64,000 bases of DNA from Verrucomicrobiaceae bacterium (GTDB lineage: Bacteria > Verrucomicrobiota > Verrucomicrobiia > Verrucomicrobiales > Verrucomicrobiaceae): positions 1 to 64,000 of the forward strand of contig CANGYJ010000002.1 in NCBI GenBank assembly GCA_947458455.1, read 5' to 3'. The notes under the pieces are model-generated. The model was not told the origin of the DNA. It did not search any database and was given only the letters and a program-made list of their open reading frames with translations. Positions 1-64,000 of the stretch are shown piece by piece. Made by a program: the position numbers and the translations under genes. The stretch's first letter is position 1. Each line of letters begins with the position of its first letter.

Positions 1-1
1 C

Positions 2-238
2 TGCCCCGTGCCGATCGTGATCGCCGGTGGTAAGAAGCTGCCGGAGCTCGATGCGCTGACGATGTGCTACAACGCCATCCAGCAGGGCGCGAACGGCGTC
101 GATATGGGCCGCAACATCTTCCAGAGCGACGCGCCGATCAGCATGATGCAGGCCGTTCGCGGCGTGGTACATGAAGGCCTCACCCCTGCGCAGGGCTTCC
201 AGATGTACAACGACCTCAAGGCCGCTGGCACGAAGTAA
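2..238 (+). CDS. LsrF-like class I aldolase/thiolase, 3' part only
   Basis: Only the C-terminal 78 or so residues are inside the window; the frame is open from base 2 and the true start lies upstream. The stretch [10 protein letters not shown] followed by [15 protein letters not shown] closely matches the end of LsrF and of related class I fructose-bisphosphate-aldolase-fold enzymes, where the GGKK and GRNIFQ segments line the phosphate pocket of the TIM barrel. LsrF cleaves the phosphorylated AI-2 derivative, while related enzymes act as aldolases that release dihydroxyacetone phosphate. The next gene is a dihydroxyacetone kinase subunit, so a sugar-phosphate aldolase role is as likely as AI-2 breakdown. 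Family assignment is firm, but the substrate cannot be told from this fragment. Confidence 0.8.
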
Positions 239-256
239 GCCGGCCCGTTTTGGAGT

Positions 257-320
257 GATGGAGTCGTGGAGTAATGTCCCAATCCACCACTCCATTTCTC
301 CAATACTCCACCACTCCATC
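257..320. repeat. Inverted repeat between the aldolase and dhaL
   Basis: Arms at 257-273 and 304-320 pair over 17 bp with one mismatch around a 30-nt loop. The loop holds a second copy of TCCACCACTCCAT (283-295 and 307-319). The element fills most of the 100-nt gap and may act as an mRNA stabiliser or attenuator, but its simple GGAG/CTCC composition also suits a scattered intergenic repeat. Confidence 0.5.
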
Positions 321-338
321 TCACCTCCTCCGACCACC

Positions 339-965
339 ATGGAACTCAAACCCAACCAAGTCCGCCTCATGATGCTGAAGGTGGCCGATGCCATCATCGA
401 AGCTGAACCGATGCTCTCTCAGGCGGATCGCGACCTCGGCGATGGTGATCACGGCCTCGGCATGCAGCGCGGCATGGAGGCTGTGAAGGTCCAGTTGGAG
501 AAATTGGAGCCCACAGCGGTCGAGCAGGTCTTTGTGACCACCGGCACCGCGATGATGACGAGCATGGGCGGAGCCTCAGGAGCCATTTTCGGCACGCTTT
601 TCCGTGCGGGCGGCAAAGCGCTGGCCACCGCGGGTCGCTTCGATCCGCCGGACCTGCCGCTTTTCCTCGAAGCCGCCGCTGAAGGCATCATGAAGCGTGG
701 TGGCGCCAAACCTGGCGATAAAACGATGCTCGATGCGCTCGTCCCCGCGGCTGAAAAAGCCAAGGAAGTCACGAATCTGCCTCTCCCGGAAGCTCTCGCT
801 GCCATCGCCGCTGCGGCGGAAGCTGGCAAAGAAGCCAGCAAGGCCATGATCGCCCAGTTTGGCCGTGCCAAGACGCTCGGTGAAGGCTGCATCGGCTTCC
901 CGGATGCCGGAGCCTGCTCCGTGGTCGTCATGCTGAATGCGATGCGTGATTTCGTGCAGGCGTGA
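339..965 (+). CDS. dhaL: Dihydroxyacetone kinase, ADP-binding subunit DhaL
   Basis: A 208-aa cytoplasmic protein of DAK2/DhaL type. DhaL binds the nucleotide and, with DhaK, phosphorylates dihydroxyacetone; it uses ATP directly, or ADP recharged through a PTS partner. The N-terminal segment contains DRDLGDGDHGLGM, the Asp-rich loop that binds two magnesium ions and the nucleotide, and later TSMGGASGAIFGT and KPGDKTMLDAL match the family. Length is normal (about 210 aa). The ATG at 339 is chosen because the family motif then sits at the usual distance; the longer open frame runs back through the upstream repeat. It lies 100 nt after the LsrF-like aldolase. DhaK is not in the window and may lie upstream. 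An in-frame esterase gene follows at 979. Confidence 0.88.
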   Translation: MELKPNQVRLMMLKVADAIIEAEPMLSQADRDLGDGDHGLGMQRGMEAVKVQLEKLEPTAVEQVFVTTGTAMMTSMGGASGAIFGTLFRAGGKALATAGRFDPPDLPLFLEAAAEGIMKRGGAKPGDKTMLDALVPAAEKAKEVTNLPLPEALAAIAAAAEAGKEASKAMIAQFGRAKTLGEGCIGFPDAGACSVVVMLNAMRDFVQA

Positions 966-978
966 CGTTTCACGCGGC

Positions 979-1818
979 ATGCGCCGTTCCCTGCTCGCTC
1001 TGCTTTTCACCACCTCCGCCTTCGCCGTCACGCCAGAGGTTCACCATGACCTCTTTTACACCGAGGCGAAGAACAAGCTGCAATCGCTCGATGTGTATTC
1101 ACCGCCAGATGGCAAAGACCACCCGGTGATCGTGTGGATTCACGGCGGCGGCTGGTCCAAGGGCGACAAAGCCTCGCTCCAGCAGAAGCCGCAGGCCTTT
1201 GTGGACAAAGGATTCGTGCTCGTGTCGGTGAACTACCGCCTCGTGCCCGCCGTGACCGTGAAGGACCTCATGGCGGACCTCGCTCAATCTGTGCGCTGGG
1301 TGCGTGACCATGCCGCGGAGCATCGCGGCGATCCGAATTCGCTCATCATCATGGGCCACTCCGCCGGAGCGCATCTCGCGGCGCTGCTTTGCACCGACGA
1401 TCGTTATCTGAAAGCCGCCGACGTGCCGATGACGAGCCTCAAAGGCTGCGTGCCGCTCGATGTCTCCGCCTACGACATCCCGAAGCGCATCCACGATGTC
1501 GATGACGGCATCTCCAAGACGTTCAAGACCATCTTCGGCACCGAGGAAGCCGCTCAACGCGAGGTTTCACCCGTGCATTACGTCTCGAAAGACAAAGGCA
1601 TTCCGCCCTTCCTCATCCTGCACGTGGCCTCTCGCGATGACACCAAGGCTCAAGCCCACTGGATCGCAGGCAAATTGATCGAATCAAACATCGCCGCCCG
1701 CGTTGTGGCCGCCGAAGGCAAAACCCACGGCACCATCAGCTCCGACCTCGGCGGTGCCGACGATCCGCCGACGCTCGAACTGTGGAAATTCCTCCGCGAA
1801 GTCACGGGCAGGCCTTGA
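979..1818 (+). CDS. Secreted alpha/beta hydrolase, esterase-like
   Basis: A 279-aa protein with a short signal peptide (about 18 residues ending AFA). It has the alpha/beta-hydrolase landmarks of carboxylesterase/BD-FAE-type enzymes: the oxyanion-hole motif HGGGW near residue 55, the nucleophile elbow GHSAG near residue 125, and a late GKTHG segment that may give the catalytic His. It probably hydrolyses ester bonds outside the cytoplasm, for example acetyl or acyl groups on polysaccharides. It starts 13 nt after dhaL. The next gene, a secreted sulfatase, begins 52 nt downstream, which suits a polysaccharide-trimming group. The ATG at 979 gives a proper signal peptide; the upstream GTG/ATG options overlap dhaL. 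Confidence 0.8.
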   Translation: MRRSLLALLFTTSAFAVTPEVHHDLFYTEAKNKLQSLDVYSPPDGKDHPVIVWIHGGGWSKGDKASLQQKPQAFVDKGFVLVSVNYRLVPAVTVKDLMADLAQSVRWVRDHAAEHRGDPNSLIIMGHSAGAHLAALLCTDDRYLKAADVPMTSLKGCVPLDVSAYDIPKRIHDVDDGISKTFKTIFGTEEAAQREVSPVHYVSKDKGIPPFLILHVASRDDTKAQAHWIAGKLIESNIAARVVAAEGKTHGTISSDLGGADDPPTLELWKFLREVTGRP

Positions 1819-1821
1819 GGA

Positions 1822-1870
1822 AGCTTTTGCGAGCAGGTTTCGCGAAACGCCAGCGTTTCAGCACGCGCTC
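1822..1870 (+). promoter_or_regulatory. Degenerate relative of the 69-nt leader family
   Basis: The 49 nt before the sulfatase ATG share an ordered set of short blocks with the leaders at 6015, 11053 and 12238: AGCTTTTGC, then GCA, TTTCG, a GAAACG-type block, GCGTTT, CACGC and finally the ATGAAACG start. The left half of the leader (TTGCC-GATCCGACAC) is missing. The match is visible by eye but weaker than between the three full copies, so it is a candidate only. Confidence 0.35.
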
Positions 1871-3298
1871 ATGAAACGCTTTCTTCTACTTGCCGCTCTC
1901 TTCGCCCTTTGTTCTCCGCTCTTCGCTGAGAAGAAGCCGAACTTCGTGGTTATCTTCACCGATGACCAGACTTATCGAGCCATCGGTTACAACAACCCGG
2001 TGGTGAAGACGCCAAACCTCGACCGGTTGGCGAAGGAGGGGCTGCGGTTGAATCGGGCGTTTGTGGCCTCGCCGATCTGCGTGGCGAGCCGGGCGAGCAT
2101 TTACACGGGCATGTTTCCTCAGCAGCATGGCTCGGTCGGTCTGGCTTCGGCGGGGTTCAAGAAGAGCGTGGTGGAGGAGAAGCGCTTCGTGACCTTGCCG
2201 ATGGTGCTGGGGCAGGGAGGTTATCACACGGCGCTGTATGGGAAGTCGCATCTGGGTGAGCCGCCGGCTTTTGGCTTTGCCGAGGGACGCGAGATCAAAG
2301 CTGCCAATGACGAAGAGACGTTTGCGGAGGCGGCTAAGTTCTTGGAACGGGAGTCGAAGTCAGGGCGTCCGTTCTTGCTCTGGCTCACGCCGCACAATCC
2401 ACATGTGCCCTACACCGCGCCGCAGCATTTCAAAGACCTCTACAAGGACAGCGTCATCACGCTCGATCCGAACTGGATGGAATCGCCGCCGCTGCACAGC
2501 TTCTTCAATCAAGCGGCTCCTGGTGCCATCGGTTTCCGTGATGGCCCCTTAAGGATTTACAAAGGCGCACCCCCTGGCCTGACCTGCGGACCGCCGCGCT
2601 CGGCGGAGGCCATGAAGGAGGTCATCAAAGCCTACTTCGGCGATGTGAGCATGCTCGATGAACAGATCGGCACGCTCGTGGAGCAAATGAAGGCCGCCGG
2701 ACTCTATGAGAACACCATCATGATTTTCCTTTCCGACAACGGCTATCACCTCGGGAATCACGGCCTGGGGAACAAGATCACCATGCACGAGGAATCCGTG
2801 CGCGTGCCGATGTTCATCCACTCGCCGCTGCTGCCCGTGAAAGGCGCGAAGAGCGAGGCGCTGGTGTCGTCGCTCGATGTGTTCCCGACTGTCATCGACT
2901 TCGCAGGAGTCACCGCGCCATCGCAGCTCATAGGCAAGTCCTTGCGCCCAATCATCAACGCCCCGGAGGCGACAGTGCGCGATTATGTCATCACAGAATG
3001 CGTCGGCCCGCCAGAAAGCCGAGCCGGCACCGGTCACCGCATGGTGCGCACGGATCACTTTAAATACATGCTCTCCACCGACGACGAGGAAGCCTTCTTC
3101 GACCTGCGCAGTGATCCCTATGAAATGAAGAACCTCATCGCCGAAGCTTCGCTCACTTCCGAGATCGAGCGTCACCGCGCGATGCTGCGAGAATGGTCTG
3201 TCAGCGTGGGTGAGAAGCGACTGCCGTTAGACGAGGCCCGGACGCAGCCACGCAAAAGCAAGGCCAAAGCCGCCGCGAAGCCGAAGAAAAGAATCTGA
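1871..3298 (+). CDS. Secreted sulfatase (formylglycine type)
   Basis: A 475-aa protein with a signal peptide (cleavage probably after PLFA). It is an alkaline-phosphatase-superfamily sulfatase: the metal-binding start FTDDQ, the active-site signature CVASR at residues 70-74, HNPHVPY, and the later SDNGYHLGNHG metal-binding segment are all present. The Cys at 70 would be converted to formylglycine by a maturase (FGE or anSME), which is not in the window. It removes sulfate esters from carbohydrates in the periplasm or outside. The C-terminus is a Lys/Ala-rich tail. The ATG at 1871 is chosen for its signal peptide; the upstream frame overlaps the hydrolase gene. Substrate is unknown. The leader resembles that of the dehydrogenase genes downstream. 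Confidence 0.9.
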   Translation: MKRFLLLAALFALCSPLFAEKKPNFVVIFTDDQTYRAIGYNNPVVKTPNLDRLAKEGLRLNRAFVASPICVASRASIYTGMFPQQHGSVGLASAGFKKSVVEEKRFVTLPMVLGQGGYHTALYGKSHLGEPPAFGFAEGREIKAANDEETFAEAAKFLERESKSGRPFLLWLTPHNPHVPYTAPQHFKDLYKDSVITLDPNWMESPPLHSFFNQAAPGAIGFRDGPLRIYKGAPPGLTCGPPRSAEAMKEVIKAYFGDVSMLDEQIGTLVEQMKAAGLYENTIMIFLSDNGYHLGNHGLGNKITMHEESVRVPMFIHSPLLPVKGAKSEALVSSLDVFPTVIDFAGVTAPSQLIGKSLRPIINAPEATVRDYVITECVGPPESRAGTGHRMVRTDHFKYMLSTDDEEAFFDLRSDPYEMKNLIAEASLTSEIERHRAMLREWSVSVGEKRLPLDEARTQPRKSKAKAAAKPKKRI

Positions 3299-3340
3299 GT
3301 CCTTTTGCGATCTATGAGGTGAATGGCCTCATGCCTCAAA

Positions 3341-3364
3341 AACAAAACCACGGCAGCGCCGTGG
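3341..3364 (-). terminator. Hairpin terminator candidate, minus strand
   Basis: CCACGGC (3348-3354) and GCCGTGG (3358-3364) form a 7-bp stem with a 3-nt loop. Read on the minus strand it is followed by TTTTGTTTTT. It lies downstream of the minus-strand remnants and may be their old terminator. Confidence 0.45.
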
Positions 3365-3424
3365 TCTGTGGGTGGAGCTGCATGGGATACGCACAGCGGC
3401 AGATGATGTAGCCGCCGGATTCGG

Positions 3425-3545
3425 CATCAGCTCCTTGAGAAGGGTGGACTTCGCCGTCTGGCGTGCGCCAAACACGATCTGCACGAACGGTGTCGCCAGC
3501 TTTCGCTGCCACTCAGCCTCTGGCGAAGAATTCGCAGGTTGGGTT
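3425..3545 (-). pseudogene. Remnant of an AAA ATPase (DUF4143 type), N-terminal part
   Basis: Translation of the minus strand gives PFVQIVFGARQTAKSTLLKEL. This matches the start of the AAA ATPases that carry a C-terminal DUF4143 domain, whose Walker A is normally GARQTGKST. Here the Walker A Gly before Lys is Ala, homology stops soon after LMPNPA, and no full-length frame follows. Read-through ends at a stop near 3329. I call it a truncated relic. These ATPases are common, often mobile accessory genes of unclear role. Confidence 0.45.
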
Positions 3546-3636
3546 TCAATAAGAGCGAGGAATTGAAAGTGGCAGTTTCAATTCATCGCAAAGTCGCCCC
3601 ACCGATCCCCAGCAGGTAGTCGAGTGACCGCTGCAC

Positions 3637-3819
3637 TCAAAACCAAAGTGGATGCGTCCGCAAGGAGTCCGGCAGACCCATTTCTGCGAGCGGGATTTCG
3701 GGATATTCATCAAACAAGGCCCACAGGCGTTGTTTCCATTGTGACGTTGGGCTGACCTTGCCGAGCCAGTGATGGCACACGGTGAGCATGAGGCCGATCT
3801 TTTCAGGACCAAATATCAC
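3637..3819 (-). pseudogene. Remnant of an Abi_2 (AbiD/AbiF-like) protein, C-terminus
   Basis: The 60-residue frame reads LTVCHHWLGKVSPTSQWKQ, then LWALFDEYPEIPLAEMG and finally THPLWF. This is the typical end of Abi_2 abortive-infection proteins, where a Trp-Lys-x-Arg-Leu segment is followed by Pro-x-Ile-Pro-x-x-x-Met-Gly-Phe-Pro and a final His-Pro-Leu-Trp. The N-terminal two-thirds, including the RNA-binding core, are absent upstream on the minus strand, so the gene is truncated. Identification is from memory of the family, not a search. Confidence 0.5.
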
Positions 3820-3861
3820 AAATGATAGTGACGCGTTGGGTCAGGTTCGTGACATGCAGGC

Positions 3862-3905
3862 AAAAAAACCCGCCGAATTACGCATGCAAGCAGAGGCGCG
3901 GCGGG
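3862..3905 (-). terminator. Intrinsic terminator, minus strand
   Basis: CCCGCCG (3869-3875) pairs with CGGCGGG (3899-3905), and on the minus strand the stem is followed by seven T residues (3868-3862). The loop is 23 nt. No intact minus-strand gene lies directly upstream, so it may be left from a lost gene. Confidence 0.55.
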
Positions 3906-4487
3906 TGTGATGTCGCATGAAACGCTTATCGGGATCAGATGGCAAGACGTTCGTCCCACTTTTTGCGAATCGAGGCTCTTACGGCTCTCGCTCCAAAGAA
4001 GTCCCCCCACCCCATCCACACGGGAAACCCTCCACAGAATACATTAACCACAGAGAGCCACCTTCTGCACGATTCAGAACACTGGTGGGTAATGCCGAAC
4101 GACGGATAAAATCCCTGTTTCCAATTTTGAAAGAGGAGGTCGCCATGGTGGGAAAAGAAAAGCCCTTCGGGCTTGGCTACCCTGAAATGATCGAGGGCGC
4201 TTACTGCCGAAGGGCGAATAATCTTCAGAATCATGTTTCAGACTCATGAAAGCAGGAAATCCGCGATCCGCGGCTGCGTCAAGAATCAATCCCGAAGCCC
4301 AAAACACACCGCTTGCCTGACCCGACATTAGGTTTCAGAGCCTGAATCCGGGACGCAAGGATGGCCGCCGTAATGATTTTCAGACCAGATTTGTTCAAAA
4401 AAATGAAAATCCGATTTCCGTAATGATTTTCGAGACCGGATGGGCCAGCGTAATGGAAGGCCTTCCGCCTTGCTCGCTCTGCTCACG

Positions 4488-6005
4488 ATGAATGCTGACC
4501 CCCATCTCGAACCCATCGGTTATCAGTGGTTGTGCCGACAGTTTAAGGTCAATCCGATGCCCTACCATGTCGAGTCCTACGTCGGCAAAACAAGCCGGAA
4601 AAGCCGGGAGGAGCGCGGCAGGCTCATCGAAGTCTATGCGCAGGGCCAGCATCGCGCGGAGACGATTTTCGACCACCTCGAATTTGGCCTGAAGCGCGAG
4701 GGTCTGCACCTTTCCTTGCTCCGCGAGGTGTTGCCGCGCCTGCCGCTCCAGGAGGTCACCGCGTATGTGTCATCGAAACCTTCAGGCATCTATGCACGCA
4801 GGATCGCCTACCTATTCGAGTTTTTCTCGGGCCAAAGGCTTCCGTTTGAGGACATGCGCATGGGTAATTACGTCGATCTCATGGACCGGGAGCTTTACTT
4901 CACCCGTCCAGGCACGCGGCAGTCTCGCTGGCGGATCATGGACAACCTGCTCCACACGTTGGATTTTTCCCCGGTGCTGCGCCGCACACCGGCAATCAAG
5001 GCGGAACGTGATCAAGAACTGCACGCCCGCTGCGCCAGAGCCATTCAGGAAGTGCCACCGGAGGTTTTTCATCGAGCCATGCGTTTCCTGTATGCCAAGG
5101 AAACACGCACCAGCTATGCGATCGAGAGGGAGACGCCCACTCAAAAGCGAGCCGAGCTGTTCATGGCGCAGTTGGAGCGATCAGCCCGGGAGGACTTTCT
5201 CAACGAAAAGGCTCTTGTTGCCCTCCAGAAAGCCATCGTGGACCCTCGCTTTGCCGCAGATGGTTGGCGGCAGGCCCAAAACTACGTCGGGCAAACGCTC
5301 GCACCAGGCATGGAGGATATTCATCTCGTGCCACCGAAGCCCGAGGACATCGATTTCTTGATGCGCCACTGGCTGGCATGTTCCGCTCAGCTTGCAGAGA
5401 CTGAGTTCGTGCCGCCCATCGCCGCTGCGGCCGCTGTGGCCTGGTTGTTTGTCTTCATGCACCCCTTTCTCGATGGGAATGGCCGCATCCATCGCTTCCT
5501 GATTCATCATGTGCTGGCCCGCCGGAAATTCGGTCCACCCGGCGTGCTCCTACCCGTCTCTGCCGTGATCCTGAACCGGCCAGCACAGTATGATGCCTCG
5601 CTGGAAGCCTTTTCGGTGCCTTTGAAACAGCGGACTGATTATGATCTCGATGCGCAGGGTGGCATGAAGGTGCTCAATGAGACGCTGGATCATTTCCGTT
5701 ATGTGGACTGCACCGAGATGGCAGAGGCCCTCTATCGGTTTATCGAGGAGACCATCGAAACGGAACTACCCGCTGAGCTGCGCTACCTGCACCGCTATGA
5801 CGCTGCCAGGAAAGCCATGCGTGACGTGGTGGACCTGCCCGAAACGACGGCCAACCTTTTCATCAAGCTGTGTCTTCAGAATGAAGGGCGTTTATCCAAC
5901 TCCAAACGCAAGCTGCCAGCCTTCTCGATGATCACTTCTGAGGAGATGGAACGACTCGAAGAAGCGCTGCGAACTGCCTATGATTTGAAGCCCGTTGATG
6001 AATGA
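4488..6005 (+). CDS. Fic-domain protein
   Basis: A 505-aa protein with a complete Fic motif HPFLDGNGRIHR at about residues 325-336. Fic enzymes usually transfer AMP, sometimes another nucleotide or phosphate moiety, to Ser, Thr or Tyr of target proteins; the motif His is the general base and the Asn-Gly-Arg loop binds the phosphates. The N-terminal 200 residues hold no domain I recognise, and the C-terminal 120 residues are helical, perhaps a winged-helix. The ATG at 4488 gives a sensible start (MNADPHLEPIG); the ATG at 4440 would add a Leu/Ala-rich stretch from the upstream repeats. It is a stand-alone gene after a decayed region and has no adjacent antitoxin. Function could be regulation, defence or toxin. 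Confidence 0.82.
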   Translation: MNADPHLEPIGYQWLCRQFKVNPMPYHVESYVGKTSRKSREERGRLIEVYAQGQHRAETIFDHLEFGLKREGLHLSLLREVLPRLPLQEVTAYVSSKPSGIYARRIAYLFEFFSGQRLPFEDMRMGNYVDLMDRELYFTRPGTRQSRWRIMDNLLHTLDFSPVLRRTPAIKAERDQELHARCARAIQEVPPEVFHRAMRFLYAKETRTSYAIERETPTQKRAELFMAQLERSAREDFLNEKALVALQKAIVDPRFAADGWRQAQNYVGQTLAPGMEDIHLVPPKPEDIDFLMRHWLACSAQLAETEFVPPIAAAAAVAWLFVFMHPFLDGNGRIHRFLIHHVLARRKFGPPGVLLPVSAVILNRPAQYDASLEAFSVPLKQRTDYDLDAQGGMKVLNETLDHFRYVDCTEMAEALYRFIEETIETELPAELRYLHRYDAARKAMRDVVDLPETTANLFIKLCLQNEGRLSNSKRKLPAFSMITSEEMERLEEALRTAYDLKPVDE

Positions 6006-6014
6006 GCGAGTCGA

Positions 6015-6083
6015 TTGCCTGATCCGACACAGCTTTTGCTGGTATGTTTGTTCAGACGGACGCGTTTATGCACGCGACCAACC
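6015..6083 (+). promoter_or_regulatory. 69-nt conserved leader, copy 1
   Basis: It runs from TTGCCTGATCCGACACAGC to the base before the ATG of the fusion gene. Its length is identical to the copies before 11122 and 12307. The first 30 nt are almost invariant in the three copies, the centre varies, and the last part (GTTTA, CACGC, ACC) is again conserved. It contains CAGC-TTTT-GCTG, which can form a small hairpin, and in this copy and copy 2 a second pairing CGCG...CGCG. I see no good -10/-35 pair. A cis-regulatory leader or a promoter of a non-housekeeping sigma factor are both possible. Confidence 0.6.
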
Positions 6084-9000
6084 ATGAAACGTCTCGTCTT
6101 CTTCTCCCTGCTCTTGCTGGCCCCTGCTTTTGCCCAAGATGGATTTAAGCCTCTCTTCAACGGCAAGGACCTCAGCGGCTGGGATGGGAATCCGGAGCTT
6201 TGGAAGGTGGAGAATGGGGAGATCGTGGGGACCACGACGGGGCCGGAGCAGTTGAAATACAATCAGTTCCTCATCTGGCGTGGTGGGGTACTGAAAAACT
6301 TCGAGCTGCGGGCGAAGGTGAAGCAGAAGGGCAACAACACGGGCATTCAGTATCGCAGCCGGGAGTTTCCAGAGGCGGGGAAGTGGTCGGTGGGCGGGTA
6401 TCAGTGTGACATCCACTCGGCCGCGCCGAACAACGCGATGGTCTATGGCGAGAAGTGGGGCGGTATCCTGGTGCAAAACGGGCAGAGCGTGGTGATCGAC
6501 CCCGAGGACAAAAAATGGCTCGTGGCCGAGCGTGAGCCGGTGAGCGTAGACATCGCGGAGTGGCATGAATACACGGTCATCGCGCAGGGGAATCATGTGG
6601 TGCATCAAATCGACGGGCAGATGACCATCGATTTGCTCGACTTCGGGCCGAAGACGCAATTGCTCGAAGGTTTGCTCGCGTTTCAGCTTCATCGCGGTCC
6701 GGCGATGGTGGTGCAGATCAAGGACGTGATGCTCAAGGAACTGCCGGAGGCTCCGGTGCCTGTGATTGATAAGACCGTGATCGCCAATGCGAAGCCGGTG
6801 GAAAAGGCGGACGCGAAGTCGAAGGGCAAAGGCAAGGCGAAGGCGCAATCGAAGGCCGAAACGGCCGCGGCACCGATCAAGGCCTCATCGGACTGGAAAT
6901 GGCTCTGGAGCGACTCACCGGACTCGAAAAGCGCCGCGCGGCTGAAGAAGGAATTCGATCTCGGCGAGGCGAAGGTGAAGGAGGCGATGCTGCGTGTGAG
7001 CTGCGACAATGGCGCGGAGGTTTTTCTCAATGGGGAGCTTGTTTTGACGAATCCCGACTGGCAGCGGCCCACGCAGGCGAATGTGACGAAGCTGCTGCGC
7101 AGCGGCAAAAACGAGCTGCGGGCCGAGGCGACGAACAAAGGCAGCGCGGCGGGTTTTCTCGCGGTGCTGACGCTAAAACTCGCGGATGGCAGCGAGCGCG
7201 TGATCTTCACCGATGCATCGTGGTCCGCCGCGGCACCGGCGACGGAGGATTGGAAGTCGGCGAAGGTGGTGAACACGTATGGCAACAAGCCGTATGGCGA
7301 AATTTTTGATCGCTCACGGCAGAAAGAGACGAAGCCGACCTCGGACGAAGTCATCGCGCCAAAGGACATCAAGACGCTGCCGGGCTTCAAGGTGGAGATG
7401 CTGCACAAGGTGTCGAAAGAGAGCGAAGGCTCATGGGTGGGCCTCACGGTCGATGATCGCGGTCGCCTCCTCGCCACGGATCAATATGGCGGTCTGTTCC
7501 GCATTACGCCGCCGCCGGTGGGCAGTGGTGACAAGGCGCAGGTGGAAAAACTCAGCGCCGAGATCAATGGCGCACATGGTTTGCTGTATGCCTTCGACAG
7601 TCTTTACGCGTTGGTGAATGAGAAGCCGAATGTCGCGGGCCTGTATCGACTGCGCGACACGAAGGGCGCGGGCCAGTTCGATGAGAAGACGCTGCTGCGC
7701 GAGATCAAAGGCCAGGGCGAGCATGGCAATCACAGCATCACGCTCTCGCCTGATGGACAGAGCCTTTACATCGCATGTGGCAATGGCACCGCGCAGCCGC
7801 CGATCGAGCACACACGCGGCTCGAGGCCGTTTGCAGATGATCAGGTGGTGCCGCGCACGAGCAAGGGCGCTGAGTTCTCCGACACGGAGCCGCAGGCCTT
7901 CACGTGCAAGGTTTCGCCGGATGGAAAACGCTTTGAGATGATCGCCGACGGCTTGCGCAATCATTTTGATACGGCCTTCAACGCCCTCGGCGATCTCTTC
8001 ACCTATGACAGCGACATGGAATGGGATGCGGGCACGCCGTGGTATCGGCCCACGCGCATCTATCACCTCGTCAGCGGCGGCGACTACGGCTTCCGCGAGT
8101 CGTCAGGAAAACTGCTCGGCTACTGCCCGGACATCATTCCGCCCCTCGTCGATGTGGGCCCCGGTTGCCCGACCGGCGTCGTCAGCGGACTCGGCGCGGC
8201 GTTTCCCGCGAAGTATCAACATGCCATCTACGCCTGCGACTGGACCTACGGCACGCTTTACGCTGTCGTGCTCACGCCGAAGGGCGCGGGCTACGACGCG
8301 AAGCTGGAGGAGTTCGTCTATGGCAAGCCGTTGCCGCTGACCGATGCCGTCATCGGCAAGGACGGCGCGATGTATTTCGCCATCGGCGGACGCCGCACGC
8401 AGTCGGCGCTGTATCGCGTGACGTATGAGGGCAAAGAGAGCACCGCGCCTGCCGCCGCGCCCGTCGAGACGCCGGAGCACAAGCTGCGTGTCGAGCTGGA
8501 GCGGCTGCACGAGGAAGGCACCGGCCCCGAGGCCATCGACCAAGCGTGGCCACATCTCGGTCATGCGGATCGTCTCGTGCGCTACGCCGCCCGTGTGGCC
8601 ATCGAGCGCCAACCCGCGAAGCTTTGGGCCGCACGTGCTTTGAAGCAAAGCGAGCCCTGGGCGGTGATCGAAAGCGGTGTCGCGCTCGCTCGCATGGGCG
8701 GCAAAGAACATCAGGCCGCGCTGCTCTCGACGCTCAATACGCTCGACTTTGCGCAGCTCGATACCGCGCAGCAGCTCGCGCTCGTGCGTGTGTATCAAAT
8801 TAGCATTGCTCGCAACGGCCTTCCGGAAGGTGATTCGCTCGCGAAGACCATCGCACGGCTCGATGCGTTGTTTCCCGCAAAGACGAACAACTTGAATCGC
8901 GAGCTGTCGCGCACGCTGGCGGCGCTTGGCTCCTCCGAAGTCATCGCGGAGACGATCCAGCTCATGCGCACGGCGAAGGACGATCCCGTGTCGTGGCTCT

Positions 9001-9836
9001 CCGTCGAACGCATGGCTCGCAATGACCGCTACGGCCCGAATTTCCTCCGCAGCGGCGATGCACGGCCCAACCAACAACAGATCGCCTATGCGTATGGCCT
9101 GCGCTTTGCGAAGAACGGCTGGACGCACGAGCTGCGCCGCGAGTTCTTCGAGTGGTTTGCCAAAACGGGTCCGTGGCTCGGCGGGAATCAGTTCCGCGGC
9201 TTCCTCGACACCATTCGCAACGATGCGCTTGCCTCCGTGCCGGACGCGGAGGAGCGCAAACAGCTCGCTGTGCTTGCCACACCCAAGTTCATCGCCACCA
9301 AGCCCGAGGCGATCAAACCACCGAAAGGCCCCGGCAAGGCCTACACCGTCGATGAAGTCACCGCTTTGGCCTCGAATGTGCAAAGCGGCCGCAACTTCGA
9401 CCGCGGGCGCGAGCTTTTCATCGCCGCAGCTTGTCAGGCCTGCCATCGACTCGGCAACGAGGGCGGCGGAGTCGGCCCCGATCTCACCGCCGCCGGCAAT
9501 CGCTACACGCTGCGCGACCTCGTCGAAAACATCGTCGATCCCAGCAAGGTCATCTCCGACCAATACGAGAGCAGCATCCTCACGCTGAAGAACGGCAGCA
9601 CCGTCATCGGCCGCATCACCGCCGACGAAGGCGGCATCCTCCAAGTCGCCACCAACCCCGCCGCCCCCGGCCAGACCACCGACGTCCGCCACGACACCCT
9701 CCAAAGCCGCCAAGTCTCGCCGACTTCGCTCATGCCTCCCGGTTTGATCAACGCCATGAACCCCAACGAAGTCGCCGATCTGCTGGCCTACATTTTGTCC
9801 GGTGGGGACAAGCGCGGGAAGATGTTCAAGAGGTGA
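6084..9836 (+). CDS. Secreted DUF1080-dehydrogenase-cytochrome c fusion
   Basis: A 1250-aa exported protein. Order: signal peptide (1-17); DUF1080 jelly-roll domain (about 20-225) of the 3-keto-disaccharide hydrolase/lectin type; Lys/Ala-rich linker (about 232-262); a beta-sandwich (about 270-410) containing NGAEVFLNGELV; a PVC-type membrane-bound dehydrogenase beta-propeller starting DIKTLPGFKVEML (about 420-785); HEAT-like helices; and a C-terminal cytochrome c domain with the haem site CQACH at 1117-1121. Such proteins are abundant in Planctomycetes and Verrucomicrobia and are thought to oxidise sugars or related alcohols and pass electrons to haem. The DUF1080 part is nearly the same as the gene at 11122, and the propeller and haem parts resemble the gene at 12307. 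Exact substrate is unknown. The ATG at 6084 gives the signal peptide and follows the conserved leader. Confidence 0.85.
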   Translation: MKRLVFFSLLLLAPAFAQDGFKPLFNGKDLSGWDGNPELWKVENGEIVGTTTGPEQLKYNQFLIWRGGVLKNFELRAKVKQKGNNTGIQYRSREFPEAGKWSVGGYQCDIHSAAPNNAMVYGEKWGGILVQNGQSVVIDPEDKKWLVAEREPVSVDIAEWHEYTVIAQGNHVVHQIDGQMTIDLLDFGPKTQLLEGLLAFQLHRGPAMVVQIKDVMLKELPEAPVPVIDKTVIANAKPVEKADAKSKGKGKAKAQSKAETAAAPIKASSDWKWLWSDSPDSKSAARLKKEFDLGEAKVKEAMLRVSCDNGAEVFLNGELVLTNPDWQRPTQANVTKLLRSGKNELRAEATNKGSAAGFLAVLTLKLADGSERVIFTDASWSAAAPATEDWKSAKVVNTYGNKPYGEIFDRSRQKETKPTSDEVIAPKDIKTLPGFKVEMLHKVSKESEGSWVGLTVDDRGRLLATDQYGGLFRITPPPVGSGDKAQVEKLSAEINGAHGLLYAFDSLYALVNEKPNVAGLYRLRDTKGAGQFDEKTLLREIKGQGEHGNHSITLSPDGQSLYIACGNGTAQPPIEHTRGSRPFADDQVVPRTSKGAEFSDTEPQAFTCKVSPDGKRFEMIADGLRNHFDTAFNALGDLFTYDSDMEWDAGTPWYRPTRIYHLVSGGDYGFRESSGKLLGYCPDIIPPLVDVGPGCPTGVVSGLGAAFPAKYQHAIYACDWTYGTLYAVVLTPKGAGYDAKLEEFVYGKPLPLTDAVIGKDGAMYFAIGGRRTQSALYRVTYEGKESTAPAAAPVETPEHKLRVELERLHEEGTGPEAIDQAWPHLGHADRLVRYAARVAIERQPAKLWAARALKQSEPWAVIESGVALARMGGKEHQAALLSTLNTLDFAQLDTAQQLALVRVYQISIARNGLPEGDSLAKTIARLDALFPAKTNNLNRELSRTLAALGSSEVIAETIQLMRTAKDDPVSWLSVERMARNDRYGPNFLRSGDARPNQQQIAYAYGLRFAKNGWTHELRREFFEWFAKTGPWLGGNQFRGFLDTIRNDALASVPDAEERKQLAVLATPKFIATKPEAIKPPKGPGKAYTVDEVTALASNVQSGRNFDRGRELFIAAACQACHRLGNEGGGVGPDLTAAGNRYTLRDLVENIVDPSKVISDQYESSILTLKNGSTVIGRITADEGGILQVATNPAAPGQTTDVRHDTLQSRQVSPTSLMPPGLINAMNPNEVADLLAYILSGGDKRGKMFKR

Positions 9837-9958
9837 TCGCGTTGCGTTTGCGAGCTGGAAAGCTGACTCCCTCAGGCTCTACGCTGGCGCCTTGGTGCCA
9901 TTCACACGGGCAGGCTACCGTTGCCAGCAGGCCAGGAGAGGCCTAAGATGGCCCCCGA

Positions 9959-10414
9959 ATGAGTCACCTGCCTGAAACAACTCCTCAGCATTACCTCACC
10001 GGAACGTCCGCGATGACGATCCCGGACGGGGAGGCTTGTTTTGTGAACTGGCACTTCACGGACACCTTTCTCGGCGGCAAGGCCAGTTTTCGAGTCGCAG
10101 GTCGCAATTTCCCCGACACCTCGGCGCTGCTCGGCTCCGCAGGAGTGCGCGAGTGTTCGGACATCCTCCGTCGCAGTGGTGTGGAGCTGCCGCCCAGCCG
10201 CGCTTTTTATGCGGCCAACCGTGACCGCGCGTTGATGGACCTGGTGCTCGCCAACTTGCAGCAGGGACGAAGCCTGCAACATCTGCGCATTGAGGACTTT
10301 GCCGACTCGGAGGCCGAGGAGGCTCATTTGCAGGAAGTGCTTCGCGACCTGCGTGACCGACTCGGTGCTTCGGAGCAGGCGCGCATCATGGCAGACTGGT
10401 TGCAGGCCCAATGA
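9959..10414 (+). CDS. Putative antitoxin partner of AbiEii-type toxin
   Basis: A 151-aa protein with no domain I can name. It overlaps the next gene by ATGA (10411-10414), and that gene is an AbiEii/AbiGii-family nucleotidyltransferase, so a cognate antitoxin or regulator is the simplest reading. The segment VAGRNFPDTSALLGSAGVRE is distinctive, and I recall similar proteins paired with AbiEii toxins, but this cannot be checked here. It is not the usual AbiEi wing-helix antitoxin by eye. A good Shine-Dalgarno (AGGAGAGG, 9934-9941) is placed for an ATG at 9948. That ATG opens a 4-codon frame whose TGA (9960-9962) overlaps the ATG at 9959, so translation may be coupled. An internal ATG at 10011 is an alternative start. 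Confidence 0.55.
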   Translation: MSHLPETTPQHYLTGTSAMTIPDGEACFVNWHFTDTFLGGKASFRVAGRNFPDTSALLGSAGVRECSDILRRSGVELPPSRAFYAANRDRALMDLVLANLQQGRSLQHLRIEDFADSEAEEAHLQEVLRDLRDRLGASEQARIMADWLQAQ

Positions 10415-11046
10415 ACTTCACCGAAGCCCAGCAAAGCCATCTCCGCGTGATGCGCGAGGTCTTGCACTCGGTGCAGGACACACCGCTGGTGCTCAAGGGC
10501 GGCACCGCGTTGCTCGTCTGCTACGGCCTTGATCGCTTCTCGGAGGATCTCGACTTCGACGCGCCCAAGAAGCTCAATCTCGAGAGCCGCATTGAGACCG
10601 CCTTGTCCCGCACCACTCGGCAGCTCAAAATCACACGCACCAAGGACACGGACACCGTCCAGCGCTACCGTCTCGAATACGAGCATGGCACGACGCTCGG
10701 CCGATTGAAAGTGGAAGTGTCCTGCCGCGATGCAGCAGCCGCCGCGAACGACGTGATCGAGGTCGCTGGCGTGCGCACCTATCGCGTGAGCCGGTTGATC
10801 GAGCAGAAAATCAACGCTTTGGAGAACCGAACCGCTGCGCGAGATCTCTTTGATGTGCATTTCCTCGCCCGACGCCACGCAGAGGCATTCAGCTCCCAGG
10901 CACGCGAACGTCTGCGTGAGCTAACCTCGGATATCAACAGACTCGAAGGACGCTTCCGGCCCGCCTTTGAGGAGGACGACCTCTTCCGCGATCAGGCGGA
11001 CATCGTTCCCGGCTTGGTGTTGGAATTGCACACTGCCATGGCTTGA
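10411..11046 (+). CDS. AbiEii/AbiGii-family nucleotidyltransferase toxin
   Basis: A 211-aa protein. It has the two marks of the DUF1814/AbiEii fold: the segment KGGTALLVCYGLDRFSEDLDFD, where Gly-Gly-Thr-Ala-Leu precedes the Arg-x-Ser-x-Asp-Leu-Asp-Phe metal-binding site, and a later RLIEQKINAL...RTAARDLFDVHFL helix typical of the family. Members are nucleotidyltransferases; some, such as the MenT toxins, modify tRNA acceptor ends and stop growth, and some act in phage abortive infection. It is co-translated with the upstream partner through ATGA. The pair sits between two leader-bearing catabolic genes and looks inserted there. Family is clear, but toxicity is inferred. Confidence 0.82.
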   Translation: MNFTEAQQSHLRVMREVLHSVQDTPLVLKGGTALLVCYGLDRFSEDLDFDAPKKLNLESRIETALSRTTRQLKITRTKDTDTVQRYRLEYEHGTTLGRLKVEVSCRDAAAAANDVIEVAGVRTYRVSRLIEQKINALENRTAARDLFDVHFLARRHAEAFSSQARERLRELTSDINRLEGRFRPAFEEDDLFRDQADIVPGLVLELHTAMA

Positions 11047-11052
11047 GGCGGC

Positions 11053-11121
11053 TTGCCAGATCCGACACAGCTTTTGCTGGCATGTTTTGTGTGAAGGCCG
11101 CGTTTAACCACGCGACCAACC
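11053..11121 (+). promoter_or_regulatory. 69-nt conserved leader, copy 2
   Basis: It starts TTGCCAGATCCGACACAGC, 7 nt after the toxin stop codon, and ends at the base before the ATG of the DUF1080 gene. Length and block order match copies 1 and 3, and it differs from copy 1 mainly in the central 15 nt. Because it directly follows the toxin gene, the DUF1080 gene probably has its own promoter in or just before this element. Confidence 0.6.
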
Positions 11122-11886
11122 ATGAAACGCCTCGTTTTCCTCTCCCTGCTCCTGCTGTCCCCGGCTTTCGCCCAGGACGGCTTCAAACCGCTCTTCAACG
11201 GCAAAGACCTCACCGGCTGGGATGGCAATCCCGAGCTGTGGAAGGTCGAGAACGGCGAGATCGTCGGCCACACGACCGGACCGGAGCAGCTCGCGTATAA
11301 TCAATTCCTCATCTGGCGCGGCGGGAAGGTGAAAAACTTCGCGTTGAAGGCGAAAATCCGCCAGAAAGGCAACAACACCGGCATCCAATACCGCAGCAGC
11401 GAGAACACCGACAAAAAATGGTCCATCCGCGGCTACCAGTGCGACATCCACCCGAACGCGCCTTACCGTGCGATGATGTATGAAGAAGGCGGACGCGGCA
11501 TCGTCTCGCAAAACGGCCAGAGCGTCGTCATCGACCCCTCCGGCGTGAAGTGGCTCGCCAGCGAGCGTGACCCTGTCGAGGCCGATATCGCCGAGTGGCA
11601 TGAGTACACCATCATCGCGAAGGGAAACCACCTCGTGCATCAGATCGACGGCAAAACGACGATGGAGCTCACCGACTTCGAAGAGGCCAAACGCTCCCTC
11701 GAAGGCCTCATCGCCATCCAAATCCACCGCGGCCCCGCCATGGAGGTCCACATCAAGGACGTGATGCTCAAAGAGCTGCCCGAGGCCGGTGTCATCGACT
11801 TCGCCAATCACCCCATCCCCAGCGACGCGCAGATCATCGAGGCGAAGGCACCGAAGAAGGGGAAGAAGGCAGCGAAGGCGAAGTGA
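11122..11886 (+). CDS. Secreted DUF1080 protein
   Basis: A 254-aa exported protein: signal peptide of about 17 residues, one DUF1080 domain from FKPLFNGKDLTGW to about residue 228, and a Lys-rich tail. The family has a concanavalin-like jelly-roll fold and is now linked to 3-keto-glycoside hydrolysis, although many members are only presumed hydrolases or binding proteins. It is strikingly similar to the N-terminal 225 residues of the protein at 6084, including the signal peptide, so the two are recent paralogues. It could act with the dehydrogenase at 12307, which would oxidise sugars to the keto form. That pathway link is inference. Confidence 0.82.
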   Translation: MKRLVFLSLLLLSPAFAQDGFKPLFNGKDLTGWDGNPELWKVENGEIVGHTTGPEQLAYNQFLIWRGGKVKNFALKAKIRQKGNNTGIQYRSSENTDKKWSIRGYQCDIHPNAPYRAMMYEEGGRGIVSQNGQSVVIDPSGVKWLASERDPVEADIAEWHEYTIIAKGNHLVHQIDGKTTMELTDFEEAKRSLEGLIAIQIHRGPAMEVHIKDVMLKELPEAGVIDFANHPIPSDAQIIEAKAPKKGKKAAKAK

Positions 11887-12237
11887 GTCATCTTGGATTA
11901 GGGACCTGGATTCTCCTTCCACGGCGGAGAAGCTGCTGAAAATTTATCCTTTTCAAAAGGAGAAACGATTCCCTTCGGCTCACCAATTAGGCGGTTTCAC
12001 GAAGCTGCCGTGGCTGTCCGCCAGCGAAGGCGGTAGCTGGGCGTTGGCGAGCTGGTTCCATGACACATGCCAGCGTCCTCCCCTTAAAAAATGCTGGGGC
12101 AGCCCCCGAAAGAGCTGCCCCGCGTCCTGTCACCGAGGTGAACAAGAGAGATGTGGTATGAGTATAGCCGGGCACAAGTGCATTTTGCAAGTGAGCATTT
12201 GAATCGTCTGCGGTTGAGGTAGGATAAAATGCCCACC
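11887..12237. other. Intergenic stretch with GC-rich hairpin
   Basis: No gene seen in 351 nt. A perfect 8-bp hairpin (GGGGCAGC at 12096-12103, GCTGCCCC at 12114-12121) is followed on the minus strand by ATTTTTT and looks like a terminator of that strand, though no minus-strand gene lies upstream. A symmetric TCCTTTT/AAAAGGA is at 11947-11961. A weak promoter candidate for the next gene is TTGAAT (12199) with GATAAA (12223), 18 nt apart. Confidence 0.45.
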
Positions 12238-12306
12238 TTGCCAGATCCGACACAGCTTTTGCTGGCATCTTTCGTGAGAAACGGACGTTTAACCACGCCA
12301 CCCACC
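12238..12306 (+). promoter_or_regulatory. 69-nt conserved leader, copy 3
   Basis: It runs from TTGCCAGATCCGACACAGC to the base before the ATG of the dehydrogenase gene. The first 31 nt equal copy 2. The middle differs and forms a small AAACG-GA-CGTTT palindrome here, and the end (GTTTAACCACGC) is shared. The downstream protein has no DUF1080 domain, so the leader is conserved next to a different gene type, which argues against simple duplication of one gene with its upstream region. Confidence 0.6.
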
Positions 12307-14946
12307 ATGAAACGACTGCTTTTCACCTCCCTGCTCCTCTCCGCCCTGGCTCTGCCGTGCTCTTTGATGGCTCAAGACGCCAAAGGCAAAGGAAAGGGCA
12401 AAGCCAAGCCCAATCGCCCGCAAGCCGTCGGACCGGCCATCGGCGCGAATGTGGCCACGCCGGTCACGAACATCAAAACGCTGCCGAATTTCAAGGTGGA
12501 GCTGCTTTATAGCGTGCCCGGCGGTGAGCAGGGTTCCTGGGTGAACCTGTGCACCGACGATCAAGGCCGCATCTATGCCAGCGATCAATATGGCGGCCTC
12601 TATCGCTTCGCCGCACCTGCCGCAGGCCAGCCGCTGAAGCCCGCGGACGTGCAAAAGCTGCCCACCGACATCCGTGGCGTGAACGGCATGCTCTTTGCCT
12701 TCGGAGCGCTGTATGTCGGCGTGAACGATTACGAGAAAAAGATCCCCAGCGGCCTCTACCGCATCACCGACAGCAACAGCGACGAGATTCCGGACAAGGT
12801 CGAGATGCTGCGTGAATTCGACGCCAGCAGCGATCACGGCGTGCACGCCATTTTGAAGACACCCGATGGCAAAGGCCTCTACCTCATCACCGGCAACAAC
12901 GCCGTGCTCAAAGAAGGCCCCGTCGCCGGAACACCTGCTTCTTCGCCCGTGGCGAAGCTTTGGGGGGATGATCATCTCCTTCCGCGCATGCCCGATGGTC
13001 GCGGCCACAACCGCCACGTCATGGCTCCTGGCGGCATCATTTACCGCCTCGATCCCGAGGGCAAGAACATGGAAATCTTCGCCAGCGGCTTCCGCAACAT
13101 TTTCGACGGCGGTGTGAATCGCGATGGCGAACTCTTCACCTACGACGCCGACATGGAGTATGACTTCAACACGTCGTGGTATCGCCCCACACGCATCAAT
13201 CACGTCGTCAGCGGCGGCGAATACGGCTGGCGCAACGGCGCAGGCAAGTATCCCGAGTTCTACTATGACAACCTGCCTGCCACGCTGAATATCGGCCCCG
13301 GATCGCCCACCGGCACCACCTTTGGTTACGGCGCGAAGTTCCCCGCGAAATACCAAGAGGCCTTTTACGTGCTCGACTGGAGCTGGGGCAAAATCTACGC
13401 CGTGCATCTGAAGCCCAACGGCAGCACCTACACCGCCACGAAGGAAGAATTCGTCACCGGCGGCCCACTGCCGGTCAGCGATGCCATCATCGGCAAAGAC
13501 GGCGCGATGTATTTCACCATCGGCGGCCGCCGCGTGCAGAGCGGGCTGTATCGGGTGAGTTATGCGGGGAAAGAGAGCACTGCGCCAATGACCATCGTCC
13601 GATCTTCATCAATAGGTGAAGAAGAGTCTGGTCGCTACACACGCCGCTCACTCGAAGCCTTCCACGGCAAACAAGACCCCAAAGCCGTCTCCACCGCCTG
13701 GGCGCCTCTCAGCAGCACCGACCGCTACATCCGCGCTGCAGCACGCACCGCTCTGGAGCACCAGCCCGTCGCTGAATGGGAAGCCAAAGCCCTCGCGGAA
13801 ACCAACGTCACCGCGCAACTCGAAGCCCTTCTCGCCCTCACACGTGCCACTGGCATGTGCCCCACGCATCGCGCCGCTGATCACGTCGTGAACAACGCCA
13901 TGCGTGACAAACTCTGGGCCGCGATGCTCAAGCACGACTTCACCAAGCTCACACCCGAGCAACGCCTCGCCTACGTGCGCCTCACGGAGATCGTTTTGCA
14001 TCGCTTCGGCAATCCGGACGACGCCACCGTGGCCGCGATCATCGCCAAGCTCGATCCCGCGTATCCGGCGGACAACTTCGAGCTCAACTGGCTGCTCACC
14101 GAAACGCTCGCCCACCTCCAGGCACCGAATGCCGCCGCGAAAGGCATGGCGCTCATCGCCACTGCCGAAAGCCAGGAGCCGCAGGTCGAATACGCCCGCA
14201 GTCTGCGCTTCCTCAAAGCCGGCTGGACGCCGGAACTGCGCAAGCAGCAGCTCGAGTTCTTCCTCAAAGCCGCGAACTACAAAGGTGGCAGCAGCTTCGC
14301 CATCTTCATCGACTTCATCCGCAAAGACAGCCTCGCCACCTTTACGCCGGAAGAGACCGCGCAGTTCGCCGAACTCATCGCCAAGAAGCCCGAGGTGAAA
14401 TCCGCCATCGAAAACGTCGGTGCCATGTTTGTGGGCCGCACGCCGACGATGTGGACACTCGATGAACTCAGCGCCGCCGCCAAGACCGGCATGAAAGGCC
14501 GCAGCTATGACAACGGCCGGAAGATGTTCAGCGCCGCCGCCTGCTACACCTGCCACCGTTTCGGCAACGCCGGCGGCATGACCGGCCCCGACCTCACCGG
14601 GGCGGGCGGTCGCTACAGCCCGCACGACCTGCTCGATCAAATCATCAACCCCAGCAACGTCATCAACGAGCAGTTCGCCCCCATCGTCGTCACCAAAAAC
14701 GACGGCAGCATCATGACCGGCGTCGTGGTGAATCTCAGCGGCGACGGCGTCACCCTCAACACCGACCTCACCGACCCCAACCAGCGCGTGAACGTCGATC
14801 GCAAAGAAGTGAAGAGCATCGAACTCAGCAAAGTCTCTCCCATGCCCCCGATGCTCCTCGCCATGCTCAAGAAAGACGAGATCCTCGACCTCCTCGCCTA
14901 CGTCCTCAGCGGCGGAAACAAGGAGCACGCGATGTTTGCGAAGTAG
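12307..14946 (+). CDS. Secreted PVC-type dehydrogenase with cytochrome c domain
   Basis: An 879-aa exported protein: signal peptide of about 23 residues, a Lys/Gly/Ala-rich segment, a beta-propeller beginning NIKTLPNFKVELL (about 56-430), HEAT-like helical repeats (about 440-720), and a C-terminal haem domain with CYTCH at 746-750 followed by GPDLTGAGGRY. This is the membrane-bound-dehydrogenase/haem-binding architecture abundant in the PVC group, thought to oxidise sugars or alcohols and feed a c-type cytochrome chain. It matches the second half of the fusion at 6084, for example the segments ATDQYGG and SDQYGG and the shared end PNEVADLLAY/KDEILDLLAY. Cofactor and substrate are not identifiable from sequence alone. 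Confidence 0.84.
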   Translation: MKRLLFTSLLLSALALPCSLMAQDAKGKGKGKAKPNRPQAVGPAIGANVATPVTNIKTLPNFKVELLYSVPGGEQGSWVNLCTDDQGRIYASDQYGGLYRFAAPAAGQPLKPADVQKLPTDIRGVNGMLFAFGALYVGVNDYEKKIPSGLYRITDSNSDEIPDKVEMLREFDASSDHGVHAILKTPDGKGLYLITGNNAVLKEGPVAGTPASSPVAKLWGDDHLLPRMPDGRGHNRHVMAPGGIIYRLDPEGKNMEIFASGFRNIFDGGVNRDGELFTYDADMEYDFNTSWYRPTRINHVVSGGEYGWRNGAGKYPEFYYDNLPATLNIGPGSPTGTTFGYGAKFPAKYQEAFYVLDWSWGKIYAVHLKPNGSTYTATKEEFVTGGPLPVSDAIIGKDGAMYFTIGGRRVQSGLYRVSYAGKESTAPMTIVRSSSIGEEESGRYTRRSLEAFHGKQDPKAVSTAWAPLSSTDRYIRAAARTALEHQPVAEWEAKALAETNVTAQLEALLALTRATGMCPTHRAADHVVNNAMRDKLWAAMLKHDFTKLTPEQRLAYVRLTEIVLHRFGNPDDATVAAIIAKLDPAYPADNFELNWLLTETLAHLQAPNAAAKGMALIATAESQEPQVEYARSLRFLKAGWTPELRKQQLEFFLKAANYKGGSSFAIFIDFIRKDSLATFTPEETAQFAELIAKKPEVKSAIENVGAMFVGRTPTMWTLDELSAAAKTGMKGRSYDNGRKMFSAAACYTCHRFGNAGGMTGPDLTGAGGRYSPHDLLDQIINPSNVINEQFAPIVVTKNDGSIMTGVVVNLSGDGVTLNTDLTDPNQRVNVDRKEVKSIELSKVSPMPPMLLAMLKKDEILDLLAYVLSGGNKEHAMFAK

Positions 14947-14979
14947 CTTCGTTCACCCGTGAGGGTAAGGTGAGGGCTC

Positions 14980-16035
14980 ATGGAAATGGATTCAATCGAA
15001 CCGCCTTACCGGCATGGAGGTCCGCTCGGCGGCGCACGATTCAAGGTGCAGCCAGAGGACTTCATCGTGGAGGAGTTGCTGGGCTTTGAACCCTCGGGTG
15101 AGGGTGAGCACTGCCTCGTGTGGGTGGAGAAGCGTGATCTGGATAGCAATGCGGCAGGCGCACGGCTGGCGGATGCGCTCGGGCTGCGCCGGAGGCTGGT
15201 GAGTCATTGCGGATTGAAGGACCGGCAGGCAGTGACGCGGCAGTGGTTCAGCCTGCACATGCCGGGGCAGCCCTCGCCGGAGCCTGCGGCACTCGAATCG
15301 GAAGGCCTGCGTGTGCTGCAAATCACCCGAAACACCCGCAAGCTGCGGCGCGGCATTCATTTCGGCAATCGCTTCACCATTCGACTGCGTGAGCCGAGCT
15401 TTGACCTCGCGGCAGCCGAGCAGCGATGGCAAAAGATCGTGCTCGATGGCGTGCCAAACCTCTTCGGCAGCCAGCGTTTCGGCCACGAAGGCCGCAATGT
15501 GGAAAAGGCGCTCGCCATGTTTCGCGGTGAATTCACGCCGGGGGATCGTCTGCTGCGTGGCTTGCTGCTTTCCAGTGTGCGCAGCCATCTTTTCAATGCG
15601 GTCGTGGCGGAGCGAATGGAGCGCGGCATCTGGGATCATGCCTTGCCGGGTGAGGTGTATGGCTTTCCTGACAACGGCACGCTGCTGCTCATCAGCAATC
15701 AGCGCGGCGATGAACCGCAACGCTTCGCCGAGGGCAAGGTGGAGCTCACCGCGCCGCTCTGGGGCAGTGGCGAGCTACACAGCGCGGATGAGGTGCATGC
15801 GCTGGAACAGGAGGTAGCAGCACGCTTTCCTGAACTCACCGCTGGCCTGGAAGCTGCGGGGCTGCGCCAAGAACGACGTGTGATGCGGCTGCGTCCGCTG
15901 AATCCCGCTCTCATCTCGCTACCGGATGCTGATTTGCAGTTCAGCTTTGATCTGCCACGCGGAACGTATGCCACCACCGTGCTGCGTGAGCTGGCGGAAC
16001 TCCTCACGGTGGCAGCGCAAAGCCGCGACGAGTGA
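14980..16035 (+). CDS. truD: tRNA pseudouridine(13) synthase TruD
   Basis: A 351-aa cytoplasmic enzyme that converts U13 of certain tRNAs, such as tRNA-Glu, to pseudouridine. The N-terminal PEDFIVEELLGFEPSGEGEH matches TruD. The catalytic motif is GLKDRQAVTRQWF with the nucleophile Asp at residue 81 (E. coli has GQKDKHAVT with Asp80), and GVPNLFGSQRFG and the late GTYATTVLREL are also conserved. Length is normal. Two in-frame ATGs lie close together (14980, 14986), and the first is used. Its 3' end overlaps the convergent beta-helix gene by 32 nt, so the two mRNAs are antisense to each other at their ends. Confidence 0.95.
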   Translation: MEMDSIEPPYRHGGPLGGARFKVQPEDFIVEELLGFEPSGEGEHCLVWVEKRDLDSNAAGARLADALGLRRRLVSHCGLKDRQAVTRQWFSLHMPGQPSPEPAALESEGLRVLQITRNTRKLRRGIHFGNRFTIRLREPSFDLAAAEQRWQKIVLDGVPNLFGSQRFGHEGRNVEKALAMFRGEFTPGDRLLRGLLLSSVRSHLFNAVVAERMERGIWDHALPGEVYGFPDNGTLLLISNQRGDEPQRFAEGKVELTAPLWGSGELHSADEVHALEQEVAARFPELTAGLEAAGLRQERRVMRLRPLNPALISLPDADLQFSFDLPRGTYATTVLRELAELLTVAAQSRDE

Positions 16036-17173
16036 AAACCTCCTGTCGCATCTCATCGCCGAATGATTCGAGGATTTCGGCCACTTCAGCGGCTCCTTCG
16101 CTCTGAAATGCACCGCGAGCATCGAACGTGAGATTTTCCATCGTGAGCCGTTTCGCCCGCACGACGGCTGTTTTCGCGATGAGGCCCATTTGGGGTTCCG
16201 CGAGCCGCCGGACGAGTACGTTGTCCATTTCCAGCTCGCAGTGCTTATCCTCACGGCCGGTCACGCTGAAAGGGTTTTGTGCTTGGGACAGCACGAGAGC
16301 ATTCGTGAGCCGATAGCGACCGTCATCGAGGAAATAGAGGTCAAACGCGTGGCAGTCCGCGATGAAGACGCGGTGGTAGCTCGTCTGTGCCGTGCCGGTG
16401 TCGCAGATGCCCGTGCTGTTACCGATGCTCACAAAGCCATCCACGCGATACTGCGCTGATTCATGCGCACTGATGCCGTCGTCGCCACATTCGATGGCGC
16501 GGATGTTTTCAAAGACCACGTCGCGGCAATCGCCATGGATGTTGAAACCGTCGTTGTAGGGATGCGTTGCCGTGAGGTTCTTGATGACGAGATGCGCATT
16601 GTCTCCGCTGAACTGCACACCCGCGCTGCGCATCGGCGCGGAGACGTTCACGAGCTTCTGGTTCTGAGCCAGCTTGATGAAGAAGGTGCCGTAAATCGCC
16701 TTTGATGGTGGTTTCTCGCGGCTTGGGTCCTTCACAAAGGTCCACTCGCCATGTTGAAGCTCCTCCGGCTTCTTGAGCGGAGCGCTTCGACCTTTCGAAG
16801 TGCGGCCCATGAGCTGCATCTTGCCATCAAAGAGGAAAAACCACCTCCCGATGACTGCCTCGTTCAGTGCTGGCATGAGATCATCATTGGCAAAAAGGCC
16901 AGATGAGACCTCACGCCACTTCGCGGGATCAAGCGGATCACTTCCCTCCAGCGTCGCCCCATGCCCATCGAGCGTGATCGGTTTACTCGGCTCGCCCTTC
17001 TTGCCGTAGAAACCCGCGTAGTCACGGTACACCTTGGGTTCGAGATGGATTGTATCGCCGGGCATCGCTAGCTTGATGGCATGATGAATCGTCGGCACGT
17101 CCTGGCCGACGTGGATGTCACGGGCAGGGAGGGAGGAGAAGGAAAGCAGAACGGCGCAAAGCAGGAGACGCAT
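16004..17173 (-). CDS. Secreted right-handed beta-helix protein
   Basis: A 389-aa protein with a signal peptide (about 17 residues, ending LPA). The region after it, IHVGQDVPTIHHAIKLAMPG, is the usual opening of pectate-lyase-like parallel beta-helix proteins. Repeated short strands (VIKNLTATH, VVFENIRAI, YHRVFIADC) fit helix rungs. Such proteins act as polysaccharide lyases or hydrolases, or as binding proteins. No catalytic set can be assigned, so substrate and activity are open. It fits the group of exported carbohydrate-active proteins in this window. It is convergent with truD, overlapping it by 32 nt. Start ATG at 17173 gives the signal peptide. Confidence 0.78.
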   Translation of the reverse strand: MRLLLCAVLLSFSSLPARDIHVGQDVPTIHHAIKLAMPGDTIHLEPKVYRDYAGFYGKKGEPSKPITLDGHGATLEGSDPLDPAKWREVSSGLFANDDLMPALNEAVIGRWFFLFDGKMQLMGRTSKGRSAPLKKPEELQHGEWTFVKDPSREKPPSKAIYGTFFIKLAQNQKLVNVSAPMRSAGVQFSGDNAHLVIKNLTATHPYNDGFNIHGDCRDVVFENIRAIECGDDGISAHESAQYRVDGFVSIGNSTGICDTGTAQTSYHRVFIADCHAFDLYFLDDGRYRLTNALVLSQAQNPFSVTGREDKHCELEMDNVLVRRLAEPQMGLIAKTAVVRAKRLTMENLTFDARGAFQSEGAAEVAEILESFGDEMRQEVFTRRGFALPP

Positions 17174-17253
17174 GAAATAGGTAAGAAGCGGCCGAGCAGA
17201 GACTTCTTTCGCCTGAAGTCTAAGCCGTAAGCATGCAGTCGGGCATACGAAAT

Positions 17254-17354
17254 CGCGGCAGCGTCCTGGAGTGCTCCAGTCCTCTGGAGCTTTTCGCAGG
17301 CCTGTGGACGCTCGAAAGCGCCGGAGGCCCGGCGCACTCCAGAACGCTGCCGCG
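17254..17354. repeat. Structured inverted repeat, branched hairpin
   Basis: Outer arms at 17254-17274 and 17334-17354 pair over 21 bp with one mismatch. Inside are two more hairpins: GCTCCAG/CTGGAGC (about 17273-17290) and GCGCCGG/CCGGCGC (about 17318-17335), giving a branched fold. This looks like an intergenic repeat of the kind scattered in Verrucomicrobia. A minus-strand ORF crossing it (17068-17367) is an artefact of the repeat. Confidence 0.65.
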
Positions 17355-17415
17355 AGTCTTCACCCACGGGTGTTATCGAATCCTTGGGGAATCGTCTTCA
17401 ACGCCATAGTTTCCG

Positions 17416-18021
17416 CTAAGGAACCCGCTTCGCCTCGACGGGCTTGTCGGCTTCCTTCGCAGGTTCTTCGGCAGGTTTTTCCGGCTCGGAGGTGGTTTCG
17501 CCGGCGCGGATCCATTGGAAGGTGCCGGGGTTCTTGCCGGGGACTTCAATCCATTCTTTGGCGTTCGCCTGACGAGTGCGGATCTTCCATTGTTCGTCCT
17601 GCACTTCCTGAAGGGCGCGGCCGGAGTCCTTGGCCTTCTGGCGCATGAGGAGCATGCGATCCTCGTTCTCGGCGCTCACCTGCTTCTTCACGTCCTCGCC
17701 CCACTTGCCAGCGGGCACCTGGCGGATGTCGAGCAGGCCGCGGTGGTTCTCGCCGACGAGTTCGTTGGCTTTGAAATTGAAGATCTCCGCCATGCGGTTG
17801 CGCATGCGGTTGTTGGCCTCGTCGAGGGCTTTGCCCGCTTCTTTGTCGGCGGGTTCATCTCCACGGTATTGGTACACGTCGAGGCGCATGTTGAGGTTCA
17901 CCTCGAGCGGCTTCGGCGTAGTGATGGGCACCTCCGGCATCTGTTTGCAGGCCGCGAGAAGGCCGCACGCGAGGAGGAGCGTGAGGCTAGGGATTCTTTC
18001 TGGCCGCGAGACGGTGATCAT
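17416..18021 (-). CDS. Fused YnbE-like and YdbL-like (DUF1318) lipoprotein
   Basis: A 201-aa lipoprotein: signal peptide with lipobox LLAAC, modified Cys at about residue 25. Residues about 30-55 (PITTPKPLEVNLNMRLDVYQ) resemble YnbE, the small E. coli lipoprotein. Residues about 65-170 (VGENHRGLLDIRQ, AENEDRMLLMRQKA, EWIEVPG) resemble YdbL (DUF1318), a periplasmic protein. The tail is Pro/Glu/Lys-rich. In E. coli ydbH-ynbE-ydbL is one operon: YdbH and YnbE form a bridge between the membranes for phospholipid transport, and YdbL modulates it. Here the start overlaps the end of the upstream YdbH-like gene by 35 nt, so they are one operon. ATG 18021 is chosen; ATG 18027 is 2 codons upstream. The fusion is my reading of weak similarity. 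Confidence 0.65.
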   Translation of the reverse strand: MITVSRPERIPSLTLLLACGLLAACKQMPEVPITTPKPLEVNLNMRLDVYQYRGDEPADKEAGKALDEANNRMRNRMAEIFNFKANELVGENHRGLLDIRQVPAGKWGEDVKKQVSAENEDRMLLMRQKAKDSGRALQEVQDEQWKIRTRQANAKEWIEVPGKNPGTFQWIRAGETTSEPEKPAEEPAKEADKPVEAKRVP

Positions 18022-21010
18022 AGACATTGATCTCGATGGTGCGCTTGCCGTCCGGACCTTTGAACCGCAGGTGACCGCGGCCCTCCCGCCCGTAGAAGCG
18101 TGCTTTGCCATCGACGCTGTCATAGTCGAAGTCACGCAGCGTTTCCAGCCCGATGCGGCGGATTTGATCGGCCATATCGCCACGCATGGGAGCGGGCAGT
18201 TCGTTGATGAGACTGTTCAGCGCGGCGATCTCGAAGCGGCCGTGGCCGTCGTTGAGGAATTCGGCATCGCCCTGGTAAAGCTCATCGCCATCGCCGGTGG
18301 CCACGATCTTGCCGGTGACGGTGCCATCAATCGTGAAGTACTCGGGGAAGAGCAGCTTCGTGACCGGCCCGCTGTTGATCTTGGTAGCGGCGATCCAGCC
18401 GTCCCAGGTGTAGCTGTCGTCGAGGTAGATGTTGAAGGCACCGTTCACATCGCCGGCATAGGCTTTGCCGTAAAAGCTGCCGTAGATGCCGTTGCGGTCG
18501 TAGGTGATGCTCAGGTGCGTGTTGTCCGCGTGGAGGTTCTTCCACTGGATGCGATCGGCCTGGAAGACCTCGACGACGTTGTTGTTTCGATCACGCATCG
18601 GCAGGTTGAAGCTCACCTTGCCACGGAGGTTGGTGAATTTGAGCTTCAGGTTGGCCAGCTCGCGGTCCTCCTGCGGGATTTGCAGCTCGGCCTGGAGTTC
18701 GCCGCTTTCCAGCCGCGTGCTGAAGCTGAAGGGAAACGGCTCGCCGAGGCCGCGGATGGGCACGCCTTTTGGCGCGATGGTCAGGTGGCCGTCACTCACC
18801 GAGAGCGTGTCCACGCGCCAACCGGGAGCTTCCGGTTTCGGTGGCTGCACGGGTCCCACGAAAGTGTCCGCCAGCTCAGGCTCGCCCTTCATGAACTTGC
18901 GGTAGTTCTCCACATACCAAAACAGATCCTCGCCGACGAAGAGCGTGGGCGCGATAATCTCCACGCGGTCGATGACGCGATGAAGGAGCCCATCGAGCGT
19001 GTAATGCACGCGGATTTCCGTCATCTCCGCTACGGCATTCAGCGGACGATGGGGCGAGGGAATGCGCAGGTTTTTCAAGGTGATGCGCTGTGGCTCCACA
19101 TTCTCCGCGAGGCCTTCGAGATCGAGCGGCGTGTCCTTCGTGGCGAAGTTCAGATTGAAATGCACCGGCGGGAACTGCGGCGCGATCTCCTCCAGCGTCA
19201 CACCGAAGTCGCTGATCTTCATTTCGCCCGCATGCCAGCGCTGCGCGACGGCCTGCGCCTTCTCCTCCACGATCTCCGCCGGACCTCGAAACAAGGTCAT
19301 GAGCGCATCGCCGACATCGACATGGCCGCCAGCGAGATCGATGCGCTCCACATGATGCTCACGCCACATCTCCGGCAGCTTGGTTTCCACCACCGCCGTC
19401 TTCAGCGAGGCCACGGGCACGTTCGCCCGCGAGGGAATCATGGCGCGAGCCTCCTGCACGGTGAGCTGGTGGAGGCCGCTGGCCATCGTTTTGACCTCGA
19501 AAGCCGTCTCCACCTCGACTCGATCCGCCAGCGGCACCACCACGCGAGCGGTGGCCTGGGTGATTTCGAGCGAGCCAAAGCCGAGGCGCTTCCAGAAGGG
19601 TAACTCCTTCATCGCAGGTTCTGCGGCGGCGGTGATCTTTTCAAACCACGGACCGTTCTCTGGATTCAGCGTGAGACGCGGCTCGTCGAGGTGGAGTGAG
19701 TCGATATGAAAACGCTCGCGAAGCTCATCCGGCACGATTTCGGCCTTCAGCACCTTCATCTGCAAAAACGGCTCAAAAGCCTGCCAGGCCGTTTGCAGCT
19801 CCAAAATCATGATTTGCTGCTTCTGCGCCGAGTGAAGGCTCGAATCGACCTCCCGCAGCTCGGCGGCGATTTGGAACGACCCCTTCACCGGCAGCTTCTT
19901 CGTCGCCTCAAAAGCCACATCCCCTTGCTCCAGGCTCAGCGAGCCGATTTGAACCTTCCGTCCGCTGGATGAACCGCCGTGTTTCAGCAGGGCATCTTCC
20001 AAAGCCTGCGTCCAGCGTACGCGAGGCTGGATGAGCTTGGAGTTGAGCACGGCCTCCAGCCCGCGTGCCTCAACGTGCAGGGCCGCCGCGCCGATCTCCC
20101 CTTCCCCGTTGGCTGGACGCAGTTGGAATTCCGTCACGTCGAGCTCATGCAGACCGAGTTTCACTTCCGAGCCACGCTGCCACAGCAGCTCACGGCCTTT
20201 CCACGAGAAGCGAAAGCCGAGATTCAGCCCCGCCAGATCCGCTGCGGTGAAGCGGACGTTTTGCAGCGAGGCCGAAAGCACCCGCACCTCATGGGGCCAG
20301 ACATCGCCGGAGCTGCTCCCGCCCTTTGAGGCAAACCACGCAGGATCAATGGAAGCATTCGTTGCATGTAACTCGCTCACCTCGATGCCTTGCGCGGTCG
20401 TTTTCGCATTCAGCGTTAATTCCGCGAGCAAGGGATGATCCCGCCAGACGATATCGCGAGCCTTCAAATGGGCGTTTTGCACCTGCGGTGAAGCCCCACC
20501 GATCACGACACCTTCGATTCGCGTCTCGATCTTCGCCGAAAAAAGCAGGCCGTTCGCATCGCGAATGGTCACCGGTGTCTCGGTGAGTTCGAGGTGATCG
20601 ATACTCCATCGTTGGCTGCTGCCACCACCGCCACTCGAGAGCTGGCGGAAGCGTTCCAGGTCCACGTCCACCTTCGCGCCTTCGAACGAGATGCTGCCGA
20701 GCTTGCCTGCCCGCAACTCACGCCAGTGCGGCGACCAATGAGCCTGCTCGATGGTGACAATCTCCGTGCCATTCGAACGCCACCACGCTCGCATCTGGTC
20801 CAGTTGGAGTTCATGGCCGTCAAACTCGATGGTCTTCACCTCGATGACGATCTCCGGCACCACGCGGTCGAGCAGGAGATTCACCAGCCTCACCCGCTCC
20901 GTCCACGCCCACCAGCCGATGCCCGCGAGCGCCAGACCAATGCCCATCAAAACCACCATCACCCAACGCCACCATCGGCGGCGGGGTTTGACGGAAGACT
21001 GAGTGCTCAT
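17987..21010 (-). CDS. YdbH-like AsmA-family intermembrane protein
   Basis: A 1007-aa protein with one N-terminal membrane helix (about residues 17-37, after an Arg/Trp-rich start) and a very long beta-rich periplasmic region. Repeats of hydrophobic/charged strands fit the beta-groove (repeating beta-groove, AsmA/TamB/YdbH) fold. The C-terminus, IDGTVTGKIVATGDG followed by LETLRDFDYDSVDG and FKGPDGKRTIEINVYDHRL, resembles the end of YdbH. Such proteins bridge inner and outer membrane and conduct phospholipids. The next gene encodes the YnbE/YdbL-like lipoprotein, which strengthens the call. The ATG at 21010 is used because the longer frame would need a TTG. Length is a little above E. coli YdbH (about 880 aa). 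Confidence 0.72.
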   Translation of the reverse strand: MSTQSSVKPRRRWWRWVMVVLMGIGLALAGIGWWAWTERVRLVNLLLDRVVPEIVIEVKTIEFDGHELQLDQMRAWWRSNGTEIVTIEQAHWSPHWRELRAGKLGSISFEGAKVDVDLERFRQLSSGGGGSSQRWSIDHLELTETPVTIRDANGLLFSAKIETRIEGVVIGGASPQVQNAHLKARDIVWRDHPLLAELTLNAKTTAQGIEVSELHATNASIDPAWFASKGGSSSGDVWPHEVRVLSASLQNVRFTAADLAGLNLGFRFSWKGRELLWQRGSEVKLGLHELDVTEFQLRPANGEGEIGAAALHVEARGLEAVLNSKLIQPRVRWTQALEDALLKHGGSSSGRKVQIGSLSLEQGDVAFEATKKLPVKGSFQIAAELREVDSSLHSAQKQQIMILELQTAWQAFEPFLQMKVLKAEIVPDELRERFHIDSLHLDEPRLTLNPENGPWFEKITAAAEPAMKELPFWKRLGFGSLEITQATARVVVPLADRVEVETAFEVKTMASGLHQLTVQEARAMIPSRANVPVASLKTAVVETKLPEMWREHHVERIDLAGGHVDVGDALMTLFRGPAEIVEEKAQAVAQRWHAGEMKISDFGVTLEEIAPQFPPVHFNLNFATKDTPLDLEGLAENVEPQRITLKNLRIPSPHRPLNAVAEMTEIRVHYTLDGLLHRVIDRVEIIAPTLFVGEDLFWYVENYRKFMKGEPELADTFVGPVQPPKPEAPGWRVDTLSVSDGHLTIAPKGVPIRGLGEPFPFSFSTRLESGELQAELQIPQEDRELANLKLKFTNLRGKVSFNLPMRDRNNNVVEVFQADRIQWKNLHADNTHLSITYDRNGIYGSFYGKAYAGDVNGAFNIYLDDSYTWDGWIAATKINSGPVTKLLFPEYFTIDGTVTGKIVATGDGDELYQGDAEFLNDGHGRFEIAALNSLINELPAPMRGDMADQIRRIGLETLRDFDYDSVDGKARFYGREGRGHLRFKGPDGKRTIEINVYDHRLAARKNP

Positions 21011-21165
21011 GCGGCGATGATACAACGATTTCGCCGGAGGGAAGCGGCAGGTTCAGGCTAGGCACGCGCATTTCGTGCCGAGAATCGAGGCCTTCACATG
21101 AAACTATCAGCGGGATGTGGGGCATCCGACAAAAACACCTGGAAGTGCTCAGCCACTTTGAATCA

Positions 21166-21233
21166 CCGCAGAGGTACGATGGACACAGAGGTGCCTGATT
21201 TTGGAATTCTCTGTGTCCATCGTACCTCTGCGG
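21166..21233. repeat. Perfect 25-bp inverted repeat
   Basis: Arms at 21166-21190 and 21209-21233 are perfectly complementary, with an 18-nt loop. The arm starts CCGCAGAGGTACGATGG. The CCGCAGAGG core recurs at 44090 and, inverted, at 44532, so it belongs to a family of intergenic elements. It may serve as a transcription terminator between the convergent or tandem minus-strand genes, or be a palindromic mobile repeat. Confidence 0.75.
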
Positions 21234-21270
21234 TTCAAGTCTGGATCGCGTGGTTGTCCTGAAGGGTTCT

Positions 21271-21348
21271 AACCGCTCATGTGACGCTGATAAGACGCTG
21301 ATGGCTGAATCTGATTATTAGCGTCTTATCAGCGTCACATTAGCGGTT
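21271..21348. repeat. 29-bp inverted repeat, one mismatch, overlaps gene end
   Basis: Arms at 21271-21299 and 21320-21348 pair over 29 bp with one mismatch around a 20-nt loop. The right arm contains the stop codon and last codons of the minus-strand gene at 21340-21651, so the repeat forms the end of that gene. It may act as its terminator. The sequence is different from the neighbour at 21166. Confidence 0.75.
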
Positions 21349-21651
21349 CAGTGGTTGGGCTGAAATATCACCTGCGACCACCTCCAGCGTTTCATCGACG
21401 AGATTCATGCCTCGCCAAACGGCCAACTCGTCTGGATCATCACAGCGGATGCACAAGCAAGTGTCCTCATGCCCGCCTAGCCGACGGGCGAACTCAATAC
21501 AGTCGATCTGAGCCGTCATCATCAGGCTCGAGTGGAAGGGAACACCCACCACCATGCCTGGGCGGATCGTGCCTTCCATTATCGTGCCAGCCAGCACGAA
21601 ATACGGTCTGCCTTCGACCATGAATGTGTTTTTGACGTGGAACTTGGGCAT
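21340..21651 (-). CDS. Stand-alone EF-Tu domain-2-like protein
   Basis: A 103-aa protein. The string FVLAGTIMEGTIRPGMVV, followed by an insertion and a late LVDETLEVV, fits the beta-barrel domain 2 of translational GTPases (EF-Tu, SelB), where a segment of the form Val-x-x-Gly-x-Ile-x-x-Gly-x-Ile-x-x-Gly is typical. Small proteins of this kind occur in bacteria without any GTPase domain, and their role is not known. It lies 15 nt after glpK in the same orientation, so it may share its mRNA. The last codons (PLNR) fall inside an inverted repeat, which suggests that the gene end was rewritten by the repeat. Confidence 0.6.
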   Translation of the reverse strand: MPKFHVKNTFMVEGRPYFVLAGTIMEGTIRPGMVVGVPFHSSLMMTAQIDCIEFARRLGGHEDTCLCIRCDDPDELAVWRGMNLVDETLEVVAGDISAQPLNR

Positions 21652-21666
21652 TGTTTATGATGACTC

Positions 21667-23151
21667 TCACGCCTCCTCCCACGCCTTCGCTCTCGCTAAA
21701 GCTCGCTGCCAGGTGGCGGTTTTGGCGGCGCGGAGGGTGGGTTTGAGCTTGGGGGTGAACTTTTGATCGGCCTTCCAGTGCTTGGCGATGTCGGCCTGGT
21801 TTTTCCAGAAGCCGGTGGCGAGGCCGGCAAGACAGGCGGCGCCGAGGGCGGTGGTTTCGTTGACCTTCGGACGGACAACGGGGACGCCGAGGAGATCGGC
21901 CTGCATCTGCATGAGGAGGTTGTTGAGGGAGGCACCACCATCGACGCGGAGTTCCTTCAGTTTGATGCCGGAATCGGCCTGCATAGCTTGGAGAATGTCG
22001 GCGACTTGGAGGGCGATGGCTTCGAGGGCGGCACGGGCGATGTGGGCTCGGGTGGTGCCGCGAGTGAGGCCGACGATGGTGCCGCGAGCATACGCGTCCC
22101 AATGCGGAGCACCGAGACCAGCGAAGGCGGGCACGAGATAGACGCCGCCGGTGTCCGGAACGCTGGCGGCGAGCGTTTCGACCTCGGCGGAGTTTTGGAT
22201 GATGCCGAGACCATCCCGCAGCCATTGCACGACAGCTCCGGCGATGAAGACGCTGCCTTCGAGCGCATACTCCATCTTGCCACCGATGCGCCAGGCGATG
22301 GTGGTGAGGAGTTTGTTCTTCGAGGTGATGGGTTTGGAGCCGGTGTTCATGAGCATGAAGCAACCGGTGCCGTAGGTGTTCTTCACCATGCCGGGCTGCA
22401 CGCAGACCTGGCCGAAGAGCGCGGCCTGCTGATCGCCGGCGATGCCGGTGATGGGAATGGAGCCGCCGAGGAGTGTGGTGTGGCCGAAGAGGCCGCTGGA
22501 GTCCCGCACCTCGGGCAGCATGGAGGCGGGCACACCGAAGAGGTGGAGGAGTTTTTCATCCCAGCGACCTTTACGGATGTCGAAAAGCATGGTGCGGGAG
22601 GCATTGGAGACATCGGTGGCATGCACCTGGCCAGCGGTGAGGTTCCAGAGCAGCCAGCTATCGATGGTGCCGAAGGCGAGACGACCCTTCGCGGCGAGTT
22701 GTTTGGCCCCTTTGACGTTTTGCAGGATCCACTGGACCTTCGTGGCGGAGAAGTAGGCATCGACGACGAGGCCGGTTTTTCGCGTGATGAGGCGGTCGAG
22801 CTTCTTTTTGCGCAAGACATCGCACATCGGCGCGGTGCGGCGGTCCTGCCAGACGATGGCATTGCCCACGGGCCCGCCGGTTTCGCGATCCCAGACGACG
22901 GTGGTCTCGCGTTGATTGGTGATGCCGATGGCGGCGACATCCGCGGCGGTGGCTTTGGCCTTCACGAGCACCTCGCGGGCGGTGACGAGCTGGGTGTCCC
23001 AGATGGCCTGCGGATCATGCTCCACCCAGCCGGGCTTGGGAAAGATCTGCGGGAACTCCTTCTGCGCGACGGCGACGACCTTACCGTCGTGATCAAAGAG
23101 GATGCTGCGTGAGCTGGTGGTGCCCTGATCGAGGGCGAGGACGTATTTCAT
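21667..23151 (-). CDS. glpK: Glycerol kinase
   Basis: A 494-aa FGGY-family kinase that phosphorylates glycerol to glycerol 3-phosphate with ATP. It starts [16 protein letters not shown] (phosphate-1 loop), and shows [13 protein letters not shown], the substrate segment [30 protein letters not shown] (adenine/phosphate region) and a late [17 protein letters not shown]. Length is normal. No glpF or glpD gene is nearby, so the enzyme is probably part of general lipid-glycerol recycling. With the DhaL gene far upstream it suggests a capacity for C3 compounds, but the two are not linked in an operon. Confidence 0.95.
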
Positions 23152-23245
23152 GGTGATGCGGCGGTTTTAGCGGAAGACGACCTCCGCCGTCAATGCCTGC
23201 CGCACGGGTGTGGGGCCGAACTCCGAACGGAAGGCCTCAGAAGCT

Positions 23246-23296
23246 GACAAAAAATGGGGACAGAAAAAAGGATATTTTCTGTCCCCATTTTTTGTC
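23246..23296. repeat. Perfect 22-bp inverted repeat (REP-like)
   Basis: Arms at 23246-23267 and 23275-23296 are perfectly complementary with a 7-nt loop. The core AAATGGGGACAGAAAA resembles the repeats linked to REP-associated tyrosine transposases (RAYT). No transposase gene is in the window. It lies between glpK and the next minus-strand gene, and might also be a terminator. Confidence 0.65.
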
Positions 23297-23349
23297 TGTT
23301 GGATTGGGTTCCGATCCTTCCCGTTCTATCGCGAAACTCTGGCTCCAAC

Positions 23350-25287
23350 TCACTTCTCTTCCAGCGCAGAAGGCGCGGCGGGCTCAGGCGGCTGATCGCC
23401 GGCACGGACGGCGGTGACGAGACGTTTGATACCGGCCTGGGCGAGTTCGCTGGGCGGATGCAGGCGCTTGGCTTTTAGATACCAGGCGAGGGCGGAGCCG
23501 GTCTGCTTCTTCTCCTCATGCTGGCGGCCACGCTCGATGGCGGTGACGAATTCGCTGGCCTGGATGCCGAGATCGGCGCGGAGCTTACTGAGGGCGTTGT
23601 CATCGGGGAAGAGCTTCGACTCCTTTTCGACCTTCTCCCACGCGGCGGCGGGGCTGGTGGCGGCGAGTTCTTTGGCTCCGCCCATGACGATTTCGACGCG
23701 GCCCATGTCGTTGAGCACTTTTTCGAGCTGCTTCTCGCGAGCGGCATCCCCCTGCACGGCAATGGCGAGCTGGAGTTTGTTATCGAAAATCTGCCGGTAG
23801 CCTTTCTGGCTGATGAGGCGGTCAAACTCCATGATGCCCTGAGATTTCATGTCGCTGCCTTTGACGAGCTCGCCGCTGAAATTGGCGAGGTCGGGATTGG
23901 TGGGCCAGATCTCGGTGGCGGCCTTCATCTCGATTTCGAGGGTCTTGGTGTCCTTCGTGGCCATGGCCATGCGGGCCTTGCTGATGTGAAGGGAGCTGAC
24001 GGACTTCGCCGTGTTGATGGCGGCGAGTGGTTTGGCGTATTCAAAGTCCTGCGCCTCGCTTTTGAGCTCCAGCACGGTCTTTTCCGCCTCGGCGAAGTCT
24101 CTCATTTCGAGGAAGCCGAGGAGCTTGTTCTTCTTGCGCACGAAATCGAGCACCTTGCTCTTTTCCTTCATCGGCAGGCGGCGCACGCGGGGCAGATACT
24201 CGCCGACGCCGAAGGCCTCGAGGAGGCGATTGCTGGCGCTGTCGATGTCCGTGCGAGCGACGAGGTTTTCAAAGGAGACGAGAGATTCATCCACGGTGCG
24301 CATGGCCTCCAAAGAAAGGCCGTCGATCATGGTGACGGTGGGCGGCACGCCGAAGGAGCCGGAGAGGGCTTTTTGCAGATCAGCGTCTTTGTCGAGCTGG
24401 AGGATGCTATCGCCGTCCTTGAAGAGGTTCGGATAGAAGCGGCAGGCGATGACGGCGTGCTCAAAGCGGCGCTGGAGGAACATCTGAACGATGAGCGCCT
24501 GGAACTGGATCTTGCTGGAGACCTCGGAGAGTCCGGTGGCGGCCTCATTCATCTTTTTGCGGGCCTCGATCTCGGCGATGCCTTTGATGTAACCACTGGT
24601 GCGGCCAAAGGTGGCCCCATCCGCCTGCGCCTTCGCATCCGCTTTGGCCTGGGCACCTTTTTCGGAGGAGGAAACCTTGCCCGCCTTGGTGGTGTCATTG
24701 CTCATCTGCGCATTCCATTCGAGCTGCCGACGGCGTTCATCCATGGCGACGTTAGCGGCCTTGAGGTTGTTCTGTTTGCGCTGGGAGAGCCACACGTCCC
24801 AGATGGCGTTGGCGATGGAGTTGCACAGGCCGCCGTCGATTTTGTAGGTGCCGGCCTCGGGGAGCAAGGCGAAGGCCTTCATCGGATCGGGGCCGGGTTT
24901 GTTGGTCGGGGCCAGGAGCTGCATCATCTGCGCCATGATGTCCCGGTAGGCCTGATCCTCGGCGGAGATGGCCTCCGGCGTGGTGAGGTAGGTCTCAAAG
25001 CGGGACCGCATCAGGCGGTTGTTGGTCACATTCCAGAGCTTGCCATTGAAGGCCACGTTCTCACTGCCGGGATCGCCCATCGGCATGTTCGTGAGGCCGG
25101 TCTGCGTGTCCGTCTGGCGGTCCGCCGCGCTGCCGGGGACCATGTTGTAGTTGTTGTTCGAGGTGGTCGTCGTGGGTGCAGCGGGCTGCATGGCACCCGC
25201 CGGGGCGGGGCCGGGAAGCACCTGGGCATGAGTCAAAGCCAGCGGGCAGGCAACAGCGAGGGCGAGGAGGCGGAACGCGGGTTTCAT
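23350..25287 (-). CDS. Large secreted protein of unknown function
   Basis: A 645-aa exported protein: signal peptide of about 22 residues (ending THA), a Pro/Ala/Thr/Asn-rich segment, then a mainly helical body. Its middle and C-terminal parts have alternating helices that look like tetratricopeptide-type repeats, including the segment AWYLKAKRLHPPSELAQAGI. Antisense to it runs a very long open frame that is only a shadow. No enzymatic motif is visible. The neighbour 12 nt upstream is a small membrane-anchored protein, so the two probably form one envelope operon. A related protein set may be specific to Verrucomicrobia. I cannot name a function. The ATG at 25287 is preferred to the one at 25296 because the signal peptide starts MKPAFRLL. 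Confidence 0.6.
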   Translation of the reverse strand: MKPAFRLLALAVACPLALTHAQVLPGPAPAGAMQPAAPTTTTSNNNYNMVPGSAADRQTDTQTGLTNMPMGDPGSENVAFNGKLWNVTNNRLMRSRFETYLTTPEAISAEDQAYRDIMAQMMQLLAPTNKPGPDPMKAFALLPEAGTYKIDGGLCNSIANAIWDVWLSQRKQNNLKAANVAMDERRRQLEWNAQMSNDTTKAGKVSSSEKGAQAKADAKAQADGATFGRTSGYIKGIAEIEARKKMNEAATGLSEVSSKIQFQALIVQMFLQRRFEHAVIACRFYPNLFKDGDSILQLDKDADLQKALSGSFGVPPTVTMIDGLSLEAMRTVDESLVSFENLVARTDIDSASNRLLEAFGVGEYLPRVRRLPMKEKSKVLDFVRKKNKLLGFLEMRDFAEAEKTVLELKSEAQDFEYAKPLAAINTAKSVSSLHISKARMAMATKDTKTLEIEMKAATEIWPTNPDLANFSGELVKGSDMKSQGIMEFDRLISQKGYRQIFDNKLQLAIAVQGDAAREKQLEKVLNDMGRVEIVMGGAKELAATSPAAAWEKVEKESKLFPDDNALSKLRADLGIQASEFVTAIERGRQHEEKKQTGSALAWYLKAKRLHPPSELAQAGIKRLVTAVRAGDQPPEPAAPSALEEK

Positions 25288-25299
25288 GACGGTCACGGG

Positions 25300-25710
25300 T
25301 TAGACTTTGAGGAGTTCGAGCACTTCGAGGACGCCGTTTTCTTGGACACGGACTTTGAAGGTGTAGCGCTGGCCACGCTGGATGTTGGCCCCTTCGTAGT
25401 CAGGCGGCACCCACACGGGCAAAAAGGTATTTCCACTGCCATCGCTCACCTGAACGCTGAAGATCCGCCCATCGGCCTGCCGCCAGCCGCTATCGAGGCG
25501 GTCATCCACGAGGCCTTCGACCTTGTAGATGTTTCCGCTCAGCGCGGTGGCGTTTTCGAGAAATTCGGAGGTCATCAGCTCCGTAATGCCCGTCATCGGA
25601 TCACTCGTGCGGTGCAGGAGCATGTATCCGCCCCCACCGAGCACGGCGAGGATCATGACAAGACCAAGGAGATGCTTGAGGGAAATGCTGGACTGAGCGC
25701 GGCGTGCCAT
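25300..25710 (-). CDS. Membrane-anchored small beta protein, unknown function
   Basis: A 136-aa protein. One membrane helix (about residues 15-32, LGLVMILAVLGGGGYMLL) follows a positively charged start, so the rest faces the periplasm. The C-terminal 85 residues are beta-rich (NIYKVEGLVDDRL, GRIFSVQVSDGSGNTFLPVWVP, RYTFKVRVQENGVLEVLEL) and look like an OB-type barrel. It lies 12 nt before the large secreted protein, so the two are co-transcribed. The divergent aspS gene starts 146 nt away. No named family. Confidence 0.6.
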   Translation of the reverse strand: MARRAQSSISLKHLLGLVMILAVLGGGGYMLLHRTSDPMTGITELMTSEFLENATALSGNIYKVEGLVDDRLDSGWRQADGRIFSVQVSDGSGNTFLPVWVPPDYEGANIQRGQRYTFKVRVQENGVLEVLELLKV

Positions 25711-25856
25711 GCGGAAAGGTTTCGGGGGTGTGCGTGACTCTAAGGGATGCTCCCCTGCGGAAGCGAGGAAAAAATGGCCCGGCCCGGCAAGCCGCCTTCT
25801 CCCTTGCGCCCGGGCCGAATGTGCCGACTCTACGCGCCTTTTTCCCGCCCGTCATT

Positions 25857-27692
25857 ATGATCCCCAACGCCTACCGCACTCTCCACTGCAACGCCGTCCG
25901 CCAAGAGCACATCGGCCAGAACGTCACGCTCTGTGGCTGGGTGAATTCGGCCCGCGACCACGGCGGCGTCATCTTCATCGACCTCCGCGACCGCGAAGGC
26001 CTCACGCAGGTCGTTTTCCGCCCGGAAGAAAATGCCGCACTCGCGGCTCAGAGTCATGAACTGCGTGACGAGGACGTTTTGCAGATCACCGGCAAAGTCG
26101 CCGCCCGTCTCACCGGCACCGAAAACGCCAAGCTGCCCACCGGCGAGGTCGAAATCGTCGCCACCGAGTGCAAAGTGCTCAACAAGGCCGACGTGCTGCC
26201 CTTCCAGCTCGACCGCGAGCTCTCCAACGAGGACATGCGCATGAAATACCGCTACCTCGACCTGCGCCGCGAGCGCATGAACAAGAACATCCGCACGCGC
26301 CACAAGATCACCAACTCCGCCCGCAACTACCTCGACGCCGCTGGCTTCATCGAGGTCGAAACGCCGATCCTCAGCAACCCCACACCGGAAGGAGCCCGCG
26401 ACTTCCTCGTGCCGGCTCGCTTGAACCCCGGCAAGTTCTACGCCCTGCCGCAGGCTCCGCAGCAGTACAAGCAGCTCATGATGGTCGCTGGCTTGGAACG
26501 CTACTTCCAAATCGCCCGCTGCTTCCGCGACGAAGACCTTCGCGCTGACCGCCAGCCCGAGTTCACGCAAATCGACATCGAAGCCAGCTTCATCCAGCGT
26601 GACGACATCCTGAACCTCGTCGAAGGCCTGCTCGTCAGCATGTTCAAAGCTGGCACCGGCCGCGACATCCCGTCGCCCTTCCCGCGCATGACCTATCAGG
26701 AAGCGATGGACCGCTACGGCTCCGACAAGCCGGACACGCGTTACGGCAATGAAATCGTCGATATGGCCGATGTGTTCGCCAACAGCGGCTTCAAAATCTT
26801 CCGCAGCACCATCGAAAACGGTGGTGTGGTGCGTGCGATCAACGTGAAGGGCTTCGCCGGCATCACGACCGGCCAGATGATCCGCCTCAACGAGATCGCC
26901 ACACAGGCTGGCATGAAGGTCAAACAGCTCGCCTTCATCAAAGTGGAGCGCGATGCGAACGGCGTGCTCGAATACAAATCCCCGCTGTGGAAGTTCTTCA
27001 GCGAGGACGAGCAGAAGGCGCTCATCGCCAAGCTCGGCGTCGTCGAAAACGACCTCATCTTCTTCTACGCTGGCACCTGGCAGGAAGCCTGCGACATCCT
27101 CGGCCGCGTGCGTGTCGAGATCGCCAACATGACCGAACTCACGAAGGACAGCACCGCCTACAACTTCCTGTGGGTGGTCGATTTCCCCCTGCTCGCTCAC
27201 GATGCCGAATCGCAGAGCTGGGTGGCCGTTCACCATCCCTTCACCCGTCCGAAGACGGAAGACATCCCGCTCATGGAAGCCGGTGAATACGCCAAAGTCC
27301 GCGCCGAAGCCTACGACGTCGTTTTGAACGGTTACGAACTCGGTGGCGGCTCCATCCGAATCCACGAAAAGGATCTGCAAGCCAAGCTCTTCAGCGTCCT
27401 CGGCGTGAATGAAGAGGAGCAGGCCCACAAATTCGGCCACATCCTCGACGCCTTCCGCTTCGGTGCTCCGCCGCACGGCGGCCTCGCCCTTGGTCTCGAC
27501 CGCATTGCCATGCTGGTGAGCGGCGAAGACAGCATCCGCGAAGTCATCGCTTTCCCGAAGAACAACAGAGGCAGCGACCTGATGACGGACAGCCCGACGC
27601 AGATCGACTTCAAGACCCTTCGCGAAATCTACATCCAGAGCACCTGGAAGGAGAAGAAGCCGGAAGCGGCTGTGGCAGCACCCGCAGCTTGA
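25857..27692 (+). CDS. aspS: Aspartyl-tRNA synthetase
   Basis: A 611-aa class IIb synthetase that charges tRNA-Asp, or tRNA-Asn as well in a non-discriminating form. N-terminal OB fold (GWVNSARDHGGVIFIDLRDREGLTQVVF), motif 1 near PILSNPTPEGARDF, motif 2 with RCFRDEDLRADRQPEFTQID, a bacterial GAD insertion, and motif 3 GLALGLDRIAML are all present. Length fits the bacterial type (about 590-610 aa). The ATG at 25857 is chosen because the protein then begins MIPNAYRTLHCNAVR as expected. Whether it is discriminating depends on the presence of asparaginyl-tRNA amidotransferase and cannot be judged here. Confidence 0.96.
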   Translation: MIPNAYRTLHCNAVRQEHIGQNVTLCGWVNSARDHGGVIFIDLRDREGLTQVVFRPEENAALAAQSHELRDEDVLQITGKVAARLTGTENAKLPTGEVEIVATECKVLNKADVLPFQLDRELSNEDMRMKYRYLDLRRERMNKNIRTRHKITNSARNYLDAAGFIEVETPILSNPTPEGARDFLVPARLNPGKFYALPQAPQQYKQLMMVAGLERYFQIARCFRDEDLRADRQPEFTQIDIEASFIQRDDILNLVEGLLVSMFKAGTGRDIPSPFPRMTYQEAMDRYGSDKPDTRYGNEIVDMADVFANSGFKIFRSTIENGGVVRAINVKGFAGITTGQMIRLNEIATQAGMKVKQLAFIKVERDANGVLEYKSPLWKFFSEDEQKALIAKLGVVENDLIFFYAGTWQEACDILGRVRVEIANMTELTKDSTAYNFLWVVDFPLLAHDAESQSWVAVHHPFTRPKTEDIPLMEAGEYAKVRAEAYDVVLNGYELGGGSIRIHEKDLQAKLFSVLGVNEEEQAHKFGHILDAFRFGAPPHGGLALGLDRIAMLVSGEDSIREVIAFPKNNRGSDLMTDSPTQIDFKTLREIYIQSTWKEKKPEAAVAAPAA

Positions 27693-27701
27693 TTTGAAGC
27701 G

Positions 27702-28073
27702 CTACTCGACCTCACTCCAGCGGATGTTTCTCCGCACGCCTAGGTGGTGGAAGTGCGCATCGGCATCCTGGATGTAACCCGCTTTGTCGATGCTCAGACC
27801 TTCGGCTTTCAGCAGGAGGCGCTGCTTGCGCGAAAGGGTGGCATCCATGTTCGGGCTGAGGCGAGCATCGGCAGAGACGACACGCTGCCAGGGCAGTGAG
27901 GCGGATTCCTCCGGCGTGAGACGAGCAAGCACGAAGGCGACATGCCGTGCCATCACATTCATGTGGATGGCGATGCTGCCGTAGGTGGTGAATTTTCCCG
28001 ATGGGATGAGGGCGACGAGGCGCAGGACCTCCGCACGGATGTTGGCAAAGGCTTTGGACTTTCCACGCGGCAT
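27702..28073 (-). CDS. Alkyltransferase-like (ATL) DNA-binding protein
   Basis: A 123-aa protein of the MGMT/Ada C-terminal family that lacks the reactive Cys. The usual PCHRV segment reads PWQRV, with Trp in place of Cys, which is the mark of ATL proteins. ATLs bind O6-alkylguanine in DNA and hand it to nucleotide excision repair. The helix-turn-helix part (VLRLVALIPSGKFTTYGSIA) and the following VMARHVAFVLARL fit. Length fits a minimal ATL (about 100-120 aa). ATG 28073 follows the upstream gene by only 4 nt, so the two are one operon. A longer frame would overlap the upstream gene. Confidence 0.82.
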   Translation of the reverse strand: MPRGKSKAFANIRAEVLRLVALIPSGKFTTYGSIAIHMNVMARHVAFVLARLTPEESASLPWQRVVSADARLSPNMDATLSRKQRLLLKAEGLSIDKAGYIQDADAHFHHLGVRRNIRWSEVE

Positions 28074-28077
28074 AAAG

Positions 28078-28944
28078 TCAAGCGCAGTAGTCGCGGAAGA
28101 GGCCACCCATCATGGCACCGAGCTTCCAATCCTGTCCTGGAGGCGCAAAATGCCCACGAGTGAAGAGGACGATGGCGTAGGGCGTGCTGCCGTAATAGAA
28201 AAAGAGGGATTCGTGGTCCCACTCGCCGTAGTTGCCAGTCTTTCCACCGATGTAGGTGATGCTGGCGGGCAGCACCCAGCGGCCGAGGCCGTATTGATCC
28301 CGCCGCATCGCTTCGAGGAGCAATTCGCAGCCGTGATCGAGGCGGTAGTTCACGCAGCGTTCGTAAAATTCCGCGTAGAAGCGCGGCGAGAGCACATTGT
28401 CGCGGATGGCCACATTCGGCAGCGCATATTTAGAAAGGAAGTGATGCTCGTCATACGGACCGATGCGGGAGAGCAGGTAGAACCACGAGCTGTTCTCGCT
28501 CTTGTCACAGGCCTGCACGATATGCTGGAATTCCTCACGGCTGAGGTTTCCCTGCGCTCGCTCAAGCAAGACAGCCGCCACGGCTGGCTTGGGCATCGAA
28601 CCACCGACAAACAAACGATCCGCCTGAAACTCCGCAAGGTAACGACCCGTGGCGAGATTTTTCACTGCATAGCCCACCCGAGGATCGCCACGGTAGGCGC
28701 GGTAGGCCTGCTCATAGCGCTGCGTCCAAGCGCGACCGTGCGCAGCATGGGGACGATAGCGGAGATAGGCTCCTGAGGCCATGAAGCGGTTCCTAAACTC
28801 CCACTGTGCTCGCACTTTGCTTGCTGAGGGACTCATGAGGCCACCACCAGCGCATCCAGCGATGCCCAACGGCATCATGGCAAGACTGCGCCGCAGCCAA
28901 ACGCGGCGTGTCATCAGGTTCGATGGCTCTTCGTGCCTGTTCAT
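28078..28944 (-). CDS. Tat-exported lipoprotein of the serine beta-lactamase fold
   Basis: A 288-aa protein. The N-terminus has twin arginines (TRRVWLRRS), a hydrophobic stretch and the lipobox GIAGC, so it is probably a Tat-dependent lipoprotein. All three active-site motifs of the penicillin-binding/class A beta-lactamase fold are visible: SMPK (Ser-x-x-Lys, near residue 115), SEN (near residue 150) and KTG (near residue 235, IGGKTGNYG). It could be a penicillin-recognising hydrolase, a D-Ala-D-Ala carboxypeptidase or esterase. It lies 4 nt before the ATL gene. Two starts are possible (28944, 28914); the second begins directly with the Tat motif. Confidence 0.72.
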   Translation of the reverse strand: MNRHEEPSNLMTRRVWLRRSLAMMPLGIAGCAGGGLMSPSASKVRAQWEFRNRFMASGAYLRYRPHAAHGRAWTQRYEQAYRAYRGDPRVGYAVKNLATGRYLAEFQADRLFVGGSMPKPAVAAVLLERAQGNLSREEFQHIVQACDKSENSSWFYLLSRIGPYDEHHFLSKYALPNVAIRDNVLSPRFYAEFYERCVNYRLDHGCELLLEAMRRDQYGLGRWVLPASITYIGGKTGNYGEWDHESLFFYYGSTPYAIVLFTRGHFAPPGQDWKLGAMMGGLFRDYCA

Positions 28945-29009
28945 CGGGGCTAGAGAGAAGCGTGACCGCGTTCAGAAGCGAGCCGGGAGTTGTCAAAAAT
29001 TGTCTGCAG

Positions 29010-29330
29010 CTACTCCGCCACCTTTTTGGGAAAGCCGGCCTTCGCGTGCTTCACAAGGTCGATGAAGGTCTCCTCACCCACGCCGGGCACTTGGGTGACT
29101 TCCGTGATGTCGTTGAAGGGCCGTGCCTTCTTGATGGCCTCCAGCCGTGTCTTACCTACACCAGGCATGGATCTCAACGAGTCATCGCGGCCCTTGTTCA
29201 GCAGATCGAGCAGTTTCATTCGCTGCGTGGCCGTGAGCATCTGCGCGATAGCTTGGATGCGGACGGGGATCTTATCGTTAGCGAGGAGAGTGGTGCCCAA
29301 GAGCAGAAAGATGGCAAAGAGCGTTTTCAT
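29010..29330 (-). CDS. Exported helix-hairpin-helix (ComEA-like) protein
   Basis: A 106-aa protein with a signal peptide (about 17 residues). The C-terminal half has two helix-hairpin-helix turns, SMPGVGKTRLEAI and QVPGVGEETFIDL, as in the DNA-binding domain of ComEA. ComEA binds transforming DNA at the cell surface or in the periplasm. No other competence gene is adjacent, so a role in DNA uptake is an inference. The N-terminal 45 residues after the signal have no assigned domain. It is followed, on the same strand, by the beta-lactamase-fold gene 65 nt later. Confidence 0.7.
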   Translation of the reverse strand: MKTLFAIFLLLGTTLLANDKIPVRIQAIAQMLTATQRMKLLDLLNKGRDDSLRSMPGVGKTRLEAIKKARPFNDITEVTQVPGVGEETFIDLVKHAKAGFPKKVAE

Positions 29331-29594
29331 GCATGAAGGCTGTCTGCGTAGGGGGTGTTTAAGGGTTCTTCACATCCTCTATGATGATGAAGAATTAAGG
29401 GCAAATCATTCCATAGCCGTAAGGGGTGTGGATAAGCTCAAGAAATGTGTTCCATCGCTGAAAATGGGCCGTTCCACGAGCACCAAGCCTGTGAATGAAA
29501 ATGGGGATGACTGTGAGCAGGTGCCTCCAACTTGGGGTTATCGAGGTTCTTCGCAGCTTCCTGATAGTTGTTGGTCTTTTTGCTCACAGGTTGT

Positions 29595-30296
29595 TCACGA
29601 GGGGCTGGCGGTGAGAGAATCGAAGGCCTGGCTGGCGAGAGCGGCGCTAGCAGCCTGCACTTCCGCTTCTTTTTTGCTCTTGCCGGCTCCACGGCCGAGT
29701 TCGCGGTCACCCCAGGTGACGACGGCTTCGAAGAATTTGGCATGATCCGGGCCGGTCTGGCCGATGATGCGGTAGGCGGGCGCTTCGGAATTGATGGCCT
29801 GGAGGCGTTCTTGGAGATCGCCCTTGGGATTGGACTCGATGAGGCCGTTGCCAAGTTGGTCGAGTTCAGTGCCGAGCACGCGGATGACAAACTGCGCGGC
29901 GGTATCGAGCCCGGCATCGATGTAAATGGCCCCGATGATGGCTTCGAGCGCATCGGCGAGCGTGGAATCCCGCTCGCGGCCGCCGCTGGTCTCCTCGCCA
30001 CGGCCCATGATGAGGTGTGGGCCGAGGCCGATCTCGCTGGCGAGGCGGGCGAGCGATTTGGTGCTCACCAGATGGGCGCGGGCCTTGGTGAGGCGGCCTT
30101 CATCGGCATCTGGAAGGCGGGCGAAAAGCTCATGACTGAGAGCGAGCTGGAGGACGGAATCACCGAGAAATTCGAGGCGCTGGTTGTCCAGGCCGGAGCG
30201 TTGAGACTCGTAGCTTACGCTCGCATGCGTGAGGGCCTCAGTGAGAAGTCGAAGCTGGCGGAAGGAGTGGCCGAGGATGCTCTCAAGGGATTCCAT
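29595..30296 (-). CDS. rnc: Ribonuclease III
   Basis: A 233-aa endoribonuclease that cleaves double-stranded RNA, processing rRNA and structured mRNA. The signature NQRLEFLGDSVLQL (with catalytic Glu and Asp), LADALEAIIGAIYID, and a C-terminal double-stranded-RNA-binding domain (KGDLQERLQAINSEAPAY, GAGKSKKEAEVQAASAAL) are all present. Length is normal. A 264-nt gap to the HhH gene downstream has no gene. The tRNA-His gene is just upstream on the same strand. Confidence 0.95.
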   Translation of the reverse strand: MESLESILGHSFRQLRLLTEALTHASVSYESQRSGLDNQRLEFLGDSVLQLALSHELFARLPDADEGRLTKARAHLVSTKSLARLASEIGLGPHLIMGRGEETSGGRERDSTLADALEAIIGAIYIDAGLDTAAQFVIRVLGTELDQLGNGLIESNPKGDLQERLQAINSEAPAYRIIGQTGPDHAKFFEAVVTWGDRELGRGAGKSKKEAEVQAASAALASQAFDSLTASPS

Positions 30297-30350
30297 GTTT
30301 CGCTGTGCGCCGATAGTCCGAGGTAGAAATGCCTCGGTAGATCAGGAAAA

Positions 30351-30426
30351 TGGGGTGACCGACGGGATTCGAACCCGCAACAACCAGAATCACAATCTGG
30401 GGCTCTACCTTTGAACTACGGTCACC
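30351..30426 (-). tRNA. tRNA-His (GTG)
   Basis: The minus strand folds into a 76-nt cloverleaf. The 8-bp acceptor stem GGTGACCG/CGGTCACC includes the extra G(-1) typical of tRNA-His. The anticodon stem-loop CCAG-ATTGTGATT-CTGG gives anticodon GTG, and the T arm is GCGGGTTCGAATCCCGT. The CCA end is encoded (30353-30351) and followed by TTTT on the minus strand. Confidence 0.95.
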
Positions 30427-30536
30427 ATTTTGCCCGGAGGCGGGGGCGATAGTAACCGGTTCGCGCGATTGCGCAAGTGCGGGTTCTGCATGGCAGATTG
30501 ACCGGGCCACGAGGGTGCGTTCATACTAGCCACCTC

Positions 30537-32072
30537 ATGGAAAACAACCTCCCGCCTGAATCCTCTGCCGCGCCGCCTCGGTCCGGCATGGGCGGAAAGG
30601 AGCGTGTTCCATCCCCCTGGGAGCTGGACACGGATTGGCAGGAGGCTCCGAAGGATCTGAAAAAGATCCGGCCATTACCACCTACACCACCGCCCGCTCC
30701 CCCACCCGCTGCCGAGCCTGCCAAGCCAAAAATCGAAGTCGAGTCAGCCGAGCCACGCGAGGCGTATGTGCCCAGGGTCCGTCGTCTACAGCCCGTGCCG
30801 GAGCGGGAGGGCTCGTGGCCGGCGCTGATCATTCTGAGCCTGGGGCTGCTTCTCTTTGTCTTTGTGGCCTGGCAGTACCTTCACGATGAACCTCGAGGGG
30901 CGGATGATGATCTGCGACCGCTGCGCGTGGCGGACCAGACGCCGGTGATCCAGATGCCGCAGAAGATGAAGCGCTTCCTGGATGCCGTCGTGCCTTTGCC
31001 AGCGGGTGCGATGCCCGCCACACCACCGTGGATGTGGGATACGCCCACGCTTTCCCGCTTCTTCAAAGGCAATGGCGCGGCACTGGATAATCTGCGTGAC
31101 CTTCTCGAAGATCCAGACTGGCATCCGGCGCACGCCTCCTGGCATGCGGCAGACCACGGCAATGATCCGCGTTGGCCGGTGGTGTTTGCACTGAAGCAGG
31201 CAGAGAGCGCCTATCACGCCCGTCTGGGCCAGGAAGAGGCCGCGTATGTGGCCGCGATCGATCTGGCGGATCTGGCGAAGCGCCTCGAAGAGATCTGGGC
31301 TTGGCCGTCTTTTTACACGCGTTCGCTGGAGGCGCAGGAGCAGGCTGCGCAGGTGCTAGCGGAGCTGCTGAAACAGACGCGGCTGCCGGAGCCGGTGCTG
31401 CGGCAGTATCAGCGGCAGTACAGCATCTGCCTGCCCTTGAATGACACGCTGGTGCAGGCACTCGGGGCGTTTTATCTGCATGAAAAGAAGCTCATCTTTG
31501 GTCCCGCGAGTGGTGAGCCGCTCGATACGATGCCGGGCGGGGCGCAGTTGAAGCGGCCGGGGCGTTTGTTCTTCAAGCCACACGCCACCTTGCAGCTCTT
31601 CGTCGATCATTTTCGCCGCTTGAGAATGGAGGCGCAGGCACCGCTGGCGAACACGGGACTCATCAGCGTGGAGGATTCCGCCGCGCTGCATCAGCAGGGC
31701 TACCAGCCAAACTCGGCCGGTGAATCCTACGCCGCCGCCCGCTTAGCGGGTTATCGCTCGCTACCAGCCAAGCTCGGCCTCGCCAAGGCACGTGGCGGGC
31801 TGGTGCTCACACTCTTTGCCATGCGCCGCTGTGTGGCAGAGCAGCGTACGCTGCCGCCCACGCTCGAAAGCCTGCGGCCCAAGTATCTGCTCGATGTACC
31901 GCTGGATCCCTTTTCTGCCGCGCCGCTGCATTACGACATCCGTCACGGCTGGATTTGGTCCGTGGGCACCGATTTACAATCCCAGGGCGGTGCGCCCACC
32001 TCTCCGCCGATGCGTGATGCGAAGGAGCCGACGGTGGAAATCGGCATCGGCATTGCTTCCGCCGTGCAATGA
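30537..32072 (+). CDS. Membrane protein of unknown function, upstream of sigma factor
   Basis: A 511-aa protein. The first 90 residues are a Pro-rich, charged cytoplasmic segment, followed by one membrane helix (about 98-116, ALIILSLGLLLFVFVAWQYL), and then about 390 residues outside. The outer part is rich in Trp, Leu and Gln with helical character, and its C-terminus contains GGLVLTLFAMRRC...LPPTLESLRPKYLLDVPLDPFSAAPLHY. That closing segment, with a Pro-Leu-Asp-Pro-Phe motif, recurs at the end of many Planctomycete and Verrucomicrobia envelope proteins. It is 22 nt before an ECF sigma gene, so it is part of that operon. It could be a sensor or anti-sigma partner, but it has no zinc-binding anti-sigma motif. 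No further function can be given. Confidence 0.6.
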   Translation: MENNLPPESSAAPPRSGMGGKERVPSPWELDTDWQEAPKDLKKIRPLPPTPPPAPPPAAEPAKPKIEVESAEPREAYVPRVRRLQPVPEREGSWPALIILSLGLLLFVFVAWQYLHDEPRGADDDLRPLRVADQTPVIQMPQKMKRFLDAVVPLPAGAMPATPPWMWDTPTLSRFFKGNGAALDNLRDLLEDPDWHPAHASWHAADHGNDPRWPVVFALKQAESAYHARLGQEEAAYVAAIDLADLAKRLEEIWAWPSFYTRSLEAQEQAAQVLAELLKQTRLPEPVLRQYQRQYSICLPLNDTLVQALGAFYLHEKKLIFGPASGEPLDTMPGGAQLKRPGRLFFKPHATLQLFVDHFRRLRMEAQAPLANTGLISVEDSAALHQQGYQPNSAGESYAAARLAGYRSLPAKLGLAKARGGLVLTLFAMRRCVAEQRTLPPTLESLRPKYLLDVPLDPFSAAPLHYDIRHGWIWSVGTDLQSQGGAPTSPPMRDAKEPTVEIGIGIASAVQ

Positions 32073-32094
32073 TGCTCCCATTCTATCTCCCGCT

Positions 32095-32811
32095 ATGACA
32101 TCGAATTTCACCCGCGCCGGCCAGTTCCCCGAAACGTCATGGACGCAGGTGCGGCTGGCAGGGATTTCGGATACGCGGGCACTGGAAGGCCTCTGCCGCA
32201 TGTACTGGGCACCGTTGTATGCTTTTGCTCGCCGGGATGGCATGAGCCCGGCGGAGTCGGAAGATGTGACGCAATCCTTCTTCGCCCATCTGATGCAGGA
32301 CGAGACGCTCAAGAATGCCGATAGCGAGAAGGGCCGCATGCGCAGTTACTTGCTCGGAGCGATGAAGCGCTTCATCTCCAACTGGCGTCGCGCTGAAATG
32401 ACGGTGAAACGCGGCGGCAGGCTGCAACGCGTGGATTTTGACACCACCGAAGTCGAAGCCGTGTGCGCCAAGCATGGCGATGGCCTTTCCCCGGATGCCT
32501 TCTTTGAGCGGCGCTGGGCCGTGGCCTTGCTCGATCATGCGTTTAAAGCTCTCGAACTCGAACAGGCGCTCACCGGCAAAAAAGAGCAGTTTGCGGTGCT
32601 GAGTGAGTTTTTAATGGTTCACGGCAAAGAAGCGCAGCACGGCGTCGCCGCCGAAAAGCTCGGCATGAGCGAGGGCACGGCTCGCGTGGCGGTGCATCGC
32701 TTGAGAAAGCGCTTTCGTGAGCTTTTACGCGAGCATGTGGCCGCCACGGTGGGCAGCGAAGCCGATGTGGACGATGAGCTGCGGCATCTTTTGGGATTGT
32801 ACAGTAACTGA
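32095..32811 (+). CDS. ECF-type RNA polymerase sigma factor
   Basis: A 238-aa sigma-70-family protein with region 2 (LEGLCRMYWAPLYAFARRDG and EDVTQSFFAHLM) and region 4 (EKLGMSEGTARVAVHRLRKRFRELLRE). The HTH part of region 4 is preceded by a long linker, as in ECF factors of the Planctomycete/Verrucomicrobia type that are encoded next to Ser/Thr kinases. It directs RNA polymerase to a small set of promoters. It follows the membrane protein by 22 nt and precedes the kinase gene by 140 nt, so the three likely form a signalling unit. Its targets are not known. A C-terminal extension of about 20 residues is unusual but not unique. Confidence 0.85.
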   Translation: MTSNFTRAGQFPETSWTQVRLAGISDTRALEGLCRMYWAPLYAFARRDGMSPAESEDVTQSFFAHLMQDETLKNADSEKGRMRSYLLGAMKRFISNWRRAEMTVKRGGRLQRVDFDTTEVEAVCAKHGDGLSPDAFFERRWAVALLDHAFKALELEQALTGKKEQFAVLSEFLMVHGKEAQHGVAAEKLGMSEGTARVAVHRLRKRFRELLREHVAATVGSEADVDDELRHLLGLYSN

Positions 32812-32828
32812 CGACTCCGTGGTGGGGA

Positions 32829-32945
32829 TAAATGACGAATGACGAATTCCCGAATGACGAAAGAAATCCGAAGCTCGAATGACGAAACTGGCCTGCGGGA
32901 AACCTCATGCCTTCGTCCTTCGTCCTTCTGCATTCGTCATTTTCT
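32829..32945. repeat. ATGACGAA repeats between sigma and kinase genes
   Basis: GAATGACGAA or a one-base variant occurs four times between 32831 and 32887, and the inverted form ATTCGTCATT is at 32932-32941. The left copy AATGACGAAT and the right copy ATTCGTCATT can pair over 10 bp. The pattern is a short scattered repeat, not a CRISPR array. It also supplies a false early ATG for the kinase gene (32907). Confidence 0.5.
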
Positions 32946-32951
32946 CGCTTC

Positions 32952-35900
32952 ATGAGCTCCCCGGTCTCCATCTGCGATGTGTGCGGCACACCGCTCGAAA
33001 AACGCGGTTCAGGCTTCTTTTGCCCGGCATGCATGCTCCGTGGTCTGATGGAAGAGCCCGATCCTGAGGCGGAGACGCAAATCACGGAGGCTCCGGCGCT
33101 GGGAGACATGCCGCGGGTGCCGAGGCATTCGATGATCGAAAAGATCGGCGAGGGCGGTTTCGCGAATGTTTACCGGGCGCTGCAACGCGAGCCGGTGAAG
33201 CGCGAGGTGGCCATCAAGGTGCTGAAGCCACAAATCGCCAGCTACCATGTGCTGGCACGTTTTGAAACGGAACGCCAAACACTGGCGCGGATGGAGCATC
33301 CAGGTATCGCCCGGCTTTGGGATAGCGGCGTGACGATGCACGGCCAGCCGTTCTTTGCCATGGAACTGGTGCGTGGCGAGCCGGTGACGGCTTACTGCGA
33401 GAACAACCATCTCACGCTCGATGAGAGGCTCGAAATCTTCCGCTCCATCTGCGAGGCGGTGCAGCATGCGCATGAAAAAGGAGTGCTGCATCGCGATTTG
33501 AAGCCGTCGAACATTCTCGTGGCCGGCGCAGGCTCCGAGCGGGTGGTGAAGATCATTGATTTCGGCATCGCGAAGGCTTTGGAGGTTTCGCCGGAAGCGG
33601 AGGATGCGGATGAGACGGGTGCGATGACCTCGATTCATCAGGCCGTGGGCACGCCCGGCTACATGAGCCCAGAGCAGAGTGCCTGGGGCGCTCATCATGT
33701 GGATGCTCGCTCGGATCTCTATGCGCTGGGCGTGGTGCTTTACGAGCTGCTCACGGGCTCGACGCCGCTGCAAATCGAGCGAAAGGCGAATGATGAAGCT
33801 CGCCAGTGGCCGGTGGCAAAGCATGTCACGCCGCCATCGCTGCTGCCGAGGTCCATTTTGCTCACGAAGACGGATAAACGGGATCTCGATGCCATCGTGC
33901 TGAAGGCGCTGGAGATGGATTCCACGCGTCGTTACGCCAGCGCGGCAGCGTTTGCGGATGACATTCTGCGGCACCTGCATGATGAGCCGGTGCTCGCGGG
34001 TGAGAGGTCGTGGACGTATGTGATGGAGAAATTCACGCGGCGGCATCTGCCCTTTGTGGTGAGTGCCGGTGTGGCAGGGCTGGCGGTGGTGGGTGGTCTC
34101 ACGGCGAGCACGATCTTGTATCTCAAGGAGCAAAAAGCCCGCTCGAACGCCGAGGATCGCCAGCTCGTGATCGAAGCCCGTGAAGCGGAGCTGCGGCGTA
34201 CCCTGAGCCGGGCGGATTACGCGGCGGCGCAGCAGTTTAAAGCGGCGGGTGATTCCCAAAGCGCCGTGGCCTGTCTCGTGCGTGCTTTGCGGCAAGATTC
34301 ATCGTTCAAAGCGGCCGCGGCAGATCTTCAGATGATGCTGCTTCAAGACGATACGCCGCAGCCGGTGGAGACAGTGATCCCTGTCGATCCGGCGTGGGGT
34401 GAGGTACAGGAGAATCTGGGGGCTGTCTCAGCGGGTGGGCATGTGCTGGCGGCGGTGTTTTTGAAGGATGGGAAGCAGCGGGCCATGCTTTTTCGACACG
34501 CGAAAGGCATATGGAATCGCCGTGAGCTGCCGCTGAAGACCCGGCTGCTGGCGCTGGAGCTTTCATCGAGTGGAAACTTCCTCGTGATGGCTGAGGAAGG
34601 CGGTGAGGTGCGGCTTTTGCGCCCCGAGGAGCCGTCCTTTGAGAAGAAGTGGACGCCTCCCGCCACGGTGACGGCCGTGACGATCACCACGAGCAGTGAG
34701 CTGGCGGCGGTGGGCTGTGCGGATGGTTCCGTGTGGATCATCGGCGCATCGGACGACAGGTCACCGAAGCGTGTGGGCGCGGTCTCTGGCGCGGTGACCT
34801 GCTTGCTGATCCAAGGCCAGGAACGTCTCATCGTGGCCGGAAGCAAGGAGGGGGAGGTGCGAAGACTTTCGGTGTTCAATCCGAATGACCAACGCCTGCT
34901 GGTGAAAATGCCTGGCGAAGTGACCACGGTGAGCAGTTCCGGCAACGCGATGCCGGCCGTGGGTGATTCACTGGGGAATGTGGCCTGCCTTTCCGACAAC
35001 GACTTGATGCTGCCCATCACGCATCTACATGACAGCGCCATCACCGCCGTGGCTCTGGCTTCCGGGCGGGGTAATCCGATGATGCTGACGGCCGGCGGGG
35101 CGCGTGACCTGCGTGTGAAGTGGTTTGATTTGAAGACTCGCGTCGAACTAAAAGCGCCGGTGGAATCCGCCGGCGCGGTGCGGCACATCGCCATGACACG
35201 CAGCGGGGACAGCGCGTTGATCGTGAATGCGGATGCCTCCGTGCGCATGTGGCGGCAGGCGGGCGAGGGAGCGATCACGGTGCGCAAGCCGCAGCGTGCG
35301 CGTTACATCGCCATGAGCACGCAAGGTCGTGCGATGGCCGTGCGGCGTGACCTTGGCCGTGGACTGGAGGTGCTCACCCTGCCGCAGGACACCATGTTTG
35401 GCATCGTGCTTGATCATGGCGGGCCGATTACACCGCCTGGGCTGCGCGACCGTGCCTGCGCGACCTTTTGCCAGGATGGCAGGACGCTCGTGGAATCGAA
35501 CGAACTCGGCGTGGCGGGGCTGTGGGACAGCACGAAGGCCACGCTGCTCGATTCACGTCGCTGGAACCAGGCCGCGATGGCGCTCGGCCCTGGCACAGGA
35601 GATTCGATCCGTGCCGTGCTGGTCGATGGATCGCTGGTGGAGGTTCCCATGGATGGAAGCGCTTTGCGCACGCTCGTTCCCGCGTCCTCGGCCCATGCTT
35701 GGACGCTGGCCTCGATCTCACCGGATGGCCGTGGAGCCGCGTGGGCCACCTCGTCGCCTGATTTGCAGCAGCAGTGTCATCTGCGTGTGTGGTGGGAGGG
35801 TGAGAAAGAGGCGCATGAAATGACGGCGGAACGCCTCTCCGCCATCGCCATGCATGCCGGGACGCGACGCCTGGCCCTCGGTCTAGGTAACGGCCATGTG

Positions 35901-36650
35901 CGGGTGATTCAGGGCCAGGAAGATCCGCGAGGTATCGCCGTGCCGCTGCATCAAAGCGCGATCACCTCGCTGGCCCTCAGCCCGGACGGCCTTGCCTTGA
36001 TTACTGGGTCCACGGATCACACCGTGGCCATCTGGAAGGCGCTCTCGCTGGCTCCATTGATCGACCCGCTGCGTCTCGATGATGCTGTGGAGCGTGTGAT
36101 CTTCAGCGGAGATGGAAGGCGCTTTGCCTGCTGCACCCATCAGCAGGTGATTGTGGGTGATTTTGAGGCACGTGGATTTTTGGGCGAGGCCTTTACGCTG
36201 CCCAACATCGGCCGCACGCTCACGTTGAACCAGGATGGCAGCCGCGTGGCCTTTTCCATCGGCAGTGGAAGCATCTTCGTGCATGACATTGCCCCCGCCC
36301 TTTCCGCGCCGGTGCCGGAGTGGTTTCTCAAACTGGCGGAGACCTATGTCTCACGCCGCATGACGGCACAAGGCACCGTGGAGATGCTGGATCATCCAGG
36401 CCTGGAGGCCTTGAAGGAACTCGTGCCGCCAAAGATCGACGATGAGTGGAGCCGGTTTGCCAGCTGGATGTTCACCCACACGGGCCTACGAACGATCACC
36501 CCGTGGTCTTCGCTAACTCTCGATGCTTACATGAACGAAGTGGCGAAGCTTCCACTCACCACCCGGAACATCGAGCGCCGTCGTCTGCGCACCTTGCAGT
36601 ATCACGAGCGTGAGATGGGTGCTCCGTCGGTCGGTGAGCCAGCACCTTGA
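32952..36650 (+). CDS. Zinc-ribbon Ser/Thr protein kinase with WD40-like C-terminus
   Basis: A 1232-aa protein. Residues 8-27 form a zinc ribbon (CDVC...CPAC). The kinase domain (about 58-345) is complete: glycine loop GEGGFANVYR, Lys in AIKVLK, catalytic HRDLKPSN, DFG in IIDFGIAKA, and the activation segment GTPGYMSPEQ. A membrane helix follows at about 367-390 and then a coiled region. From about residue 470 onwards beta-propeller-type WD40 repeats fill the C-terminal part (LALSPDGLALITGSTDHTVAIWKAL is the clearest). So the kinase faces the cytoplasm and the propeller the periplasm. Such kinases are abundant in Planctomycetes and Verrucomicrobia and likely regulate the neighbouring ECF sigma factor. 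The ATG at 32952 is chosen because the zinc ribbon directly follows it. Confidence 0.88.
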   Translation: MSSPVSICDVCGTPLEKRGSGFFCPACMLRGLMEEPDPEAETQITEAPALGDMPRVPRHSMIEKIGEGGFANVYRALQREPVKREVAIKVLKPQIASYHVLARFETERQTLARMEHPGIARLWDSGVTMHGQPFFAMELVRGEPVTAYCENNHLTLDERLEIFRSICEAVQHAHEKGVLHRDLKPSNILVAGAGSERVVKIIDFGIAKALEVSPEAEDADETGAMTSIHQAVGTPGYMSPEQSAWGAHHVDARSDLYALGVVLYELLTGSTPLQIERKANDEARQWPVAKHVTPPSLLPRSILLTKTDKRDLDAIVLKALEMDSTRRYASAAAFADDILRHLHDEPVLAGERSWTYVMEKFTRRHLPFVVSAGVAGLAVVGGLTASTILYLKEQKARSNAEDRQLVIEAREAELRRTLSRADYAAAQQFKAAGDSQSAVACLVRALRQDSSFKAAAADLQMMLLQDDTPQPVETVIPVDPAWGEVQENLGAVSAGGHVLAAVFLKDGKQRAMLFRHAKGIWNRRELPLKTRLLALELSSSGNFLVMAEEGGEVRLLRPEEPSFEKKWTPPATVTAVTITTSSELAAVGCADGSVWIIGASDDRSPKRVGAVSGAVTCLLIQGQERLIVAGSKEGEVRRLSVFNPNDQRLLVKMPGEVTTVSSSGNAMPAVGDSLGNVACLSDNDLMLPITHLHDSAITAVALASGRGNPMMLTAGGARDLRVKWFDLKTRVELKAPVESAGAVRHIAMTRSGDSALIVNADASVRMWRQAGEGAITVRKPQRARYIAMSTQGRAMAVRRDLGRGLEVLTLPQDTMFGIVLDHGGPITPPGLRDRACATFCQDGRTLVESNELGVAGLWDSTKATLLDSRRWNQAAMALGPGTGDSIRAVLVDGSLVEVPMDGSALRTLVPASSAHAWTLASISPDGRGAAWATSSPDLQQQCHLRVWWEGEKEAHEMTAERLSAIAMHAGTRRLALGLGNGHVRVIQGQEDPRGIAVPLHQSAITSLALSPDGLALITGSTDHTVAIWKALSLAPLIDPLRLDDAVERVIFSGDGRRFACCTHQQVIVGDFEARGFLGEAFTLPNIGRTLTLNQDGSRVAFSIGSGSIFVHDIAPALSAPVPEWFLKLAETYVSRRMTAQGTVEMLDHPGLEALKELVPPKIDDEWSRFASWMFTHTGLRTITPWSSLTLDAYMNEVAKLPLTTRNIERRRLRTLQYHEREMGAPSVGEPAP

Positions 36651-36667
36651 AAATATTTTCAAGGTGC
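36642..36667. repeat. 26-bp perfect palindrome at the kinase stop codon
   Basis: GCACCTTGAAAAT and its exact complement ATTTTCAAGGTGC abut each other with no loop. The TGA stop of the kinase gene (36648-36650) lies in the left arm. It may be a terminator, mRNA end stabiliser or binding site. No T-run follows. Confidence 0.65.
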
Positions 36668-36727
36668 CTGAATAGGCCGCGAGAGGTCTCGTCACAAGGT
36701 GCGGAAATCAATCTTTCCATTCACCCC

Positions 36728-37051
36728 ATGAAAACACTCCTCTCCGTCCTTGCCGCCGCCGCTGTTCTTGGTGTCGCGGCTCCCACCACCGCCAAGGCTG
36801 ATCCTTTCTGCCGTGGCGGTAGCGCCACACGCGTCGTCGGTTACACCTCCTGCGGCACGCCCATCGTCGCCATCTATCGCATCGTCGGTTATGATCGTTG
36901 TGGTCAACCGATCGGCCAGTGGGTGACGCTTCCTCCGCAGACCCCCAGCCGCGGATACTCCTCCGGCTACAGCCATTCTCAGCACGGCCACAGCGGCTAT
37001 TCTGGCCGCCCTCGTAGCGGTCTCAGTTTCAGCTTTGGTTTCGGCAGGTAG
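36728..37051 (+). CDS. Small secreted Gly/Ser/Tyr-rich protein
   Basis: A 107-aa exported protein: signal peptide of about 24 residues (ending AKA), two Cys pairs with repeated GYTSCG and GYDRCG units, and a low-complexity tail rich in Ser, Gly, Tyr and His that ends in GLSFSFGFGR. The repeated unit (VVGYTSCGTPIVAIYRIVGYDRCGQPIG) suggests an internal duplication of about 20 residues. No function is recognisable. It is followed by a strong terminator at 37085, which confirms that it is a separate short transcription unit. An upstream in-frame ATG exists but lacks a signal peptide. Confidence 0.65.
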   Translation: MKTLLSVLAAAAVLGVAAPTTAKADPFCRGGSATRVVGYTSCGTPIVAIYRIVGYDRCGQPIGQWVTLPPQTPSRGYSSGYSHSQHGHSGYSGRPRSGLSFSFGFGR

Positions 37052-37084
37052 TAGCGCCGGAATCAGAACCCAGGAAAACCCACG

Positions 37085-37117
37085 CGGCCCCGCTTATGCA
37101 TGAGCGGGGCCGTTTTT
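37085..37117 (+). terminator. Strong intrinsic terminator
   Basis: A perfect 10-bp stem, CGGCCCCGCT (37085-37094) with AGCGGGGCCG (37103-37112), has an 8-nt loop and is followed by TTTTTG. It ends the small secreted protein unit. A second small hairpin (CGGGCT-TT-AGCCCG, 37135-37148) follows before the next gene. Confidence 0.88.
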
Positions 37118-37162
37118 GTTCGTAGCTTGTAGTTCGGGCTTTAGCCCGTTCTGCGGCGTGCC

Positions 37163-38803
37163 ATGTTCGTCTTCATGCGCTGGATCATCCGCCTTCTTTT
37201 TCTCGCCGCCCTTGTGATGGGTGTGATGTGGTTTCATCACGTTCGCACGCATCGTCCCTCGCGGGTGGAGGAGGCCACGAAGGCCGGCATTCTGCTGCTC
37301 GGCAATGGTTCCGAGCCAGCCACGCTCGATCCGCATCTCGCCAGCGGCCAGCCGGAGCATTTGATCTTCCATTCGATCTTCGAGGGACTCGTCGCACCGG
37401 GCACGGACGATCCCGATGCCGACGGCCCTGGCGCGGCGGTCTCCTGGACGCAGGAAAATTTCACCACCTGGACTTTCAAGCTCCAGCCGAAGGGCAAATG
37501 GAGCGATGGCACGCCGCTGACGGCCCACGACTTCGCGCACGCTTACCAGCGCATCCTCACCGCGAAGCTCGGTGCGGATTACGCCAACATGCTCTACCCG
37601 CTTTTGAACGCCGAGGAGTATCACACCGGCAAAATCAGCGATTTCAGCCAGGTGGGCGTGAAGGTGATCGACGATTACACCCTGCGCCTCACGCTCAAAG
37701 GTCCCGCACCCTATCTCCCGAGCATGCTGAAGCACTACTCGTGGTTCCCCGTGCCAAAGCACGCCATCGAGCAGCACGGCACGATGGACCAGCGAAACAC
37801 CAAATGGACGCGTCCCGGCCATCTCGTGGGCAATGGAGCCTTCAAACTCAAAAGCTGGCGGGTGAACCAAAACATCGAGGTGGAGCGCAATCCGCACTAC
37901 TGGGATGCTGCTACCGTGAAGCTCAACGGCATCGTCTTTGTGCCCATCAGCAGCCCACCCACGGAAGAGCGAGCTTTTCTCGACGGCCAGATCCACATGA
38001 CGCTGGAGGCACCGCTCTCGAAGATCCCCGGTTACATCGCCAGCAAGTCACCGCTATTTCATGCCGACCCGCTGCTGAGCGTTTACTTCTACCGCTGCAA
38101 CGTCACAAAGAAGCCCTTCAACGATGTCCGCGTCCGCAAAGCCCTCGCGCTGGCGATTGATCGGGAGAGCATCGTGAAAAATGTGCTTCGCGGCGGGCAA
38201 AAACCTGCCACCGGCCTCACCCCGCCTGGTACCGTGAAGGACTATCAAGCGCCCGACATCATGAAGTTCGATCCCGCCGAGGCCCGCAGACTCCTCGCTG
38301 AGGCTGGCTATCCTGATGGCAAAGGTTTCCCGCCCTTCGAGATCCTCATCAACACCAGCGAATCGCACCGCACGCTGGCCGAGACCATCCAGGCCATGTG
38401 GAAGCAGCACCTCCAAATCCCTGCGGGCGTGTTGAATCAAGATTGGGGCGTCTATCTCGAATCCCAGCGGGCGCTGAAATTCGACGTGTGCCGTGCCGGC
38501 TGGGTGGGTGATTACCTTGATCCCACCACCTTTCTCACCCTCTGGCAGTCCAGCGATGGCAACAACAACACCGGCTGGAGCAACCCCGCCTACGACGCCC
38601 TCATCAAGCAAAGCTTCCTCGAAGGCGATCCCGCCAAACGCCTCGCTATCCTGAAACAAGCCGAGACCCTCATGCTCAACGAGGCCCCCGTCCTGCCTGT
38701 CTATTGGTATGTGCATCCCCACCTGATGCGCCCCGAGGTCAAAAACATGCGACCCTCGCTGCTGGAGCATCGCTGCTACAAAGTCGTCGAGTTGAAGCCG
38801 TGA
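37163..38803 (+). CDS. OppA-family peptide-binding protein
   Basis: A 546-aa protein of the ABC solute-binding family 5. It has an N-terminal membrane helix (about residues 6-24) rather than a lipobox, so it is anchored or exported. Family features include GSEPATLDPHLASG, WSDGTPLTAHDFAHAYQRIL and VRKALALAIDRESIV, the latter typical of peptide and nickel binding proteins. It captures short peptides or similar ligands in the periplasm. No permease or ATPase gene is adjacent, so it may serve a transporter elsewhere, or be an orphan. It lies 156 nt before ftsQ and is separated from it by a palindrome. Confidence 0.88.
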   Translation: MFVFMRWIIRLLFLAALVMGVMWFHHVRTHRPSRVEEATKAGILLLGNGSEPATLDPHLASGQPEHLIFHSIFEGLVAPGTDDPDADGPGAAVSWTQENFTTWTFKLQPKGKWSDGTPLTAHDFAHAYQRILTAKLGADYANMLYPLLNAEEYHTGKISDFSQVGVKVIDDYTLRLTLKGPAPYLPSMLKHYSWFPVPKHAIEQHGTMDQRNTKWTRPGHLVGNGAFKLKSWRVNQNIEVERNPHYWDAATVKLNGIVFVPISSPPTEERAFLDGQIHMTLEAPLSKIPGYIASKSPLFHADPLLSVYFYRCNVTKKPFNDVRVRKALALAIDRESIVKNVLRGGQKPATGLTPPGTVKDYQAPDIMKFDPAEARRLLAEAGYPDGKGFPPFEILINTSESHRTLAETIQAMWKQHLQIPAGVLNQDWGVYLESQRALKFDVCRAGWVGDYLDPTTFLTLWQSSDGNNNTGWSNPAYDALIKQSFLEGDPAKRLAILKQAETLMLNEAPVLPVYWYVHPHLMRPEVKNMRPSLLEHRCYKVVELKP

Positions 38804-38915
38804 AGCGGGGCTTCCGTTCTTGAAACTCGAAATCTGGAACTTGGATCACCCCGGCTCCCCCTCTGGCAGCCCCATTTTATCACGAATAATTATGGCGTTC
38901 GGACTGGCGATGAAC

Positions 38916-38935
38916 TATTTAACACACGTTAAATA
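38916..38935. promoter_or_regulatory. Palindromic operator-like site before ftsQ
   Basis: TATTTAAC (38916-38923) and GTTAAATA (38928-38935) are perfect inverted copies spaced by 4 nt. The AT-rich site lies 24 nt before the ftsQ start, where a regulator of the division cluster could bind. No consensus promoter is clear beside it. Confidence 0.45.
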
Positions 38936-38959
38936 CCAAGCTCTGCCCCCTTCCGCGTC

Positions 38960-39910
38960 ATGCCCTCTCCCCAGAAAGGCTCGAAATCTCCTGCTCGCCG
39001 CCCCTCGCGTTCACGCAAGGCAGCCGTGCCGCATGTGATCGATTACGAGCCGGAATCCCCGGTCATCCGCCAGCAGGAGGCGGAAATGGCACGGCGCAAA
39101 GGTTACCGAAATGCCCTCTGGCTCATCATTGCCATCACCGTCGTCGCCTTGGGCAAGCTCGTCTGGGAAGAGGCCTTCGAGAAAAACGCCCGTTTCCTAC
39201 TCAAAGCGCTCGATGTGCAGACCAGCGGCCCGCTTTCCGTGCCAAAACTCGTCGGTGCCACCGCCCTCACGCTCGATACCAATTTGCTCACGCTCAATCT
39301 CGGTGAGGTGCGCAGCCGTCTCGAACGCTTGCCGCAGGTCAAAGGCGTGCACATCCAGCGGGATTACAACGGCAGCCTCACCATCAAAGTGCAGCAGCGT
39401 TTCCCCGTGGCCTGGCTGGAATGTGCGAAGCAGAAATATTACGCCCCGCTCAGCGGCACCGGCTGCCTGATCGATGCCGAAGGCGTGCCGATGCCTTGTG
39501 AGGTCGTTACGAAGGAATACCTAGCCCTTCCGGTCATTTATTTCGATGCCGTGAGCAGGATCGAGCATGGCAAAAAGCTCTCCGATCCGCTGCTGCACAC
39601 CGCTTTGGAACTGGCCAAGGAGCTCAATTCCCGCGCCCAGGCCCCGGCTGAGATTGCGAGGAAGCTCACCATCCCGAATGCGTGGTCCATCGAGGCTCAT
39701 TACGCCACCGCCGAGTCCGAGCCAAAGGTCATCACCTTCGGCGTCGATGATGTGGAGATGCAGCTCGAACGTTACGACCGCCTCATGAAGGAGGCCCGCG
39801 CCCGCCAGTGGAAGATCGCCACGCTCCATTTCATCCCAGAGGGCAACACGCCCGCCACCTTCCATGGCACGCCCGATGTCAGCGGCCTCACCCTGGCTGC
39901 AAACCGCTAA
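38960..39910 (+). CDS. ftsQ: Cell division protein FtsQ
   Basis: A 316-aa bitopic membrane protein of the divisome that links FtsK-type and FtsB/L proteins. It has a basic cytoplasmic tail (1-48), a membrane helix (about 49-67, ALWLIIAITVVALGKLVW), a POTRA domain (about 80-150; the segment LPQVKGVHIQRDYNGSLTIKVQQRFPVAWLE is typical) and a beta domain. Length and gene order (ftsQ-ftsA-ftsZ) support the call. The sequence is divergent, as is usual for FtsQ. The start at 38960 is 24 nt after an AT-rich palindrome. Confidence 0.85.
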   Translation: MPSPQKGSKSPARRPSRSRKAAVPHVIDYEPESPVIRQQEAEMARRKGYRNALWLIIAITVVALGKLVWEEAFEKNARFLLKALDVQTSGPLSVPKLVGATALTLDTNLLTLNLGEVRSRLERLPQVKGVHIQRDYNGSLTIKVQQRFPVAWLECAKQKYYAPLSGTGCLIDAEGVPMPCEVVTKEYLALPVIYFDAVSRIEHGKKLSDPLLHTALELAKELNSRAQAPAEIARKLTIPNAWSIEAHYATAESEPKVITFGVDDVEMQLERYDRLMKEARARQWKIATLHFIPEGNTPATFHGTPDVSGLTLAANR

Positions 39911-39932
39911 ACCCTGAACCGCCCACTGACTT

Positions 39933-41150
39933 ATGGCCAAAAGCACCATCTACGCCGGACTCGAAATCGGAACGCACAAAATCTGCGTCGTCGTGGGTGA
40001 GGCAAAGCGTGACGGAGCCATCAAAATCCTCGGTGTGGGTCAGGCACCTTCCCGTGGCGTGCGCAAAGGCGAGATTGTCGATTTTGAAACCGTGCAGACC
40101 TGCCTCAACGACGCTCTCGTGCGTGCCGAAGACCGCAGTGACGTGATGATCCGCAATGTCTTCCTCGGCGTCAGCGGCGCTCACATTCAATCGCTGAACA
40201 ATCGCGGCTGCCACCGCCTCCCCGAAGATCAGGTGGAGATCACCGAAGACGATGTCGAAGAGGCCAAAGAGATCGCCCGCAACGTCAGCATCCCGCAGCA
40301 GAACGTTTTTCTCCACAGCGTCACGCGACAGTACATCGTCGATGGCGTCGAAGGCGTGCGCCAGCCCATCGGCCGTGAGGGCCGCATGCTGGAGGCCGAT
40401 TACCACATCATCCACGGCATCCGTGGCCGCATTCAGAATGCCATCCGCTGCGTGCGTGAGATCCCGCTCGAAGTCGAAGACGTCGTCTTCAATCCCGTCG
40501 CTGCGGCACAGGTCGTGCTCACACGAGAGGCCAAAACCCAAGGAGCCCTCATGCTCGATTTCGGCGCTGGAACCTGTGACTACGTTTTGTATGATGACGG
40601 CATGATCACCGCCTCCGGCTGTGTGCCGCTCGGTGGCGATCACATCACGAACGACGTCGCCATGGCCCTCGAAATCCCCAATGGCCGTGCGGAGAAGCTC
40701 AAAATCGAAGAAGGCAGCACCGACTACCAAGACGTGCCCGAAGGTGAACTGCTCAACATTGAAGACGAAACCGGCCTCGTGCTCGGCGAGGTGCCCCGAG
40801 CCTTCCTCAACGAGGTCATGTATCTCCGCACCAAAGAGATCATGGAGACCGTCAAGGCAGCGGTGGAGCCGCATCTTCACCGTCTCGGTGCGGGCGTGTT
40901 TTTGACTGGCGGCGTTAGCTTGATGAAAGGCATCGAAAACGTCGCGCAGGAGGTCTTTGGCCGCAAAGTCACCCGTGCAGGGTCCGCGCCGGTGAGCGGC
41001 ATCTCCTCCACCTTTGAAAACCCGCAGTTCTCCGCGCCCATCGGGCTCATTCGTTACGCACAGATTCTCGATGCTGAAAAACCTTACCTCTCACCGCTGA
41101 AAAGGCTTGGCAGACGCATGCAAGAGCTGCTTTCATCTTTCGCGCTTTGA
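39933..41150 (+). CDS. ftsA: Cell division protein FtsA
   Basis: A 405-aa actin-like protein that tethers FtsZ polymers to the membrane. Actin-type phosphate loops are visible: GLEIGTHKICVVVGE at the N-terminus and LDFGAGTCDYVLYDDG near residue 210, and FLTGGVSLMKGIENVAQ as the adenosine-binding region. The SHS2 (1C) subdomain is present between about 84 and 160 (ITEDDVEEAKEIA). The C-terminal amphipathic helix (KRLGRRMQELLSSFAL) is the membrane-targeting sequence. It follows ftsQ by 22 nt and precedes ftsZ by 56 nt. Confidence 0.95.
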   Translation: MAKSTIYAGLEIGTHKICVVVGEAKRDGAIKILGVGQAPSRGVRKGEIVDFETVQTCLNDALVRAEDRSDVMIRNVFLGVSGAHIQSLNNRGCHRLPEDQVEITEDDVEEAKEIARNVSIPQQNVFLHSVTRQYIVDGVEGVRQPIGREGRMLEADYHIIHGIRGRIQNAIRCVREIPLEVEDVVFNPVAAAQVVLTREAKTQGALMLDFGAGTCDYVLYDDGMITASGCVPLGGDHITNDVAMALEIPNGRAEKLKIEEGSTDYQDVPEGELLNIEDETGLVLGEVPRAFLNEVMYLRTKEIMETVKAAVEPHLHRLGAGVFLTGGVSLMKGIENVAQEVFGRKVTRAGSAPVSGISSTFENPQFSAPIGLIRYAQILDAEKPYLSPLKRLGRRMQELLSSFAL

Positions 41151-41206
41151 TTTGAGGAGATCACCGCGCAAACCCGCGTTCGCCCGCAATCCACAACAAC
41201 ACTCTT

Positions 41207-42871
41207 ATGGTCGAATATCAACGCACCCTGGCCGCCGGCATTCCTGCTCAAGGCGCCCCCCGCATCTGCATCGTCGGCGTCGGCGGTGCCGGCTCGAACG
41301 TCATTGATCGCATCACGCTGGATCGCATCGTCGAGGCCACACTCGTCTGCATGCACACCGATGTGCGCGTGCTCGGCCATGCCATGGCGCCGTGCAAAGT
41401 GCAGCTCGGCGTCGAGCTCATGAAAGGCATCGGTGCCGGTGGTGATCCCGATCTCGGCCGCGAAGCTGCTCTCTACTCCCGCGAGCAGATCCGTCAGTCC
41501 CTCGATGGGCATGACATCATCTTCATCAGCGCCGGCCTTGGTGGCGGCACTGGCAGCGGTGCGGCACCTGTCGTCGCCGAAATCGCGAAGAACACCGGTG
41601 CCCTCGTCATCGTCGTGGCCACCATGCCATTCAGCTTTGAAGGCCGCCGCCGCATCGGCCAGGCGGAGGAATCGCTCGAACTCCTCCAGAAGCGCTGCGA
41701 TGCGCTCATCCTCTTTGAAAACAACCGCATGGGTGAGCTCATCCTCCCCAAAGACGGCATTCAAAAAGCCTTCACCCAGGCTGACCAGCTCATCGCCCAG
41801 TCCCTGCGGGCTGTTTCCACCATCACCGCCACGCCAGGCCTCGTGAAACTCGGCCTCGATGATCTCACCGCGGCGCTGCGCAGCGCGAATGGTCGTTGCC
41901 TCTTCGGTTTTGGCGAAGCTCGCGGTCAGAATCGCGGTGCGGAAGCTGTCAAAAAAGCGCTCAAGAGCCCGCTCATCGATCAGGGCCGCCTGCTTTACCA
42001 CACCGAGACCTTGCTCGTGCATGTGGCCGGTGGCGAATCGCTCACACTCGTCGAAGTCGAGGGCATCATGAAGCAGCTCGGCAAAAACGTGCCGGACCAA
42101 ACGCACATCCTGTTTGGCCTCGCCATTGATCCGAAGCTCGGTGACTCCGTCGCCGTCACGCTCATCAGCTCGCTCAGCCTTGCTCAACTCACCGCGCATT
42201 CCACCGCCGCACCGCCCGCCGAGATGATGGCTCCGCGTGCCGAAGCTGCGCCAGCGCCAGTGGCTGCCCCGGCTCCCAAACGAGAGCCAAAGGTCCGCAG
42301 CATGCCACCGCCGCTGCCCAAGCCCGTCGAGGAAGATTTCTTCTTCAAAGCCGAGGAAATCATCCCTGTGGCCCCCGCCGCCATTCACGCTCCCGAGCCT
42401 GAACCTGCCTTCGAACCCGAAGCGGAGGCCGAAGAAGCCTTTGACGAGCCGGAGGCTGCCGTCGAAGAAGAAATGGAGGAACTCATCAGCACCCCGGTGC
42501 ATACCCCTGAGCCTGAAACCGCTCGGCTCCCCGTCCGCACGCCCGTCGCTCGTGAACTCGCGGAGGTCGCTCGCGAGCCCAAGATTCTGGCCTCCGTCGT
42601 CGCTCGCGGTGTCACTCTTCAGACCGAGCCACCGCCCGTCGCCGAGGACGACATGATCGTCTTTGAAAGCGAAGAGCCCGCCCCCGCTCCAAGACCGGCC
42701 CCATCAACCACCATCACCCCGCGTCGCACCATCGCCATCGAGCAGCCTTCCCTCGGCCTCGCCAGCGAAGAAGACCGCGGCCGCTTCAAAGACACGGAGC
42801 CCTCCATGGTCGAAGGCGAAGACCTCGACGTGCCCACCTGGAAGCGCCTCAAGATGAAGCTGCGCCGGTAG
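41207..42871 (+). CDS. ftsZ: Cell division GTPase FtsZ, divergent
   Basis: A 554-aa tubulin-like GTPase, longer than the usual 380-400 aa. The nucleotide-binding core is intact ([27 protein letters not shown] at about residues 107-122). The T7 synergy loop is altered: where E. coli has MNVDFADV, here VKLGLDDL, so Asn207 is Lys and Asp209 is Gly, while Asp212 is kept. The C-terminal half (about 325-540) is a long low-complexity linker rich in Pro, Glu and Ala. The conserved C-terminal peptide that binds FtsA can still be seen ([10 protein letters not shown], with a basic tail). Since FtsZ assembly normally activates hydrolysis through both Asp residues, the loop change suggests altered GTPase dynamics. 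The start ATG 41207 follows an AGGAG far upstream. Confidence 0.93.
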
Positions 42872-43049
42872 GAAGCGGAGAGCAAAGAGCGAAGAGTCCG
42901 ATCCGGTCTCTGCCCCACTCTGCTACTCTGCCCCTTTGCGGCAAAACCGAATACAGAATCGGCTTCTTGCCCATTCGCCTTCTTGCCAAAGGAAGGCTCT
43001 CCCGTATTCTCGCGGGCCGCGTAACCTCCTACCCACGCCAAACACCCCA

Positions 43050-43988
43050 ATGACTCAGCTCGATCAGCTCAAGAAGCACACCGTCGTCGTCGCCGATACT
43101 GGCGATTTCGAGGCGATGAAGGCCTACAAGCCTCAGGACGCCACCACGAATCCCTCCCTCATCCTCCAGGCCGCCTCGAAGCCGGAGTACAAGGCCATTT
43201 TTGACCAAGCTGTCGCCGATGGCAAAGCCGGTGGCGTCGATGCGGTCATGGACAAACTCGTCGTGGCCTTCGGCCTCGAAATCCTCAAGATCGTGCCTGG
43301 CCGCGTCTCCACGGAAGTCGATGCCCGCCTTTCCTTCGATACCGAAGCCAATCTCACGAAGGCCCGCCAGATCATCGGCATGTATGAAAAGGCCGGCATT
43401 TCCCGCGAGCGCATCCTCATCAAGATCGCCTCCACCTGGGAAGGCATCAAAGCGGCCGAGGTGCTGCAAAAGGAAGGCATCAACTGCAATCTCACCCTCC
43501 TCTTCAGCCTCGCCCAGGCCGCTGCCTGCGCCGAGGGCGGCATCAAGCTCATCTCCCCCTTCGTGGGCCGCATTCTCGATTGGTTCAAGAAGAGCACCGG
43601 CAAGGATTACGGCGCGGCGGAAGATCCCGGCGTGCAGTCCGTGACGCAGATCTACAACTACTACAAGCACTTCGGCTACACCACCGAGGTCATGGGGGCC
43701 AGCTTCCGCAACAAGGGCGAGATCACCGAGCTCTGCGGTTGCGACCTCCTCACCATCAGCCCCGGCCTTCTCGGCGAGCTCGCTGCCAGCGAGGACGCCA
43801 TCACGCCGAAGCTGAATGCCGCCAACGCCAAGTCCCTCACGATGGAGCGCATCGGCAGCGATGAAAAAACCTTCCGCTGGTTGCTCAACGAAGACGCCAT
43901 GGCCACCGAAAAGACCGCCGAAGGCATCCGCAACTTCGCCAAGGACATCGTGAAGCTCGAAACCATGGTCAAAGCCGCTCTCGGCTGA
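43050..43988 (+). CDS. tal: Transaldolase
   Basis: A 312-aa enzyme of the TalB type that moves dihydroxyacetone units between sugar phosphates in the pentose phosphate pathway. The opening ([11 protein letters not shown]), [10 protein letters not shown], the Schiff-base Lys in [11 protein letters not shown], and [20 protein letters not shown] are all present. Length is typical (about 315 aa). The ATG at 43050 gives the normal start ([11 protein letters not shown]); the upstream frame passes through a repeat-like intergenic sequence. It is a separate unit, 178 nt after ftsZ and ending with a terminator. Confidence 0.95.
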
Positions 43989-44014
43989 TCCGGCGCTTCC
44001 AGCCCATCCACATC

Positions 44015-44049
44015 AAGGCGCGGTCCGAAAGGCCCGCGCCTTGTTTTTT
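44015..44049 (+). terminator. Intrinsic terminator of tal
   Basis: A 9-bp stem, AAGGCGCGG (44015-44023) with CCGCGCCTT (44034-44042), is followed by GTTTTTT. It lies 26 nt after the tal stop codon. Confidence 0.88.
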
Positions 44050-44075
44050 GGGGTGTGAAAGGAGGGCGATGAGAA

Positions 44076-44552
44076 CGCTCGTTCTTGCCGCAGAGGAGCG
44101 GAGAGGCAGAGGACGCGGAGTTCTTGAGTTTACTCACCACGAACGAGGTGATGGAGTGAAAAGAAACAAGTGCCCATCCGTTGTTTTCAGATGGGCACAG
44201 AGCTTGAAACCAAGTGGACTTTCACCTTTCGGCGGAACGTGCACATGTATTGCCATGACTTGAGAGCCTCTCGAGATGGAGTGGAGCATCAGATCCAGTG
44301 CGAGGATCTTTCTGGATCCAAAGATCAGATTGGCATCTGGCCGTATCAGCTAGAACTGGACCAAACCACTTACTCAACCCTGATCGAAGCACTCATTGCA
44401 TGGGCGAATGGACAAAAGCTGAAATATCAAATCTACGTCACAAGAGACGATTGCGAAACGAACCTGGGCTTTTGATTCACAGATGAGGCCACTTGATCAA
44501 TCAGGGCCTCTACCTCCTCTGCTCCTCCGCCCCTCTGCGGCAAAAACGAGCG
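44076..44552. repeat. Segment bounded by 21-bp inverted repeats, one gene inside
   Basis: The arms 44076-44096 and 44532-44552 pair over 21 bp with one mismatch (starting CGCTCGTTCTTGCCGCAGAGG), and adjacent GGAG/CTCC-rich sequence extends the likeness to about 35 bp. The 477-nt interval contains an ORF of unknown function at 44191-44475. The CCGCAGAGG core recurs at 21166 and near 42930. No target-site duplication or transposase is visible, so mobility is only possible. Confidence 0.5.
44191..44475 (+). CDS. Small protein of unknown function inside an inverted-repeat segment
   Basis: A 94-aa protein (MGTELETKWTFTFR at the start, ending ETNLGF). It is acidic to neutral and contains alternating Trp/Tyr and charged residues. 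No domain is recognisable. Base composition is less GC-rich than the neighbours, which may point to transfer. GTGCCCAT (44170-44177) pairs with ATGGGCAC (44191-44198), so the start codon lies in an 8-bp hairpin that could control translation. An alternative GTG start at 44170 would include the hairpin in the coding sequence. It may be a cargo gene of the bracketed element. Confidence 0.45.
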   Translation: MGTELETKWTFTFRRNVHMYCHDLRASRDGVEHQIQCEDLSGSKDQIGIWPYQLELDQTTYSTLIEALIAWANGQKLKYQIYVTRDDCETNLGF

Positions 44553-44575
44553 TCCCTGACCTTCACGAGTTCGCC

Positions 44576-45505
44576 TCACTCCCCGCCTTCCGGCAGGACA
44601 TCGACGGCGACTTGGAGGCGTTGTTCGCCGGCACCGATGGTGACGCCGCGGAGGGGGCTGACGTCGCTGAAGTCGCGGCCCCAGGCGACGGTGATGTGGC
44701 GTTCGCCGGGAAGGATGTTGTTGGTGGGATCGGCGTCCATCCAGCCGATGCCATCGCCGCAATAGACGCTCACCCAGGCATGCGAGGCATCGGCACCGAC
44801 GAGCTTCACCTGACCGGGCGGCGGCATGGTTTCGAGGTAGCCGCTGACGTAGCGGGCAGGCAGGCCGATGGATCGCAAACAGGCGATCATGACCTGCGCG
44901 AAGTCCTGGCAGACGCCGCGGCGTTTGGCGAGCACCTGCACCACGGGGGTGGTGTGATCGGTGGCGGCGGGATCAAAGACAAAATCCTCGTGGATGCGGC
45001 GGTTCAAATCGCACACGGCTTCGAGGATGGGGCGTTTGGCCGGAAAGGAAGGTCGCGCATAGTCGGCGAAGGCGGGGCCGACGGGGATCAAGGCGGAGGG
45101 AAAGGCCAGTTCACCGGCGAGGAGCAGCGGGCGGGCACCATCGCCCCGGCAGCCATCGCGAATTTTTTCCCAGGGCAGCGTGGAGGAGGGATCGGGAGGC
45201 TCGATGCGGTTCACCTCGATGAGGCTGCGGGAGATGACTTCGAGCTTTTGATGCGAGCCGGCGATCTCAAAATACACGGTGGCATTGCCGAAGTAGTCCG
45301 CCCGCTTGGCCCGCTCCACTGGCTCCGGGCGGATGTGCAGCTCGTGCCACGGGCATTCCTGCTGCGGCAGGGCACGCGGCTCCAGCCGGGCGGTGTAATG
45401 GCCCACCGTCACCGGGCTTTCGTAGGTGTAGGTGGTGCGGTGGATGATGTTGTAGCGCATCGTGATGTTCGCGGTTCTCAGTTCACCGTTCCCGGCAGCG
45501 TTCAT
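44576..45505 (-). CDS. Transglutaminase-like domain protein
   Basis: A 309-aa protein of the bacterial transglutaminase-like family: an N-terminal beta domain (RYNIIHRTTYTYESPVTVGH) followed by the papain-like core. Catalytic Cys is in KRRGVCQDFAQV, His in ASHAWVSVY and Asp in MDADPTNN. Its start overlaps the stop codon of the ATP-grasp gene by ATGA (45502-45505), so the two are translationally coupled. ATG 45460, with the typical RYNIIHRT start, is a shorter alternative. In other bacteria this protein, a circularly permuted ATP-grasp and an alpha-E protein occur together and are predicted to make or modify peptides, but the product is not known. Confidence 0.85.
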   Translation of the reverse strand: MNAAGNGELRTANITMRYNIIHRTTYTYESPVTVGHYTARLEPRALPQQECPWHELHIRPEPVERAKRADYFGNATVYFEIAGSHQKLEVISRSLIEVNRIEPPDPSSTLPWEKIRDGCRGDGARPLLLAGELAFPSALIPVGPAFADYARPSFPAKRPILEAVCDLNRRIHEDFVFDPAATDHTTPVVQVLAKRRGVCQDFAQVMIACLRSIGLPARYVSGYLETMPPPGQVKLVGADASHAWVSVYCGDGIGWMDADPTNNILPGERHITVAWGRDFSDVSPLRGVTIGAGEQRLQVAVDVLPEGGE

Positions 45506-48060
45506 TGCCTGCCGCGCACGGTCGCGTGGCTGAAATAATGCTCGGTGATGACGTCGGAGAGGGTTTCGATGCCTTTGGCCATTTTTTGGCAGAAGTGGGG
45601 GGTGACCTCAAAAACGAGGTCGCCAGCGGTGGCGAGCTTTTCGAGGTTCAAAGCCATCAAATCGGAGAGGAGTCCGTCCGTCTGCTCACGCTCGCGGTTG
45701 CCGGTGTCCTGGGTGGGATCATGCGGGAGCTTGGCCACGAGGCGGTCGAGAGAATGGAGCTGAAAGCTGACGCTGCGCGGGTTTCCAGGCTCCAGGAGGA
45801 GCAAATCGAGCGTCTGGATGAGCATGGGCCGGGCAAAGTGCAGGCGGCGGTAGGTCATGGTGCTGTCACCGATCTCCAGCAGCGGGCCGAGCACGATCTC
45901 ATCGGTGCGTGCGTGTGTGGTGCCCACGTCGAGGAGGCTGAGCATCACATCCGCCCGCTCGATGCGGCGGCCGATTTCGAGGAAACGCCAGCCGTGACCG
46001 CGAGTCATGTTTTCCTGCTCCATGCCGCTGAAGGCGGCGAGATCGAGCACGAGGGTGTCGAGGGATTCGATGGCGCGGGTGACGGAAAAGCCGCTGGCGG
46101 GCATGCGGGCATCCCGCTCGATGCGGTTGAAGAGCCGCCAGGTATCATCGGAGAGGCGATCACGGGCGGCGGCGGCATTGTAGCGCACGCGGCTCATGAG
46201 ATCCGGCACGCTGCCATCCCGCTTGGGATCTTGAAGAAGGGCGGAGAGCTGCTCACGGAGATCGCGGGCACCGGCGGGCATAAACCCGAGCTTCGTCATG
46301 AGGACGATGCAGGCGGCGACCTCGCGATTGCTCTCGGTGGAGCCTTCCCCAGAGAAGCGATGCAAGGTCGTGCGCAGCACGCGAACGGTCTGCTCCAGGC
46401 GCTCGGCATAGCGGCCGAGCCAGTACAAATGATCTGCCACACGGCTGGGCACGCCACCGGGTGGCCGTGCCGGGCGGATGACGATGGGCGCGGGATGCAG
46501 GCGCACATTTTCGCTCGGCGCATCGCCGAGCACCCAGGTGTCCTTGCTGATGCCACCGCTGCGCATGGTGACGAGCCAGCGGTGTGGCTCCGGGCTCACG
46601 CGGGTGAGACCGCCAGGCATCGTTTCAAAGGTCTCTCCTTTGGCGATGGTGTAGGCACGCCAGACGAGGGAACGCGGCTCCATCTTGCCCTGCACGAGCG
46701 TGGGCGTGGTGGAGAGCGGGAGGATCTCCTGCGCGATGTAATCATGCGGCGAGGCGCGGATGGTATCCAGGAGCCGTGCTTTTTGCTCCTTGTCCAAATC
46801 ACGCACAAAAACAGGATCGCGAGCGCCACGGACGAAGGCGGGCTTGATCACCCAGCGGTCAGGATCGCTCATGACGAGATCGAGCTCGCGTTTTTGACCG
46901 CACCACCACGTCGGCACGCAGGCCATTTTCAATTCCTCACCCAGCAGCTTGCGGCAGAGGCCGGGGAGGAAGGGATGCATGGCCGGCGACTCCACCACGC
47001 CGCAGCCGAGGCCGTTCGCGAGAGCCACACTGCCGCTGCGCCAGGCCTCGAGCAGGCCCGCAGTGCCCAGCATGGAGTCCGAGTTCAGTTCGAGTGGATC
47101 GACATAGACATCATCAATGTGCCGCAGCACCGCATCCACACGCCGCAGGCCTTCCAGCGTCTTCAGGAAGACACGCCGGTCACGCACGGTGAGATCGGCC
47201 CCTTCCACGAGCGGGAAGCCGAGGTAACGAGCCTGGAAGGCATGCTCGAAGTAGGTCTCATTGTAAGGCCCCGGCGTGAGCATGAGGCTGCCGGCCGTGC
47301 CACGACGGTTTGGCTGGAGACTGCGCAGCAGATCCCGTTTCAGGTCATACCAGGACTTCAGCCGCCGCACTTTCGAGGCATTGAATTCCTCCGCAAAGAC
47401 GCTCGCCAGGATGATGCGGTTTTCCAGCGTGTAACCCGCGCCGCTGGGCGCCTGCACGCGGTCCGCCAGCGCCATCCATTGCCCTTTGGGGCCACGCACG
47501 AGATCACAGCCGAAGCGGGTGGCGAATCGCCCGCCCGTTGGCAGCACGCCCACGACCGGGCGCAGGAAGCCGGGATTCGCATGCACGAGCGTGGATGGCA
47601 GCCAGCCCTCGCGGAGCAGCCGCTGCGGACCGTAAATGTCCGCGAGGATCACATTCATGAGCCGTGCCCGCTGATCGAGGCCCTCGGCGACCTTGGTCCA
47701 ATCATCCGCGCTGACGATGAACGGCAGCAGATCGAGCATCCACGGTCGGCTGGTGCCCAAAGCATCGTCGTAGATGTTGTACGTCACCCCGTGGTCACGC
47801 AGCAGACGCTGCACCGCCTCCGAGCGTGAGGCGAAGTCCTGCGGCCCACATTGCGCAAGGAAACTCCCAAACGTCTTCCAATGCGGCCGGAGCTGGCCGC
47901 GCTCATCCATCATCTCATCAAAGGCGGCGCTATCCGGCCGGTAGCCGGGCAGGAGGCGTTCGAGGGGAGAGGTTGGAGCTTCGGCGGTAAGCAAGGGAAT
48001 ACTTTCATAGCAGCTTTGAAGCCGATGTGGAGAGTGATTTATACCGACCAAGGCCTTCAA
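45502..48060 (-). CDS. Circularly permuted ATP-grasp and alpha-E fusion protein
   Basis: Up to 852 aa. The N-terminal part (about 60-480) is the circularly permuted type-2 ATP-grasp domain (YDEMM-type opening AAFDEMMDERGQLRPHW; LNSDSMLGTAGLLEAWRSG; DRWVIKPAFVRGARDPVFVRD). The C-terminal part (about 545-850) is the alpha-E helical domain (VADHLYWLGRYAERLEQTVRVLR). The two are often separate genes, but here they are one polypeptide. They are predicted to ligate amino acids or peptides, in partnership with the downstream transglutaminase. No in-frame ATG exists at the 5' end: the start is a TTG at 48060 or 47994, and the latter lies closer to conserved sequence. The divergent SGNH gene begins 50 nt away. 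Confidence 0.8.
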   Translation of the reverse strand: MKALVGINHSPHRLQSCYESIPLLTAEAPTSPLERLLPGYRPDSAAFDEMMDERGQLRPHWKTFGSFLAQCGPQDFASRSEAVQRLLRDHGVTYNIYDDALGTSRPWMLDLLPFIVSADDWTKVAEGLDQRARLMNVILADIYGPQRLLREGWLPSTLVHANPGFLRPVVGVLPTGGRFATRFGCDLVRGPKGQWMALADRVQAPSGAGYTLENRIILASVFAEEFNASKVRRLKSWYDLKRDLLRSLQPNRRGTAGSLMLTPGPYNETYFEHAFQARYLGFPLVEGADLTVRDRRVFLKTLEGLRRVDAVLRHIDDVYVDPLELNSDSMLGTAGLLEAWRSGSVALANGLGCGVVESPAMHPFLPGLCRKLLGEELKMACVPTWWCGQKRELDLVMSDPDRWVIKPAFVRGARDPVFVRDLDKEQKARLLDTIRASPHDYIAQEILPLSTTPTLVQGKMEPRSLVWRAYTIAKGETFETMPGGLTRVSPEPHRWLVTMRSGGISKDTWVLGDAPSENVRLHPAPIVIRPARPPGGVPSRVADHLYWLGRYAERLEQTVRVLRTTLHRFSGEGSTESNREVAACIVLMTKLGFMPAGARDLREQLSALLQDPKRDGSVPDLMSRVRYNAAAARDRLSDDTWRLFNRIERDARMPASGFSVTRAIESLDTLVLDLAAFSGMEQENMTRGHGWRFLEIGRRIERADVMLSLLDVGTTHARTDEIVLGPLLEIGDSTMTYRRLHFARPMLIQTLDLLLLEPGNPRSVSFQLHSLDRLVAKLPHDPTQDTGNREREQTDGLLSDLMALNLEKLATAGDLVFEVTPHFCQKMAKGIETLSDVITEHYFSHATVRGRQ

Positions 48061-48110
48061 AAAGGGTGTGGGCTGAACTTTTTAGACGAAGGTTCGTCTG
48101 AGCACCCTCC

Positions 48111-49361
48111 ATGCGCCTTTTCACCTGCTTTCTCCTGCTGCTGTTTACCACGGCCAGAGCGGAGCAATGCCTCGTCCTCGGCGATAGCCTCACGAAGGAG
48201 TATGAGGCGGAGTTTCCAGGCCTCTTTCCCACCAATCCGGCTGCCTGGCAGGCCCGGAACTGGATCGAGATCCTTCACCAGCATCGCACGGACTGGTTTG
48301 ATACGGGTGAGTTCAAAGCCTGGGCGGACATCCGAGCCACCGGCCATGCCCACAACTGGGCCGTGCCCGGGGCGACGACGGGCGAGCTGAAAAGCCTTCT
48401 CACGAATGTTGTGAATCAGCTCTGGTGGGTGAACTCGCTCAAGAACCACATTCGCTTCGATGTGGAGCGCGTCGTCATCTTCGCCGGAGGCAATGATGCC
48501 GATAGCTACTACGCAAACCTCTACAACGGCGTCGTCGGCCCCGAAGTCACGAATACGACGTTGAGCAATCTGCAATGGCTGGTGGGCTGGGTGCGGGCTT
48601 TGAAGCCCTCCATGCCCATCGTGCTCGTCAGCGTGCCGCATGTCGGCTGCACGCCGAAAGTGCAGCAGGGCCATCCCACGCATCCCGTTTACACCGCCCG
48701 TGTCAGCACCGCGATGGACGCACTCAATGCCAGCCTCGCCACTTGGGCACAAACGCAAGGCATCGGCTTCGTGCCGGGCGTGTATGCGATGACGAAGGCG
48801 CTCATCACCGTTCCGTTTCGCCTCTACGGCATCGAATTCTACCGTGTGGCGGATGCCAATGCGCGGCCGAGGTATGTCTTCAGCGGCGATGGCTTTCATC
48901 CCAGCACCTGTGCACATGCGAAGATCGCCCAAATGGTCGTGCAGACCTTCAACACCACCTTCCCGGCCACGCCGATCCTGCCGCTGGACGATGATTACCT
49001 CACCACGACCGTCCTCGGCCTCGATCCGAACCTGCCCTTCACCGAATGGATGACCTCGCAAGGCCTCAGCGGCCCCTTCACCGGCGATTCCGATGGCGAT
49101 GGCGTGCCGAACCTGATCGAGTTCGCCCTCGACCAGCCCACGATGCCGCTGCCCGTGATGCAAAACGGCGCTCTGAGCCTCACCTACCGCCCCCGCCCCG
49201 TTTTCACCGAATGGGGCAGGTTGAAGGTACAATCTTCGACCAACCTCCTCGACTGGACCGACGTGCCCGAAAATCAGATCACGACGAATCCCGATGGCAC
49301 GATGACCGTGAATGCCGCCGTGGCGGCGAAGGCGTTTTTGAGGTTTCAGGCGCTGCCGTGA
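48111..49361 (+). CDS. Exported SGNH/GDSL hydrolase
   Basis: A 416-aa exported esterase-type protein. It has a signal peptide (about 17 residues ending ARA), block I GDSLT (nucleophile Ser), a GGND block and the late GDGFHPS with the catalytic Asp and His. After about residue 300 there is a C-terminal extension with GDSDGDGVPNLIEFAL, a calcium-binding-like repeat common in Verrucomicrobia exported proteins, and a beta domain. SGNH enzymes hydrolyse esters in lipids, polysaccharides or peptidoglycan. The gene is divergent from the ATP-grasp gene (50 nt between), and its stop codon abuts the stop codon of the RelE gene. Confidence 0.85.
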   Translation: MRLFTCFLLLLFTTARAEQCLVLGDSLTKEYEAEFPGLFPTNPAAWQARNWIEILHQHRTDWFDTGEFKAWADIRATGHAHNWAVPGATTGELKSLLTNVVNQLWWVNSLKNHIRFDVERVVIFAGGNDADSYYANLYNGVVGPEVTNTTLSNLQWLVGWVRALKPSMPIVLVSVPHVGCTPKVQQGHPTHPVYTARVSTAMDALNASLATWAQTQGIGFVPGVYAMTKALITVPFRLYGIEFYRVADANARPRYVFSGDGFHPSTCAHAKIAQMVVQTFNTTFPATPILPLDDDYLTTTVLGLDPNLPFTEWMTSQGLSGPFTGDSDGDGVPNLIEFALDQPTMPLPVMQNGALSLTYRPRPVFTEWGRLKVQSSTNLLDWTDVPENQITTNPDGTMTVNAAVAAKAFLRFQALP

Positions 49362-49619
49362 TCACCGATACACTTCTCGGCGGTGACCCATGGCGAGAAG
49401 GTAGATCTCATTCTTGCTCGTATCGAACTCGTAAATGATACGGTAGTCACCCACATGGAGTTTGAACTCCTCACGCCCCTGCAATCGCAGGTGCGGATAG
49501 GTTTCCAGACGGCTGCCGAGATCACGAATGCGCACCTCGATTCGTTGACGGAGAGCCAATGACAAAGCTAGGAAGACCCGGTCGAACTCTTTGGAATAGA
49601 CCTCGGTCGCCTGGCGCAT
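49362..49619 (-). CDS. RelE/ParE-family toxin
   Basis: An 85-aa protein of the RelE/ParE fold. The C-terminal segment GREEFKLHVGDYRIIYEFD followed by YLLAMGHRREVY is the family hallmark. RelE-type toxins cleave mRNA on the ribosome, ParE-type poison gyrase, and which applies is not clear from sequence. It lies 6 nt after its antitoxin (49626-49820) and convergently abuts the SGNH hydrolase gene: the stop codons touch. Confidence 0.85.
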   Translation of the reverse strand: MRQATEVYSKEFDRVFLALSLALRQRIEVRIRDLGSRLETYPHLRLQGREEFKLHVGDYRIIYEFDTSKNEIYLLAMGHRREVYR

Positions 49620-49625
49620 GGTGTT

Positions 49626-49820
49626 TCAAGCATTGGCTGGGCGGAGAACACGAGAGCGTCCTTCCTCCAAGTCCCTTTTACCGCGATCAATCGAGGCTGC
49701 GAAGTCGAAAGAAAGCTCTTCCTGATCGTCAAGATAGTCTGCCAGCCAGTCCTGCAGCTCCCTCGCTTCTTCGCGTGGGAGCTGGCGGATGTCTCGTTCA
49801 ATGGCTTCCAAGACCGGCAT
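49626..49820 (-). CDS. Antitoxin of the RelE/ParE pair
   Basis: A 64-aa acidic, helical protein directly upstream of the toxin with 6 nt between. It begins MPVLEAIERDIRQLPREEAR and continues with ELQDWLADYLDDQEELSFD, which fits the addiction-module antitoxins of the kind that pair with RelE/ParE toxins. The C-terminal half should wrap around the toxin. A DNA-binding motif is not evident. Short length and order (antitoxin first) suit a type II pair. Confidence 0.75.
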   Translation of the reverse strand: MPVLEAIERDIRQLPREEARELQDWLADYLDDQEELSFDFAASIDRGKRDLEEGRSRVLRPANA

Positions 49821-49855
49821 GGCTGGAGTCTAACGGACGGTGATAGATTCGCCAA

Positions 49856-51088
49856 TCACAAGTTTGCGATGCGGCGGCAAACTTCTTCGACGTTCGAGCG
49901 GCTGTTGAAGGCGCTGATGCGGAAGTAGCCTTCGCCGGCGCTGCCGAAGCCGCTGCCGGGGGTGATCACAACATTCGCTTCGTTGAGCATCTTGTCGAAC
50001 ATCTGCCAGCTGGTGAGACCGCCGGGGCAGCCGACCCAGACGTAGGGGGCGTTCACGCCGCCAAAGACTTGCAGTCCGGCTTTTTTGCAGGCTTCGACGA
50101 GCAGCGCGGCATTGCCCATGTAGTGCTCGATGAGCGCTTTGACCTGCGCCTTGCCCTCGGGGCTGTAGATGGCCTCGGCACCGCGTTGGACGATGTAGCT
50201 GGTGCCGTTGAACTTCGTGCTGTGACGACGGCTCCAGAGCGGATGGATGGCCTGCTTGCCACCGGCCTTCGTCTTGCCCATGAGACCCTTCGGAATGACG
50301 ACAATGCCGCAGCGCACGCCGGTGAACCCACCGTTCTTCGAGAAGCTGCGAAACTCGATGGCGCAGTCGCGAGCGCCTTCGATCTCATAAATGGAGCGCG
50401 GCAGCTCAGGATCGCGGATGAAGGCCTCGTAAGCGGCGTCGTAGAGGAGCGTGGTGCCGTTCGCGAGGGCGTATTTCACCCAGGCTTCGAGCTGGGCGCG
50501 GGTAGCGACGGCACCCGTCGGGTTGTTCGGGTAGCAGAGGTAGGCCAGATCGACCGGCTCGGAGGGAATGTCGGCCACGAAACCATTCTCGGGCGTGCAT
50601 TTGAGGTAGTGGAGGCCGGCGTAAGCGCCGCTGTCATCGGCATCGCCGGTGTTTCCGGCCATGACGTTCGTATCGACGTAAACAGGATACACCGGATCGG
50701 TGATGGCGATCTTGTTTCCCGCGCCGAAGATGTCGAGGATGTTGCCGGTGTCGCACTTGCTGCCATCAGAGATGAAGATCTCATCGGCCTCGATGTTCAG
50801 CCCGCGTGATTTGAAATCGTTCTCGGCGATGGCGTTACGGAGGAAGTCGTAACCCTGCTCAGGGCCGTAGCCGCGGAAGGTGGAGCGGTCGCCCATCTCA
50901 TCGACGGCTTTGTGCATCGCCGTGCGCACGGCTTCGGGGAGAGCCTCGGTCACATCGCCGATGCCGCAGCGGATCAGGCGCTTCGCGGCCTCGGTGTTCG
51001 CCTCGGTGAAGGCTTTCACGCGGCGGGCGATTTCGGGGAAGAGGTAACCGGCTTTGAGCTTGTTGTAGTTTTCGTTGATGTAGGCCAT
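49856..51088 (-). CDS. dapL: LL-diaminopimelate aminotransferase
   Basis: A 410-aa PLP enzyme that makes LL-diaminopimelate directly from tetrahydrodipicolinate and glutamate, for lysine and peptidoglycan. It begins [20 protein letters not shown] as in DapL. The PLP Lys is in [16 protein letters not shown] and the carboxylate-binding Arg in YFRISAF, with [12 protein letters not shown] in the middle. Length is typical. DapL is characteristic of chlamydiae, Verrucomicrobia, some other bacteria and plants, and it supports the phylum call. It lies 35 nt upstream of the antitoxin gene on the same strand. Confidence 0.95.
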
Positions 51089-51179
51089 GGCAGGAAAAGG
51101 GCCGCCATGGTGGCGAGTCGGCGCGGGGATGCAAGGCGGGGGTTCGATGCAGAGGCCTTACCGTTTAGGTCTTTCTCGG

Positions 51180-51827
51180 CTACTCGTGAACATAGACCCA
51201 ATCTGAAATCTGTTCGAGACTCCCGCCGTAGCCGGTTTTGGGGTAATTCTGGCGTGGGAAATACATAAACGTATCGAAATTGATGCCGCCACTTGGAGTA
51301 TCGACGACAAGCACCCAAGGATTGCCGTCATAATGAGCGGCCTTTTGGCCGACGTGATATTGGTATTGTGGATATGCAGCCATGCCGGTGATGGGAATGC
51401 TCGGAAGAAACTCTGGCACGAGCGCAGGCAAGCCGGGAGGTGGAGTGCCGTGCCGAGACTCATAGGCACGAATAGCTCGCACGAGCGGGGTACTGCGTTC
51501 GGCGAGACTGTGAAACGCAGCCATGCGTATAGCCCCGCCAAACCGAAGTCCGATGACTGTGGCAGCTGCGAAGACGGCTTGCGCAATGAGAAGGCGAATG
51601 GCAAATGAACGAAGACGTGGAACTAAAAGAAGAAACGGCGCATTAACTAAGGTCAGCAATGCCACAGCGAACGGCAAGATGATGAACATCTCGAACCAAA
51701 GAAATGCCGTAGAACCAAACGACGCAACTGCGAGATACTGGAGCAGTGGGGATAAGATGAGCGGCAGGCAACATCCAGCGATGAGCCTGATAAGCGGCTT
51801 AGAATGGAAAGTCTTGGCGTCAGTCAT
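51180..51827 (-). CDS. Membrane protein of unknown function
   Basis: A 215-aa protein with three or four hydrophobic segments in the first 105 residues (LIRLIAGCCLPLILSPLLQY; LWFEMFIILPFAVALLTLV; FAIRLLIAQAVFAAATVIGL) and a C-terminal soluble part of about 110 residues. The C-terminal part contains IRAYESRHGTPPPGLPALVPEFLP, a motif also seen at the ends of pseudopilin-like and type II secretion-associated proteins in this phylum, suggesting a shared outer domain. The base composition is less GC-rich than the surrounding genes. No function can be given. ATG 51827 is preferred to the longer frame at 51848. Confidence 0.6.
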   Translation of the reverse strand: MTDAKTFHSKPLIRLIAGCCLPLILSPLLQYLAVASFGSTAFLWFEMFIILPFAVALLTLVNAPFLLLVPRLRSFAIRLLIAQAVFAAATVIGLRFGGAIRMAAFHSLAERSTPLVRAIRAYESRHGTPPPGLPALVPEFLPSIPITGMAAYPQYQYHVGQKAAHYDGNPWVLVVDTPSGGINFDTFMYFPRQNYPKTGYGGSLEQISDWVYVHE

Positions 51828-51958
51828 TGAGGCTTGAACGATAATCACCGAACAGATGCTTTATCGACCATTAACGTATTTCCACCGGGCGCATTATTTC
51901 GGCAAGAAAGGCGACTCATCGAATAGACACTCTCTCGCTGTGATGACTGCCGCTAACG

Positions 51959-52819
51959 TTACGGCTGCGGCTTATTCGAGGGGGCGGGGCCGGCCTCGGG
52001 TTCGAAGTCGAGGACCTCTTGATGGGTGCGGAGGGCTTTGCGGGCCTGGCTGAAGAGGGCGCTGAGGTCCTCGGGGTTCTGCTGCTTTTTCTCGTCGAGG
52101 TAATCTTGCAGCTTTTTGATCTGCGCATCGGCATCGAGGCTCACATTGCCCATGGCCTTTTGCGCTTTGGAGTACACCTGCGTGAAGACGCCCTGCGCCT
52201 GCTCAAAGGCCTGGCGGGCTCCCTCGCTGCGCTCGTATTCCTTTTCGGCCTCGCGGAACTCTTTGCTGAAGAGTCGCTTGAAGAAATTGCCCTTCGGTTT
52301 CTCGGTCACCTTGGCGGCCTGGGCTTCAAAGTAGTCCTGCAGCTCTTTGAACTCCTGCATGGGCTTCTGATACTGCTTTTTGAGGTAGCCGAGGCCGGTG
52401 GTGATGAGGGTGAGGCGTTCCACCTCGGCCTTGGCGAGCGTTTGGCCGGCCTTCACCTTGTCTTCGAGGCTGTTGAGGTAGCCAAGCGTGGCCTTGTTGC
52501 CTTCAAAGATGTTGTCGAACTCCTTCGCGGCGGCGGCCAGGCGCTGGCGCTCGCCCTGGCGCATGGCGGTCACGGCCTTGTCGTGCTCCGCGTTGATCGT
52601 GTCGATGGTCTGCTGGTGCTTCGCGGCCTGGTTTTCAAGGGCACGCTGCATCTGCTCATCGCGTTGTTTCAGAGCCTCCGTGTGCTCCCCTTCGAGGCGG
52701 GTCAGTTGGGCACGCAGGGCATCATTGTCGGTGCGGGTTTGGAAGAGGAACCAGCCCAGCACTCCAGAACCGAGTAGGGCGATAACAAGCAGCGTGACGA
52801 GGTTTTTGATCGCAGTCAT
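51959..52819 (-). CDS. Membrane-anchored coiled-coil protein
   Basis: A 286-aa protein. One N-terminal membrane helix (about residues 5-25, LVTLLVIALLGSGVLGWFLF) is followed by a long helical, charged region with heptad-like pattern (about 30-200, for example LRAQLTRLEGEHTEALKQRDEQ). The C-terminal 60 residues are also charged and Pro-rich. It resembles structural or scaffold proteins of the envelope, but no family is recognised. Start at ATG 52819 puts the helix at the N-terminus. It forms a minus-strand pair with the exported protein at 52893. Confidence 0.6.
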   Translation of the reverse strand: MTAIKNLVTLLVIALLGSGVLGWFLFQTRTDNDALRAQLTRLEGEHTEALKQRDEQMQRALENQAAKHQQTIDTINAEHDKAVTAMRQGERQRLAAAAKEFDNIFEGNKATLGYLNSLEDKVKAGQTLAKAEVERLTLITTGLGYLKKQYQKPMQEFKELQDYFEAQAAKVTEKPKGNFFKRLFSKEFREAEKEYERSEGARQAFEQAQGVFTQVYSKAQKAMGNVSLDADAQIKKLQDYLDEKKQQNPEDLSALFSQARKALRTHQEVLDFEPEAGPAPSNKPQP

Positions 52820-52892
52820 GGCAAACCATCCTTCCAGCGCAGGAAGCATGCAAGACGAAAGCAGAAATCGCTCACGAAAGCGCTGAGCGAGA

Positions 52893-53555
52893 TCACTTCC
52901 CGCCTGCCATCACCTTCACTTCGTCGATGAGGCCGGTGCCGCCGTAGAGGTTGACGAGGACGCCTTTTTTGTCGCCGGCGGTACCGGGGTGCTTCAGCTC
53001 GGCCATGTCCTTGCCGTTGACGCGGACGAGAAGTTTTTCGTCGCGGCTCTCGATGCTGACGCGCCACCAGTCGCGGAGTTTGATGTCGGTCTTGGCGCTC
53101 TGGAGGACTTTGAGCTTGGCGGCATCGGCGGAGGCATCGGGTTCGACGACGCGTACGAAGCCGTTGGCGTAGATGAGGGTGGCGATTTTCCAGTTTTTGG
53201 CTCCCTCCTCGCCATCGGTCATGAAGCGGACGCCCATCCAGGTGCTGCTGACGGGTTTCATGAGGAGCTGGATGCTGGTATCGGTGGTGCCAGCTTCGAA
53301 CTGGCGGTAGATGGAGCCCTGCCTGCCGACGCCGGTTTCGATCAAGGCGGCACCGTTTTGGAGCGTGACCTTCCCGGCGAACTCGCCCTTCGGAATGCGC
53401 CAGCCCTTGTCGATCTCGGCAGCGCTGAAGTCATCGGCGACGAGTACGGAACCTTCGCGGAGGAGCTTGGGGCGCATTTCTTTCGGCGTTTTATCGGCGG
53501 CGAAGGCGGAAAAGTGCAGGCTGAGGAGAAGAATGGACAGCGGAACGGCTTTCAT
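52893..53555 (-). CDS. Secreted jelly-roll-like protein
   Basis: A 220-aa exported protein with signal peptide (about 19 residues, ending AFA). The remainder is a beta-rich domain (VLVADDFSAAEIDKGWRIPKGEF, WMGVRFMTDGEEGAKNWKIATLIYANGFV, WWRVSIESRDEKLLVRVNGKDMAELKHPG) typical of DUF1080/LamG-type jelly rolls that bind or cut sugars. It lacks the DUF1080 start FNGKDL. The gene is divergent from the MFS gene (37 nt apart). No activity can be assigned; carbohydrate binding is a guess. Confidence 0.6.
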   Translation of the reverse strand: MKAVPLSILLLSLHFSAFAADKTPKEMRPKLLREGSVLVADDFSAAEIDKGWRIPKGEFAGKVTLQNGAALIETGVGRQGSIYRQFEAGTTDTSIQLLMKPVSSTWMGVRFMTDGEEGAKNWKIATLIYANGFVRVVEPDASADAAKLKVLQSAKTDIKLRDWWRVSIESRDEKLLVRVNGKDMAELKHPGTAGDKKGVLVNLYGGTGLIDEVKVMAGGK

Positions 53556-53592
53556 GGCAGGCTGCCAACGCTCGCCCTGCCTCCCGCTTCTC

Positions 53593-54882
53593 ATGGAAAA
53601 CGCTCGACCTACTGCCGTCCGCCATCAAATCCTCGCCACGGCGACGGTGGTGGCCTTCCTGATGTATCTGGACCGCATCTGCCTGGCGCAGATTTTGACC
53701 TCGGACTCGTTCGAGGCGGAGTTTACCTTCAGCAAGAAGGAGACGGACTGGATCACGGGGGCGTTCTTTTGGGCTTACGCCCTTTTCCAAGTGCCGGCGG
53801 GCTGGCTGAGTGATCGCTTCGGTGCCCGGGCGCTGATCACGGTGTACATCGCGGCGTGGTCGCTCTTCACGGCGGCGACGGGTTTTGCGACGGGTTTTTG
53901 GACGTTGTTCGCGGCGCGGCTGCTGTGCGGTCTGGCGGAGGCGGGCTACTACCCGGCCAGCAGCAGTCTGGTGACACGATGGACGCACATCGAAAGTCGT
54001 GGCGTGGCGAGCAGCCTGATCACACTCGGAGGTCGTGCGGGGCTTTTCCTGGCTCCGATCCTGACGGTGAAGGTGATCGTGGGCCTGGGCGACTGGCGTT
54101 GGGCGGGCTGGGTGTATGGCGCGGCGGGGATCGGCGTGGCGCTGTTCTTCTGGCGGGTCTTCCGGGACCATCCACGGCTCCACCCGAGCTGCAACGAGGC
54201 CGAGATCGCCATCCTGGCGGAGGGTCGCGGGGACTTTCAGCCGAGTCGCGAGCCTGCGCGGCGTTTTCCTCTGCGGGCGGCCTGCCGCAGTCGCAGCCTG
54301 TGGATGGCGAACGCGGTACAATTCTTCACGAACATCGGCTGGGCCTTCACGGCGCTGACGTTTCCGCGTTACCTGAAGGACGTGAAGCATTTCGATGATG
54401 TGACGAACGGCTGGATCACCAGCGGAGCGCTCTTCATCGGGATCGGCGGGATCATGGTGGGCGGTTGGAGCACGGATTACCTCACGCGGCATCATGGTCG
54501 TCGGCTGGGCCGCATGCTGCCGATGTCGGTGACGAAATTCATCGCGGCAGGTCTTTACCTCGTGGCGCTGTGGATGGACACGCCGTGGACGATCCTGCTG
54601 GCCTTTGGGATGGTGGCGTTTTTTGGCGACTTCGGCCTGCCAGCGATGTGGACGACGATGCAGGACATCAGTGGCAAGTATCAGGCGCAGCTTTTCGGCT
54701 GGGGAAATATGTGGGGGAACTTCGGCGCGGCGATCATGCCGATGCTCTTCACGGCGGTGCTGGAACGCTTCGATACGAATCACGATTACCACGAGGGCGT
54801 GTGGCTTTGTGCGGGGGCGTTTGTGCTCGCGGGGGTCTTTGCGCTCTTCGTGAACGCGGAGAAGCCGGTGACGGAGGAGTGA
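53593..54882 (+). CDS. Major facilitator superfamily transporter
   Basis: A 429-aa protein with 12 predicted membrane helices. It begins RHQILATATVVAFLMYLDRIC, the Tyr-Leu-Asp-Arg segment that is typical of the anion:cation symporter (ACS) family, and it has GWLSDRFGAR between helices 2 and 3, as expected. ACS proteins move organic anions such as hexuronates, glucarate or phthalate with protons. A sugar acid is a plausible substrate in this genomic setting, but that is inference. It is divergent from the jelly-roll protein. The start at 53593 is chosen because the longer frame overlaps that gene. Confidence 0.85.
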   Translation: MENARPTAVRHQILATATVVAFLMYLDRICLAQILTSDSFEAEFTFSKKETDWITGAFFWAYALFQVPAGWLSDRFGARALITVYIAAWSLFTAATGFATGFWTLFAARLLCGLAEAGYYPASSSLVTRWTHIESRGVASSLITLGGRAGLFLAPILTVKVIVGLGDWRWAGWVYGAAGIGVALFFWRVFRDHPRLHPSCNEAEIAILAEGRGDFQPSREPARRFPLRAACRSRSLWMANAVQFFTNIGWAFTALTFPRYLKDVKHFDDVTNGWITSGALFIGIGGIMVGGWSTDYLTRHHGRRLGRMLPMSVTKFIAAGLYLVALWMDTPWTILLAFGMVAFFGDFGLPAMWTTMQDISGKYQAQLFGWGNMWGNFGAAIMPMLFTAVLERFDTNHDYHEGVWLCAGAFVLAGVFALFVNAEKPVTEE

Positions 54883-54890
54883 AGCGCCGA

Positions 54891-55103
54891 TCAGGCGTTT
54901 TTCGGCAGGTTGAAGGAGCCTGTCGGCACCTCGAAGGTGCCGGTGGGTACTTCGGAGCGGCGAGCTTTGCGTTTCCCTCCGATGAAGGCGGGCCGGAAGG
55001 GCAGCTTGCCCTTGGCTTTGAGGGCTTCGATTTCCTCTTCGCTGGCCCCATGGGCGCGAAGGCGGCTGGCTTCGTAAATTCGATCTCTTTGGATATCCAA
55101 CAT
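54891..55103 (-). CDS. Short basic protein, unknown function
   Basis: A 70-aa protein with a helical first half (IQRDRIYEASRLRAHGASEEEIEAL) and a basic second half ending in repeated EVPTGTFEVPTGSF units. The internal repetition suggests a tail that binds a partner. No family recognised. It is the last of three minus-strand genes (55877 to 54891). The start is ATG 55103. Confidence 0.5.
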   Translation of the reverse strand: MLDIQRDRIYEASRLRAHGASEEEIEALKAKGKLPFRPAFIGGKRKARRSEVPTGTFEVPTGSFNLPKNA

Positions 55104-55149
55104 GTCTCTGGGGTTTGCGGCGCTCAGACGCTCTGCGAAGCGGTCGTGT

Positions 55150-55527
55150 TCAAAACTGGCCGGTGTGTAGCAACACCAAGGTACAAGCTTCTTCGCACGC
55201 GATTCCTGCGGAGGTCAAGGCGGCCTGCAAGGGTGCATTTTCCGTGCCTGGATTGAAAATCACGCGTCGGGGTTTTAGCGCGATGAGTTTGTCCTTCAAC
55301 GTCAACGAAATCGCCGGTCCGACGTAGAGCGTGACGGTATCCACCAGGCCGGTAATCATGCTCAAATCGGCGATGACAGGCACGCCTTCGATCTCGCTGA
55401 GCTTCGGATGCACGGGCACGACCTCATGGCCGTGCTGGCTGAGCAGGAGCAGGGCTTTGTGGCTGTAGCGTTCGGGATTGTCACTGGCACCGATGATCAC
55501 GACGCGTTCGGTTTTGGGCTGGCTCAT
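55150..55527 (-). CDS. CoA-binding domain protein
   Basis: A 125-aa Rossmann-fold protein of the CoA-binding (YccU-like) family. The start VVIIGASDNPERYSHKALLLL is the nucleotide-binding turn, and NPGTENAPLQAAL and the closing GIACEEACTLVLL fit the family. Such proteins bind CoA or NAD-like ligands and have no well-defined role. Its stop-side neighbour is a short basic protein, and upstream the K-channel-like protein overlaps it by ATGA (55524-55527), so the two are co-translated. Confidence 0.82.
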   Translation of the reverse strand: MSQPKTERVVIIGASDNPERYSHKALLLLSQHGHEVVPVHPKLSEIEGVPVIADLSMITGLVDTVTLYVGPAISLTLKDKLIALKPRRVIFNPGTENAPLQAALTSAGIACEEACTLVLLHTGQF

Positions 55528-55877
55528 GAGATGGAATCCTCTTCGTCGAGATGGAAAAGATGCAGCGCCCGGTGGGCCGCCGGTGCCAGCACGATGCCGA
55601 TCACCGAGATGAATACGAGCCCGCTGAACAAAGCGTAAAAGGAGGCGAACAGCTTCGCCGAGTCCGAATGCAACTCCCCCACCGGCCCCATGCCGCCGAG
55701 GATCATTGAGGCATTCAGCAGGCTGTCGATCCAGCCAAAGCCAGCGATGAAGTGATAGCCCAGCACGCCTATCGCCAGTGCCACGCCGATGACGACAAAG
55801 GCCAGGCCGAAGAACTTCGCCGCCCGCCGCAGAAAGACGTGGCGTGGGGCGAGAGGCTCGGTGCGGGATTCAAACAT
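55524..55877 (-). CDS. Two-helix membrane protein, channel-like
   Basis: A 117-aa protein with two membrane helices (about residues 23-48 and 83-105). Between them lies WIDSLLNASMILGGMGPVG, reminiscent of the pore helix and loop of potassium-channel folds but without the TVGYG filter. I recall a conserved bacterial family of this form in which Gly-Gly-Met-Gly-Pro is invariant; its transport role is unproven. It precedes the CoA-binding protein with a 4-nt overlap and may be its membrane partner. Start ATG 55877 is clear. Confidence 0.65.
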   Translation of the reverse strand: MFESRTEPLAPRHVFLRRAAKFFGLAFVVIGVALAIGVLGYHFIAGFGWIDSLLNASMILGGMGPVGELHSDSAKLFASFYALFSGLVFISVIGIVLAPAAHRALHLFHLDEEDSIS

Positions 55878-56022
55878 GATCCGCCATCATCCCGGCGCAG
55901 CGCGGATTTGCAACCGCAGGCCGGATCGCGGGAGGCTGCTCGGGAATGGTATTTGAGTCGCCATGGCTTTTCATGAGGTGCAAGAACCACCTTCACCGTC
56001 TAGTTTGACCTCTCTCAACCTC

Positions 56023-57243
56023 ATGAAATCACTCGCCTTCCTGCTTTGCCTCGCTGCCGCTGCCTCCGCCGCGGAGCTCAAGTTCAAGAAATTCACCCTC
56101 ACGGAGGAGTTTGTGGCCGAAGGCGCTCACTTCGCCGATTTCGATCACGATGGCGACAACGACATCTGCTCCGGCCGCTTCATCTGGCAAGGCCCGGACT
56201 TCAAGGATCGCGTCAGCTTTGCGCCGAAGTTCGAAAAGGAGCCCTACGATCCCGCCAAGGGCTACAGCGACTTCTTCCTGACCTACACCTACGACTTCAA
56301 TGGCGACGGTTGGAGCGACATCCTGGCCTACTCCTGGCCTGGCAAGGAAACGTGGGTGTTTGAGAACCCGCAGAACCAAAAGGAGGAGTGGACCCGCCAC
56401 ACCATCTTTGACATCACCGACGGCGAATCACCCGACTTCCTTGATGTGAATGGCGACGGCAAACCGGAGATCCTCGCGCACTCCAGCAGCGGCAAGCAGC
56501 CCTCCACCAATGGCCAGCTTGGCTATGCCGAGATCGACTGGTCCAATCCGCTGGGCAAAGCCCGCTTCCGCCCCATCACGCCGAAGTCGCCGGAGAACGA
56601 CAAAAAGTACTTCCGCTACACGCATGGTTACGGCGCGGGCGATGTGAATGGCGACGGTCGCACCGACATCCTCGACAAGGAAGGCTGGCGCGAACAACCC
56701 GCTGACACGAAGGCAGACAGCGACTGGAAATTCCATCCGCAGCTCTTCACCGTCGAAGGCGGCCGCGGTGGCTCCTTCCTGCTCGTTTACGACGTGAACG
56801 GCGACAAGCGCAACGACGTCATCACCGGCTACGACGCCCATGGCTACGGCTTCGGCTGGTTCGAGCAAAACGCGGACGGCAGCTTCAAGCAGCACACACT
56901 CATGAGCAAAACCGTCGAGGAAAGCCCCGTTGGCGTGAAGTTCAGCCAGCTCCACGCCATGCAGCTCGCTGACATGAATGGCGACGGCGTCATGGATGTG
57001 GTCACCGGCAAACGCCGCTGGGCTCACGGCCCGCTGAAGGACGACGAGCCCAACGCCGCCCCCGTGCTCTACTGGTTCGAGATCAAACGCGATGGCAAAG
57101 GTGGCGCGGAATTCATCCCGCATCAAATCGACGACAACAGTGGCGTCGGCACCCAGGTCACTCCCGGCGACGTGAACAAGGACGGCAAATTGGACGTCGT
57201 CATCGGCAACAAGAAGGGCGTGTTCGTCTTCTTGCAGGAGTAA
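56023..57243 (+). CDS. Secreted FG-GAP/VCBS repeat protein
   Basis: A 406-aa exported protein with signal peptide (about 17 residues, ending ASA). It consists of about six beta-propeller-type repeats with calcium-binding motifs such as DFDHDGDNDI, DFNGDGWSDI, DVNGDGKPEI, DVNGDGRTDI, DMNGDGVMDV and DVNKDGKLDV. This is the FG-GAP/VCBS fold used for binding proteins or sugars outside the cell. Such proteins are abundant in PVC bacteria, often with sulfatases. No catalytic residues can be named. The start ATG 56023 is preferred because it gives the signal peptide. Confidence 0.85.
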   Translation: MKSLAFLLCLAAAASAAELKFKKFTLTEEFVAEGAHFADFDHDGDNDICSGRFIWQGPDFKDRVSFAPKFEKEPYDPAKGYSDFFLTYTYDFNGDGWSDILAYSWPGKETWVFENPQNQKEEWTRHTIFDITDGESPDFLDVNGDGKPEILAHSSSGKQPSTNGQLGYAEIDWSNPLGKARFRPITPKSPENDKKYFRYTHGYGAGDVNGDGRTDILDKEGWREQPADTKADSDWKFHPQLFTVEGGRGGSFLLVYDVNGDKRNDVITGYDAHGYGFGWFEQNADGSFKQHTLMSKTVEESPVGVKFSQLHAMQLADMNGDGVMDVVTGKRRWAHGPLKDDEPNAAPVLYWFEIKRDGKGGAEFIPHQIDDNSGVGTQVTPGDVNKDGKLDVVIGNKKGVFVFLQE

Positions 57244-57291
57244 GACGCCTCACTCGCAACGCTGCGCCCACTTTTTTCCACGCGAGAGTGC

Positions 57292-57839
57292 CTACAGCGT
57301 CTCGGCGAGGCGTTTGGCGATGGTTTCCGACTGTTTGGCCGTGCTGATCCACACCTTGTATTCCCGCTGATAGGTTGGCCGCAGCGTTTCAAAGAACGCG
57401 GCGGCCTTTTTGTTCTTTTTCAGGCCTATCGGCAAAACTTCGGGCATCGGCCATTCTTCGCGTGTATTCGGCGGTGGCGGTTTGGCGGTCTCATCGGCAT
57501 CCAGGGCCACCGCCGCATGCAAAAGCCGCCGCAGCGCCTGCGCATCGCGTTTCTCCAGCGAGGTCATACGAATCGAGAGGATGCTTGTGTTCGATTCGCC
57601 ATGTCCCGCAGCTCCGTGCCGCGAAAAAAGGTGATGCCGAGATGCTTTTTGCAGGCGCTGAGGCCGCAGACGAGCTTCCGCCCGCTGAAACAGAGCATGT
57701 GCCATTTGATTGCCTCCATGAGATCCGGCTCCCAGCGTTGAATCCAGGCCCGCACCTGCCTCGCCATCGCCTGCGAGGCCTAGGGCGCGAGATCGAGCCA
57801 GGTTTCGGGGTCACGGGTGGGGGTTCGATAGCCGTCCAT
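57292..57839 (-). pseudogene. Broken YdeI/OmpD-associated-family gene
   Basis: The frame starting with ATG at 57839 (MDGYRTPTRDPETWLDLAP) meets an amber stop at 57780-57782, then continues open as QVRAWIQRWEPDLMEAIKWHM, CFSGRKLVCGLSACKKHLGITFFRGTEL. A frameshift near 57600 then moves to another frame, which runs through ILSIRMTSLEKRDAQALRRLL to the end near 57292 (KQSETIAKRLAETL). Together these give a full DUF1801/YdeI-type protein, so the gene is disabled by one nonsense change and one frameshift. Sequencing error is a possible explanation for the frameshift, but not easily for both. The end of the reading frame contains the YdeI-type segment FETLRPTYQREYKVWI. Confidence 0.72.
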
Positions 57840-58237
57840 CGTTGGCTGGTTGATTCAGAGGAGTTGATAATCGACGCAGAAGCGTTTTCCCGCCGTTTAG
57901 AGCAGATTTTCAAAATGGACTCGCGACATAGAATCAACAGCCAAGAGGGCTTCAGCCGGACATAGGACGGTTCGTCTTCTTCGCACAGACGAGGGATGAA
58001 CACTCACAACGGCGAGAGAAATAGTGGTCTGCGGCGAAGAAAAAATGGGATTTTAAATAGCAGCCCGAAGACCAAAAAATGCAGAAAAATGAAAATTATG
58101 CTTTTCAGAAGTTACAGTCCCTGCTAATTTTTGATTCTAACGGCGCACGTAATTCTTGCTTCGAGCATGATGCTTGAAGTTTGAGCCATGCGAGTGTCCG
58201 ACCTCAACCAACCAAACCAACCAAACTGATCAGACAT
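57840..58237. other. AT-rich intergenic region upstream of the porin gene
   Basis: No gene seen in 398 nt. The centre (58045-58140) is much more AT-rich than the surroundings (GGGATTTTAAAT, GAAAATTATGC), as expected for promoters. A near-palindrome CTTCGAGCATGATGCTTGAAG is at about 58159-58179. The 5' UTR has the repeated CAACCAACCAAACC (58204-58217), which can act as an unstructured ribosome-loading stretch. The porin ATG is at 58238. Confidence 0.5.
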
Positions 58238-59068
58238 ATGAAATTGAACGCATTGCTGAAGACACTGGGTTTCTTGGCTCTGGCCGCCACTCCCGTTGTG
58301 GCCGGAACAGCCCCCGCCTCTAAAAACCCCGCCCCTGTGCAGCCCGCCGTCAACGATGACCTCGGCATCACTGCTGGCCTGGGTTATCACACCAACTACA
58401 TCTGGCGTGGCCTCAACATGGGCCAGCATTGGGTGGACGGTTCCCTTGGTGGCGCTATCCCCCTCCTCGAAGGCACCCGCCTCGCTTGGGACGTGAACTA
58501 CGGTTCACTCGCTGGCGACGAAAGCACCTTTGGTGATGATGCCAACCTCTCCTTTCAGCGCCTCCAGCTGGGTGCCGCTCTGCAGCACGATCTCGGTCCT
58601 GTGACTGCCTCCTTGGGCTATCGCTATTTCCGTAACATGGGCACCATCAACACGCTTGGTGAAATGAATGATGGAAACGAATTCAGCCTCGGTCTTGCCA
58701 CCGCTCTGGGTCCGATCAATCTCGCCTCCAGCGCTAATTATGACATCTCGAACCTCTCTTGGTACTTCGATATCGATGCTAACACCAACATCGCTATCAC
58801 GGATTCCATCAGCCTCGTTCCTTTCGTCAACGTTGGTTATGGCAAAAACTTCGACTGGCAGCTCAGCCGTAGCGAATCCAACTTCACCGGTTGGACCGCT
58901 GTGACCGCTGGTTTCCGTCTTCCAGTCAAACTCAACAGCCGTGCAACCCTGACGCCTTACATCGCCGTCAACGCACCTCTGGGTCAGCTTGACAACAGCG
59001 CAGACGCACCCCGCAACACCACTCAGCCTGTTGTTTTCGGTGGCGTCAGCCTCAACGTTCGCTTCTAA
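58238..59068 (+). CDS. Outer-membrane beta-barrel (porin-like) protein
   Basis: A 276-aa protein with a signal peptide (about 22 residues, ending VVAG). The mature part is built of alternating amphipathic strands such as DDLGITAGLGYHTNYIWRGLNMGQ, LGPVTASLGYRYFRN, and it ends in NVRF, with a C-terminal Phe as needed by the BAM complex. The opening YHTNYIWRG is typical of the TorF-type putative porins. It is a stand-alone gene with an AT-rich promoter region and a strong terminator directly after it, which suggests strong expression. Substrate unknown. Confidence 0.78.
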   Translation: MKLNALLKTLGFLALAATPVVAGTAPASKNPAPVQPAVNDDLGITAGLGYHTNYIWRGLNMGQHWVDGSLGGAIPLLEGTRLAWDVNYGSLAGDESTFGDDANLSFQRLQLGAALQHDLGPVTASLGYRYFRNMGTINTLGEMNDGNEFSLGLATALGPINLASSANYDISNLSWYFDIDANTNIAITDSISLVPFVNVGYGKNFDWQLSRSESNFTGWTAVTAGFRLPVKLNSRATLTPYIAVNAPLGQLDNSADAPRNTTQPVVFGGVSLNVRF

Positions 59069-59101
59069 TATCGCTTAGCGCGATCCCAACCTTTTTGGTT
59101 G

Positions 59102-59133
59102 AACCTCCCGGCGAAAGCCGGGAGGTTTTTTTT
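59102..59133 (+). terminator. Strong intrinsic terminator of the porin gene
   Basis: An 11-bp stem, AACCTCCCGGC (59102-59112) with GCCGGGAGGTT (59117-59127), has a GAAA tetraloop and is followed by a run of T (59126-59133). The priA start codon is 5 nt downstream, so priA may have its own promoter or depend on read-through. Confidence 0.92.
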
Positions 59134-59137
59134 GCTC

Positions 59138-61477
59138 ATGAAGCCCGCCTCAAATCCGTTTCCAGCCCGCTTGTCCGAACAGGTGGACTTGTTTGGGAAG
59201 ACCCTGGAGCCTGTCGTAGCGGCAGAACTCGTACGGGGTGGCGTGGCCAGGGTTCAGTTGGAAGGTTCGGCGGTCATGCAACTGGATTACCTCGTGCCCG
59301 AAGAGATGGTGCATCGGTTGATTGTGGGTTCGAGGGTGATGGTCCCGCTGCAGTCCCAACGGGTGTCGGCGGTGGTGATTGAGCTACTCGGGGACTCGCC
59401 TTACCGGTCAAAACTCAAGCCGTTGGCTTCCATTGTTGGTTCACGGCCGATGTTCACGCCCGGGCTGATGCGGCTGGCACGCTGGATGGCGGAGTATTAC
59501 ATGGTCGCCCCGCATCAGGTGCTGCGGACGATGCTGCCACAGGTGGTGCGGGACCGGCCGGAGACTTTTATCATGGACAGCCGCCTGCATTTGAAGGCGA
59601 TGCCGCCGCCAGAGACCTTGGAAAAGATGCGCAAGGCTGCTCCGATGCAGGTCCGCCTGCTGGAAATGATCCAAGCGGCGGGGGGCGAAGCGGCCATGAG
59701 CACGCTTCGGCGGGAACTGCCACGAGCCGCCGCCATTTTAAAACCGCTGCTGAAGGCCGCATGGCTCACCCGCAGCGAGGCTCGCGTGGAACGTGATCCC
59801 TTTCAAGACGAGGAATTCATGCCATCCGCGCCGCTGGAACTCACGGCGGAGCAGCGAGAGGCTGCAGACGCCGTCTTCAAAGCCCTCGAAAAGCCCGCTG
59901 AAGCCCGCCCCATTCTGCTGCATGGGGTGACGGGAAGCGGCAAAACGGAGGTGTACCTCCAAACCATCGCCCGCGTGATCGAAAACGGCCTCACCGCCTT
60001 GGTCCTCGTGCCTGAAATCAGCCTTACCCCGCAGACCATCGAGCGTTTCAAAGCTCGCTTTTCGGTTCGGAAGGACCGGATCGCGGTCTTGCACAGTCAC
60101 TTGAGCGATGGGGAACGCCACGACGAATGGTTCAAAGTTCAGGAAGGCCGCGCGGACATCGTTATCGGTGCGCGCAGTGCCATTTTCGCGCCTTTGGAAA
60201 AGCTGGGCATTATCATCGTGGATGAGGAGCACGAGCCTTCCTACAAGCAGGACGAGACGCCGCGCTACCACGCCCGTGATCTCGCCGTGGTGCGGGCGAA
60301 AGTCGAAAAATGCCTCGTCTTGCTGGGCAGTGCCACGCCTAGCTTGGAGTCCTTCGAAAACGCTTCTCGTGGCAAATACGAGCTGTTGCGCCTCACCCGG
60401 CGCACCGATGGCAAAAAGCTCCCGTATATCCGTATCGTGGACATGCGACTTGAGCGACGCAAAGGCACCGCTGTGGCTCCGCAGCATGCAGGCATGGTCT
60501 CCGCCAAGCTCCATGCCGCCATCACCGCTCGGCTCGAAAAAAAAGAGCAGACGATCCTCTTCCTGAATCGTCGAGGCTTCAATACCACCCTCACCTGCAC
60601 CGCCTGCGGCGAAACGGTGCAGTGTCAAGATTGCAGCGTGCCGATGACGCTGCACAAGGAAGAGCAGCGTCTCGTCTGCCACGTCTGCGGCGCACGTCGG
60701 CTACCTCCATCGAAGTGCCCGGCGTGCTCGGACCGGGCCATCAAATTCTCCGGCTTCGGCACGGAACGCGTCGAGGAGGTCATCCGCGCCCTTTTCCCCA
60801 AAGCCCGCATCGCCCGCGTCGATACGGACACCATCCAGCGTAAAAACCAGCTCCGTGACATGCTGCGGGACTTTCGCGCCCAGAAGCTCGATCTCCTCAT
60901 TGGCACGCAGATGATCGCCAAAGGCCTCGATTTCCCCAACGTCACGCTCGTCGGCGTCTTGAATGCGGACATCGCCTTGAACCTGCCAGACTTTCGGGCA
61001 GCGGAGCGCACCTTTCAGCTCCTCGTCCAGGTGGCGGGCCGCGCCGGGCGGGGCGAGATCATGGGTGAAGTCATGGTGCAGACCTATGCCCCGCATACGC
61101 CGGCGGTGCAGTTTGCTCGTCACAACGACTTCGAAGGCTTCGCGCAGCAGGAGCTTGAGCATCGGCAGGCTTTTCGATACCCACCCTTCACGCACGTCGT
61201 CCTCATCAGCGCCCGCGGAAAGCACCAGGCGAGGGCCGAGTTTGCCCTGCAAACGCTTCATCGGCGCCTCACAGAAGGTCTGCCAGAAGGCACCGTCATG
61301 GGCGAGCCAGCCCCCAGCTCGCTGGCCAAGGCGCACGGCCAGTTTCGCTTTCAGCTCTTGCTGCGTTCGGACAAAATTCGCGTGTTAACGAGCCATCTTC
61401 ACAAGGTCATTCGCTCCACCAGTCTGCCGGAAGATGTCATCGTCGTGTGGGATGTGGACCCGGTTTCGCTCATGTGA
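59138..61477 (+). CDS. priA: Primosomal helicase PriA
   Basis: A 779-aa 3'-5' DNA helicase that restarts stalled replication forks. Walker A is HGVTGSGKTEVYL (near residue 270), Walker B is VDEEHEPSYKQD, and further helicase motifs follow (GSATPSLES, GTQMIAKGLDFPNVTLVGVLNAD, QVAGRAGRG). The eight zinc-binding Cys of the central zinc site are all present as CTAC, CQDC, CHVC and CPAC between residues about 487 and 535. The N-terminal 3'-OH-binding domain begins AELVRGGVARVQLEG. The ATG at 59138 is only 5 nt after the terminator run, and no upstream ATG fits better. It is transcribed in the same direction as the porin. Confidence 0.94.
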   Translation: MKPASNPFPARLSEQVDLFGKTLEPVVAAELVRGGVARVQLEGSAVMQLDYLVPEEMVHRLIVGSRVMVPLQSQRVSAVVIELLGDSPYRSKLKPLASIVGSRPMFTPGLMRLARWMAEYYMVAPHQVLRTMLPQVVRDRPETFIMDSRLHLKAMPPPETLEKMRKAAPMQVRLLEMIQAAGGEAAMSTLRRELPRAAAILKPLLKAAWLTRSEARVERDPFQDEEFMPSAPLELTAEQREAADAVFKALEKPAEARPILLHGVTGSGKTEVYLQTIARVIENGLTALVLVPEISLTPQTIERFKARFSVRKDRIAVLHSHLSDGERHDEWFKVQEGRADIVIGARSAIFAPLEKLGIIIVDEEHEPSYKQDETPRYHARDLAVVRAKVEKCLVLLGSATPSLESFENASRGKYELLRLTRRTDGKKLPYIRIVDMRLERRKGTAVAPQHAGMVSAKLHAAITARLEKKEQTILFLNRRGFNTTLTCTACGETVQCQDCSVPMTLHKEEQRLVCHVCGARRLPPSKCPACSDRAIKFSGFGTERVEEVIRALFPKARIARVDTDTIQRKNQLRDMLRDFRAQKLDLLIGTQMIAKGLDFPNVTLVGVLNADIALNLPDFRAAERTFQLLVQVAGRAGRGEIMGEVMVQTYAPHTPAVQFARHNDFEGFAQQELEHRQAFRYPPFTHVVLISARGKHQARAEFALQTLHRRLTEGLPEGTVMGEPAPSSLAKAHGQFRFQLLLRSDKIRVLTSHLHKVIRSTSLPEDVIVVWDVDPVSLM

Positions 61478-61590
61478 ACGGGTCACCATTTCCCGCCTTG
61501 CGCCCCGACAATGAAAGGTTACAAATCGGCCCCGCATACGATGAAACGGTCGTGTGAATTCCGCAGATTTTGTCAGCAATGACCAAACGG

Positions 61591-61664
61591 CGGGCTGTGG
61601 CTCAGCCTGGTAGAGCGCTTCGTTCGGGACGAAGAGGTCGTGGGTTCGAATCCCGCCAGCCCGA
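61591..61664 (+). tRNA. tRNA-Pro (CGG)
   Basis: The 74-nt cloverleaf has the acceptor stem CGGGCTG/CAGCCCG, D arm GGCTCAGCCTGGTAGAGC, anticodon stem-loop CTTCG-TTCGGGA-CGAAG with anticodon CGG (61625-61627), and T arm GTGGGTTCGAATCCCGC. The discriminator is A. The CCA end is not encoded, because the following bases are CCCA. Confidence 0.94.
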
Positions 61665-61688
61665 CCCATGTTAAGCCAATGGAAGCGA

Positions 61689-62786
61689 TTAAGCCCCCAC
61701 CAGCATGCGGGCGGGGTTTTCGATGCAGTCCTTCACGCGGATGAGGAAGGTCACGGCCTCTTTGCCATCGACCACGCGGTGGTCGTAGCTGAGGGCGAGG
61801 TTCATCATCGGGCGGATCACCACCTGGCCATCAATGGCGACGGGGCGCTGCTGGATGCTGTGCATGCCGAGGATGGCGCTTTGCGGCGGGTTGATGATCG
61901 GTGTGCTCAAAAGGGAGCCATAGACGCCACCGTTGGAAATGGTGAAGACGCCGCCGGTGAGGTCGGAGACTTGGAGTTTGCCGTCTTTGGCTTTTTTGGC
62001 GTAGCCGAGGATGTCTTGCTCGAGCTCGGCGAAGGATTTCTGGTCGGCATCGCGCAGCACGGGGACGATGAGGCCGCGCTCGGTGCCGACGGCGACGCCG
62101 ATGTCGTAGTAGTGCTGGTGGACGATTTCATCGCCTTCGACGCGGACGTTGATCTGCGGCACGGCTTTGAGGGCCTCGACGACGGCTTTGATGAAGAAGC
62201 TCATGAAGCCGAGTTTGACGCCGTTTTTGGCGACAAAGGCATCCTGGAGTTTGGAACGCAGCGCCATGACGTTCGACATGTCGCACTCGTTGAAGGTGGT
62301 CAGGATCGCGGCGGTCTTTTGAGCGGTGACGAGCTGGTCGGCGATCTTTTTGCGCAGCGGGGACATCTTCTTCCGCGTGACGCGGCCTTCGGGGGAAGGC
62401 GCAGGCTTTGCGGCGGGTTCGGGAGCCGGTTCAGGCTTCGGAACGACTTCAAACTTGGTGATGTTGGTGGGCTTCTCCTCGGCTTTCGGAGCTGGGGCGG
62501 CCGCGGGGGCTGGTGCAGCGGGTTTCGGAGCTTCGGCCGGGGCGGCGGGAGCAGCTCCTTCGGCGATTTGGCCGACGGCATCACCAATGACGACATCGTC
62601 TCCGGGCTGTTTGGCGATAGTCAGAGTGCCTGCGGCTTCGGCGGTGACCTCAGCGGCCACTTTGTCGGTTTCGAGCGTGAGGAGGATGTCGCCGACTTTC
62701 ACGAAGTCGCCGTTTTTGAAGTGCCATTTGGCGATCTGGCCTCCGGTGACGGATTCGCCGAGTGCGGGGATTTTAATGTCAGCCAT
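61689..62786 (-). CDS. sucB: 2-oxoglutarate dehydrogenase E2 (dihydrolipoyl succinyltransferase)
   Basis: A 365-aa E2 subunit that moves the succinyl group to CoA. The N-terminal lipoyl domain (1-77) has the lipoylated Lys in ETDKVA. Next comes an Ala/Pro-rich linker (about 85-145) and then the acyltransferase domain (about 146-365) with DHRVVDG at the active site. The usual peripheral subunit-binding domain that docks E3, seen as a segment like SPAVRRL...GVGGRLTREDV in E. coli, is not found: the linker passes directly into [15 protein letters not shown]. This makes the protein about 40 residues shorter than E. coli SucB. It lies downstream of sucA, but a HicB-like gene separates them. Confidence 0.92.
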
Positions 62787-62815
62787 GGTGTGCGAGGAAG
62801 GATAAAAGATGAAAA

Positions 62816-63046
62816 CTAAAAGATGAAATCTGGGGAAGTGCGGGTGCGGAAGATGTCGAGAAGGTGTCTGCGAAGGTCGGCTTGTGTGTGTCCTTGAGTC
62901 CAATGCTCAGGAAACTGCTTCAAGAAGCCGAGAAACCATTTCTCGCTACGCCAAAAGACGAAATCGAGCTTGAAACTGCCTTCATGCGTCTCGGCACTCC
63001 AAGAAGCATGTTTGGCATTCGCTGGTGGCTCCAAATCGTAAATCAT
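62816..63046 (-). CDS. HicB-like protein between sucA and sucB
   Basis: A 76-aa protein. The region [42 protein letters not shown] fits the small alpha/beta fold of HicB antitoxins (beta strand, Trp-Leu-Gly segment, Gly-Thr or Gln-Gly turn and helix), but no HicA toxin is adjacent. The first 20 residues, including the ATG, come from a 14-bp tandem repeat at 63033, so they may be junk and the family usually starts directly at the Lys-Leu-Asp-Phe segment. It has no obvious ribosome-binding site. The gene is transcribed in the same direction as sucA and sucB. It may be a solitary remnant of a HicAB pair. Confidence 0.5.
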
Positions 63047-63060
63047 AAATCGTAAATCAT
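63033..63060. repeat. Tandem 14-bp repeat
   Basis: Two exact copies of AAATCGTAAATCAT (63033-63046, 63047-63060), followed by a partial third (AAATGAC). The repeat provides the ATG of the HicB-like gene. Similar AAAGATGAAA-type sequence lies at 62806-62826, at the other end of that gene. Confidence 0.7.
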
Positions 63061-63070
63061 AAATGACGGA

Positions 63071-64000
63071 TCACACGCTGAAGGCATCCTCAACGAGTTT
63101 GTCTTGCTCAAGCGAGTGAATGGCCTTGGAGCCTGCGGCGGGGCTGGAGGAGCGTTCGCGGCCGGCGTAGCGGAGCTTGTGATTGCTCAGTTCTTCAAGG
63201 CGGGGGCGGATGTAATAGAAGGCACCCATGTTGCGGGGCTCTTCCTGGCACCAGATCCACTTCTTCTGCGCTCGCGGATACTTGGCGACGATCTCTTTGA
63301 GCATCTCGTAGTTCAGCGGGTAAAGCTGCTCGACGCGGATGATGGCGGCGTTCTTGATCTTGTGCTCTTCGCGGAACTCCAGAAGGTCGTAATAGACTTT
63401 GCCGCTGCACAAAATGAGACGCGTGACGCGCTCCGGCGCGACGGTGAGGTGCTCGTCGTCGAGCACTTCCTTGAAGGTGGTGCCTTCGGCCATGTCGGCG
63501 AGCTTGCTGACGCACTTCGGATGACGCAGCAGGCTCTTCGGCGTCATGACGACGAGGGGCTTGCGGGTGCTGCGCTTGAGCTGGCGGCGCAGGGCGTGGA
63601 AATACTGCGCAGGCGTGGTGAAATTGCACACCTGCATGTTGCCACCGGCGCAGAGCTGCAGGAAGCGCTCCATGCGAGCGCTGGAGTGCTCGGGGCCCTG
63701 ACCTTCGTAACCATGCGGCAATAGCAGCGTCACATGCGAGGGGCGCTGCCACTTGCTTTCGGCGGAGGCGATGAACTGGTCGATGATGACCTGCGCACCG
63801 TTCACGAAGTCGCCAAACTGCGCTTCCCAGCAGACGAGCAGGTTGCTGGCGAGCAGCGAGTAGCCGTAGTCGAAGCCCAAGACGGCGGCCTCGGAGAGGA
63901 GCGAGTTGTACACGCAGTAGCGACCTTGCTCGGCTTGCAAATTGTTCAGGGGGATGTGGCGATCACGCGTCTGCGAATCATAAAACACGCTGTGACGATG
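63071..64000 (-). CDS. sucA: 2-oxoglutarate dehydrogenase E1, C-terminal part
   Basis: The window holds only the last 310 or so residues; the frame runs past base 64000. The segment [35 protein letters not shown] is the conserved pyrimidine-binding domain of thiamine-dependent 2-oxoglutarate dehydrogenase, and [34 protein letters not shown] and [12 protein letters not shown] are typical of SucA. The enzyme decarboxylates 2-oxoglutarate and transfers succinyl to the lipoyl group of SucB. sucB lies 285 nt downstream. Coordinates at the right end are the window limit. Confidence 0.95.

Follow-up and report, generated by a model that had tools for sequence, protein, structure and literature searches.

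The FtsZ protein encoded in the window (the whole 64,000-nucleotide stretch of Verrucomicrobiaceae DNA that was analysed) possesses a T7 loop which reads K-L-G-L-D-D, versus N-V-D-F-A-D in E. coli, and which retains D212 alone of the canonical N-x-D-x-x-D residues Asn207, Asp209 and Asp212 (residue numbers are those of E. coli FtsZ, NC_000913, which served as the alignment reference). As Gly209 is fixed in the window's family, which includes Verrucomicrobium spinosum (V. spinosum) with its reportedly essential ftsZ, the loop is likely to represent a variant catalytic site and not a broken protein. It is believed, with a probability of roughly 0.6, that this is a working, re-wired FtsZ which splits GTP by means of a single T7 carboxylate instead of a pair. 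The retention of GTPase activity and the one-acid chemistry are extrapolated from the residue pattern, its ancestry, the purifying selection and the independence from tubulins documented below, while residue roles and the essentiality of V. spinosum ftsZ are taken from the literature and not from our own data. The gene, its relevant parts and its upstream neighbours are located in the window as follows:

38960..39910, + strand: ftsQ (FtsQ-type POTRA domain)
39933..41150, + strand: ftsA (TIGR01174, 326.6 bits, cut-off 175.85)
41207..42871, + strand: ftsZ, 554 aa, comprising the GTPase domain (residues 19-177), the FtsZ C-terminal domain (residues 229-320), the linker and the C-terminal peptide
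41354..41368, + strand: T2 loop / H2 start, residues 50-54 (HTDVR); H50 corresponds to E. coli N43, D52 to D45 (kept) and R54 to Q47
41651..41653, + strand: R149, kept, corresponding to E. coli R142 and S. aureus R143 (the catalytic Arg according to PMC8936486)
41714..41722, + strand: residues 170-172 (FEN), corresponding to E. coli I163-P164-N165
41834..41866, + strand: T7 loop and H8 start, residues 210-220; K214 corresponds to E. coli N207, G216 to D209, D218 to A211 and D219 to D212
42188..42817, + strand: linker, low-complexity, Ala/Pro/Glu-rich, about 200 aa
42818..42868, + strand: C-terminal peptide

The ftsQ-ftsA-ftsZ gene order described in the initial annotation is borne out by domain and profile matches to the upstream genes, and 63 of the 64 family loci have an ftsA homologue ahead of ftsZ in the same orientation. 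The trio is flanked upstream by a gene for a family 5 solute-binding protein (PF00496; window 37163-38803) and downstream by a transaldolase gene (PF00923; window 43050-43988), without mur/ddl genes in these flanks. Elsewhere in the window, positions 32907-36650 encode a large Ser/Thr protein kinase whose C-terminal part carries WD40-type repeats, and positions 44576-48060 on the minus strand encode a circularly permuted ATP-grasp/Alpha-E protein, then a transglutaminase-like protein.

Judged from its sequence, the window ORF is the orthologous, single-copy FtsZ of the cell. It matches PF00091 (134.1 bits, cut-off 33) across residues 19-177 and PF12327 (68.6 bits, cut-off 27) across residues 229-320, and it is the sole FtsZ of its genome. 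The tubulin signature and the nucleotide contacts are present (LGGGTGS; FEG..R, with E138 and R142; N165), as are the P-loop-like T1/T4 signature GGGTGSG and D45. Identity as a bacterial tubulin (BtubA/B) was rejected in view of PF12327, a match to TIGR00065 (the NCBIfam ftsZ equivalog) that spans residues 17-325, and the location of the tubulin-type genes on another contig, C17, where two adjacent genes (78865-80959) score as tubulins and make the genome a btub-bearing member of the family. The TIGR00065 score of 282.8 bits is below the cut-off of 295.2, which counts against the one-acid reading, this cut-off being an annotation threshold and no biological criterion; among 30 genomes sampled from the order's other families 2 attain it, as do 25 of 141 of the class. 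The AlphaFold prediction of the core, based on a 61-row alignment, has a mean pLDDT of 84 and a pTM of 0.81, and it superposes on known FtsZ structures (for B. subtilis FtsZ 2rhl, VIA-align Z 42.5, rmsd 2.3 over 305 residues). A further point against the one-acid reading is that the predicted model is weakest at T7 (block means of 64-76 around residues 201-230), so that it does not settle the T7 geometry.

The E. coli segment PGLMNVDFADV aligns to the window T7 region without gaps, as had been claimed, and this alignment confirms the replacement of N207 by Lys and of D209 by Gly, with D212 alone remaining. Further substitutions had escaped the initial annotation, i.e., D211 (A in E. coli), Q47 to R, N43 to H and P164 to E. 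An Asp hidden by a misplaced gap was rejected: the same columns are ungapped against verrucomicrobial FtsZ proteins retaining N-x-D-x-x-D, which indicates that Asp209 is not concealed by an alignment slip. Sequencing error was likewise rejected, since 63 of the 64 readable family FtsZ carry Gly209 and the remaining one carries Ser. The suggestion that Asp209 might be present at a shifted position thus fails as regards an alignment shift, but holds to the extent that most Gly209 proteins have an acid two residues on (D211).

The family sample consists of 68 genomes, 67 of which gave a tubulin/FtsZ match, and the T7 loop was read in 64; those left out are G038 (FtsZ place unlisted), G052 (FtsZ cut before T7), and G056 and G057 (without an FtsZ match). 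Besides the Gly (63/64) or Ser (1/64) at position 209, these proteins invariably possess Asp at position 212 (64/64) and Arg at position 47 (64/64), with Lys (54/64) or Arg (10/64) at position 207, and Asp (54/64), Ala (7/64) or Ser (3/64) at position 211, V. spinosum being among the ten with Ala or Ser. All four glycine codons are used for Gly209 (GGC 35, GGT 13, GGG 9, GGA 6), while purifying selection on the family FtsZ is strong as gauged by codon substitution, with a median dN/dS of 0.127 across 536 family pairs (dS 0.1 to 1.2). Tubulin genes are present in 40 of the 64 genomes, absent from 23 and, by match counts, ambiguous in one (G043), and Gly/Ser209 occurs in all of them. Family-wide fixation, codon turnover, low dN/dS and its occurrence with and without tubulin genes indicate that this is an old change, maintained by selection and without a connection to tubulins.

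These data bear directly on the proposal that FtsZ has become a degenerate scaffold, part of whose work has been taken over by BtubA/B. The two tubulin genes in the window's genome are consistent with this proposal, as is the fast evolution reported for verrucomicrobial FtsZ: accelerated ftsZ evolution is mentioned in PMC2474590 for M. infernorum (data not shown there) and Prosthecobacter (citing others), and PMC9871819 places Verrucomicrobiota FtsZ among the most divergent. However, a decay of FtsZ tied to tubulins was rejected, as Gly/Ser209 is found equally in the 23 family members without and the 40 with tubulins; selection on the gene is strong; and V. spinosum counts as tubulin-free, yet its ftsZ is reported to be essential (PMC12283558). 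Such a pseudo-GTPase is therefore very improbable. The divergence of verrucomicrobial FtsZ was already known, and that of Prosthecobacter FtsZ is mentioned in the initial annotation; the T7 change is not a Prosthecobacter oddity, being fixed throughout the family and beyond.

The linker is indeed about 200 residues long, as described in the initial annotation, although its length is ordinary for the family and not special. The tail that follows the core measures 223 aa, which is short by family standards; tails of 208-428 aa are present in 61 of the 64 family FtsZ, two others are cut off where their contig stops and one (G063, 46 aa) terminates within its contig, and an unusual linker was rejected on these grounds. 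A C-terminal D-L-D-[VI]-P-T-W peptide is found in 55 of the 64 members.

Among FtsZ proteins of families f2-f6, which belong to the same order, 29 of 30 carry Gly209 and one carries Glu, with D/E212 and Arg47 in 29 of 30 each. A tree of 98 rows was constructed from rows thinned at 80% identity, with the T2, 162-166 and T7 columns removed and highly divergent class members (f12, f29, f41 and others, with scores under 255) excluded. Families f1-f6, f14, f18, f22, f27, f31, f40, f43 and f49, representing the Verrucomicrobiales and Chthoniobacter-like groups, form a 47-row clade on one branch (support 100/100) in which D209 is present in 0 of 47 rows and D/E212 in 46 of 47, the lone exception (L152) having E209 and Q212. 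A second clade (f13, f16, f42 and f45, with Opitutus terrae; branch 100/100) exhibits the opposite pattern, with D209 in 12/12 and an acid at 212 in 0/12; across all FtsZ read from these four families the figures are 26/26 and 0/26, position 212 being occupied by T, A, S, G or Q. The remaining 57 of the 116 thinned rows comprise 33 with both acids, 9 with only that at 209, 15 with only that at 212 and none with neither. In the set of 228 readable FtsZ, which is unthinned and rich in the window's family, and from which 7 further FtsZ with a gap at 209 or 212 were left uncounted, 44 have both acids, 45 only that at 209, 136 only that at 212 and three neither; all three are divergent, and the one-acid rule fails there.

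Gly209 was also found in 80 of 80 organism-labelled loci, a sample that is biased (one search pattern included F-[DE]-N) and overlaps the main genome set. The comparison outside Verrucomicrobiota consists of viral-collection FtsZ, E. coli, S. aureus and B. subtilis: both acids are present in 17/17 of the viral-collection proteins (IMG/VR loci L329-L345), which are few and near-alike, and S. aureus and B. subtilis FtsZ read NLDFAD in the alignment. The T7 loop is canonical in 16 of these 17 IMG/VR contigs.

Several members of the class are altered to a far greater extent. In f12, which includes M. infernorum and relatives (L189-L196 and L418), T7 is unalignable in 7 of 8 loci, and the tubulin signature reads LAGATGA in four f12 loci. 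In the f29 loci (L197-L200), GG[ED] replaces the GGGTG signature and positions 207-209 read K/R-I-T/N, without D209; in two of these loci (L199 and L200) neither 209 nor 212 is acidic. Genome G336 (f34) encodes two divergent FtsZ proteins, L203 and L204, on different contigs and with different T7 loops.

Named relatives illustrate both patterns. The T7 loop reads R-V-G-L-D-D, with one residue inserted before it and without D209, in the gut bacterium Akkermansia muciniphila, and N-L-D-F-A-G in O. terrae. The V. spinosum protein (f1) is 673 aa long from the first Met and its loop reads R-M-G-I-A-D; the same length of 673 aa is given for VerFtsZ in PMC1845146, where eight core positions are reported to be unlike those of all other phyla in that paper's alignment. 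According to PMC12283558, V. spinosum divides by binary fission, its ftsZ is essential by transposon sequencing, and the disordered C-terminal extension of its FtsZ tolerates very few insertions; the species is also amenable to targeted mutagenesis. The suggestion that the change might be common in active FtsZ proteins is thus correct in part, in that it is common in FtsZ that is essential in vivo, as in V. spinosum.

In filaments of S. aureus FtsZ, two residues of the top subunit's T7 loop, D210 and D213, are reported to hold the precatalytic water together with G72, D210 swinging round to place this water for attack. Through its side chain N208 touches D46 and Q48 and also coordinates K+, a bridge links R143 with D213, and Q48 (E. 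coli Q47) is the K+-locking Gln (PMC8936486). The K+ ligands, i.e., the side chain of N208 (N207 in Klebsiella), three backbone carbonyls and Q48, are described in PMC8936486 and PMC10333351, the Klebsiella filament map of the latter having the same ligands, the N207 side chain and three carbonyls among them. S. aureus mutants N208L, D210N, D213N, D46A and R143Q do not assemble, and mutation at the positions of N208, D210 and D213 is reported to abolish the in vivo function of E. coli FtsZ (PMC8936486). GTP hydrolysis by E. coli D212A is much slower (PMC4383033), while E. coli D209A forms aggregate-like structures in yeast (PMC3684127).

For the one-carboxylate FtsZ favoured here, it is proposed that D209 was lost at the base of the clade joining Verrucomicrobiales and the Chthoniobacter-like groups, and that the water would be held by the acid at 212 together with Arg142 and the T3 backbone, possibly assisted by D211 where this is present. 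The T2/T7 contact, formed in other FtsZ by N207, Q47, D45 and K+, would have been rebuilt with basic residues and re-wired on both sides, through Q47 to R and N43 to H in the bottom subunit and N207 to K/R in the top one. Polymerisation with GTP would most likely persist, as would hydrolysis, perhaps slowly. By analogy, the loss of assembly in each of S. aureus N208L, D210N and D213N (PMC8936486) argues against this reading, and essentiality is no proof of GTPase activity, as filaments could turn over otherwise.

It is a tentative possibility that not only was D209 lost, but the T7 K+ itself was replaced by basic side chains (R47 of the bottom subunit and K/R207 of the top one), yielding a K+-independent enzyme. 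An arginine finger takes the place of K+ in other GTPases. Both side-chain ligand positions are basic in 64/64 family members (R47 in 64; K207 in 54 and R207 in 10), and 41 of the clade's 42 Gly/Ser209 rows are basic at position 47 or 207, versus 21 of 54 Asp209 rows. However, shared ancestry could account for this association, as the coupling of 209 with 47, 164, 207 and 211 amounts to only four independent contrasts on the well-supported (starred) branches, and sign tests are therefore unable to reach 0.05. Basic residues at 47 and 207 are, moreover, uncoupled. N207 is kept in most f2 rows and Q47 in f14, f27 and f40, and Arg47 coexists with an intact N-x-D-x-x-D in f67.

The changes at positions 211 and 164 would find a different explanation if the D209 carboxylate had shifted to position 211 or, on the side of the nucleotide, to E/D164, leaving two acids and an unchanged chemistry. 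An acid occupies position 211 in 38 of 47 Gly/Ser209 tree rows versus 2 of 54 Asp209 rows, and position 164 in 42 of 47 versus 5 of 54; in most Gly209 FtsZ, an acid takes the place of Pro164. Such a relocation is nevertheless unlikely, given that Ala or Ser occupies position 211 in 10 of 64 family members, including V. spinosum with its essential FtsZ, and that D211 and an acid at 164 are both absent from L222 and L225, which are Gly209 cases outside the clade.

Returning to the one-carboxylate reading, its boldest extension would combine a rule that at least one T7 acid is kept, a different one of the two Asp, regarded as jointly indispensable, having disappeared in each of two large clades of the phylum, with the replacement of K+ by basic residues from two subunits in Verrucomicrobiales, resulting in a K+-independent, one-carboxylate GTPase that treadmills and brings about cell division; as a whole, this combination is doubtful.

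The absence of D209 from one group and of D212 from another group of the same phylum suggests that the textbook two-aspartate mechanism may not be universal in bacteria. Of the six residues in the 2022 structural mechanism, three (Q48, N208 and D210) are replaced throughout the window's family and D213 is replaced throughout a different clade. V. spinosum is reported to depend on a D210-less FtsZ in order to grow, and A. muciniphila also lacks D210, rendering the loss of a T7 Asp an unsafe sign of a non-functional FtsZ. In the literature searched, neither verrucomicrobial FtsZ proteins without a T7 Asp nor the loss of different ones by two clades was described, with Pilhofer 2007 and 2008 being outside its scope and prior mention possible, nor did an assay of a Gly209 FtsZ come to light. 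Which residue performs the chemistry of FtsZ, and how its GTPase sets filament turnover, can be tested with such natural proteins, not dead mutants.

Compared with the canonical FtsZ of E. coli, B. subtilis and S. aureus, the window protein shares the fold, the GTP pocket, D212, the FtsZ C-terminal domain, the type of C-terminal peptide (D-[IV]-P-x-[FW]) and the ftsQ-ftsA-ftsZ order, whereas it differs by N207 to K, D209 to G, A211 to D, Q47 to R, N43 to H and P164 to E, and by its linker of about 200 aa. The V. spinosum protein, a member of the same family, resembles it in the missing D209, R47, the long linker and an EDLDVPTW peptide, but has Arg207 and Ala211 where the window protein has Lys and Asp, and no tubulin genes were counted in its genome. 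The Opitutus terrae-type FtsZ (f13, f16, f42 and f45) is similar in that one T7 acid is gone and the rest is well kept, yet here D209 is kept and D212 is lost. Finally, the structures of S. aureus T7 mutants and D210N (3wgk, 3wgl and 7oja), which are among the 50 best fold matches, likewise lack a T7 Asp, but are engineered; D210N is reported not to assemble (PMC8936486), whereas the natural Gly209 FtsZ proteins possess many accompanying changes.
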